Positions 1 to 45,516 of a DNA stretch of 45,516 bases are shown here, piece by piece. This DNA comes from Nanobdellota archaeon. GTDB lineage: Archaea; Nanobdellota; Nanobdellia; Parvarchaeales; Parvarchaeaceae. A program made the position numbers and the translations under genes. The DNA is taken from contig JAJZNV010000022.1 of assembly GCA_021852265.1 (NCBI GenBank), positions 1 through 45,516 of the forward strand, in the 5' to 3' direction. Each line of letters begins with the position of its first letter. Within the stretch, counting starts at the first letter, position 1. The notes beneath the pieces are model-generated. The model was not told where the DNA came from. It worked only from the letters and a program-made list of their open reading frames with translations, and did no database searches.

Positions 1-1153
1 TTTCGTCTATAACCGCTTTGTACTGGTTTATCATCTCTTTCGAGGAGAATCTGGAAGCTGTTTTTATCGCGTTATTCTTTATCTTCCGTGTCTTCACTTT
101 ATCAAGGCTTAGTATCTTCAGTATTTTAGATGCTATGTCTTCCGCATTCATCTCCAGGAAAAAACCGTTTTTACCGTCATTTACTATATCCACCGAGCCA
201 CTGTTCCTACTCGTTAATATTATCGATCCGTAAGTCATAGCTTCCAAGGTGACACTGCTGAAGTTCTCTCTGACAGAAGGCTGTAGTACTATGTCTCCTC
301 TCTGCATCAATGAATATTTTTGTGAATCGCTTATGAACCCGAGTATCTTTACCTTGTTTTCCAAACCGTATTTCACAATGAGTTTCTCGTATAGTGCCTG
401 GTCCTGTCCACTGCCAGCAATAAAATACCGCAGATTATCATCCAATTTTGAGGCCAATGCAATCGCAGTTATGGCAACAGATAACTTCTTCTGCGTCTCG
501 TCAAACCTGCCAATGCTCACTATAACCCTGTGCTTATCTGTTATGCCCAGTTTTTCGATATAACCTGACTCCGGTCTTACTTTTTTAAGTTCTATAACCG
601 GGTATATCAGCCTAACGTTCTTTTTTGAATATTTTATGGACAATAACTTGTAGTCCACGGAATTCAACGCTATTATCCTGAAAACCTTATCCTTTATCAG
701 CCGGTCTGGATAGAACCAATTGAAATCATAGTAAGGGTTGTGCTTTATGAATATTGCAGCCTTGTAGTTCAGATGGAATCTGCTGTCATTTAACATTATT
801 ATGTCATCGTAATTGCTGTTTGATATGACAATATCACATGGGACTTCCGCTTTCTTTAGTGTCCGATTACTCACGAACCTGAACCTGTGAAACGCATAAC
901 GAATAAGTTTCTTAACCATGTTAAAGTTTAGGAGTTTATTAGATTTCAGGGCTTCAACCTTTGTCTCCGCGGCTTTCGGCATTTCCACGTAGGGGGAAAC
1001 GTCTCTCTTGCATTTCACTTCACCGGGATATCCAACATGAAAAACGGAATAACTTTTTTCTAAGTTGTTTACAAGCGCCTGAACGACCTTTTGCCCGCCG
1101 CCTTTCATCATTTTTAGCTGGTAATCGGTAATTGCTATGGACGGGTTTTTCAT
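1..1153 (-). CDS. GT4-family glycosyltransferase, C-terminus cut by window start
   Basis: Open minus-strand frame from ATG at 1153 to the window edge (MKNPSIAITDYQLKMMKGGGQKVVQALVNNLEK...RLIYPVIELKK...VSIGRFDETQKKLSVAI...GDIVLQPSVRENFSSVTLEAMTYGSIIL). Absent from the supplied ORF track because it has no stop in the window. Confidence 0.85.
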   Translation of the reverse strand, partial: MKNPSIAITDYQLKMMKGGGQKVVQALVNNLEKSYSVFHVGYPGEVKCKRDVSPYVEMPKAAETKVEALKSNKLLNFNMVKKLIRYAFHRFRFVSNRTLKKAEVPCDIVISNSNYDDIIMLNDSRFHLNYKAAIFIKHNPYYDFNWFYPDRLIKDKVFRIIALNSVDYKLLSIKYSKKNVRLIYPVIELKKVRPESGYIEKLGITDKHRVIVSIGRFDETQKKLSVAITAIALASKLDDNLRYFIAGSGQDQALYEKLIVKYGLENKVKILGFISDSQKYSLMQRGDIVLQPSVRENFSSVTLEAMTYGSIILTSRNSGSVDIVNDGKNGFFLEMNAEDIASKILKILSLDKVKTRKIKNNAIKTASRFSSKEMINQYKAVIDE

Positions 1154-1968
1154 AGGTTGTCCAGGATGTGATTAAACTTGCTGTCTCCCTTAACAAATTC
1201 AAAAAATGTACGTATCCATAGTTCTTTCGTACCGATATCGTATCTTTTTCCTTCGAACCGGGCGCCGAACACCTCGTCACTTTTTGCCAATATCTTCAAT
1301 GCATCAGTCAACTGGTACTCTCCGTTCTTTCCAGGTTTTATCCTGTCTATAGCATCGAATATCTCTGGCGTAAGCGCGTACAGCCCTGTTATCCCAAGAT
1401 TGGAAGGCGCGTCCTTTGGCTCCGGCTTTTCGATCAAATCGTCTACACGAAATAGTTTATTTGGCAGTTCTTTACCGCTGAGTATTCCATAATCCCTTAT
1501 CTTCTCGGTGGGGACCTCCTCTATTGCTATTGTGGTTTTATCTGTCTTTGTGAAGGAGTTCATTAGTTGTTTCGAAACGGGAGTTTTATTTTTAGACTTA
1601 TATATTGTATCGCCTAAAAGCACTAAAAAGGGCTCATCGTCCACGAAAGCTTTGGAATACCGCACAGCGTCCGCCAGACCCAGCTGCTCTTTCTGCCGTA
1701 CAAAGAATATCTCCGGGAACTTGCTTACTCCTGAGATATCCAGCTTGTCCAATTCGTGTTTGTCAAAATAATTTATTATTGATTCTTTTCCTTTCCCAAC
1801 GATTATCAGGATTTCATTCAAACCTGCGTTAACGGCTTCTTCAACTACATAATGGATTACAGGTTTATCTAGGATGGGCAGCATCTCTTTCGGCTGTGCC
1901 TTTGTCAATGGATAAAACCTCGATCCAAGCCCCGCGGCAGGGATGACGGCCTTTCTTATCTTTCCCAT
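1150..1968 (-). CDS. galU: UTP--glucose-1-phosphate uridylyltransferase
   Basis: MGKIRKAVIPAAGLGSRFYPLTKAQPKEMLPILDKPVIHYVVEEA: classic GalU N-terminus. Confidence 0.93.
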   Translation of the reverse strand: MGKIRKAVIPAAGLGSRFYPLTKAQPKEMLPILDKPVIHYVVEEAVNAGLNEILIIVGKGKESIINYFDKHELDKLDISGVSKFPEIFFVRQKEQLGLADAVRYSKAFVDDEPFLVLLGDTIYKSKNKTPVSKQLMNSFTKTDKTTIAIEEVPTEKIRDYGILSGKELPNKLFRVDDLIEKPEPKDAPSNLGITGLYALTPEIFDAIDRIKPGKNGEYQLTDALKILAKSDEVFGARFEGKRYDIGTKELWIRTFFEFVKGDSKFNHILDNL

Positions 1969-3179
1969 GATAGTCCAATGGCTCTAAAATTATTAAAGTT
2001 TGCCGGATTCAGTATCCTTTTAGCATCCAATACGAATTTGTCCATTATCTTGAGGTTACTGAATTCCCCCCATTCTGTCGCCACTATAACTGCATCAGAT
2101 TCTTTTATACAGCCCTCGAGATTCTCAAAGCGCGTTATACCGTCTATTTTGATTTTTACCCTTGGATCGTATGCATTCACCGCTGCAGATTCTTTTAACA
2201 GCCTTTCTATAAGCCGTATCGGCTGTGAGCCCCTTATATCATCGGTGTCATCTTTAAATGCCAGTCCAAGCACCGCTATCCGTTTACCCTTCAATTCTTT
2301 TCCGATTTCGGTCTTCAGGATATCCACTATCCGTTCGATCCTGTCAGAATTCACCTTTATCGCACTTTCGACTATACTAAGAGGAGACTGGAGCTCCTTT
2401 GCAAAGGATGCTATTGCAGAGGTATCCTTCGGAAAGCATGAACCTCCATAGCCTATGCCCGCCTTGAGAAAGTATGGTGCTATCCTCTTGTCATAACCCA
2501 TCCCCTTCGCTACGATCTCTACATCCGCGCCTGGTATGCTTTCACATAGATTTGCTATCTCGTTTATAAAGGATATCTTAGTGGCCAAAAACGAATTGCT
2601 GGCGTACTTGATAAGCTCTGCGTTTTCATTGGTTGTTTTGAGCAATGGTGCCCCCGTAAATGACCAAATTTTTCCAACTAAATCCGCGGCGTTGCTGTCC
2701 TTTGCGCCAATCACTACCCTGTCCGGTTTTCGTGTGTCTTCTACGGCAGTGCCTTCTCTTGTGAATTCAGGGTTTGAAACTATCGGGAGACTGATTTTTT
2801 TTGACAGTTCCCTGGCAGTTCCTGGTATTACCGTGCTCTTTATCACCAAAACTGCTTTTTTGCATTGCCGGTTTGCCTTCTCCGCGGCATCGAATATGTA
2901 GCTTAAGTCTATTCTTTCGTTTACTGTCGGGGTTTGAACTGCTAGGAAAACTATATCCGCATCGGCAAGCTTGCTGTAATCAGAAGAGAATTCAAGACGT
3001 GAATGATTTTTTTCAATTAGTTCTTTCAATCCAGGTTCATAGATAGGAGGTTCTCCGGATTTAAACCCGGCTAATCTTTTTGCGTCTATTTCTATGCCGA
3101 TTACAGAATTTCCCGCTTCCGCCAGTACACCTGCTGTTACAGAACCGATGTAACCCAGCCCTACTACACCTATTTTCAT
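1956..3179 (-). CDS. ugd: UDP-glucose 6-dehydrogenase
   Basis: MKIGVVGLGYIGSVTAGVLAEAG Rossmann motif; GIGYGGSCFPKDTSAI active-site Cys motif; GLAFKDDTDDIRGSQ. Confidence 0.94.
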   Translation of the reverse strand: MKIGVVGLGYIGSVTAGVLAEAGNSVIGIEIDAKRLAGFKSGEPPIYEPGLKELIEKNHSRLEFSSDYSKLADADIVFLAVQTPTVNERIDLSYIFDAAEKANRQCKKAVLVIKSTVIPGTARELSKKISLPIVSNPEFTREGTAVEDTRKPDRVVIGAKDSNAADLVGKIWSFTGAPLLKTTNENAELIKYASNSFLATKISFINEIANLCESIPGADVEIVAKGMGYDKRIAPYFLKAGIGYGGSCFPKDTSAIASFAKELQSPLSIVESAIKVNSDRIERIVDILKTEIGKELKGKRIAVLGLAFKDDTDDIRGSQPIRLIERLLKESAAVNAYDPRVKIKIDGITRFENLEGCIKESDAVIVATEWGEFSNLKIMDKFVLDAKRILNPANFNNFRAIGLSWER

Positions 3180-4126
3180 AGCCTATTTTTTTCCCTCAGC
3201 CACCATATGGTTTTAACTAACCCCTCCTCCAGACCTACTTCAGGCTCCCATTCAAGTATCTTTCTTGCCAGGGATATATCAGCCGCCCTCCTCTTTGGGT
3301 CTTCCTCTCTTGGAGGCAGATACGCTATTCTTGACCTGCTTTTTGTTATATTTAATATCTTTTCTGCAAGTGACATTACCGAAATCTCAGCATTCGAACC
3401 TATATTAAGCACTGCACCTTTCGCTTTTGGATCTTTTAGGAACTTCCATGTCGCTTCCAGCCAATCGGCAAAATATAGATATGATCGCGTTTGTTTCCCA
3501 TCGCCGTACACGGTGATCGGCTTATTCCTTAACGCCTGGTCGATAAAACGAGGGATTACTCTGCCGTAAAAACCATCCTCTCTTATTCTGGGACCGTAAA
3601 CATTGAACGGTCTTTCGATTCTTACATCCATCCCGTATTGTCTCTCGTACGCTTTTATCAGCGCTTCTGAGAAACGCTTGCTCTCATCATAGCAGCTCCT
3701 CGCCCCATTCGGATTAACGTATCCGAAATAAGTCTCCGGTATTGGTAGGACATCCGGATCTCCGTATACCTCTGAAGTAGATGTATAGAAGAACGTAGCA
3801 TTGCTCCTGTGGGCTATCTCCAGCATATTTCTGGTCCCAACGTCATTTGAATCTATTGTAGCGAGTGGGTTTCTCGTATAATCGTCTGGGCTGGGCCTTG
3901 CAGCGAGATGCACGACGAAATCAAACTTCTCCTTTGTATCAAATTTTTCTACGGGCTTCTTTATAAAGTGTGTATCCTTTGGCACCTGTTTTTCTTTGGA
4001 GGTAGACAAGTCGTCTACAACGGTCACCGATAAACCCTCATTTATAGCCTTGTCGCATAAATGGCTGCCCAAAAACCCATTGCCGCCGGATATTAATATC
4101 TTCTGCATAGGTGCTTCAACAAACAC
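3176..4126 (-). CDS. NAD-dependent epimerase/dehydratase, UDP-glucuronate decarboxylase (UXS)-like; start probably internal ATG at 4108
   Basis: ISGGNGFLGSHL; PNGARSCYDESKRFSEAL; RPFNVYGPR; TVYGDGKQTRSYLYFADW: UXS-like motifs. Confidence 0.85.
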   Translation of the reverse strand: MFVEAPMQKILISGGNGFLGSHLCDKAINEGLSVTVVDDLSTSKEKQVPKDTHFIKKPVEKFDTKEKFDFVVHLAARPSPDDYTRNPLATIDSNDVGTRNMLEIAHRSNATFFYTSTSEVYGDPDVLPIPETYFGYVNPNGARSCYDESKRFSEALIKAYERQYGMDVRIERPFNVYGPRIREDGFYGRVIPRFIDQALRNKPITVYGDGKQTRSYLYFADWLEATWKFLKDPKAKGAVLNIGSNAEISVMSLAEKILNITKSRSRIAYLPPREEDPKRRAADISLARKILEWEPEVGLEEGLVKTIWWLREKNRL

Positions 4127-4174
4127 TAAGCGGACCGGAGATTTATATCTTTAATATGAAGACGCATCCACACA

Positions 4175-5161
4175 CTAATCCATCCTTAATATCCCGTTTA
4201 TAATTTTTTCCCGGACTTCATATCTCCGCTGATCCAACAAATCCCTCATTGTTTCCGGATGACTGCTTGTCGGGATGAAGACTGGTTTTGTAGATGTCTC
4301 GCGCGGGCTCTTTGCAATTGAGGACCAGAACTCCTTGCTGCAGTATCTCTCAGCAAGATCATAGTAGAAGTCTTTAACTCCTGTTCTTCTTTTCGCTAAG
4401 GACGTTATATAATCCGCCATGTTACTGTACACACCAATATTTTTGTACATCTGTGCATGGCCAATGCTCTTGTCCACGAGATTGCCTGGAAAGATATAGT
4501 TGTACCTGAAGATCGGCCTGCTTAACGGGACTATCCGGTAAAAGTAGGATGCCCGCCGTATATTTCTGAAGTGATAAAGCCCGAGACCAAGATAACGAAA
4601 AGTCGATGCCGCACTTTCTGCTGCAAAATCCTTAAACGATAGTTCTTTCCTCGGGTGCAAGGTAACCGCATCCCTCATTACTATAGGGTCTGATTTGGAG
4701 GGTATCATTCGTAACCGCCACTGTGCGGAGTCTACAAGATATGGCCCCACCATTACCTGATACGGCAGTATATAACCCTTATATTGCGGATAAAGGTCCG
4801 GAAGGTCCTTTAGCTGGGAATATGTTTCCTCATGTATCACTTCATTGGCCTGTATCTCCATGAAATAAACGTTCTTTTCTTTGTTAGCATCCGCCTTAGC
4901 CAAAGAAAGCACGTGATTAAATGCTTCGCCAATAGCGGTACCGTGTTTTTTGCCCGGTGCCCAGGCCTGTTTTGTATAAAGGCGTATTTTCTTATTCTTG
5001 CTTATTCTTTTCAGCACTTCCTCTGTTCCATCAGTTGAGCCGCCATCAGATATATACAGCCTGTCACCCCACTCTAGAAAAGATTTTATTGCCTCTAAAA
5101 AAGGGTACCCCTGCGAAATGCCATTTTTTATAGCCAATACGGCATAGATTCTGCTCTTCAT
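4175..5161 (-). CDS. GT-A fold glycosyltransferase (GT2-like)
   Basis: MKSRIYAVLAIKNG...LYISDGGSTDGTEEVLKR motif. Confidence 0.6.
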   Translation of the reverse strand: MKSRIYAVLAIKNGISQGYPFLEAIKSFLEWGDRLYISDGGSTDGTEEVLKRISKNKKIRLYTKQAWAPGKKHGTAIGEAFNHVLSLAKADANKEKNVYFMEIQANEVIHEETYSQLKDLPDLYPQYKGYILPYQVMVGPYLVDSAQWRLRMIPSKSDPIVMRDAVTLHPRKELSFKDFAAESAASTFRYLGLGLYHFRNIRRASYFYRIVPLSRPIFRYNYIFPGNLVDKSIGHAQMYKNIGVYSNMADYITSLAKRRTGVKDFYYDLAERYCSKEFWSSIAKSPRETSTKPVFIPTSSHPETMRDLLDQRRYEVREKIINGILRMD

Positions 5162-5228
5162 AGCTAATCTTTTGTGTGGATAGATATATAGCTATTGTCT
5201 ATTTAAAGATTATTTGAGTAATCTCTGT

Positions 5229-6554
5229 ATGGAGCCTAATGTAGTGCTTGTTGTTTGTGATACACTAAGAAAGGATGTTTTAGGCGTTTATGGTGGAGAA
5301 GCTAACACGCCATTCTTAAACTCCTTTGCACGTGAAGCTATGGTGTATGAAAACGCAATAGCACCCTCGCCATGGACATATCCTTCCCACGTGTCACTGT
5401 TCACCGGCCAATACGTCAGTGAGCATGGAGTGCATGAGACTGAAAAGATAAAGCTTCTTGGACTAACCAAATATCACAATCAGCTAAAAACTGAAAGGCT
5501 GGCAGAATATCTATCTGGAAAAGGATATGAGACCTTTGGCATTTCAAATAATATTATGGTTTCACCTTTCACTTCTTTTGATAGGGGATTTGATTCATTT
5601 ATTAGTCTTGACCCCGCTCCTAAGACGGGAGTTGAGGAGGTATTCAAAGAAGCAAGAAAACTCGGTGCCAGTCCTGCTCAGATAGCAAAGGAACTCCTTA
5701 AAAGAGGCCGGTTTAAGGATCTACTCAGATATGCTGGTGCATGGCAGAGAATAAACAAGTTGAATAAAGCGATGGACTACCCACTTGAGAAAGGTTCCAG
5801 GCTTACTAATGATATAGTGGCAAACTGCAAGCTAGATCCTTCCTTCTTTTATTTCATAAACTTTGTGGAGATGCATGAACCATACACAGGATACAAGCCT
5901 AAAGAAACGTGGGATAATTTCACGGGGGTAAAACCGATAGCCAGGAGAAAGGCTGATTTCCTGAAGGCGCAATACGTGAAAGAGGCGGAATATCTTGACC
6001 GGGCGCTTGAAGCCCTTGTAAAGACGTTAAAAAGGCGGGGATTTTACGATGATACTATGATAATAATAACATCCGACCATGGGCAAGCATTCAACGAGCA
6101 CGGATACATGTACCACAACACCTACCTGTACGACGAAATAATAAGGATACCTCTCATAATAAAATACCCTCATGGGAAGAAATTCCCGAAAAAGGCTGGC
6201 TATCAAAGTTTAGTAAACGTATCGAGACAAATCCATGAGACAATGGAAGGTGGCAATGACTCGGCCATTACGAAAGAAGCGGTATTCTCAGAAGCGTATG
6301 GCGATGTTACCGTCCTACCGGGAGGATATAACGACAGGAAATCTTATGTTAGAAACAAATATGAAAAAGTGAGGAAAGCTGTATACAAAGACGGGTTTAA
6401 ACTTACGGTAAATGGAACCGATGGTGTAATAGAAGAGTTCTTGAAGGGAGACAAAGAGGCGGACTTAAAAGTGCACCGAAGTGCCGCCGAGCGGCTCATC
6501 GAAGAACTGGATATATTTAAAGGCTCAGAAAAATTCAAGCTGCCATCACTTTAA
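5229..6554 (+). CDS. sulfatase / alkaline-phosphatase superfamily protein
   Basis: MEPNVVLVVCDTLRKDVLGVYGG...TPFLNSFAREAMVYENAIAPSPWTYPSHVSLFTGQY; IIITSDHGQAFNEHGYMYH. ATG at 5229 preferred over the upstream alternative at 5214. Confidence 0.85.
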   Translation: MEPNVVLVVCDTLRKDVLGVYGGEANTPFLNSFAREAMVYENAIAPSPWTYPSHVSLFTGQYVSEHGVHETEKIKLLGLTKYHNQLKTERLAEYLSGKGYETFGISNNIMVSPFTSFDRGFDSFISLDPAPKTGVEEVFKEARKLGASPAQIAKELLKRGRFKDLLRYAGAWQRINKLNKAMDYPLEKGSRLTNDIVANCKLDPSFFYFINFVEMHEPYTGYKPKETWDNFTGVKPIARRKADFLKAQYVKEAEYLDRALEALVKTLKRRGFYDDTMIIITSDHGQAFNEHGYMYHNTYLYDEIIRIPLIIKYPHGKKFPKKAGYQSLVNVSRQIHETMEGGNDSAITKEAVFSEAYGDVTVLPGGYNDRKSYVRNKYEKVRKAVYKDGFKLTVNGTDGVIEEFLKGDKEADLKVHRSAAERLIEELDIFKGSEKFKLPSL

Positions 6555-6602
6555 TGACGAGAACGCAGCTGAAAAGCCTGCATTTCCTAAGTTTGACCAG
6601 AT

Positions 6603-7832
6603 TTACAATAGCTCTGTTTCCTTTATTTTTGTGTCCTTCTTATCTTTCAGGTCCCTTATCGTAACTTCTCCTTTCTCAAGGTCCTTGCTTCCAACGATTA
6701 CTGCGTACCGTATTCTTTTAGAAGCACAATATGCAAGTCCTTTGGAAAGCGGTACATTCTCGAGAAGCATATCCGTAGAAAGCCCTTTCCGCCTCAGTTT
6801 TGTCGCTATCTCGACGGCTTTTTCCGGGGCGTCTATATTCAGCACACAATATCGCTCTATAAAATCATCGGTTAACTTTGTCGTTAGTATCTCCATTACA
6901 ACGTCAAAACCTATGGAACAGCCGACTATCGGGAAGACAGAACCGAATTTTTTGCTAAGCTTGTCATACCTTCCACCGCCGGCAAACACCAATCCTTCAA
7001 AACCTTTTTCAGTCGATTCGAATTCGATTATAGTACCATCATAATAATCCTGTCCCCTCACCAGCGACTTGTCAAATAGTGTATTTTTTATCCCGTAATC
7101 TTTATTCAAGATATCGATGACGGAGCTAAGTTCCTTATACCCTTCACTTGCGAGAGCGGTTTCACTCGACATGAAATCCCTGACTTTTCCAGCCTTTTCA
7201 TTGCCTATTATTTCGCTAATCCTCTTGGTAACCTCTTCTAATCCCAACTTGTTCTTCTTGTCTATTTCTCTTAGAACCTGGATACCTTCCGATGGCAGCA
7301 CACCCAAATCCTCCATGAGGGACTGGAGTATCTTCCTATTGCTTAGTTTTATATTGAAATTGCTAAGGCCTATCTTTTTTAGCGCAGTATCCACACACGC
7401 TATCACTTCTGCGTCATACTTGAGACTCGATGATCCGAACACATCAATATCCGCCTGCACAAATTCTCTCCAACGGCCCTTCCGTACATCCTCATATCTC
7501 CATACATTTCCGATGCTGTACGCTTTCATGGGAAAAACGGTTGATCTATTTCCAGAAACGACTCTTAGTTTAGATATGGTGTGCTCAGGTCTGAGCGCCA
7601 GTTTTTCTCCCTTTTTGTCTTCAAAGGCATAGAGTTGCTCTTCTATCTCAGGACCGGATTTGTTCGTAAAAAGCGATAGATATTCAAAAGCTGGAGTCTC
7701 TATTGGTTCAAACCCGAATTCCTCATAGGTTTTCCTTATTTTTTCGATTGCATCCGCCCGTATCAGCGCCTCCTTTCCCGTAAAATCCCTCACGCCTTTC
7801 ACTCTCTCTGCCATAGATTTATCACGCTCCAC
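6603..7832 (-). CDS. hisS: histidyl-tRNA synthetase
   Basis: VKGVRDFTGKEALIRADAIEKIRKTYEEFGFEPIETPAFE; LRPEHTISKLRVV; LVRGQDYYDGTIIEF; FAGGGRYDKL. ATG at 7814 is an alternative start. Confidence 0.95.
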   Translation of the reverse strand: MERDKSMAERVKGVRDFTGKEALIRADAIEKIRKTYEEFGFEPIETPAFEYLSLFTNKSGPEIEEQLYAFEDKKGEKLALRPEHTISKLRVVSGNRSTVFPMKAYSIGNVWRYEDVRKGRWREFVQADIDVFGSSSLKYDAEVIACVDTALKKIGLSNFNIKLSNRKILQSLMEDLGVLPSEGIQVLREIDKKNKLGLEEVTKRISEIIGNEKAGKVRDFMSSETALASEGYKELSSVIDILNKDYGIKNTLFDKSLVRGQDYYDGTIIEFESTEKGFEGLVFAGGGRYDKLSKKFGSVFPIVGCSIGFDVVMEILTTKLTDDFIERYCVLNIDAPEKAVEIATKLRRKGLSTDMLLENVPLSKGLAYCASKRIRYAVIVGSKDLEKGEVTIRDLKDKKDTKIKETELL

Positions 7833-8271
7833 TGTAATTTATTAATTCCTCTTTGTCGGGTTTATCGTTTGAAAGCGAGATAAAGTCAAATAGCCGGCTT
7901 ATCTGATAGATTGTGAAATATTTCTCTTCCAATATTTTCACTATGCGGCTTAATGACTGTTCCCTGGACCAACCCTGCTTATCAACAAAGACGGTGCCAA
8001 TATATTTTAAGCACAACTCTTCCCTAGCAGGGTAACCAGATATACCCTGACTGCAGCCATAATCAGCCACAACCAGAAAGCAATTGTCGTTCTGCGCATT
8101 GTCTTTAGAGACTTCAAAGGTGGGCTTATAAGCCAATAAGACGCACCGGCCGCTAGCATTACTATCAAAATATGCTTCGGCACTATTGAATCTTGAGCCA
8201 TAACGCACCCCGATTATTGACTCTAGGGTTTCGCGGCGTATCCTTCCGTCATCAACGGCGTCATTTACCAT
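7822..8271 (-). CDS. hypothetical protein (149 aa)
   Basis: ORF overlapping hisS start and overlapping the upstream HTH ORF (ATGGTAAATGA), consistent with translational coupling. Confidence 0.6.
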   Translation of the reverse strand: MVNDAVDDGRIRRETLESIIGVRYGSRFNSAEAYFDSNASGRCVLLAYKPTFEVSKDNAQNDNCFLVVADYGCSQGISGYPAREELCLKYIGTVFVDKQGWSREQSLSRIVKILEEKYFTIYQISRLFDFISLSNDKPDKEELINYSGA

Positions 8272-8482
8272 ACAACAGCCTCACGACAACCAAACCAAAT
8301 TTTGTAAGTTCCAATATCTTGCCTCTCTCAGAGAATGAACCGAAATCTATTAGTCCCGACTCCTTAAGGGACTTCAAACGCTCCCAAGCAGCGGACTTGG
8401 AACACCGGGATTCAGCGCAGAATTCGCTTATAAATTTAGTTGCACTAAACCTTGCATTATATAGCTGCACCGCCAACAACAA
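8261..8482 (-). CDS. small winged-helix/HTH-like protein; true start uncertain
   Basis: FCAESRCSKSAAWERLKSLKESGLIDFGSFSERGKILELTKFG resembles a winged-helix domain. The frame stays open upstream to about 8608 but contains no ATG. Confidence 0.5.
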   Translation of the reverse strand: MLLAVQLYNARFSATKFISEFCAESRCSKSAAWERLKSLKESGLIDFGSFSERGKILELTKFGLVVVRLLYGK

Positions 8483-8570
8483 TAGTTTTTGTGGATCGGA
8501 AAGTTGCGCTTTTGAAAACCTAAGAACACCACAGATAAGATCAGATTTTTTGGTGCCGCAAAGGCTGCGT

Positions 8571-8590
8571 GGGATAAGGCTGCTTATCCC
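8571..8590. repeat. 8-bp perfect inverted repeat with 4-nt loop
   Basis: GGGATAAG-GCTG-CTTATCCC. Confidence 0.6.
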
Positions 8591-8766
8591 TGATAAAATT
8601 AAAATCGGCTAAGCGAAGCGCAGCTAACCCGCTCTCCGATATATCTCTATTGCAAATCTCAACGTAATTTTTTGAAACCATGGTTATTATTGAAGCCTGA
8701 CGCTATATAAGTCTTTTGTATGGTAAAACCCGTACTTATTTTTAGATGGGTGAACTGTGTAAAAGT

Positions 8767-10188
8767 CTATCTGAGAACTACACGCGTAATGCCTGTCTTA
8801 TAACTAATTTCGAAGTTTACCTGCTCACCGCCGAGTTCTGAATGTATAACAGCCTTATCCTCTGCAGGTAAAAACCGTATGCTTATGCCTTCTGGCAGAA
8901 CATCCTCAATTCTCTTTTTATAGTTTTTAGCAATAATGTTCAATGGATCGTTAAAAACAACTTTTCCCCCGTGTTCTAAGCCAACCACGCGGGAAACTTC
9001 TCTTAAAAATGCACCGGCACTCCATTGTGTTTCCTTCATCTGCAGCAGTAAAGGCGACATTTCTACCGGCGCTATACTCTCCAAGTCTGCAAAGTGCATT
9101 CTCCCAGTCATATCTATCGGGGAATCCCTCTCCGGATTTGCATCGGAGTAGATATACGTTTTATAGAGTCCGTTTTCTGCCGGCTTAGCGGCTCTGTGTG
9201 TAAGGAAATGAATATCACTGCTGGTTCTTATGAAATTATCACAGAATTCGCCCTTGTCTATTCCATTATCCTTCAGTGATTTGCTAAGTTTGCCATCTAT
9301 AAAATCATTTGTGAGCGGGTATATCCCGAGGTCGTATTCTCCCGGAGTGGGCCTTATATTCGATGGCAAAAGCCTTATCTCCTGTGCGTATTTAATATTC
9401 TTTACATTCTTTCTGCAAGGTTCTTCACCAGTTTTTGGACATATAGGATCCAAAATCACATCCTCATCCAGTTCAGAAACGCTTATAGTAGGACATATCA
9501 ACATATCCAATGTGTTGCTGTACAGGGAATCTGAATTACGCAGTGCTGTGAACGCGAGATCCAGATTTTGGCCACCGAGGGGACGGTGTGGACCCGCCGC
9601 ATCGCTATCAATATCTTCCTTTGTGATGATAGAAAAGAGAGGGGTTGTCCTGGGATTAAAATCTGTTTTAAATCCCAAATATTCGGGCAGCGTTCTGTCA
9701 AGAAGTGTGTGCCAGTGTGAAGAACCATCTATAAGATTTTTATAATCATAATAGTAAATTGGATCATAAATTTGCATGGCAGTAGCTAACATGCCGGAAC
9801 CTTTTACATTTATACTGAATTCGGATTCATTTATCCTGACAATGCTGTCCTCCTCGGCGAATGTCATTGTCCTACCACCTTCTTGTCTTGCAAGAAGCGG
9901 CCCACTCACTTCATTTCGCAGTCTCTGCGGTACCTGCAAGCGGCTTACAAATGCCCGCTTGGAGTACGGGGAAATATCTTTAAAATGTGGATTTTCTATG
10001 ACTCTTTTTGGGATTATACCGTACTCCATTAAAAAGTACTGGTTTTTATCACCTTGTAGATTCCAGTATGGTATCTTTACGCCCATTTCTAGACTTAGAT
10101 TACAAGAGCTATTTAAGCGTTTCTTGTACAGAATGCACCTCAAATTGGCAATTGTACTTCCGCCGAGACAAAGCTTATTAAAAGCCAT
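8767..10188 (-). CDS. conserved-looking hypothetical protein; start probably ATG at 10086 (MGVKIPYWNLQGDKNQYFLMEYGI...)
   Basis: Long ORF divergent from the GHMP kinase. The annotated start leaves only about 14 nt to the divergent start, so the internal ATG is favoured. No family recognised. Confidence 0.75.
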   Translation of the reverse strand: MAFNKLCLGGSTIANLRCILYKKRLNSSCNLSLEMGVKIPYWNLQGDKNQYFLMEYGIIPKRVIENPHFKDISPYSKRAFVSRLQVPQRLRNEVSGPLLARQEGGRTMTFAEEDSIVRINESEFSINVKGSGMLATAMQIYDPIYYYDYKNLIDGSSHWHTLLDRTLPEYLGFKTDFNPRTTPLFSIITKEDIDSDAAGPHRPLGGQNLDLAFTALRNSDSLYSNTLDMLICPTISVSELDEDVILDPICPKTGEEPCRKNVKNIKYAQEIRLLPSNIRPTPGEYDLGIYPLTNDFIDGKLSKSLKDNGIDKGEFCDNFIRTSSDIHFLTHRAAKPAENGLYKTYIYSDANPERDSPIDMTGRMHFADLESIAPVEMSPLLLQMKETQWSAGAFLREVSRVVGLEHGGKVVFNDPLNIIAKNYKKRIEDVLPEGISIRFLPAEDKAVIHSELGGEQVNFEISYKTGITRVVLR

Positions 10189-10202
10189 CGATAAGTAATA
10201 AA

Positions 10203-11231
10203 ATGGCCCTTAATGAACGTGCGCTGCTTATTCGTTCTAGGGCACCTCTACGCATAAGTTTCGCCGGCGGTGGAACTGATATAAAGGAGTATTATGAAAA
10301 GAATGGCGGTGCAGTCATCTCTGCCACAATATCTAAATATGCATACACTACTCTTCGTCAGAGAAAAGATAATTCTTTTAGGATACGACAGGAGAGCTTT
10401 GGCATAGACTATTCTGGCAGTGTGCAGGACAAACCAAAAACTTCTAAACAGTCAGCATTTTTTGATGCGATAATGAAACATTTTTCACCAAAGACCGGAT
10501 TTGACCTCATAACACACAGTGATGTAAGGTACGGTTCCGGACTCGGTGCATCATCTACTATGATGGTATCACTAGTAGGCGCTTTCAATAAACTGTTGAA
10601 TCTAGATATGGACCCATATGAGATAGCGGAAACTGCATATAAGATAGAAAGACAGGATCTGGCGATAGAGGGCGGAAAACAGGATCAGTATGCCGCCGCG
10701 TTTGGCGGTTTCAATTTTATGGAGTTCTCAAAAACGGGGACGGTTGTGAATCAAATGCGCCTGAAAAAGAGCACGATTTATGAGCTGCAATTTCGTTCTA
10801 TCCTTATAAATACCGGCGCAACGCACATATCCGGCCAGATAATAAAAAAACAGAAAGGAAGGCTTTCTGATAATAGAGTGCTGGAATATTATGAGAGGCT
10901 TAAACAACTGGCTGTAGAAATAAAAAACAGGTTATACAGAGACGAAATAGATGAAATTGGGAATCTGCTAAACCAGGAATGGGAGAACAAGAAACTTCTA
11001 TCTGAGGGCATATCAAACAAGTCTATAGACACAATATTCAAGATTGCAAAATTGAATGGGGCAGAAGGCGGGAAAATCTTGGGCGCCGGCGGAGGAGGAT
11101 ACGCACTGTTAATCACAAATGAAGAGCATCGGCAGCGGCTGCTGACCGCTTTTTCAAAAAAAGGCTACGAAACCAGCTCTATAGAATTCGTTCCTAGCGG
11201 ATTGGAGACCTGGACCAGAAACTGCAATTAA
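10203..11231 (+). CDS. GHMP-family sugar kinase (heptose-7-phosphate kinase-like)
   Basis: IRSRAPLRISFAGGGTDIKEYYEKNGGAVISATI; GSGLGASSTMMVSLVGA; GAGGGGYALL. Confidence 0.85.
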   Translation: MALNERALLIRSRAPLRISFAGGGTDIKEYYEKNGGAVISATISKYAYTTLRQRKDNSFRIRQESFGIDYSGSVQDKPKTSKQSAFFDAIMKHFSPKTGFDLITHSDVRYGSGLGASSTMMVSLVGAFNKLLNLDMDPYEIAETAYKIERQDLAIEGGKQDQYAAAFGGFNFMEFSKTGTVVNQMRLKKSTIYELQFRSILINTGATHISGQIIKKQKGRLSDNRVLEYYERLKQLAVEIKNRLYRDEIDEIGNLLNQEWENKKLLSEGISNKSIDTIFKIAKLNGAEGGKILGAGGGGYALLITNEEHRQRLLTAFSKKGYETSSIEFVPSGLETWTRNCN

Positions 11232-11271
11232 ACCAAAGAAGATTTTTAAATAGGAACTGATAACTCTTGCA

Positions 11272-12249
11272 ATGATAATCTCGAGAACGCCCGTCAGGAT
11301 AAGTTTTTTCGGCGGTGGAACGGATTTGAGGGATTTCTATTCAACTTCGTATGGTGCGGTTCTATCCACAGCTATCAAAAAATATATTTATGTTGCTGTA
11401 AACCGGAGATTTGACGAAAAGATACGCGTAAGCTATTCAGAGACAGAAACGGTTGATTCTGCTGATCAGGTAAAACATAGTCTCATAAAAGAATGTCTAA
11501 AAACTGCGGGCATCGACAAGCAGATAGAGATCGTTACGATTGCTGACGTGCCGGGTCATGGCACAGGTCTCGGCTCTTCAAGCTCACTTGCCGTCGGTAC
11601 AATAATTGCATTAAAAGAATACACTAATAAACCGACAAACTTTGAAGAAGCTGCAAAAGAAGCATGCAAGATAGAGATTGGGACACTTAAAAAACCGATA
11701 GGCAAACAGGATCAGTACATAGCCGCACTCGGCGGGTTCAGGTACATCCGGTTTAATGCAGACGAAACGGTAAGCACATACACTATAAACCCGGGAAAAA
11801 ATACACTTGAAGAACTGGAAACGAATCTTGTCTCATTTTACATACCCGGCAGCAGGGAGGGTGATGTAATCCTTGCAGACCAGAGGAAAAACATACCGGA
11901 AAAAATGAAGATACTGGAAGAGATGCGCAACCAGGCTGAAACCGGAATGGAGGCAATAAAAAATGGCGATCTATCTTCCTTCGGTAAACTGCTCGACAAG
12001 GCGTGGCAGTTAAAGAGCACCCTTAGCAATAAAATCTCGAATCCTACAATCTCCAAATTTTATAGGATGGGTATGGACGCAGGTGCGCTTGGCGGAAAAC
12101 TAAGCGGTGCAGGAGGGTCTGGATTCCTCACGTTCTATTGCGATAAAGAACACCAGAAAGGACTCAGAGAAGCCCTAAGGGAACTAAAAGAAATGAAAAT
12201 CAAGCTAGAACCTGGCGGAAGCAGCATCGTGTACAAAGAAAGCGATTAA
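11272..12249 (+). CDS. GHMP-family sugar kinase, second tandem paralogue
   Basis: MIISRTPVRISFFGGGTDLRDFY; GTGLGSSSSLAVGTI; GKLSGAGGSGFL. Confidence 0.87.
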   Translation: MIISRTPVRISFFGGGTDLRDFYSTSYGAVLSTAIKKYIYVAVNRRFDEKIRVSYSETETVDSADQVKHSLIKECLKTAGIDKQIEIVTIADVPGHGTGLGSSSSLAVGTIIALKEYTNKPTNFEEAAKEACKIEIGTLKKPIGKQDQYIAALGGFRYIRFNADETVSTYTINPGKNTLEELETNLVSFYIPGSREGDVILADQRKNIPEKMKILEEMRNQAETGMEAIKNGDLSSFGKLLDKAWQLKSTLSNKISNPTISKFYRMGMDAGALGGKLSGAGGSGFLTFYCDKEHQKGLREALRELKEMKIKLEPGGSSIVYKESD

Positions 12250-12274
12250 ATTTTAGTATTTAGATAATTAGAAA

Positions 12275-13831
12275 TTACCAGCGTACAAGCCCCTTGCTTT
12301 TCTGGTTGACCGGCATAGTCTTGAAAGATGTGCCGTTGCTGCCAATTACACACGGGTCTCCATCTGCATCGATTGTCTTAATATAAACGGGGTGCTTCCA
12401 CATCCTCGAAAGTCTATTGAGTGATTCGCCCGTGCTGTGATTGTCCAGTGTCATGAGTTTCGATAACATTATCTTATCTCCATCGGATACAGTATATGAG
12501 TTCATGCACCTGTCAATAAAAGAAGTATCGTGCTCTAAAAGGAGTCCTCGCCCAAAGCCTCCAATAAAACCTGTGCCATTTTTCGGAAGTTCTATACGCG
12601 GTATCGAACGCTCTAATCTTACCTGTAACATGAATTTTAATCCCTCTGTCGTTAAGTTATCAACCCAATCCTTGAATTCAGCATCTTTTTCCGTCTGCGG
12701 TTCAAAATCCTCTGGGATACTTCTCTTTAATAATTCGACGTAATCTGCCAGGAATAGGTCATCTGCATATGAATTAAGGAATCCCAAATCATCGCTAAAG
12801 CGCAATGAATCAAGTACTTTTTCCAGCCCCTTCCCCGATTTGTCATTATATGCGCGCTTGCTGTCGGTTGATAGAAGATCATAACCGAAACCAAACTGTC
12901 CTTTATTCCCTCGTTCTTCTATCCTTTCGAAAAGTTTTAATCCAAACGCGTAAGGTAGTTGTGCCATATTAGACGGCGTAGCGACATTATCTATAAACAG
13001 CTGCATTTTCGTGGAAGTCACTGGGTCTTTCTCACCATAAAGAGCATATTTCTTCTGGACAAAGGTAGCGAATCCTTCGTGCATTATTTTTACTCTAGCA
13101 GTTCTGTAAAGGCGGGCGGCCTCATATGTCATACTATAAAATTCTTTCTCCCACGGATTCATTGAGGCATTCTCTAACAGAAATTTATACACGTCATACA
13201 CCCTCTCTTCGGGCAGGGCATCTGTGGTTTTATAGTAGTTTTTAAACGAATTGTCTGCCTCCGTTCTGGACTCCGGATACAGATCTATAAGCATCTCAAG
13301 AGTCTGGGAAGTATCGAAATGATTCTGCAGTTCCGCCTTCCCATCCACGGCACCACCTTCGTTTAGTATTTTCTCCAGCTCCAGGTACCTCTCGCGAAAA
13401 GCAGCTTCTCTGGCTAAATCGACCCTTTCACCCTTACAGATATAGTTGTTGTAATCCATGTGCATGTGACCATAAACATGCGCCATTACACTTTTTATCT
13501 GAAAGTCCTCATCGGCTTTATTTATATAGACTACGGTATACTCCTCATTGTCAGATATATTTTTATAAACATGGCCCACCATTTCGTAAAGCGACTCATA
13601 ACGCGCGCCCATTCTTTCCCTTCTTAATACATAATTTTGTCCAGTATACCATGTCGGGAAGGGGGACGCATATAAAGCACTCGCAGCAGCAAGTCCGTCA
13701 TTGCTGACCAACCTAAATTCAACATTTCCAAATGACAGGTGGAGTTCATTAACTGTATAGTCAGCTATTTCACGGGCCACTTTAGTCCAATGACTATTTT
13801 CATTTACACCTTCTTTGACCACTATTTTCAT
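12275..13831 (-). CDS. SpoVR-family protein
   Basis: SpoVR-like N-terminus (FPTWYTGQNYVLRRERMGARYESLYEMV) and MAHVYGHMHMDYNN; last gene of the PrkA operon; ATGA overlap with the DUF444 gene. Confidence 0.85.
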   Translation of the reverse strand: MKIVVKEGVNENSHWTKVAREIADYTVNELHLSFGNVEFRLVSNDGLAAASALYASPFPTWYTGQNYVLRRERMGARYESLYEMVGHVYKNISDNEEYTVVYINKADEDFQIKSVMAHVYGHMHMDYNNYICKGERVDLAREAAFRERYLELEKILNEGGAVDGKAELQNHFDTSQTLEMLIDLYPESRTEADNSFKNYYKTTDALPEERVYDVYKFLLENASMNPWEKEFYSMTYEAARLYRTARVKIMHEGFATFVQKKYALYGEKDPVTSTKMQLFIDNVATPSNMAQLPYAFGLKLFERIEERGNKGQFGFGYDLLSTDSKRAYNDKSGKGLEKVLDSLRFSDDLGFLNSYADDLFLADYVELLKRSIPEDFEPQTEKDAEFKDWVDNLTTEGLKFMLQVRLERSIPRIELPKNGTGFIGGFGRGLLLEHDTSFIDRCMNSYTVSDGDKIMLSKLMTLDNHSTGESLNRLSRMWKHPVYIKTIDADGDPCVIGSNGTSFKTMPVNQKSKGLVRW

Positions 13832-14875
13832 TCTGTGTCTCCCAAAAGATCCGAAAGTGCTTTCGCTATGTTAACGTTTGTCGCTTCTTTCTTGGCTTCT
13901 GTATACCTTAATTTAGTACTATCAATCTGCTTTATCTCATTAATGAACTTTGGCCACCCGTCCCGATTTTCATTTATCTGCATATACATCAACCGGGTTA
14001 TTTTAGGCAGCATGCTCTTTATTTCTTCTACTACAGATCCTTCTGGATCCAAATTCTCACCATCTGTTATATGCATGACGTAAACATCTTCATCCGCCCA
14101 GCTGATTTTCCGATTGTAACCCAACAATGACTTGTAAGGCGTGCCACTAAGCATGGCAGATACCGTTTTATATGCATCCAGAAATGAGGTGCCGCCGCCA
14201 TAAACATCCTTAAAGAAATCTCTCTCGGATACTTCTTCAGCCCCCGATGAATGAACTATGTAACAACGTGTAACATTTTCTTTATACTCTTCTTGCAACC
14301 TGAGTATTATATGAAGTGCAACCATATCCGCCATCTTTGTGACTTCGTCCATTGACGGGCTGACATCTCTCATAAGAATAAAAGTGGCTTTTTTGTAAGG
14401 TATTGGTTTATCCCGCACTATATCGTATCTGATGTCCTCTTCTTTTACATCGATGTGGAAACCCTTCTTTTTAAATTCGCCAGTCTGATTCTGCCGGTCT
14501 AGCATGGCTTCAAGTGTTTCTTCCTCGTTCTCCTGCAAACCATTTTCTGACACCAAAAACTCCATTTGGGTGCTGCGGAAACGATTGGGTTTAGTGAACT
14601 TAAGTTTCCACTTGTTCTGCTGGCTTAATATATATTTTCTGTCTATCCCGAAAACTATGTCTGCCCTCGAGTCACCGCCCTGATCGCCGGTTCCCTCTGA
14701 TCCATCCTCATCAGTTCCGTAGACTATTCTTGGATTGCTCTTAAGAGGTATGTGCCTTGATACAGCGCCACCATTGACAATATCCACTAAGTCCTCAACG
14801 GACAAATCGAGATCATCGTCTTCTTCATCTACTTTTTTCTTGTACTTTTCTTCTGAATCGCCCAAATCTGACATA
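13828..14875 (-). CDS. DUF444 (YeaH/YhbH) von Willebrand-type protein
   Basis: ILMRDVSPSMDEVTKMAD (MIDAS-like DxSxS) and operon position. ATG at 14875 (MSDLGDSEEKYKKK) has an SD-like GAGG; the longer ORF to 14943 overlaps the upstream gene. Confidence 0.85.
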
Positions 14876-14881
14876 AAAACC

Positions 14882-16690
14882 TCAAGGAGCCCCGTTAAGA
14901 TATATATCAACGGCCTGCTCGAAACACTTGTCCCAATATCCAAATTCTTTCGCGGAAAACTCTTTCAGCGATGCATAAAACTTCGACTTGTCGTCTCTCA
15001 GCTGCTCTAAGTACGGCTGCATGTCTTTTAGAAGTTCGAACTCGGTATCCCCGTATCTGCACGCAAAGTTTAGAAGCCCTTTCAGTTCCACAACCGGTTT
15101 CGCATTTTCCGGTTGTTTATATTCTACGTATTTCTTAGTCATCTCACGCAGTTCCGGTAAATTGATTATATCCTGCAACTTTCCTAATTTTGGCAGTATT
15201 TTTTCCGGTTTTTCTGAAACCAGATATTCCTGTAGATTCTTTACATAAACATCAAATGGCACCTCTTCGTATTTCATAGCAAGGGCTAAAATACCATACT
15301 CCAGATTACCTCGTATGTCCGCAGATATGCGTTCGCTCAGATAGTTTCTGACTTCCCCCAGCGGAGAAGTAAAGGAATTGCTGCTGCTCTCATCATAGAA
15401 GGTGAAAATATCAAAGAAATTTATATCACGCTTATCCCCATTTGCCTCGACTTTAAGCAGATCTTTCATTAGTCTAGGAGAAAATCCCTGTGACCACCCG
15501 GAGACATAACTTCCGTTATCTACGATAAGTTTTTTAATCTTTTCGTTTAAATCGACCTCCTCTGTCACCACATCCATAAGAAAAGTTTCTATGCTCTTGC
15601 TGAAGTTATTTGTTTTTCCAAGCACACCCGAATCATACATATCCAGCACATCAAGGAGAGTATCCAACTCCAATGAGGTTTTGTCCTCTACAAGGGACTG
15701 GGACAGCCTTGAAAGTATATTCATTATCGATAGATATCGGAATGCATTTGGGAAGTACCTGTTTATTGGTAGCTTCGATGGAGAATATATTTTTTCCTCC
15801 TGTGAATAGGACAGGTTTCGTCTAACCTTAACTTCGATAAGCCTCTCTCTCAAAGGAAGGGATTCTTCGTCTTCATCCTCGTTATTATCTCCGATAAAAC
15901 GTTCATTACTGTGTATGACAACCAGCATATCTAATGGGATGCGCTTTCCATTTTTGTCAAAAAGATTATTGTCATACACATTTATAAGAAACTGATAGTT
16001 GCTCAAGGAGATGTCTGACAATTTACTTTTGTCGGCGCTTATCAGAAGAATACCTCTATTGGCGTTTTTAACAACGCTGTAAAAGTGCTCTTCAAATTCC
16101 GGATCTGCAAGGTCTATATTAGCAAACTGAGGAATGACCTCTTGCAAAGCGAGTCTCTTCCCCCCCTCTTTTTCTTCTTTGAGGCTTCTTTCATCGCCAT
16201 CAAAGAACTTCTGCAGCGACCTTTTTGATGCAACTTCCGCAAGCCCGTTTAAACACTCCGGACACACTTCTTGGCCATTGCTAAAAAATGTGACACCTTT
16301 CTTTTCTATTGGCAATTCAAAAGGTAGATCCGATCTGAAGAGGTTAAAGGCATTCTCTTTGTAAGGACATTGCTCATCATTTATTGAGAGCGTATAAAGT
16401 TTTTCGGAAGTGGTGGCCTCTCTTACTCCTTGGTAAAGCAATTTCTTAAGTCCTTTTATCAGCTCGCTCTTTCCACTTGCACTGGGTCCGCGAAGCAGGA
16501 TTATAGGTACATAGTTACGGCTTGCTAAGAACTCGGCTTTAAATAGGGCAGCAGTAAGATTATCCTTTACTTCCTTCATGCCAAAAAGCATTCCATCGAA
16601 TCCGGTCCGCAGTGCACCTTCATGTACTATCTGGCTTATCGATTTTTCTTTCGAACCTATCAGAACCTCAAGGGATACCTTCTCTACCAT
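14882..16690 (-). CDS. PrkA-like protein kinase/AAA ATPase, second divergent copy
   Basis: Walker A LLRGPSASGKSELIKGL; CPYKENAFNLF...CPECLNGL as in PrkA; adjacent to a second PrkA. Confidence 0.8.
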   Translation of the reverse strand: MVEKVSLEVLIGSKEKSISQIVHEGALRTGFDGMLFGMKEVKDNLTAALFKAEFLASRNYVPIILLRGPSASGKSELIKGLKKLLYQGVREATTSEKLYTLSINDEQCPYKENAFNLFRSDLPFELPIEKKGVTFFSNGQEVCPECLNGLAEVASKRSLQKFFDGDERSLKEEKEGGKRLALQEVIPQFANIDLADPEFEEHFYSVVKNANRGILLISADKSKLSDISLSNYQFLINVYDNNLFDKNGKRIPLDMLVVIHSNERFIGDNNEDEDEESLPLRERLIEVKVRRNLSYSQEEKIYSPSKLPINRYFPNAFRYLSIMNILSRLSQSLVEDKTSLELDTLLDVLDMYDSGVLGKTNNFSKSIETFLMDVVTEEVDLNEKIKKLIVDNGSYVSGWSQGFSPRLMKDLLKVEANGDKRDINFFDIFTFYDESSSNSFTSPLGEVRNYLSERISADIRGNLEYGILALAMKYEEVPFDVYVKNLQEYLVSEKPEKILPKLGKLQDIINLPELREMTKKYVEYKQPENAKPVVELKGLLNFACRYGDTEFELLKDMQPYLEQLRDDKSKFYASLKEFSAKEFGYWDKCFEQAVDIYLNGAP

Positions 16691-16712
16691 CAGGTTAAAA
16701 CTCCTTTAATAC

Positions 16713-18890
16713 TTACCGGGTGCTCTCAAAGAGCCCGTAAGCGACATCGGCACACCCACCCTTGCGGTCGCAGTATCCGTATTTTTCTTTTAATTTTCTT
16801 TGAACAGTTTCCCTTGCAAGGTTTGTCTTAAAGTTTATATCCGGTCTCATTAAGGTTATAAGACCTTTTACAAGGTTCGGATTCGTTTCGATTATTGCCT
16901 GTGCGATCTCGGCAAGTACCGTATCGTCAACCTTACCATCGTATCTTTCACGTATCCTATTTGATATCGTTGTAGCAATGTCACCAGCGTTCAGTCTTCC
17001 CTCTTTCTCGAGATCAGCTATGAATTTTTTATCTGTCTTTACCATCCTACCGTTATAGGGGAATGTTTCCCTACCAAGTTTCTCCTGGTATTTATGTAGA
17101 ACGTACCTGCTTATGTGCTCCCTAACCGCGTTATCTGCAGTATAACAGTTCGCAACATCCTCACCGGTACCATTTGAGTAAACGTCAAATGCTAAATTCA
17201 TCAGAGCCTTTCCTTTTTCACCGTGTACTCTTACTTTTGTTTCCTCGCTTATCCCTTCCATCGTATTTAGGAACATCTCGAGCCACTCAGTTTGCTTTTC
17301 TCCGCCGAATACCGCGTCAAGGCATAGCTCCTCTTCTTCTGCACGCTTACCATAGAGTTTTGACTGTACAGACCTTGCGTAATCAATAAACTTTGTTATT
17401 GATTTCTGCATCTCCCTGTAAGGAATACCGCGCTTTACACCTTCAGTTATCTCCAGAAGGGTCTTAGAATTCGCTTTTTTCTCAAGTTCCTCTGAAGTTA
17501 TTGTAAGCCCAAGCACTTTCTTTCCATCGTAAAGCTCTGCTTTCTGCTTTGGACTTATATTTGTCTCTTCATCCAACCCGCTCATAACCCATATATATGC
17601 GAGTGTTTTCAAGAATTTCGAGGAGTAATGAAACTTCAGCTTGCCCGCAGATTCTTCGAACATATTCTTCAGTGCCTGCTCCGCAGAACTAAGTTTTGTC
17701 ATCGATTTAAAGAGCAGTGCGTTTGTTCTACCCATAAAGTAATCCTTTAATGTAGAACCCAACTGTGAATACTCATCCAAGTTGGTTGTGCCGAGGAATA
17801 TCGCATCAAATGACTCTTTATAGGACTTGAACCTAGTCATTCTATCTTGTATAAGATCCAGAGCCGGGCTCTTAAACGATTCAGGCGCTTTCAGAACTTC
17901 ACTGAATACTATGATACCACCGCGTGGAGATGGTTTATTCTGTCCTCCTGCTACACCGGCACCGAGGACTAGTGGATTATTATTGTTTCCATTCAATAGT
18001 CCTAATAGACCATAATCTGTGTCTCCTCCGAAAACTGCTTTATAATCTAGGTTCTTCTCACCCAGGGCGATTGATGGCTTCACGACCGAGGCTATCTCAT
18101 TTTCAGAGGCCCTCTCTATACTCACAAGCCGCATCAATATCTCCTGCACAGTCTCCCTGTTTGCATCCAAGTCACCCAAGGTTTTTTCGAGTATTGTTTC
18201 TATGGAGGATTTGGTCCAAGTAGCAGATGAACTTTCCGATCCAAAGTCTATGTATATCTTTTTCCACGATTCGGATGTCGCATTGTTTATTTCAGAAATC
18301 ACTTCATCAAGCTTCTGTGATATCTGCGGGTACTGGGATCCAAGAAAAACTGAAAGGGCAGTGTGTGGTGCTAAGCCCGGTGCAAGAAATACCTTCTTGA
18401 AATTTCCGAAAGTCGATCTCATCTCCGTCCTAAATTCCTCAAATTTGAGCCTCGAGGGGAACAGGTCTTTTACAGCTTCCAGTGAACCGTCATCGACGTT
18501 GGCCTTCAACATGTATAGATCGTTCGTTTTTTCACCGTATACTTTTAAGGTCTCACCTATTATCTTTTCGCTTTCAGATTTACCGGATGCGGTTGGACCT
18601 ATGAACAGATTCAACTTGCTTCGTTCCTGTGGACTCTGCGTTGCAGATTTGAGTATCGTCATAAATGTATCTATCTGCTGGTCTAACCCATACAAATTAT
18701 TTATTCTTCTCCTGTCGTTTGGTTGTAAACGGATAAAATTCCAAGTGCCATCAGTTCTTCCATACGAAGAAAGTGCTGCGTAACCTCTTTGCGCGGCATT
18801 AAAAAAGACTTCTGGTTTTCCTTTTGCGAATTCCAAGAATTCGTCAAGAGACATTCGTGCTTTCAATGACATAATTTCCTCCTCCCTCAC
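16713..18890 (-). CDS. PrkA-family serine protein kinase/AAA ATPase
   Basis: LFIGPTASGKSESEKIIGE Walker A; RGGIIVFSEVLKAP; C-terminal kinase-like domain. Probable start MSLKARMSL at about 18872 with an upstream GGAGG. Confidence 0.85.
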   Translation of the reverse strand: MREEEIMSLKARMSLDEFLEFAKGKPEVFFNAAQRGYAALSSYGRTDGTWNFIRLQPNDRRRINNLYGLDQQIDTFMTILKSATQSPQERSKLNLFIGPTASGKSESEKIIGETLKVYGEKTNDLYMLKANVDDGSLEAVKDLFPSRLKFEEFRTEMRSTFGNFKKVFLAPGLAPHTALSVFLGSQYPQISQKLDEVISEINNATSESWKKIYIDFGSESSSATWTKSSIETILEKTLGDLDANRETVQEILMRLVSIERASENEIASVVKPSIALGEKNLDYKAVFGGDTDYGLLGLLNGNNNNPLVLGAGVAGGQNKPSPRGGIIVFSEVLKAPESFKSPALDLIQDRMTRFKSYKESFDAIFLGTTNLDEYSQLGSTLKDYFMGRTNALLFKSMTKLSSAEQALKNMFEESAGKLKFHYSSKFLKTLAYIWVMSGLDEETNISPKQKAELYDGKKVLGLTITSEELEKKANSKTLLEITEGVKRGIPYREMQKSITKFIDYARSVQSKLYGKRAEEEELCLDAVFGGEKQTEWLEMFLNTMEGISEETKVRVHGEKGKALMNLAFDVYSNGTGEDVANCYTADNAVREHISRYVLHKYQEKLGRETFPYNGRMVKTDKKFIADLEKEGRLNAGDIATTISNRIRERYDGKVDDTVLAEIAQAIIETNPNLVKGLITLMRPDINFKTNLARETVQRKLKEKYGYCDRKGGCADVAYGLFESTR

Positions 18891-19023
18891 TATTTTTACA
18901 GAATAATTGAGTAAATTGTTACTTATATACCTAATCTTTAATAAATTTTCAAGAAATTTTATTATAATTTGTAATTATTACAATTAAATATCTTTTTAAG
19001 CTTTTCGTGTCCACCGTGCGATA

Positions 19024-19467
19024 TCAAATATCAATTCTCATCTCAACTTCGCCGGTTTTGTGAAACGAACATTTTTCGTAGAACGGCACGTTATCGACTG
19101 AGCAGTTCAATATAACTTTGTAACACTTTACCTCTTTTGCTTTCTCGACAAGAAATCCTACGAGCTGTGCCCCTATCCCCTTCCCTCTATAAGTAATGTC
19201 TGTTACAACATTTTCTATGTGACCGTAAGGTCTTCCGCCGTGAGATAGGTTCAGCTGTACGATTAAGGTTGCGGTACCGATGAGCTTATTGTCTTGTTCA
19301 TAAACGGCGACGACATAATCTTTATTCTTAAGCATTCCTCCCAATGTTCTCTCAAGAATTACCCTGGATGTATTTTCATCCTCTGCTTTTTTTGCACTAA
19401 GCTGAAAAATTAATTTTAGGAGATTATCCAAGTCCCTTAATTCAGCTATTCGAATGTTCGAAACCAT
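19024..19467 (-). CDS. GNAT-family N-acetyltransferase
   Basis: HIENVVTDITYRGKGIGAQLVGFLVEKAKEVKCYKVILNCS...FYEKCSFHKTG. Confidence 0.88.
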   Translation of the reverse strand: MVSNIRIAELRDLDNLLKLIFQLSAKKAEDENTSRVILERTLGGMLKNKDYVVAVYEQDNKLIGTATLIVQLNLSHGGRPYGHIENVVTDITYRGKGIGAQLVGFLVEKAKEVKCYKVILNCSVDNVPFYEKCSFHKTGEVEMRIDI

Positions 19468-19474
19468 AGTAAAC

Positions 19475-20200
19475 TTATAGATTTCCTGATTTATTTATAT
19501 CTTTGTCGTGGAAATATCTCTCTGCCTCCTTTAATTGCTCCGGTGTGTTTATGCCGAACCAGAACGGAATCTTTTCCACATGGAATTTTATTCCTCTTGA
19601 TATTAACGGTTTTATGGCTGCGGTAAGGTACCTCTCGCCATTTTTAGGATCTGGCTTTATTTCTGTGTAAATATCGAAAAACGACTTCGGCATTATATAT
19701 ATCCCCGTGTTCGCCAGCCCCCTCCCAGTTTTTTGTTTTTCAAGAATCTCAGTAATATCTCCTGTTTCATTAGCAACGATAAAGCCATACGTACTTACGT
19801 CCTCAACCTCAAAGCCGAAAACTATCGGAGATTCGCTCGCTTTTAACCTCTCCAAGTCGATATCGGAAATATCATCGCCCATCAGGACCAAAAACAAATC
19901 TTCATTTATTGCATCCTTGGCTGCAAAAAGTGCTGCGGCAGTACCGCTGTCCGACCCTTGTAAACAATATTCTACAGGGAAGTTTTTCAGTTTCTCTGCA
20001 AAAATGTTTTTATTTTTATGGTTAACTACAACTATCACTTTAAACCCTGCAGAAAGCAATTTTTCTATCTTTCTAGATATTATAGGTTTTCCGCCGATCT
20101 CGAGAAGAGGTTTTGGAGTGTTTAGGATCGTCGGTTCTTTTGTCCCAGTTTTCATTCTCTTGCCTTCGCCTGCAGCCAGAATCACCGCTTCTCTAATCAT
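19475..20200 (-). CDS. sugar-phosphate nucleotidyltransferase
   Basis: MIREAVILAAGEGKRMKTGTKEPTILNTPKPLLEIGGKPIISRKIEKL; VLMGDDISD. Confidence 0.9.
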   Translation of the reverse strand: MIREAVILAAGEGKRMKTGTKEPTILNTPKPLLEIGGKPIISRKIEKLLSAGFKVIVVVNHKNKNIFAEKLKNFPVEYCLQGSDSGTAAALFAAKDAINEDLFLVLMGDDISDIDLERLKASESPIVFGFEVEDVSTYGFIVANETGDITEILEKQKTGRGLANTGIYIMPKSFFDIYTEIKPDPKNGERYLTAAIKPLISRGIKFHVEKIPFWFGINTPEQLKEAERYFHDKDINKSGNL

Positions 20201-21569
20201 CCCCTACCTCCTTGCTAACCAGTGTTTCACCGAGGACCTGAAATTTATCGCATTTCTCTTTCGTCTTACCTTCTGCGTTTACACGTATAATCGGTGAGGT
20301 GTTCGATGCCCTTACTAAAACCCTGCCATCATCATTGTATAAGAGCACTCCATCTATATCTATCAGCTTGTATGGCATAGATTTGGCTTTTTTAGTTATT
20401 TTATTTATGACTATGAACTTTTTTGTGTCTGCACAGGCTATTTCTTTCATCTTGCTGGTGAAGTAGATCGGTATTTCGTCAACTAACTCTGAAAGCCGCT
20501 TCCCGGAAACTGTCATCGCTTCCAGTATTTTCAAGCTTCCGAATATTGCGTCATCTGCGCAATTCATGTCTGGGAAGGCCAAGTGACCGGAATACTGCCC
20601 GCCGAGAAGTGCATGCTGCTTTAAAACCTCATACGCACAATAACTGTGTCCCACACGTACAACTACTGGTTCGCCCCCCAGTTTTTTTATGTAGTCGCTA
20701 ACTGCCGATGAACAAGTCACGTCCTGTATTATTTTTCTCCCAGGATGCACCATAAGCGCATATTTAGCCAATAGAGGGATAGTTATATTTCCAGAGGCAA
20801 ATATCCTCCCTTTCTCATCGACAAACGCCACTCTATCCCCATCACAATCATAACCTATTCCGAGGTCTGCGTTCTCAGTGATAACTTTTTTCCTTAGGCC
20901 TTGCAAAGACTCTTCAGAAGGCTCAGACGCTCTGTTGGGAAAGGTTCCATCGAGTTCTTTGTTTATAAAAATCCCTTCTTCTTTAAACTTAGTTAGTATG
21001 CTTGGAACAACAAGCGAAGTCACACTATTTGCAAAATCAAAAACTATTTTTAGCCCTTTCTTGATATTAACTTTTGAAGAAACGTAATTGACATAATCTT
21101 GTGATGGGTCAACGTGCGTAATGCCCCCCTTCACTCCTTTTATGAATTTGCCACTGGAAAAAATTTCTCTTATCCGCTCTAAACCAGTGCCTTCGGAAAG
21201 TGTTAACCCGGTCTTATCACTTAGCTTAAAGCCATTCCATTCGGGTGGAAGATGCGATGCAGTTATCATGACACCTCCTGCTAATTTATTCCACCACGTA
21301 CCGAAATACAGCAATGGTGTTGGCGAAAGACCAAAATCTACCACTGTGCACCCTGTGTAGAGCAGGCCTTTTATTAAAGCAGCGTGTAACGAATCGCTGC
21401 TAAGCCTAACATCCCTAGCGACACCGACCTTGCTACCATCCCCAAGAGATGTACCAAATGCTTTTCCGATATTCTCTGCGATTTCTTCATTAAGATCTTT
21501 CCCGTATATACCACGGACATCGTAGGCTCTAAAAACATCCGTTGCTGTTTCACCTGCTTTTCGTGCCAT
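20193..21569 (-). CDS. phosphomannomutase/phosphoglucomutase family
   Basis: FRAYDVRGIYGKDLNEE; GVMITASHLPPEWNGFKL; GIGYDCDGDRVAFVDEKG; RVLVRASNTSPIIRVNAEG. Confidence 0.92.
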   Translation of the reverse strand: MARKAGETATDVFRAYDVRGIYGKDLNEEIAENIGKAFGTSLGDGSKVGVARDVRLSSDSLHAALIKGLLYTGCTVVDFGLSPTPLLYFGTWWNKLAGGVMITASHLPPEWNGFKLSDKTGLTLSEGTGLERIREIFSSGKFIKGVKGGITHVDPSQDYVNYVSSKVNIKKGLKIVFDFANSVTSLVVPSILTKFKEEGIFINKELDGTFPNRASEPSEESLQGLRKKVITENADLGIGYDCDGDRVAFVDEKGRIFASGNITIPLLAKYALMVHPGRKIIQDVTCSSAVSDYIKKLGGEPVVVRVGHSYCAYEVLKQHALLGGQYSGHLAFPDMNCADDAIFGSLKILEAMTVSGKRLSELVDEIPIYFTSKMKEIACADTKKFIVINKITKKAKSMPYKLIDIDGVLLYNDDGRVLVRASNTSPIIRVNAEGKTKEKCDKFQVLGETLVSKEVGDD

Positions 21570-21835
21570 GTCAGTCTATAATTTAAAATCTATTGATATA
21601 TAATATATCGTTTTGTATCACTCTTAGTTTAAGATTGTTGTGACTATAAATATTTTAGACTTTGGCACTTGCTGCATTTTAATAAGTATAACTATTTTTC
21701 TCACCGGCTTATAAAAAGCACTGGAATAATGCTACCGAAACAAATGAGATTATATATAATTTCACCATTTTAAAGTATAGAAATCTTTATATACTAGTTC
21801 TATTCTATAAAACGATAATAATAAGTAAAAAAAGG

Positions 21836-21841
21836 AGGTAA
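21836..21841 (+). promoter_or_regulatory. strong Shine-Dalgarno-like element GGAGGT
   Basis: aaaaaaaggaggtaaaaatATG upstream of the ORF at 21846. Confidence 0.75.
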
Positions 21842-21845
21842 AAAT

Positions 21846-22454
21846 ATGGTAAATTATTTCAGTGAGGGTGGAGTAAAAATGCCTGCACTTTACTCAGACA
21901 AAGTTCTTTCTGGGAGAAGCAGTCTCGAAAAGGCGCTGCAGGATGCGGCTAATACCGTCGGGCTTTCTGTAGAATATATGGATAGCTCTGATAAACTGAC
22001 TGCATCGCGTTATACTGTGGAAAAGGAAGTATCAGAAACCGCAGAAAAGGGATTTTTCAAAAAGAAACCTATAACAACCATTACGAAATTTAATGTAGGC
22101 ACAATATACATTGGTTTGACACCAATGAGTACCGATGCGGCAACATCATCAAAAAAATGTCCTATATATCTCGTCAATGCAATGCCCTGGAACCGCTATC
22201 ATTTTCTAGAGGTCCACACTTCTCACAAGGAGACTAGTAATAAAGAGTTGGATGAGAATTTTCAATTGCTAAAACAACTGGGAATGGAGATACACCGCAA
22301 GTTAGGAAATGATGTCGTATTAGAAACTGCGACAAGTTGGGATATGACTATAAAGGAAGGGTTCGCAAAAGAAATGGAACAGCTACGCACATGTGAATAC
22401 TGCGGATTAGGCACATTTATGGGTAAATCTTGCAGACACTGCGGTGCCCCGTAA
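21846..22454 (+). CDS. hypothetical protein with C-terminal zinc-ribbon
   Basis: CEYCGLGTFMGKSCRHCGAP C-terminal CxxC pair; strong SD. Confidence 0.75.
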   Translation: MVNYFSEGGVKMPALYSDKVLSGRSSLEKALQDAANTVGLSVEYMDSSDKLTASRYTVEKEVSETAEKGFFKKKPITTITKFNVGTIYIGLTPMSTDAATSSKKCPIYLVNAMPWNRYHFLEVHTSHKETSNKELDENFQLLKQLGMEIHRKLGNDVVLETATSWDMTIKEGFAKEMEQLRTCEYCGLGTFMGKSCRHCGAP

Positions 22455-22467
22455 ATGAGGTAAAAAT

Positions 22468-22992
22468 ATGACAAACGAAAATCTCAATGAACTACTTGAG
22501 CACGGCAAAGAAGTGGATAGAATAGTTTCCAAAAGAATAAAGATGGCAAGGAAAAAACATATATACGAAAAGGCGGCAATGATTGCAACCGAACTTGGAA
22601 CGCTAAAATCCCTGGGCTATGAATATCCATTTAAATGCTTCGATGGCAGAAGTCCTGACAAAATTCCCGAGATTCGAGTGGAATATGACGCTCAGATTCA
22701 GTCAGTAAAAATAAGTTATCGTGATGAGCCGGTCTTTTTGGGATCGCAAGACCTGCGTCCACTTTGGCAACCGAAAGCTTGGAGCCATACACCAACTTGG
22801 TGTACCCCTACTAGGTATATCCCTGGCATTTGGGAATCTTATCTAGATAGAATATACTTGGATGCCAAGTCAACAAAAGAGGAGCGTTTAAGAAAAGATG
22901 CTGAAGAAAAGCGTGAGTACGCCTCCGCAGCTAAAAAAGGAAGGCTAACTGAGTTAATAAAAAATTTCGGTATAAACAAAAAGGGCGACTGA
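22468..22992 (+). CDS. hypothetical protein (174 aa)
   Basis: ORF 13 nt downstream of the previous gene with GAGGT upstream. Confidence 0.7.
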   Translation: MTNENLNELLEHGKEVDRIVSKRIKMARKKHIYEKAAMIATELGTLKSLGYEYPFKCFDGRSPDKIPEIRVEYDAQIQSVKISYRDEPVFLGSQDLRPLWQPKAWSHTPTWCTPTRYIPGIWESYLDRIYLDAKSTKEERLRKDAEEKREYASAAKKGRLTELIKNFGINKKGD

Positions 22993-23030
22993 TAAAAGCT
23001 CGTAAGTCCAACCTATCTTTTATAAAAAAA

Positions 23031-23116
23031 CGCCCCAGGCGGGATTCGAACCCGCGTCCCCAACGTTTCCTGAAAACTAGACAGGCTGAGATCCTAGGCC
23101 GCTAGACTACTGGGGC
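23031..23116 (-). tRNA. tRNA-Asp(GTC) with probable 13-nt intron in the anticodon loop
   Basis: GCCCCAG...CTGGGGC acceptor, G73, T arm GCGGG-TTCGAAT-CCCGC. Anticodon stem TCAGC/GTTGG encloses CTGTC+TAGTTTTCAGGAA+AC; removing 13 nt leaves a 7-nt loop with GTC. 86 nt = 73 + 13. Confidence 0.82.
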
Positions 23117-23912
23117 TTATATCTTTAGGAAACTTTATGTAACTATTTAAAGTTTTTGTCAGCTTAAAATGTTTTATAGGTTCAGTGATACCTATATCAT
23201 TATAGAAATTAAGTAGATTCTCATATTTGCTTATAATTACAGTATAAAGAGTAAAATAATGCTTCTGTTTAGAGGCATAAATATGACTGCTTATCCCAAG
23301 AAGGTTAAGCATTCCGGAAGCCTGTTTAACCAACTGTTTTGAAGTTGATGAAAAGGATACCCTCTTGTGTGGTACGTCAACAGTTCCATCAGAAGCTACT
23401 AATCCCCTTATTACACCCTTCAAGAGTTCGGTAGAATAATCCTTAGGCTCGTATCTCAATCTAACTGAATGTGTTTTGTTCTGCCCGTACCATACATATT
23501 TTCTTAATATCTCGTATATCTTTCTTCCACAGACTCCTAAAATAATATAGTTGAGATTGGTTTTCCAATGTTTTAATTCTTTACCAAAAACGTTTGTGGA
23601 TATATTTGTTAGACGGTCGGCATATTTGTTTTCCCCAGGACCGAGATAAAAACATATTTTGTATGCAGAATCGACATCATGTTTAAAATATCCGTCCCCC
23701 ATAAAAAATCCTATAAATTCTCCTAATTCCGATTCTGCGAGAGGATTGAAGCTGACCTTTTTTAATTCTCTTTTTTTACCAAAAGTTCTTGCAAGCATGT
23801 TACATATGCTCGTTCTATTTACTCCGTAAATTTTAGAAATTTCTTTATATGTATATCCCATTTTTCTGTAATGTAATATCTGTTCTAAGTTTTCTATAGA
23901 AAGTTTAACCAT
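23094..23912 (-). CDS. LAGLIDADG homing endonuclease with N-terminal HTH
   Basis: N-terminal HTH (YTYKEISKIYGVNRTSICNML); two LAGLIDADG-like motifs, LGEFIGFFMGDGYF and LLKGVIRGLVASDGTV. C-terminal SPSSLAA* is read from the tRNA-Asp 5' end. Confidence 0.88.
   Translation of the reverse strand: MVKLSIENLEQILHYRKMGYTYKEISKIYGVNRTSICNMLARTFGKKRELKKVSFNPLAESELGEFIGFFMGDGYFKHDVDSAYKICFYLGPGENKYADRLTNISTNVFGKELKHWKTNLNYIILGVCGRKIYEILRKYVWYGQNKTHSVRLRYEPKDYSTELLKGVIRGLVASDGTVDVPHKRVSFSSTSKQLVKQASGMLNLLGISSHIYASKQKHYFTLYTVIISKYENLLNFYNDIGITEPIKHFKLTKTLNSYIKFPKDISPSSLAA
23141..23152 (-). promoter_or_regulatory. putative TATA box for tRNA-Asp inside the endonuclease CDS
   Basis: Minus strand CTTTAAATAGTT centred about 30 nt upstream of the tRNA 5' end. 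Confidence 0.4.
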
Positions 23913-23964
23913 ATCAATCCAATAGCTTATACATTTATAATAACTATCGTTATTTAGGTCTTTC

Positions 23965-25374
23965 TTAACGTATGTTAAGTATCAATGAGTTTGACTTTCT
24001 CTTGAGTTCCTTGTTTCCGACCCTAAATAAACAGATCGCTGGCTTTAGATTTATGCTTCCAATTATGCCAACCTTACTCTTCATCTCATACATCAGAAGA
24101 ACCTCGTCATTTGGTTGCAAATCGGTCTCTTTCCAGCTGATACTTAAACCGTCCGCAACTTTTGAGATTCTGCCTGCTTTCGGTCCCACTGATGATACTT
24201 TTAACGCGTGAGGAGGAACAAAATCGGATATTTCTAAATCATTAATAGATTTTTTAGAAACGTTTTTAATCTTAAGGGCTATCTTTACGTCAACGAACCC
24301 GCCCACCACTTTGTGTTCGACTACTTCCTTGGATATTGAGATTTTGCGGTTTAGGTACAGGAATATAGCGATGACGACTATTATTATGACTATGAGTATG
24401 TAGATTGGCAGGTAGGATATACTGTAAGAAATTGTTAAAGCCTGACCTGGCATTAAATAGTTTACACTGGATGTCACGCCAGACGCACTTAGTTGTGCCG
24501 TGCCTAATGATACGGATTTTGCTGTTAAAAACAGTGAATTAAAACCATTGACTGGCAGCGTAAAGTCGCTGTTCGACAGATTTTCGTTGCCGGTATTAAC
24601 GACTGTCATCGTGGATGTTCCGCCGAAAATATTTATATTCGATGATGAAGATGTCAAGACAGCGCTATATGCGGAGATATTTATATTAGCGGATCCAAGC
24701 GAAGTTTGTCCACCATAATTGGTATAAACATATAATGTATACTGCCCTGGTGCAATGGTGCTATTAAGTGGTAAAGAGAATGAAAACTGGTCCACCCCAA
24801 GATTTGTTAGGACTACTGACTGTGATGACAATGATACTGTTTTCCCCTGTGAATTGTTGAGTCTGTAGCTGATAGGTACTGGAACATCCTGTCCAAGCTG
24901 GTTTAGCACACTCGCATTGAATTTAAGAGGCGATGTCGGCACGATAGAAGACGGAGCGTATACATGATAAATCATGTTTGTTATCGGCACGATTGTTGCA
25001 GATATAATAAAATACCTACTCACGCCATTCTGAGTGTATGAGATGTTGAGCGCCTGCGGCAATGAGGTATACTGTCCTGTCGGGACGAATGAGAACAGAA
25101 CGGACTCCGACTTATTCGGCGCCAATGAAAACTGAGAGGGCTTTACGCCCATATTGGAAAAGAAGAAGCCGTACTGTATCTTTGCCTGTCCTATATTTAG
25201 GGAGATATTTACAGTGCTCGCAAGATTGTTATAAAAGCTTATGTTATAAAAAGAAACCGCATTGCTCGGGATAGTCAGGCTGATCGGGACATTACCTGAT
25301 GGAGGGATAGCATTCGCTATGCTTATGGAGATGAATAGCAAAGAAACTATGCTTAGGATTCCAAGATATCTCAT
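23965..25374 (-). CDS. secreted/membrane-anchored protein with extracellular beta-domains and C-terminal cytoplasmic domain
   Basis: N-terminal signal peptide (MRYLGILSIVSLLFISISIANA), TM segment ISYLPIYILIVIIIVVIAIFLYLNRK, C-terminal soluble domain. Confidence 0.75.
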   Translation of the reverse strand: MRYLGILSIVSLLFISISIANAIPPSGNVPISLTIPSNAVSFYNISFYNNLASTVNISLNIGQAKIQYGFFFSNMGVKPSQFSLAPNKSESVLFSFVPTGQYTSLPQALNISYTQNGVSRYFIISATIVPITNMIYHVYAPSSIVPTSPLKFNASVLNQLGQDVPVPISYRLNNSQGKTVSLSSQSVVLTNLGVDQFSFSLPLNSTIAPGQYTLYVYTNYGGQTSLGSANINISAYSAVLTSSSSNINIFGGTSTMTVVNTGNENLSNSDFTLPVNGFNSLFLTAKSVSLGTAQLSASGVTSSVNYLMPGQALTISYSISYLPIYILIVIIIVVIAIFLYLNRKISISKEVVEHKVVGGFVDVKIALKIKNVSKKSINDLEISDFVPPHALKVSSVGPKAGRISKVADGLSISWKETDLQPNDEVLLMYEMKSKVGIIGSINLKPAICLFRVGNKELKRKSNSLILNIR

Positions 25375-25423
25375 AAATTACTAACAAAATAGACATATTT
25401 AAGCATTTTTCATATATCTTTAC

Positions 25424-26587
25424 TTAATGCCGGCTTTCAATGAGACTATAGTACGTCTGTAGCAATTTATCGACCGTGTGTTTTATGTTGTACTTCTCAG
25501 CCACTCTTCTAGTGTGGTATGCTCTTGGACTATTTGCTATTTTTAGTGCATTTTTAACCAAATCATCGCCGTTGACACCGTTAAATGCTTCTCCGCATTT
25601 TCCTTTTGATAGAAAGTCGGTCTGCGCCGAGCTTTTAGGGACTAGTATCGGCAGACTATGTGACATTGCTTCGAGATCGACCAAGCTCTGCGTATCGAAA
25701 AGTGATGGGTTACAGAACACATCGGCGGCCGCATAATAGTATCTCTTCATATCTTCTTTTATAAAACCTGGAAAACGGATCGTTTTAAGCCCGTACTTCT
25801 TACTCAGCGCAATGCATTCCGACATGTATGGGCCATCGCCGGCGATTATTATGGTAAAACCTGAGTCCTCCAACTGTTTTCCGTATTTTAGCAAAAGGGC
25901 CAGGTTCTTTTCAGGGCTTACCCTCCCCAGATAAAGTAGTATCTTCCCATCTGTATGTATGCCTATCTTCTTCCTAGCTGAAGACTTTGAGAGGTTATTC
26001 TCTGTAGTCATGAATTCTACACCTTCGGGTATCACGTCTATTCTGCCTTTAAGACCTAATTTCGACTTCAGCATATCTCTTATATAAACAGAAGGCGCTA
26101 TCACCACGTCGCTCTTTTGGTAAAACCACTTTAGGTACCTCATCAAAGCAAACTTTCCCAGCGCTTTTATAATCCTGTTACGGGACAAAAAGGCTGCAAG
26201 CAACTCATCTGAAAAAACAAGTGTGTGAAAAGTGCTGACCAGTCTGGCCCCTGTCAGCTTCTTGGCATGCACCGCAAGGATACCCATATTAAATGGCGTG
26301 TGGGAGTGTATTATGTCGGGATGCAGGTCCTTTAGTTTCGTGCTAAAAACCGGTTTTAAGGCGATTGTATACTGCGGATATCTCCTAAGGCGTATGCCCC
26401 TCAATACTGTCAGTCCACTATCTGACTTTTCAAATGCTGCGGTTTCTGCAGTTCCTGCAGTAAAAATATAGACTTTATGGCCTCTGCGTTCGAGTTCCCG
26501 CCTGGACTGCTTGATTGAATTGACTACACCATCTATAGCTGGAGAGTAAGTGTCTGTGTAGAATACTATCTTTAGTTTCTTCCTCAT
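25424..26587 (-). CDS. GT4-family glycosyltransferase
   Basis: KIVFYTDTYSPAIDGVVNSI; HSHTPFNMG; LLYLGRVSPEKNLALLL; VFCNPSLFDTQSLVDLEAMSHSLPILV. Confidence 0.92.
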   Translation of the reverse strand: MRKKLKIVFYTDTYSPAIDGVVNSIKQSRRELERRGHKVYIFTAGTAETAAFEKSDSGLTVLRGIRLRRYPQYTIALKPVFSTKLKDLHPDIIHSHTPFNMGILAVHAKKLTGARLVSTFHTLVFSDELLAAFLSRNRIIKALGKFALMRYLKWFYQKSDVVIAPSVYIRDMLKSKLGLKGRIDVIPEGVEFMTTENNLSKSSARKKIGIHTDGKILLYLGRVSPEKNLALLLKYGKQLEDSGFTIIIAGDGPYMSECIALSKKYGLKTIRFPGFIKEDMKRYYYAAADVFCNPSLFDTQSLVDLEAMSHSLPILVPKSSAQTDFLSKGKCGEAFNGVNGDDLVKNALKIANSPRAYHTRRVAEKYNIKHTVDKLLQTYYSLIESRH

Positions 26588-26597
26588 ACAGATAGTA

Positions 26598-27617
26598 TCA
26601 GTTAACAGAAGATATAAATGGTTCTTTTCGCTTTCCGATTATCCTGTCCACATCTGCTTTTTCATCATGCGACAGATTTCCCGGCAGTTCAATTATTACG
26701 TAGAAGATCATGTTTCCCCTTCTACCATTCTTATCAAAAAGCCCATGATTCTCTAGCACTATAGGCCCATTTGAATACTTCTCCAGCAGAATCGTCTGTT
26801 TGCCTGCAGGAGTATCAACCTCTATCCGTCTCTTGTCTAATATGTCTCTTAAATCAACATGCAGATTGGATTTGAGGTCTCTGCCATCAATGGCAAACTT
26901 TTGGCCCCCTTTCACTCTGAAAACGATGTACAAGTCACCGTTATTCCCATTTCTCCCGGGTTCTCCAAAGCCAGGAAGTATTGTGTAAGAGCCGGTTATT
27001 ATCGTTTTATGTATAGGAATCTTTATGTTCTCCTCTCGGTATATGAAGCCGTCGCCTTTACAAACATCGCATTTCTTTTCTATAATATAACCAGTGCCTT
27101 TACAAACATCACAATCCGATGTGACCATAAACATTGAACCGAATTGCCGGGAAGTTCTCCTGATTTTTCCGCTCCCGTTACACTTTTTACATGTACGCCT
27201 TTCTTTTGCCCCCGTTCCCTTACATGTTTCGCATTTCTCGTTATGCTTTACTGTTATAGTTTTAGGAAGTTCTTTGAAAAGCTCATCCACGCTTATATCC
27301 AAATCATAGCGCAGGTCTTCACCTTTTGAACTGAATCCGCCGAAGCCGAAATCCTTAAATATCTCAGAAAATCCCCCGAAATTAAATATGTCCTCAAATC
27401 CACTGAAGCCGCCCGCAGAGCTCTGCTCGCTTGCACCCCCTCTGTTCGTTACTGTCCTATAAGCTTCGTTTATCTCTTTGAATTTCTCCTCTGCAGTCTT
27501 GTCACCCGGATTCAGGTCGGGATGGTATTTCTTGGCGAGCGACTTAAAGGCCCGCTTTATTTCGTCATCGGATGCGTTCCTATCGATACCCAGCACTTCA
27601 TAAGGATCTCTGGCCAT
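26598..27617 (-). CDS. dnaJ: chaperone DnaJ
   Basis: [37 protein letters not shown]-domain; four CxxCxGxG zinc-finger repeats. Confidence 0.96.
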
Positions 27618-27651
27618 ATGCTATTTGTTAGTTTTACGTTTTTAAAGAAAA

Positions 27652-29445
27652 TCAGCCCTGGTCTCCATTTGGTCTGTCGCTGTTTTCATCCTTTTTTACT
27701 GACTTATACATTTCCGTGCTTATCCGCTTCATTATATCCGCCAATTTTTCCTTGTCTTCTTTTATGTGATCTATATCCTCTTTTGCAATATCCTCTTTTA
27801 TCCGTGCTATCAGGTCCTCTGCTTCTTTCTTGTCGTTCTCATTTATCTTGTCCTTAAACTCTGAAAGTGTCTTTTCCAGTGAGTACGCTAGGGAAGAAAC
27901 TTCATTCTTGGCTTCTATGTTCTCCTTTCTTTTCTTATCCCCTTCCTCGTTTTCCTTAGCTTCCTTGACCGCTTTTTCTATCTCGTCTTTGGAAAGTTTG
28001 TTCGGAGCGGTTATGGTTATTTTTTGTGTCTTGTTTGTTGCGAGATCCTTTGCCGAAACGCTGAGAATACCGTTTGCATCTATGTCAAATGTTACTTCAA
28101 TCTGTGGTATCCCCCTCGGTGCGGGCGGTATCCCTTCCAGGTTAAACATCCCGAGGCTGATATTATCTTTCGATAAAGGCCTCTCACCCTGTAATACATG
28201 TATCGTAACCACCGTCTGGTAATCGTCCGCCGTTGAAAAGGTTTTACTCGTCTTTATGGGTATCGTTGTATTTCTATCTATTATAGGGGTTGCTACTCCG
28301 CCAAGCGTTTCAATGCTCAGTGTCAGAGGCGTAACGTCTAGTAGGACTACATCTTTTATATCTCCAGAAAGCACCGCGCCCTGTATTGCAGCTCCTAAAG
28401 CTACAGCTTCCATGGGATCGACACCCCTTTCTAGTTTATTTCCGAATATATCTGAAAGGAAGTTCTGAACCATCGGCATGCGGGTAGGACCACCGACGAG
28501 TATAAGCTTTGATATCGTGTCCTTCGAGACATTTGCGTCCTTTAATACATTTTCAATAGGCTGTCTTGAACGCTCTATGATAGGCCTTATAAGATTTTCG
28601 AGCGTCGCCCTTGTCAGCTTGAGTTCTAAATTCTTTGGCCCCGCTTCATTTATAGCGATGTATGGTAGATTTATGTCGGTCTCAAGCACTGTGGAAAGTT
28701 CTATCTTTGCCTTTTCTGCTGCGTCGCGTATACGTTGGTAAGCAACTTTGTCATTTGTCAGGTCTATCCCCTCTTTTGTTTTAAAATCTTCTATTATGTA
28801 TTTTATGAGGGCGTTGTCCATATCCACTCCACCCAATTGAACATCACCGGAGGTTGCAAGCACTTCAAAAGTTCCATTGCTCATCTCCATCAATGTTACA
28901 TCCAAAGTTCCCCCTCCAAGATCATAGACTATAATCTTGACTTCTTTCTCTTTGTCAAGACCATAAGCCATCGCTGCTGCAGTGGGTTCATTGATTATTC
29001 TCACAACTTCTAAACCTGCTATTGTCCCCGCGTCTTTCGTCGCCTGGCGCTGATTGTCATTGAAATATGCTGGTACAGTTATGACTGCCTTACTTACAGT
29101 TGTACCTAGGAAAGCCTCTGCATCGCGTTTTATCTTTTGAAGTATGAACGCTGAGATCTGCTGAGGAGTATACTCCTTGCTTCCGATTTTGTACGTAAAA
29201 TCTGTACCCATTTTTCTTTTCGCGGCAAATATTGTATTATCTGGGTTGGATATCGCTTGTCTTCTTGCAGGTTCACCCACGAGCACCTCTCCATTCTTTG
29301 TAAATGCAACTACTGATGGAAACATCTTGCCGGCAATCGTTGCGCCCTCTGCACTGGGAATTATTGTTGGTTTACCTGCTATTACAAGTGCCGCCTGGCT
29401 GTTCGTTGTCCCGAGATCTATACCGATTATCTTCTCACGTGCCAT
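27652..29445 (-). CDS. dnaK: chaperone DnaK (Hsp70)
   Basis: [48 protein letters not shown]. Confidence 0.97.
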
Positions 29446-29450
29446 ATTGT

Positions 29451-29906
29451 TTATACTGATATTTTCACCTTCGGGTACCTTATAATCTTTCCGTTTAATG
29501 TATAACCAGACTGTATCTCTTCTAATATTTTGCCGGCGCCCTCTTTTGTAGGCTCTGTAATGACGGCTTCGGCTATGTCCGGCGAATAGTCTTTCCCGAT
29601 AACGTCCATTTTTTGGAGACCGTTAGAACTTAAGACTGCATTAAGAGATTTAAACAAGACCTCTATCTTTGCATCATTGTCCACCTTCATCACGCTCTCA
29701 AAATCATCCAAAATCTTAAGCATACTCAGCATAATCTTCTCTGAGGCAAATTTTGCATAGTCTGTCGATTCCTTGTCTCTCGCCTTTCTGTAATTGTCGA
29801 TCTCAGCCAATAAATATAAATATTTTGCTTTGTAATCCTCCTTGTCTCCGACGTTAAGTTCTTCCTTTTTTTCATCTTCCGCATCAATGGAATCTCCTTC
29901 AGCCAT
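29451..29906 (-). CDS. grpE: nucleotide exchange factor GrpE
   Basis: [19 protein letters not shown]...[13 protein letters not shown]-like region; HPxxAEA-like [45 protein letters not shown]; next to dnaK. Confidence 0.92.
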
Positions 29907-29964
29907 ACTAAACCAAGATATTATTACCCTTTAAATTTTTAGAATTTATAAATTTTGCTTTTAG

Positions 29965-30402
29965 CTACTTCTTCTGTTTTTTCTCGTGCTTTGATTCATC
30001 CTCTTCCGAAGCTTTTGGAACCTGTGGTAGGGGCAGTATAGAAGGTAGCTGCAGGATCTTCGCGATTGACATTGCTTCAAGTATGCTAATGTTCAGACTG
30101 GCTTGCAAGACTTCTTCCCTGACGGATTTATCGAGATTCTTGGATTCTTGCCATGTGCTGAATACCTTATCCAAATTATCCCCAGTGTAAACTACAAGCG
30201 CCTGTACACTTATCTTGCCTATCTCCTTGCTATTTCCGGTAAATTTTGCTTCAAATTTAGAAGAGAATTTTAATATCTTGAATCTTTCATCCTTTTCTAC
30301 ATCGATTATGTTTAGGCTGTGCTCCACACCTATCTGCGTATCCGGAGCTATCTCTTTGTCCCTATTTGCTTCTATATTCGTTATAAGGTAATTTATTATC
30401 AT
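29965..30402 (-). CDS. hypothetical protein, possibly SecB-like
   Basis: 145 aa; ...VLQASLNISILEAMSIAKILQLPSILPLPQVPK resembles the C-terminal part of SecB-like proteins; follows the chaperone cluster. Confidence 0.4.
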   Translation of the reverse strand: MIINYLITNIEANRDKEIAPDTQIGVEHSLNIIDVEKDERFKILKFSSKFEAKFTGNSKEIGKISVQALVVYTGDNLDKVFSTWQESKNLDKSVREEVLQASLNISILEAMSIAKILQLPSILPLPQVPKASEEDESKHEKKQKK

Positions 30403-30531
30403 AAATTTTCTATTACATTCTTACCATTCTTTAATATTTAAGCATTTCTATAGAAGTAAATACTGTAAGGAAGAGATAATAACGTACAAAAGATTTGAAG
30501 ATAAAACATATCTCAAAATTTGTCTGTAGCC

Positions 30532-31074
30532 CTAAATCTTTCTAAGGAGTTCTTTTAAGTTGGATGTTAACTCGTCAATGCCAGAATTATTTATTATGTG
30601 GTAATCTGCCGTTGCCATTACACCCGCCACACCAAACTTTAACTCCTGCGCTTCTCTCCATTCAAACTCTTCAAACGTCTTTATATCACTGGAACGGGCT
30701 CTTTTCACCATGCGTTCATATCTCATATTTTTATCAGCTATTACCCCGACAGATATTATCGCATACCCGTACTGTTTTAATTTATTTATTTCTGCCAACC
30801 GTCTTACCCCGTCCAATACTACCACGTCATTATCCCTCAGTAAGTTGTCCAACTCCTTCTTGACAAGTTCAAGAGCGTAATATTCAGATATCTCCCCCAT
30901 CCTTAACGCATAATTTCTTAGTGATATATTATTTATCTCCAGCCCTTTGTCGCTCATTTCTTTTCTTACGGCATCTCCCATAGATGCGAACTTGAAACCA
31001 TCCTTTTTTAGAAGCTCAACGACTGTAGATTTACCACTTCCCGGCATGCCGGTTATCGCGATAATTTTTTTCAT
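30532..31074 (-). CDS. P-loop nucleotide kinase (UPF0200 / dephospho-CoA kinase-like)
   Basis: MKKIIAITGMPGSGKSTVVELLKKDGFKFASMGDAVRKEM. Confidence 0.8.
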   Translation of the reverse strand: MKKIIAITGMPGSGKSTVVELLKKDGFKFASMGDAVRKEMSDKGLEINNISLRNYALRMGEISEYYALELVKKELDNLLRDNDVVVLDGVRRLAEINKLKQYGYAIISVGVIADKNMRYERMVKRARSSDIKTFEEFEWREAQELKFGVAGVMATADYHIINNSGIDELTSNLKELLRKI

Positions 31075-31649
31075 ATTAGGTTACCAATCACATACAATAA
31101 ATACCTTGGATAGCCTAGATATGGGATAGCTGAGTTTACCTCACCTACTACATTTGAGTAAGGGATGTTTATCTCGAATGGTAACGACGCATAATTTGCA
31201 TCGCCTTTTGTGGTGTAATAATAAGTTCCATTTATCTCGGTTTCATTTATAACACGATGTATAACATCCTCTGTTACACCCTGATAGGTTGCCCTATAGA
31301 TTATCACATCGCCGACGTGTATATCGGAAGGAGGGACTTTGTATGCAACTACAAGAGTACCTATATTAATACCGTTCTGGAACGGCCAACTATTTGTAAC
31401 AGATGAATTAAAACCGTGTTGCAAAAGCCATTCATTATATGTAAGCTGTATTCCCGGCTGCAAGTGTTCCATACTTGGCGATATAACAGCACTTATGTAT
31501 GAAACCGGAGAAACCGCATACACGGCAGGTATAGCTACATAAGTAAACAGCAAATAAAACAGAATTAAATAAAACAGGATTGAGTAATATTTTTCACCCG
31601 ACAGAAGATCTACAAAGACTTTTTTGAGCCGGGTTTTGCTCATTTTCAT
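31071..31649 (-). CDS. archaeal signal peptidase I (S26B)
   Basis: AVISPSMEHLQPG catalytic Ser region; VGDVIIYRATYQGVTEDVIHRVI; YYTTKGDANYASLPFEI; TM segments at both ends. Confidence 0.87.
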   Translation of the reverse strand: MKMSKTRLKKVFVDLLSGEKYYSILFYLILFYLLFTYVAIPAVYAVSPVSYISAVISPSMEHLQPGIQLTYNEWLLQHGFNSSVTNSWPFQNGINIGTLVVAYKVPPSDIHVGDVIIYRATYQGVTEDVIHRVINETEINGTYYYTTKGDANYASLPFEINIPYSNVVGEVNSAIPYLGYPRYLLYVIGNLI

Positions 31650-31675
31650 AGATATCTCAATCCTTATGTCTTAGC

Positions 31676-31948
31676 CTAGAATAATCCTAATATCTGCTTT
31701 TTCGCTGTTTTTAGGTCTTCTTCCGTCTTTTCTAAAACTTTTTTGAACAACTTTTCTATGTTCTTATCATCGGTCTTTATTACAAATATAGAAGATTTAT
31801 ATAGTGGGTGTTCGAGTACAAAACCGGCGAATGTGATGCCGGGCACAGAGTCTGCCTCCTCTTTTAAAAGATTAAGAATTGATTGTGAGCCCCCCTTGAC
31901 TCTAAATTTTATCGAGGAATCTGTCTTTTCTAAAACTTTAATTTCCAT
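31676..31948 (-). CDS. rpoL: DNA-directed RNA polymerase subunit L
   Basis: MEIKVLEKTDSSIKFRVKGGSQSILNLLKEEADSVPGITFAGFVLEHPLYKSSIFVIKTDD. Confidence 0.88.
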   Translation of the reverse strand: MEIKVLEKTDSSIKFRVKGGSQSILNLLKEEADSVPGITFAGFVLEHPLYKSSIFVIKTDDKNIEKLFKKVLEKTEEDLKTAKKQILGLF

Positions 31949-31987
31949 CTATTTTATATAATCCTTACTACTTTTAAACGTTTGCAT

Positions 31988-34273
31988 TTATTCACATTTG
32001 GTGTAGCCGCAGCTCTTACAAACATAGCACCCGTTCTCAAATATCAGGGTGTGCTGCTTACACGAAGGGCACGTATTGGATTTTATACTGCCACCATCGA
32101 TTATGGCATGGAGAGTGACGTTGGGTGTGTTAATATCCCTTTTTTTCAGCGCTAGCTCTATACTCTTAGCGATGGCGTCCGGCACGGAAAACAGTTGCAT
32201 GCCATTAAACCATGTTGATGTACCGCCTTTTATGCCCTTAAGGATGGTTACTATTCTAGCCGCATTACCGCCGGATTGCAAATAAACGCTTATGAGTCTA
32301 CCTATAGCTTCTGTATAACTCTTTTCCAGGTCCCCTGATCTCCCCATATTTATGAATATCTCTTTTATCTGACCATCGTCATTCTTATTTATCGTGACGT
32401 AAAGATTGCCCTGGTTAGTCGGAAGTTTAATTGTGGTGCCTATCATCATGTACGGCCGCGTTTCCTCTTTTGTCATCATTTCTGCACCAGATTCCTCCAG
32501 TGCATTGCCACTGTCCTCCTTCTCTTCTATCTCTGTAAGGATATTCTTTTTTGAACCTTCTCTATAAACGGTTATCGATTTGCAGCCGAGCTTCCATGCA
32601 TACATGTATATTTTGTCAACAACACTCTTATCTGCAGTTTCTGGAAGGTTGACAGTAGAGGATATAGATGAGTCTATGTGCTGCTGTATAGTTGCCTGCA
32701 TTTTTACTCTGAACAATGGATTAATTTTATGAGCAACGACAAATATGTCAGGCAGGTCTTTTTTATTCTTAATTCCAAATTTTACCATATAGTTATTTGC
32801 TACAGGTTCGAGGACCTCAAAATTTTCGGCGGATAACGATTCAGATCTTCTTATATAACTAAGAGCATACACAGGTTCCACACCGCCACTTACTCCGGTC
32901 ATAGTTGATATACTGCCGGTCGGGGCAATTGTCAGTATGCAGCTATTTCTAAGTCCTTTCTCCGCTATCTTTTTCTTTAACTGGTCGGATAGCCTTTTAA
33001 CGAAGTCTCTCTCCAGATGTTTTTCGCTATTAAATCCCTTAAAAGAGCCTTTTAAGACGGAGAGATTTGAACTTTCATCGTAAGCTATCTCTTTTAATCT
33101 TCTAAAAAGTTCATTAGCAAATGTTACTGCCGCATCAGAGTCATATTTTATCTTCATATTTATCAACATATTCGCGAGACCCATAACGCCTAACCCTATC
33201 CTTCTTTCGTACATGCTTTGTTCTGCCTGGGCTTTTAACGCATGACGAGAATAGCTGTAATCTAAAACATCATCCAGGAATCTAACTCCATATCTAACCG
33301 TCTTTTCAAGGTTTTCCCAATCCACTGATGCCTTATCGGTGAATGACTCCAGCACGAATTTATCCAAGTTTATCGCACCTAAATCGCATGCGCCATAATT
33401 CGGCAAAGGCTGCTCTCCGCACGGATTTGTTCCATTCAGGCACATTCGTTCATCATATTCGGTTGGAGATTCTCGTTTTATTCTGTCCCAGAACATTATG
33501 CCAGGATCACCGGTATTTAATGCAGTGTCTACGATTTTATCCCACAGCGCTCTTGCGTTTATAGTGGTCCTTTTCTCCACTCTATCATTTTTGAAATAAA
33601 GCTCGTAATCCTTGTCATTTTCGACTGCATGCATGAAATCATCGTATAATTTTACGCTGATGTTAGCAAACCTTACGCTCACCTTGTCTGCCTTCACCAT
33701 TACAAATTCCTGTATGTCAGGATGGTGTACATCCATTGTAATCATAAGAGCGCCTCTGCGCCCCTGTTGACCTATCAAACCAGTCGTTACGGAGTATAAC
33801 TCCATAAATGATACGGCACCTGTTGTAAATCTCGCAGCGTTATTTACTAGTGTTCCTACAGGTCTTAAGATAGAAACGTCTATGCCTACACCGCCTCCAT
33901 AAGAGTAAGTTTTAGCCATTTCTTTTGCACAGTCGTATATCCCTTCTATCGAGTCATGTTTTAATGGAAGATAATAACAGTTAAGAAGCGTTGCGGTATG
34001 ATTTGAACCCGCACCGAATAATATCCTCCCACCCGGTACGAATTTAAAATCTTCTAAAAGCCAATAGAATTTTTTTTCAAATTCTTTCTTCGCTTCGTCA
34101 GACGACTCAACGCTTGCTATCGCCTTCGAGATACGTTTCCACATCTGAGTCGGAAGAGTTTCTAATTGGTTACCATCTAAGCCCCTTAGCGCATATTTCT
34201 CAAAGAAAATTCTTGCCTGCAACTCATTATTTTTAAAAAATTCTAGTGTTTCTTTAGGCAATTTAACTGGCAT
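31988..34273 (-). CDS. nrdJ: adenosylcobalamin-dependent (class II) ribonucleoside-diphosphate reductase
   Basis: LNCYYLPLKHDSIEGIYDCAKEMAKTYSYGGGVGIDVS; NPCGEQPLPNYGACDLGAINL; APTGSISTMTGVSGGVEPVYALSY; C-terminal zinc ribbon CPSCKQHTLIFENGCYVCKSCGY. Confidence 0.93.
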   Translation of the reverse strand: MPVKLPKETLEFFKNNELQARIFFEKYALRGLDGNQLETLPTQMWKRISKAIASVESSDEAKKEFEKKFYWLLEDFKFVPGGRILFGAGSNHTATLLNCYYLPLKHDSIEGIYDCAKEMAKTYSYGGGVGIDVSILRPVGTLVNNAARFTTGAVSFMELYSVTTGLIGQQGRRGALMITMDVHHPDIQEFVMVKADKVSVRFANISVKLYDDFMHAVENDKDYELYFKNDRVEKRTTINARALWDKIVDTALNTGDPGIMFWDRIKRESPTEYDERMCLNGTNPCGEQPLPNYGACDLGAINLDKFVLESFTDKASVDWENLEKTVRYGVRFLDDVLDYSYSRHALKAQAEQSMYERRIGLGVMGLANMLINMKIKYDSDAAVTFANELFRRLKEIAYDESSNLSVLKGSFKGFNSEKHLERDFVKRLSDQLKKKIAEKGLRNSCILTIAPTGSISTMTGVSGGVEPVYALSYIRRSESLSAENFEVLEPVANNYMVKFGIKNKKDLPDIFVVAHKINPLFRVKMQATIQQHIDSSISSTVNLPETADKSVVDKIYMYAWKLGCKSITVYREGSKKNILTEIEEKEDSGNALEESGAEMMTKEETRPYMMIGTTIKLPTNQGNLYVTINKNDDGQIKEIFINMGRSGDLEKSYTEAIGRLISVYLQSGGNAARIVTILKGIKGGTSTWFNGMQLFSVPDAIAKSIELALKKRDINTPNVTLHAIIDGGSIKSNTCPSCKQHTLIFENGCYVCKSCGYTKCE

Positions 34274-34456
34274 AATTCTCCACGATCACCTTAGATAAGT
34301 TTTTTATTGTTTTTAAATATAATTGAATAAAAATTCTATTATTAATCTGAGCTGCAAGAGCAACCTATTTCGCTACAACGGCAACTTTTCACTTGTGACT
34401 ACAGTATTTAGATTTACTGAACTCATAAAGATCTAAATTAATCCAAAAAGAACATG

Positions 34457-34474
34457 ATGATGATGTCGACGCAC
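34457..34474 (-). repeat. 3' arm of 16S pre-rRNA processing stem
   Basis: ATGATGATGTCGACGCAC is perfectly complementary to 36013-36030. Confidence 0.85.
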
Positions 34475-34507
34475 TTAAATATGACCTCACTGATTTAATT
34501 TTATAAA

Positions 34508-36011
34508 AAAAGGAGGTGATCCAGCCGCACGTTCCCGTACGGCTACCTTGTGGCGACTTAACCCTACTCACTGAACCTAGACTCGGTTATCATTATATTA
34601 CGACAGTCTCATCTAGGTCCAACTTGTCTGGTTTGACGGGCAGTGTGTGCAAGGAGCAGGAAAGTATTCACCGCGCTTTGTTGAAACGCGGTTACTACGG
34701 ATTCCGACGTTCACGAGGCTGAGTTACAAACCTCGATTCGAACTAGGGTAAAGATTGGAGGATTGGCTCCTCCTTTCGGAGTTGCTTCCCATTGGCTTTA
34801 CCATTGCAATTCGCGTGTAGCCCAGCGGATTAGGGTCATACTGACCTACCGTCGCCCTCACCTTCCTCTTCCTTTCGAAAGCTGTCTCCATATTTTGCTC
34901 GTTCATGACGGATCATACGTTAGCAAATATGGAAGAGGGTCTTGTTAGTTACCCGACTTAACGGGACGTCTCAAGATACTAACTGATGATGGCCATGCAA
35001 CACCTCTCAGCGCATTAGGCAAGTTCTTCAGACTGGCCTTCATCTTGCTGTCGCTGCTGGTAAGATTCCCGGAGTTGAATCCAATTGAACCGCAAATTTC
35101 ACCCGTTTTTGTGCTCCCCCGCCAATTCCTTTAAGTTTCGACCTTGCGATTATACTCCCCAAGTGGCTTACTTAACGCCTTCGCTGTCACACTGCATTTC
35201 CTCAAGGAAATGCAACGTATAGTAAGCAGCGTTTACTGCTAGGGCTACCCGGGTATCTAATCCGGTTCGTTCTCCTAGCCTTCGTCCCTCACCGTCAGGT
35301 CCGTTCTGGGAATGCGCCTTCGCCACTGGTGGTCTTTTCCAGATTAAAGGATTTTACTCCTACCTAGAAAGTTCCCATTCCCCCTCCCGGCCTCTAGTCT
35401 GAAAGTATTCGTACCATGTCGTCCAGTTAAACTGAACGATTTAAGCACGAACTATTCAGACCAGCTACGAACGCTTTAGACTCAATAATAATGGTCACCA
35501 CTCGGGCGACGGGTATTACCGCGGCTGCTGGCACCCGTTTGCCCCGCCCTTATTCGCCATGCCATTTAAAAACATGGCAAAAGTTCCTTCTTAAAAAGAA
35601 GAAACACTTGGGATTCCCCTATCACGCTTTCGCGCATTGTAAAGTTTTCGGAACTGCTGCACGCCGTAGCGCTAGGGTCCTTGTCTAAGTACCCTTCTGG
35701 GGGAAACCACTTCCATGGCCCCTACTGATTTTAGATTTGGTGAGCCGTTACCTCACCAACAGTCTAATCAGGCATAGACCGATCGTAATGCGGTGTATTA
35801 TGGTATTAACAATAGCCTTTGACAATAAAATCGTTTCAGAGATTATTGCTATGGAGTATTAACCTCAGTTTCCCGAGGGTATCCTCCTCATTACGGTACG
35901 TTATCTATGTGTTGCCTCAGCCGTACGCCATCTACTCTTACCGAGCAGATATAACTTGCATGTCTCATGCGAATCCCAATAGCAGTGACCTCCAGCAGGA
36001 TCAACTGGAAT
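34508..36011 (-). rRNA. 16S ribosomal RNA (archaeal)
   Basis: 5' ATTCCAGTTGATCCTGCTGGAGG; GTGCCAGCAGCCGCGGTAATACC; AAACTTAAAGGAATTGGCGGGGGAGCAC; 3' CGGCTGGATCACCTCCT. About 1504 nt, no obvious intron. Confidence 0.97.
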
Positions 36012-36012
36012 T

Positions 36013-36030
36013 GTGCGTCGACATCATCAT
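36013..36030 (-). repeat. 5' arm of 16S pre-rRNA processing stem
   Basis: GTGCGTCGACATCATCAT (plus strand) complementary to 34457-34474. Confidence 0.85.
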
Positions 36031-36190
36031 GCATGAATATGAATTTATGCACTCACTTTCTCTCATCTGCCTGCGAAGGCATCGAATGCTTCTCTATTTC
36101 TATAATATGAAATCGTGTCTTCAACGCACCGAAATTCGGCACTCTGACGCATCCGGGATATTATAGATATTTAGTTAAAATGATGGTATG

Positions 36191-36203
36191 TGTTTAAATA
36201 CTT
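36191..36203 (-). promoter_or_regulatory. putative rrn TATA box
   Basis: Minus strand AAGTATTTAAACA upstream of the 16S leader. Confidence 0.5.
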
Positions 36204-36257
36204 TATGAAAGAGGAAATTAATGATGAAATGTCTAGATTTCAGTTTTTATTTACAAG

Positions 36258-36821
36258 ATGGGTAACATTAAAATGAGACGTTTCATCTTATATTCAAGGA
36301 CAGGGCAAACGGCACCATTTGTTGGTTCATTAATGGATGCGGGAAGACTTGACATAGTCTATCAGTGCATATTTACATCAATGTTTGCCTCGCACGCTAT
36401 AAGACGGGATACGGAATTTCATGCCTTTTTGTATGGCGCACCTATTCCGCCTGTCCATGTAGCAGTAGATGGTAAAACCTTACACGATGTTAGAATAGAC
36501 GAGAACACATGGAGGAGCATACTGAATAATTTATTGGCTGGAAAAGATCATCCTGGCATTTCATCCAAAAAAGAGGGAATAGAGGGCTTCTCTAAAGATT
36601 TATCAGAAACGTACGTGCTGAGTGAAAAAGGGGATCCAATCGAAGAGTTAAAATTCAGTTCTCCATCTTTTTTTGTTGGTGATAACGTTGGTTTACCAAA
36701 AAAGTTTGAAGACCTGCTATTAAAAAACGGTGCGAAAAAAGTATCTATAGGACAAGAACGTTATCTTGCGGCATCGACTATCGATATAGTCAATTACATA
36801 CTTGACAAAAAAAGAATCTGA
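36258..36821 (+). CDS. trmY: tRNA pseudouridine-54 N1-methyltransferase (TrmY)
   Basis: GRLDIVYQCIFTSMFASHAIRRDTEFHAFLYGAPIPPVHVAVDGKTLHDVRIDE; FVGDNVGL...SIGQERYLAASTIDIVNYILDK match the TrmY family pattern. Confidence 0.85.
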   Translation: MGNIKMRRFILYSRTGQTAPFVGSLMDAGRLDIVYQCIFTSMFASHAIRRDTEFHAFLYGAPIPPVHVAVDGKTLHDVRIDENTWRSILNNLLAGKDHPGISSKKEGIEGFSKDLSETYVLSEKGDPIEELKFSSPSFFVGDNVGLPKKFEDLLLKNGAKKVSIGQERYLAASTIDIVNYILDKKRI

Positions 36822-36887
36822 AAACAGAAAAGGGCAAAATCTGCCGCTTAGCGGCTATTGAAATACATAAATACTTCTTATAATCTT

Positions 36888-38231
36888 ATGGAGAAAATGC
36901 AATATGATGTAGTTATAGTTGGCGGAGGAGTGACAGGAACTGCCCTGCTGTATACTCTTAGGAATTATACTAACATCGAAAATATTCTGCTTGTTGAGAA
37001 ATACCCTACTTTTTCTGAATTAAATTCAAATAGCCAGAGCAACAGTCAGACCCTTCATTTTGGAGATATAGAAAGCAACTATACTCTAGAAAAGGCGCGG
37101 GAAACAAAACATGCCTCAGAGATGTTATTGGCGTACCTTAACGAGCTACCGGAGGGCGAAAACGCAGCTCTTGTTAAAAAGTGTCACAAGATGTTACTCG
37201 GTGTTGGCGAAGAGGAGGTGAAATTCTTAAAAAGAAGATTCTCAAAAGAAATGCGGGAACTTTTTCCAGAGCTTAGGTACCTATCCAAAGATGAGATAAC
37301 TGCCATTGAACCAAAAATAACCGAGGACAGAGACCCGACGGAAGAAATAGGCGCTCTTTATTCTGAGAAAGGTTATATGGTTGATTTTGGTAAGCTCTCG
37401 ACCTCTTTTGTGGAGCACTCTAAATCCTGCAAAAAAACCGGACTGGAAATTCTCCTTGGCACGGAAGTAACTCGAGTTAAAAGAACAAGCGACGGCTTTC
37501 TTTTAAGCACAAACAAGGCCACTTACACAACAAGAACAGTTGTATTTGCGGCAGGCACATATAGCCTCTATTTCGCAAAGATGCTTGGTTATGGAAAGAA
37601 CCTATCGACTCTTTCGGTAGGGGGCAGTTTTTATTACACCCCTCACGTATTGAACGGCAAGGTTTACCGTGTGGAAAAAGGTTCAGTCCCGTTTGCAGCA
37701 GTACATGGCGACCCAGACCTTAATTTCCCGGAAAGAACAAGATTCGGTCCCACTGCAACCGTATTGCCATTACTTGAAAAAGGGAATTTTAAAACGTTTT
37801 CAGCTTATATTAAAACTGCAGGACTAAATGGCGAAGCTATGTTTAGCATAAAATCTGTGCTTTCTGACCCAGAAATTAAAAGAATCATGGCAAAAAATAT
37901 AAAATACGGTGTTCCCGTGATTGGCAAGTATAGCTTCCTGAGAGATGAAGCAAGAAAAATTGTGCCATCGCTTAAATATTCAGATCTTAAGTTCGCAGAC
38001 AACACTGGTGGGATAAGACCACAAGTGATAGACATAAAGAAGAGAAAGATACTGATGGGTGAATTAAAAATAACCGGCAACAATGTTATCTTCAATATGA
38101 CCCCTTCCCCTGGCGCGACGGCGTGCATCCAAACGGCGTATGAAGATGTAGATGAGATTGTAAGATTTATTGGTGCAAAATTTAATAGAGAACTATTCAA
38201 AAAACAATTCAATCAAGTTAATTCTGTCTAA
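36888..38231 (+). CDS. FAD-dependent oxidoreductase, malate:quinone oxidoreductase-like
   Basis: YDVVIVGGGVTGTALLYTLRNYTNIENILLVEKYPTFSELNSNSQSNSQTLHFGDIE; preferred ATG at 36888. Confidence 0.75.
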   Translation: MEKMQYDVVIVGGGVTGTALLYTLRNYTNIENILLVEKYPTFSELNSNSQSNSQTLHFGDIESNYTLEKARETKHASEMLLAYLNELPEGENAALVKKCHKMLLGVGEEEVKFLKRRFSKEMRELFPELRYLSKDEITAIEPKITEDRDPTEEIGALYSEKGYMVDFGKLSTSFVEHSKSCKKTGLEILLGTEVTRVKRTSDGFLLSTNKATYTTRTVVFAAGTYSLYFAKMLGYGKNLSTLSVGGSFYYTPHVLNGKVYRVEKGSVPFAAVHGDPDLNFPERTRFGPTATVLPLLEKGNFKTFSAYIKTAGLNGEAMFSIKSVLSDPEIKRIMAKNIKYGVPVIGKYSFLRDEARKIVPSLKYSDLKFADNTGGIRPQVIDIKKRKILMGELKITGNNVIFNMTPSPGATACIQTAYEDVDEIVRFIGAKFNRELFKKQFNQVNSV

Positions 38232-38270
38232 GCAAACATTATTATTTAAGATAAAAAATAATATTATTAT

Positions 38271-39386
38271 ATGCTGATAGGGACTGCTACATCTGCTCAT
38301 CAAATTGAAGGAAACAACAAGAACAGTGACTGGTGGTATTTTGAGAATTCCGGCAGACTAAAACACAAATCTGGGATAGCCTGTGACAGCTATAATCATT
38401 TTAAGGATGATATAAACTTAATGAAAAAATTAAAGTTAAACTCTTATAAATTTTCAATTGAATTTGCAAGGATAATGCCTAAACGTAATCTACTTGATTT
38501 CGAAGCTGTGGATCATTACAAAGAACTAATTTCCGAGCTAAAGAGAAACTACATAGAGCCGATTCCTACACTATGGCATTATACTTTTCCGATGTGGTTT
38601 TATAAACTTGGGGGATTTGAAAAGAAGAAAAATATCGCAATTTTTGTAGATTACGTAAAAGCGCTATTAAATGAGGGTCTTGACGCAAAATATGTGATCA
38701 CTATAAATGAACCGGTAGTATACGCCCTAAAATCGTACCTAACCAAGGCTTACCCGCCATTCAAACGCTCTTTTAGACAAGCATATCGCATGATCAACAA
38801 CCTAATTCACTTAAATAATGAATTGTACGATTTACTAAAAAAAGAGGGCTACCAGACAGGGTGTGCCAATAATCTTATCTATTTTGGCAAAGCAAGGAGA
38901 ATAATTCCATTTTTGCACCTCTCGGAATATTTCTATAATATTAGATTTATAAAATACACGAAAGCCGATTTTATAGGGATAAACTATTATCATGACATGA
39001 ATTTATTGTTAAGCCTAAAATTAAAAAAGGCACAAAATGAGATGGGATGGAGCATATATCCATATGGCTTGCACTACCTTGTGGAGAATTATTACAACCG
39101 ATTTAAGAAACCAATAATGGTCACAGAAAACGGTATAGCGACAACGAACGAGGAGCTAAAAAGCAGATTTATATCCGAACATTTTGAAGCATTGCTAAAT
39201 GCAAAAAAAGAGGGAGTACCTATACTAGGATACCATTATTGGTCGCTTCTCGATAATTTTGAATGGAATTACGGTTATACAAAGAAATTCGGTGTTGCAT
39301 ACGTCGATAAAAAAACTGGAAAAAGGGTGCTCAAAAAAAGCGCATATTCCCTAAAAAAGATCGCCGAGAAATACTCAACGGCTTAA
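38271..39386 (+). CDS. glycoside hydrolase family 1 (compact)
   Basis: IGTATSAHQIEGNNKNSDWW; acid/base motif TINEP; nucleophile motif VTENG; WSLLDNFEWNYGYTKKFGVAYVD. Shorter than typical GH1. Confidence 0.9.
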   Translation: MLIGTATSAHQIEGNNKNSDWWYFENSGRLKHKSGIACDSYNHFKDDINLMKKLKLNSYKFSIEFARIMPKRNLLDFEAVDHYKELISELKRNYIEPIPTLWHYTFPMWFYKLGGFEKKKNIAIFVDYVKALLNEGLDAKYVITINEPVVYALKSYLTKAYPPFKRSFRQAYRMINNLIHLNNELYDLLKKEGYQTGCANNLIYFGKARRIIPFLHLSEYFYNIRFIKYTKADFIGINYYHDMNLLLSLKLKKAQNEMGWSIYPYGLHYLVENYYNRFKKPIMVTENGIATTNEELKSRFISEHFEALLNAKKEGVPILGYHYWSLLDNFEWNYGYTKKFGVAYVDKKTGKRVLKKSAYSLKKIAEKYSTA

Positions 39387-40183
39387 TCGTGCTTTCCCCT
39401 GACTGGTTTATGCCTGGATTTAAATTTTCCTGTAATCAGAACGACCATCATAGAATAAAAATAAAGAAGCCCTGTCCTAAGTGTACCCTCTTTTACATGT
39501 CTACGATATGACATCCTGGCAGTATCTTTTATCATTATAAAACGCCCGAGCTTCCTGATCCTAGAGTATAGCTCCTTGTCCTCACATATCTCTATATCTT
39601 CATTAAAGTTACCTGCCTTAAACAAGGCGTCATCTCTGCAAAAAACACATCCATACGCAGCAGGTATATCGAAATTGTAAGATATCCTTTTATAAACATT
39701 TATCAATCTGCTTAATATCTTAAATTTTATCCTATCCCTACGGTTAAGGTCCTTGTTATTGACGCGTGTGGTCGGTTCTATAGCCACGACATCCTGGTTC
39801 TCCTTCTTTGCAAATGCCAAAACAGTGTTATGAAACAGTTTTTTAGACAATATATAATCTGCGTCTATAAATGCAATTATCTCTCCTTTCGCAATTTTTA
39901 AACCCACATTCCTTCCGGCGGAAATGCCACGCTTAGTGGTCCTTAAAAATTTCGCACCATATTTCTTAGCTATCTTTGCGGTCTTGTCGGAAGAATTATA
40001 ATCGCCTATTATAACCTCATAATTTTTGTAGGTCTGCGCCTTTATCGACTTTAGAAGGTCGCCAAGGTATCTCTCTTCATTATGAGTTGGGACTATAACA
40101 CTGATTAGAGGCTTATCACCCATCTCAACGCTATTGTCAATATAGTTTAAATAATTTACTGAATTTTCCCTTAATTTTGCCAA
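39383..40183 (-). CDS. GT2-family glycosyltransferase
   Basis: PLISVIVPTHNEERYLGDLLKSIKAQTYKNYEVIIGDYNSSDKTAKIAKKYGA; SAGRNVGLKIAKGEIIAFIDADY. Confidence 0.92.
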   Translation of the reverse strand: MAKLRENSVNYLNYIDNSVEMGDKPLISVIVPTHNEERYLGDLLKSIKAQTYKNYEVIIGDYNSSDKTAKIAKKYGAKFLRTTKRGISAGRNVGLKIAKGEIIAFIDADYILSKKLFHNTVLAFAKKENQDVVAIEPTTRVNNKDLNRRDRIKFKILSRLINVYKRISYNFDIPAAYGCVFCRDDALFKAGNFNEDIEICEDKELYSRIRKLGRFIMIKDTARMSYRRHVKEGTLRTGLLYFYSMMVVLITGKFKSRHKPVRGKHD

Positions 40184-40206
40184 AATTTGAGCAAATTATG
40201 CGGTTA

Positions 40207-40695
40207 TTATGCCAAGTTGGATTTTTTGTCTTTAATTTCCCTGACATAATTCAAAATTCCGGGCATCATATCCTGGGCGTTTTTTACTTTTATGATATTA
40301 CTAACATTAAGGTCCGAATCCAAAAACACTGCTGCATTGGTTACTCCACCAGTTACTTTCTTTAGTCCGCAAGCCGAGATAAACTCTTTCTTCGTATCGC
40401 TTAATAAGGAGAAATTGAGTTTATTCTCATTCCTTAACGCACTAAGACTTTCTGGACTGCCGTCCAATACCACGTAAACCGTCGGCACCGTGTCTTTTAG
40501 TTTAGAGATATTGTCTCTCAGGTCCCAAAGCTCTTTTATATGAGAATGTGTCCCATCATCTTTTAAAAATAGAAGGAGTGTTTTGTTGCCATACAACATT
40601 TCAGAGGTTACGCTGCTGCCGGAGTCATCTTTAAGTACAAAATAAGGCAATTTATGCCCCGCATTGAGTCTCATATATAATTTATCTGCTGACAC
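40207..40695 (-). CDS. peroxiredoxin/thioredoxin-fold protein (AhpC/TSA-like); start ATG 40674 or GTG 40695
   Basis: MRLNAGHKLPYFVLKDDSGSSVTSEMLYGNKTLLLFLKDDGTHSHIKELWDLRDN...FSLLSDTKKEFISACGLKKV. Confidence 0.65.
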   Translation of the reverse strand: MSADKLYMRLNAGHKLPYFVLKDDSGSSVTSEMLYGNKTLLLFLKDDGTHSHIKELWDLRDNISKLKDTVPTVYVVLDGSPESLSALRNENKLNFSLLSDTKKEFISACGLKKVTGGVTNAAVFLDSDLNVSNIIKVKNAQDMMPGILNYVREIKDKKSNLA

Positions 40696-40696
40696 T

Positions 40697-40809
40697 TGGG
40701 GCTGCCAGGATTTGAACCTGGATCAACTGGTTTCTACTAATCATCCCTAAAAGGTCATTTTTCCAGTCTAGCTGGAGCCAATTGTTCTGCCGGATTAGAC
40801 TACAACCCC
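40697..40809 (-). tRNA. tRNA-Trp(CCA) with about 40-nt intron
   Basis: GGGGTTG...CAGCCCC A73; anticodon stem ATTGG/CCAGT, loop CTCCA...; T arm CCAGG-TTCAAAT-CCTGG; 113 nt = 73 + 40. Confidence 0.88.
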
Positions 40810-41340
40810 TCACGTAAATATCTTATACTTGTCTTTATTCTCCATTTCTTCAAATATTCTGCCCTCTACCCCGCGGGCTATATTTGAGGAAAGCTGGAGC
40901 CTTTCGTTGAGTTCTGAATAGGATTCAAACGCTTTCTTCTTTCTCTCCTCTAATAACTTTTGGGTCATTTTTTTACCCATCCCTGGAATAAGTTCCAGAG
41001 CGTGCAGCCTAACGTTTATAGGTCCAAGTGTGTTTATTATACCAATGTATTTCTTCTCGTTGTCTATTACTGCTTTCTGGATCAGACTATTCAGAGTGTC
41101 CATACCGGATGAATTAAGTTTATCCGGCGTTATCCGCTCTATTATATGATGTATCTCTTCTCGCTTGTTTTCGCCTATGTAAACTTTCTTGCCTGATTCT
41201 ACCACTACATCCTTTTTCAATGCGGCAAGTAAAAGTGACAATGAATCGGTTAATATTATAGCGGAAGGGTGCCTATCACGCGAATTTGGCATGCCATATG
41301 GGAGATATTCGATTACATCCGCGTATTCATCTTTTCCCAT
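40810..41340 (-). CDS. DUF655-family protein
   Basis: YADVIEYLPYGMPNSRDRHPSAIILTD; LHALELIPGMGKKMTQKLLEERKKKAFESYSELNER; conserved order L21e-RpoF-DUF655. Confidence 0.88.
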   Translation of the reverse strand: MGKDEYADVIEYLPYGMPNSRDRHPSAIILTDSLSLLLAALKKDVVVESGKKVYIGENKREEIHHIIERITPDKLNSSGMDTLNSLIQKAVIDNEKKYIGIINTLGPINVRLHALELIPGMGKKMTQKLLEERKKKAFESYSELNERLQLSSNIARGVEGRIFEEMENKDKYKIFT

Positions 41341-41362
41341 ACCAGTTTTAGCCCGCCCTCGA

Positions 41363-41686
41363 TTATAAATGCTTCTTTAATGCGGATAGAATTTTCTTTA
41401 TATCGTCTTCTTTTATAGTCGATTTAAGGGGTGCTAATATGGCTCTGACTTGATCAATAGAAGAAGGGGCAACATCGACTAACATTCTGATGTAATCCTC
41501 TCTTATATCTAAGTTAAGTGCCAAAATATCATTGAATGCTTCCTCAAAATTATTCGCTTTTACATTTTTCTTAATGTGCTCAACAAGTTTTTTCCCGGTT
41601 TCGTAATTAGTATCAATATAATCCAGATATTTCTCCTTTAGTTCCGTCTCACTAATCAGCTTTTCGTCTATTATTTCGTATTCCAT
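41363..41686 (-). CDS. rpoF: RNA polymerase subunit F (Rpb4-like)
   Basis: Position between L21e and DUF655 plus C-terminal APSSIDQVRAILAPLKSTIKEDDIKKILSALKKHL. Confidence 0.85.
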   Translation of the reverse strand: MEYEIIDEKLISETELKEKYLDYIDTNYETGKKLVEHIKKNVKANNFEEAFNDILALNLDIREDYIRMLVDVAPSSIDQVRAILAPLKSTIKEDDIKKILSALKKHL

Positions 41687-41687
41687 T

Positions 41688-41978
41688 TTACAGTTTCTTA
41701 AGGTGTATTGGGAGCATATCGACCATTTTACACATCTTGCCCTGCATCACTTCGATAGTGTATGCTTTTCCCTTCTTTTGCAGAACTGTGCCATTTATAC
41801 CAAAAAATCTGCGGTGTGGTATATTTTTTTGGAAGTAGGGGCTTGGGTCTATAATTACCTTGTCTCCAAGATTGAAAGTCTGGAGTGCTTTTTTCAAGTC
41901 TATCTGCCCCTTATCCTTAACCCTAAGAGCAAGCCTTCTTCTAGACCTTTTATGCGCACCTCGTCCAGTTATTGACAT
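41688..41978 (-). CDS. rpl21e: 50S ribosomal protein L21e
   Basis: GAHKRSRRRLALRVKDKGQIDLKKALQTFNLGDKVIIDPSPYFQKNIPHRRFFGINGTVLQKKGKAYTIEV. Confidence 0.93.
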   Translation of the reverse strand: MSITGRGAHKRSRRRLALRVKDKGQIDLKKALQTFNLGDKVIIDPSPYFQKNIPHRRFFGINGTVLQKKGKAYTIEVMQGKMCKMVDMLPIHLKKL

Positions 41979-42039
41979 ATCTATATGTTAGCCAATTTAG
42001 AGTATTTATACCTATCTAATCACACGAGCTAAACTCGAC

Positions 42040-42122
42040 TGCGGAAGGAGGGATTCGAACCCTCGAAGGCCTGAGCCATAAGGTCCTTAGCCTTACGCGT
42101 TTGACCGCTTCGCTACCTCCGC
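42040..42122 (-). tRNA. tRNA-Leu, apparent anticodon AAG
   Basis: Class II: acceptor GCGGAGG/CTTCCGC, A73, T arm GAGGG-TTCGAAT-CCCTC, anticodon arm TAAGG-CTAAGGA-CCTTA, 14-nt variable arm. Confidence 0.85.
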
Positions 42123-42248
42123 ATCAAACTCTTTATTGTACACCAAAACTTATAAACATATTACACTTCTCGTGTGTGCAGCGATGCTTTTAAATGTTTT
42201 TAAATTGCTCTCGCAACTAGTTCTTGCCCCGACACATTCTTAAAGGAC

Positions 42249-42323
42249 TGGGGCGGCTGGGATTTGAACCCAGAATCTCCGGCACCCGAAACCGGAATCA
42301 TAACCAAGTTAGACTACTGCCCC
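42249..42323 (-). tRNA. tRNA-Pro(CGG)
   Basis: GGGGCAG...CCGCCCC A73 (one A6-C67 mismatch); anticodon arm CCGGT-TTCGGGT-GCCGG; T arm CTGGG-TTCAAAT-CCCAG. Confidence 0.9.
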
Positions 42324-42384
42324 GCTTGATATTAGACTATAGCGTTATTTTCATTTATTAATCTATAAACTTTGAATCTAGATT

Positions 42385-43398
42385 TCAAGTTGCTACGGTG
42401 ATATTTTTCTTCTCGTATTTTGGGTACATCCCGGGTTTCATGACCACGCTGTCGGTCTTTACTGCCAAGCCTTTTCCGCCGTTAAGTATGTCTTTAGATG
42501 ATAAAATTGCTTTTCCCAGCCCGATGAGCTCCCCCTTCAATGTCGAAAGAGATAGAGTCTCGCCCGACTCAAAATTATTTAGTTTTACTATTCCTGGGAC
42601 CGCTAGAGGAGAACCGTGGCAGATTACGTCAACTGCACTATCGGATATGTACACCTTCGGGAGGAAATCAACTGCAGTTTCTATATTTTGAAACGCATAG
42701 GATATGAGCGCTTCATCATTTTCTTTTTCATAGTAATACATTGCGTCTTCAAGGTCCTGAAGGGTTACCAGATTGTTTTTCTCTGAGAGGGTAGACACCT
42801 TTGTCCTTCTTAATTCCACCATGTTTGCCCCGACACCAAGTTTATCTCCCAGATCGGAGATGAATTTACGTATATATGTCCCAGATTGCACGCCTATCTT
42901 AAACAGGACATTTTTATCTACTATGTCGATTATTTCGGAATAATATATCTCACGTTCTCTATACTGACGCTTAACACTAGATCTCACGGGTGGCAGCTGC
43001 ATTATCTTCCCTCTGAAATTTTCGAATGTTTTCTTAAGTTTTTCTTCTTCTACTTCTTTATGCAGGTGCATCAAAGCAACATACTCCTTGCCGCCGAAAA
43101 GAAGTACGGATATAACTTTATTTGCGTTATTAATGGCGAGTGGCAATAAACCAGTAACGTTTGGGTCGAGTGTGCCGGAATAACCCACTTTCGTGACGCC
43201 TAAAGGGGAGATAAGTTTTTTGGCAATTGCAGCAGCGGTCTTGGACCTTGCATGCGGCGGTTTGTCGAGAAGGATAAAACCCGAATCAATTCTCTGCTTT
43301 AGAGTGCGCTTTTCCGGATAAAAACCGTACTTATCATCGGTAGTTTCGTTGTATAATGTAAAGGTCTCGTGTTTTACATTCTCTATTGGAAGTTTCAT
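42385..43398 (-). CDS. cbf5: tRNA/rRNA pseudouridine synthase Cbf5 (TruB family)
   Basis: GFILLDKPPHARSKTAAAIAKKL; GYSGTLDPNVTGLLPLAINNA; QSGTYIRKFISDLGDKLGVGANMVELRRTKVS; PUA domain. Confidence 0.95.
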   Translation of the reverse strand: MKLPIENVKHETFTLYNETTDDKYGFYPEKRTLKQRIDSGFILLDKPPHARSKTAAAIAKKLISPLGVTKVGYSGTLDPNVTGLLPLAINNANKVISVLLFGGKEYVALMHLHKEVEEEKLKKTFENFRGKIMQLPPVRSSVKRQYREREIYYSEIIDIVDKNVLFKIGVQSGTYIRKFISDLGDKLGVGANMVELRRTKVSTLSEKNNLVTLQDLEDAMYYYEKENDEALISYAFQNIETAVDFLPKVYISDSAVDVICHGSPLAVPGIVKLNNFESGETLSLSTLKGELIGLGKAILSSKDILNGGKGLAVKTDSVVMKPGMYPKYEKKNITVAT

Positions 43399-43431
43399 CC
43401 CTATTCTAAACCTACATTAATTAAAACCTTA

Positions 43432-43992
43432 TCAAATAGCCCGTTTGCGCTTGTCTATATAACCGAGACAAAGGTCCCTTAATTCATCAATGGAAAAATC
43501 CGACGAATTTACTACAAGATCGAATGGCATTAAGTCCTCTCCTCCTATTTTGATTTTATAGAGATTGAAATATATTTTTGAGGAGAGTTTATCTTTTTCT
43601 TTCATAAATCTAAGTGCAGAATCGTAATCTATACTGTCACGCTCTGATACCCTGCGAGCCCTTGTTTCTAGACCTACCTTAAGATATATTTTTATCGCGT
43701 CCCTATCCTTTACTTTCCATGAGGCCACCCAACTGTCAAGAACAATATTGTCATGCGTTTTTACGTACTTTAGTATAAAATTATCGAGCAGCCTGTCATA
43801 TTTAGGGTGTTTGAGTCGGAATTTTATCGCATCCAGGCCTTTCTGCGATTCCCAATATTCGAACTCTTTTGGAGGCATAAACTCCCTCAATTTTGTACTG
43901 CCAGAGAAGTACTCCATGCCAAGTGCTGAACTTAGCCCTTTTGCTAGAGTCGACTTACCAGATGCAGTAAGTCCAGATATTATTATCTTCAT
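43432..43992 (-). CDS. cmk: cytidylate kinase
   Basis: MKIIISGLTASGKSTLAKGLSSALGMEYFSGSTKLREF; start ATG 43992 preferred over the ORF extension to 44076 that overlaps STT3. Confidence 0.82.
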   Translation of the reverse strand: MKIIISGLTASGKSTLAKGLSSALGMEYFSGSTKLREFMPPKEFEYWESQKGLDAIKFRLKHPKYDRLLDNFILKYVKTHDNIVLDSWVASWKVKDRDAIKIYLKVGLETRARRVSERDSIDYDSALRFMKEKDKLSSKIYFNLYKIKIGGEDLMPFDLVVNSSDFSIDELRDLCLGYIDKRKRAI

Positions 43993-44000
43993 AAAATTAT

Positions 44001-45516
44001 CTAAGGTATTTGGGTATTTGCTATAAGCGTACTGTTCTGCGAGAAAACTGCTGGTAGGTAGCTTAAGTTTGCGCAATAGTTAGTGGCGGATTCATCGACA
44101 GAACACTGTTGTTGCTGTAGCATATAGGCGCTGAGGGCCGTGTAATTTATTTTATAGACGTTTATATTCGTAAGAACCTGGTTTGATATACTCAATATCG
44201 AATTAACCGGCAGGTTATCGGTGAATGCAAGTGAGAATCCTGGAACTGTCTCATTCAAAAGGTAAAGCTTTGTGAAAAGCGTGTTGAGCGATTTCTCTGG
44301 CATGAACAGCAGCCCTGGCGAGTTACCATAATACGAGAGAGGAATCTGTGCTACTGCATATCCGCCTGGGAGATTTTGGTAGCCACCCAGATGAAGATTC
44401 GCTGTGTTATTTGCATTAAGCATCATCACTGCACCAGGTATCGCACTCTGGCTAGCATTCGCTATTCCACACCCGATACTGTATGCGCACATATATCGCA
44501 ATGGCAGGATGCTGCTGACCTGCTGAGTTAGCTCGTTATATACTACTCCGTATGGAGGTCCTTGTGTATAAGTGCTATTTGTGTAATTAAACGGTATTAT
44601 TGCTTCTACTAGCAACGTGTTAGATGCACTCCACGGCACTCCATTTATGACCATATTCGCTTCGAGAGGGGCAACGCCCGTATTATTTCCGCCAAAAACG
44701 GCTATATATTGGTAATCTCCTGCGGAGATGGTTCCTTGGTTATGTGCAACTTGGGATTCACCAAAAGGTGTAAACTGTGTGTAGTTCAGGGCTATTGTTG
44801 AGATTGCCGAGAACTTTTCAACCTCACTTCCGCTTATAACCGCGTATGTCGGCCTGTGCATGAAATTAAGGAATGTAGCATACTGATAAGGTGAAGTAGC
44901 CTCAAAAAAGTATTTAGCAATCATCGATTGAAAGCCGTACGAATTACTCCCGTCTGCAACTGTAGTCCTATTAGCTATTGCTTCCTCCCAATAACCATAA
45001 TCCCACCATGAAAGCAGCGTCGAATTTACTGGCGTATTATAATTTATCCATTGCATGGTAGGCCCCCATAGTGCTAACCCGCTACCACTCTGTTGTGATG
45101 CGATATATGACGTATTAAGGCTTGAGTTCAAATCTACTGCTATAACCAAAAATGCAACTATGATTATTATACTGCTTATCGTCCACATCAATGATTTGTG
45201 GCTCCTAAATGTTTTCATAGTACGGCGCACCAACACTGCAGGAACGAGCACTGCCGCAAACGGCACAACTATAACACCGACGAAACCTACTCCTTCAAGC
45301 AATTGATTCTCCAGATTTGAGAATAACATGGCTAACAGGAAGAATATGAAGGCAACCATGTATATTTTACTTGTCTTTTCGGCGTAGTCTATCTTATCAA
45401 ACGCCATTGCAAGAATGAACACAATCACTATGCCGAATAGACCGTATTTGTAGTAATTGGAGGTCTGGTTCGACAAGAAAAGCGATACTGCCAGCATGAT
45501 TGAAACGAGAGTTAAA
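44001..45516 (-). CDS. oligosaccharyltransferase STT3/AglB, N-terminus beyond the window
   Basis: STT3 catalytic signature LLSWWDYGYWEEAIANRTTVADGSN; TM segments; frame stays open to 45516. Confidence 0.9.
   Translation of the reverse strand, partial: LTLVSIMLAVSLFLSNQTSNYYKYGLFGIVIVFILAMAFDKIDYAEKTSKIYMVAFIFFLLAMLFSNLENQLLEGVGFVGVIVVPFAAVLVPAVLVRRTMKTFRSHKSLMWTISSIIIIVAFLVIAVDLNSSLNTSYIASQQSGSGLALWGPTMQWINYNTPVNSTLLSWWDYGYWEEAIANRTTVADGSNSYGFQSMIAKYFFEATSPYQYATFLNFMHRPTYAVISGSEVEKFSAISTIALNYTQFTPFGESQVAHNQGTISAGDYQYIAVFGGNNTGVAPLEANMVINGVPWSASNTLLVEAIIPFNYTNSTYTQGPPYGVVYNELTQQVSSILPLRYMCAYSIGCGIANASQSAIPGAVMMLNANNTANLHLGGYQNLPGGYAVAQIPLSYYGNSPGLLFMPEKSLNTLFTKLYLLNETVPGFSLAFTDNLPVNSILSISNQVLTNINVYKINYTALSAYMLQQQQCSVDESATNYCANLSYLPAVFSQNSTLIANTQIP

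Follow-up and report, generated by a model that had tools for sequence, protein, structure and literature searches.

The question raised by this locus was whether an archaeal ribosome could be built around a P-site wall whose bases differ from those that are near-invariant elsewhere, and, if so, how such a wall came about. The window, i.e., the whole 45,516-nucleotide stretch analysed (contig JAJZNV010000022.1 of assembly GCA_021852265.1, a Nanobdellota archaeon), carries a 16S rRNA gene that a preliminary description had singled out for substitutions at E. coli positions 1400, 1498 and 1499 in the decoding centre. The answer we favour, with a probability of roughly 0.7, is that this would be the functional and sole 16S of a tiny, uncultivated Parvarchaeota archaeon, in which the P-site wall has drifted under relaxed or shifted constraint.

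The 16S rRNA gene

The gene lies on the minus strand at 34511-36011 and is complete, its cmscan match to the covariance model RF01959 being full length (model positions 1-1478, 1362 bits). It is also the sole SSU match in the assembly (776 kb in 26 contigs, 88% complete), and the second, canonical 16S that would have made this copy suspect was looked for there and not found. The flanks of the gene can be joined by RNAfold in a precursor processing stem of roughly 22 bp (18 + 4 bp), whose 5' arm is at 36013-36035 and whose 3' arm, GUGCGUCGACAUCAUCAUCAUG, is at 34453-34474, both on the minus strand. The 3' end of the 16S has an intact anti-Shine-Dalgarno sequence, CACCUCC, and the helix 45 loop is a normal GGAA. 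Compensated base pairs across 16 relatives, unlike what would be expected of a relaxed pseudogene, indicate that the gene is most likely functional, with putative expression and assembly into 30S subunits.

Three substituted bases in the decoding centre

Read on the minus strand, the 5' side of the top of helix 44 (E. coli 1392-1407; GCACACACUGCCCGUC, 34635-34650) runs from 34650 to 34635 as GCACACACTGCCCGTC, with T at 34642, and the 3' side with the linker to helix 45 (E. coli 1491-1504; UAAGUCGCCACAAG, 34547-34560) reads AAGTCGCCACAAGG from 34559 to 34546, with C at both 34553 and 34552. The Rfam archaeal consensus at the two sites is CACACCGCCC and AAGUCGUAaCAAGG. The E. coli numbering was confirmed against two aligned controls, E. 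coli rrsB and a haloarchaeal 16S, both of which have C1400, U1498 and A1499, and the three substitutions proved to be exactly where they had been placed: U1400, otherwise C, at 34642; C1498 at 34553; and C1499, A elsewhere, at 34552. Their assignment to the P-site wall was also right, and the window 16S has none of the three universal elements of that wall (C1400, a uridine at 1498 capable of becoming m3U, and A1499). By the same alignments, G530, A1492, A1493, 1402, 1403 and 1500-1506 are normal. As described, the pairs 1409-1491 and 1410-1490 are both A-U, and the compensatory C-G pair reported in helix 45 is 1514-1521, which within the family is C-G in 7 genes, U-A in 6 and G-C in 3.

What these bases do can be seen in the 30S initiation complex of P. 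abyssi (PMC7005279). The 34:3 base pair, formed by tRNA position 34, has C1400 stacked on it, m3U1498 is the base on which the first two codon nucleotides stack through their riboses, and an m6A1500-Cm1402 pair holds the mRNA backbone. U1498 has been called universally conserved (PMC5774723), and m3U1498 is described as occurring in all domains (PMC7005279); the same source gives it for E. coli, T. thermophilus, P. abyssi and human, and an unmodified U for yeast. The window 16S resembles that of P. abyssi in its helix 44/45 architecture, A1492/A1493, C1402, C1403, A1500 and the GGAA loop of helix 45, but has U, C and C where P. abyssi has C1400, U1498 (as m3U) and A1499 (PMC7005279); a C at 1498 cannot become m3U.

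There are two close precedents. The U1498C change of Mycobacterium smegmatis, the same U-to-C as here, is cited in PMC5774723 as viable, with weak hygromycin B resistance; going by that citation, it was presumably a lone mutation made in the laboratory, A1499 and C1400 staying as they were, whereas the Parvarchaeota change is fixed in a lineage and accompanied by two others. Nanoarchaeum equitans, also of the DPANN archaea, has likewise lost part of a supposedly universal P-site modification pattern, although the part differs: as cited in PMC7897474, it is the KsgA/Dim1 dimethylation of A1518/A1519 that is missing, while in the present case KsgA genes are there and the target base of m3U1498 has gone.

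Distribution in the class and beyond

The window 16S shares 87-96% identity with that of MAGs whose records name them Candidatus Parvarchaeota, Nanoarchaeota or Acidifodinimicrobium, and 78% with that of record L020, which, together with the Rehaiarchaeum record L181, has the same decoding-helix motif. From these identities and the common motif, the family of the window (family f1) can be taken as Parvarchaeota-type DPANN archaea. U1400, C1498 and C1499 are found together in 16/16 of its alignable genes, which come from three genera and independent assemblies, and this, with the coherent pairing, bears out the earlier view that they are not sequencing errors. Whether they were lineage-wide had been left undecided; they are, though less singular than proposed, and they are of three different ages.

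That last point came from a survey of 142 SSU genes from the class surrounding the window, all read at the decoding helix. Only L031 has A1499, the other 141 having C. At position 1498, 111 genes have U, 15 have A and 16, all from Parvarchaeota, have C, and position 1400 is C in 95 and U in 47, with 16 of the uridines in the family and 31 outside it. When GTDB genomes, one for each species, were scanned with the pattern AAGTCGCNACAAGGTANCCGTA, 42 stretches came up. Going by record titles, they are mostly from Parvarchaeota/Nanoarchaeota and Aenigmatarchaeota (three are labelled just "archaeon" or "bacterium"), and the motif turned up in assemblies of Parvarchaeota, Acidifodinimicrobium and Rehaiarchaeum that independent studies had produced. 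The Aenigmatarchaeota with C1498 have mostly C1400, and A or C at 1499, and their presence in the scan places C1498 in at least two DPANN groups. On these counts, it is only C1498 that marks Parvarchaeota (and some Aenigmatarchaeota), C1499 being near clade-wide and U1400 recurrent. The preliminary description had named commonness in a known archaeal clade as what would speak against novelty; the changes are indeed common in known clades, and they are a lineage trait, not the mark of one exceptional genome.

The 16S genes of some relatives have a feature of their own close to the decoding helix, an intron-like sequence that interrupts helix 45 just past GUAGCCGUA in L182, L201, L204 and L216 and lies a few bases further 3' in L175. 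L175, L182, L201 and L204 are Aenigmatarchaeota by deposition, and L216 was deposited just as "archaeon".

Covariation and tempo

The paired bases beside the substituted ones have also changed, and have done so in step. In the class and the E. coli control, 1404-1497 is C-G in 135 genes or U-A in 8, and 1405-1496 is G-C in 134 or A-U in 9, with zero broken pairs at either; L007, L009, L013, L011, L015 and others are among those in which these near-universal pairs have been swapped to U-A and A-U. With the decoding-helix columns left out of the tree, the changes number at least 3 for 1404-1497 and at least 9 for 1405-1496, and for the single positions at least 12 (about a dozen) at 1400, at least 8 at 1498 and at least 2 at 1499. 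Positions 1401-1403, 1406, 1407, 1492-1494 and 1500-1506 are invariant in the survey. The family departs specifically at 33 positions that both controls and the bulk of the class conserve, several of them in compensated pairs, e.g., 936-1379. So many deviations mark the whole SSU as fast-evolving, and the decoding-centre changes appear to be part of this generally fast evolution of an SSU still under pairing constraint.

Drift or rewiring of the P site

The reading that we favour, drift under relaxed constraint, runs as follows. The sequences show that C1499 goes back to an ancestor shared by most of the class, that U1400 and C1498 are fixed in Parvarchaeota, that bases which pair with each other in this helix are kept paired through compensation, and that A1492, A1493, G530, C1402, C1403 and A1500-U1506 are unchanged. 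Codon nucleotides 1 and 2 would then pack on C1498, and U1400 would stack on the wobble pair; METTL5 and A1500 are retained, although the bases around the METTL5 site differ. The viability cited for the M. smegmatis U1498C mutant, and contacts that are mainly to the backbone or by stacking, suggest that exchanging one pyrimidine for the other (U to C at 1498, C to U at 1400) is survivable, so that the P-site codon would still be held. The price would be the loss of m3U1498 methylation, and fixation may have been allowed by constraint that was relaxed or had shifted in archaea with such small genomes.

The most serious competitor, though we regard it as unlikely, is a specific adaptive change, i.e., that the P site was rebuilt in concert with the wobble bases of tRNAs and the enzymes that modify rRNA, with U1400 and C1498 suiting an altered decoding. 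The presence of C1498 in Aenigmatarchaeota and the repeated changes at 1498 and 1400 could also reflect directional selection, and the genome of the window does have tRNAs with A34, namely Leu(AAG) and Pro(AGG) (the locus of this observation in the window is 42039-42123, minus strand). Pro(AGG) is found in at least seven other genomes of the family (G004, G014, G015, G016, G018, G021 and G027), and a TadA-type enzyme probably does not convert its adenosine to inosine, since G004 and G015, which are 98-100% complete, gave no match to the deaminase family PF00383. A strict coupling of U1400 to A34 tRNAs was rejected, however, because G056 has Leu(AAG) with C1400, and A34 can thus do without U1400. 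For a coupled change at 1400 and 1498, the independent-pair test gave no significant link, with too few informative pairs, and an altered tail of uS9 can be discarded, its C-terminal arginine being kept (SYR).

The modifying enzymes also have a bearing on rewiring, which can point to two KsgA-type genes in the family. One encodes KsgA/Dim1 (G000:C4:51388-52014, 6 kb past the window) and matches TIGR00755 with 204 bits against a cut-off of 171; the other encodes a second member of the KsgA family (G000:C3:16009-16722), which at 117 bits is under that cut-off (the two proteins are labelled L312 and L313). The pair is found in most genomes of the family, and many other families of the class are without a strong match. 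KsgA/Dim1, an altered form of which had been suggested earlier as something to look for, is present, even as two members of the family, and the loop that it targets is normal; a loss of KsgA in the Parvarchaeota family was rejected on the presence of these two. The boldest version of rewiring, that several DPANN lineages have replaced the universal P-site grip (C1400, m3U1498, A1499) and re-tuned it with A34 tRNAs and a duplicated KsgA family, amounting to a naturally re-engineered decoding centre, strikes us as equally doubtful.

Still less probable is a correction at the level of RNA, whereby C1498 is edited or otherwise modified and the mature ribosome is near-canonical. The local modification network would be at least partly alive, in that an orthologue of METTL5, the enzyme for the neighbouring A1500, is retained with its NPPF motif (G000:C13:17266, E 4e-22 to METTL5 chains 6h2u/9ohl). 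Its target context, which we take to be UAACA, is replaced by CCACA in the window 16S, and most of the class has UCACA or ACACA there; A1500 itself is kept, and the orthologue is expected to methylate it, with putative activity on CCACA. We know of no enzyme for rRNA C-to-U editing here, and the RsmE family (PF04452) is absent from all 54 relatives and the archaeal controls, so that its loss together with U1498 cannot be the discriminator. An artefact of assembly or sequencing, or an additional, degenerate copy of the rRNA gene, is hardly credible even though the source is an 88% complete MAG, as are all of the genomes compared, since the same bases are present in 16 related genomes and in independent studies, and the copy is single and intact, with compensatory pairs and a processing stem.

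The change itself is real and inherited, with drift and compensated pairs visible around it. Drift is the reading that we prefer, and the lineage change is less singular than first proposed. A search of the open literature, outside which most subscription journals lie, found no published description of DPANN decoding-centre variants, and the P-site bases of Parvarchaeota are likely novel. With C1498 in one lineage and A in sister groups, these archaea offer a natural experiment on which P-site contacts a living ribosome needs. They are predicted to be without m3U1498 and to have an altered sensitivity to hygromycin B. Common 16S primers (presumably, 1492R covers 1498-1499, and 1392R and 1406R cover 1400) are predicted to mismatch, leaving these archaea under-represented in amplicon surveys.

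Gene neighbourhood

There is no LSU match in the window, and the 16S stands alone; its neighbours, within 31988-36821, are the genes for a ribonucleotide reductase (31988-34273) and for an RNA methyltransferase of PF04013 (36258-36821). An L21e-Rpb4-DUF655 block (40207-41978) is present, then an intron-containing tRNA-Trp (40697-40809); ksgA, presumably the usual archaeal neighbour of DUF655, is about 10 kb from this block and does not adjoin DUF655. At 14882-18890, two adjacent large proteins have weak, partial matches to PrkA-type AAA domains.
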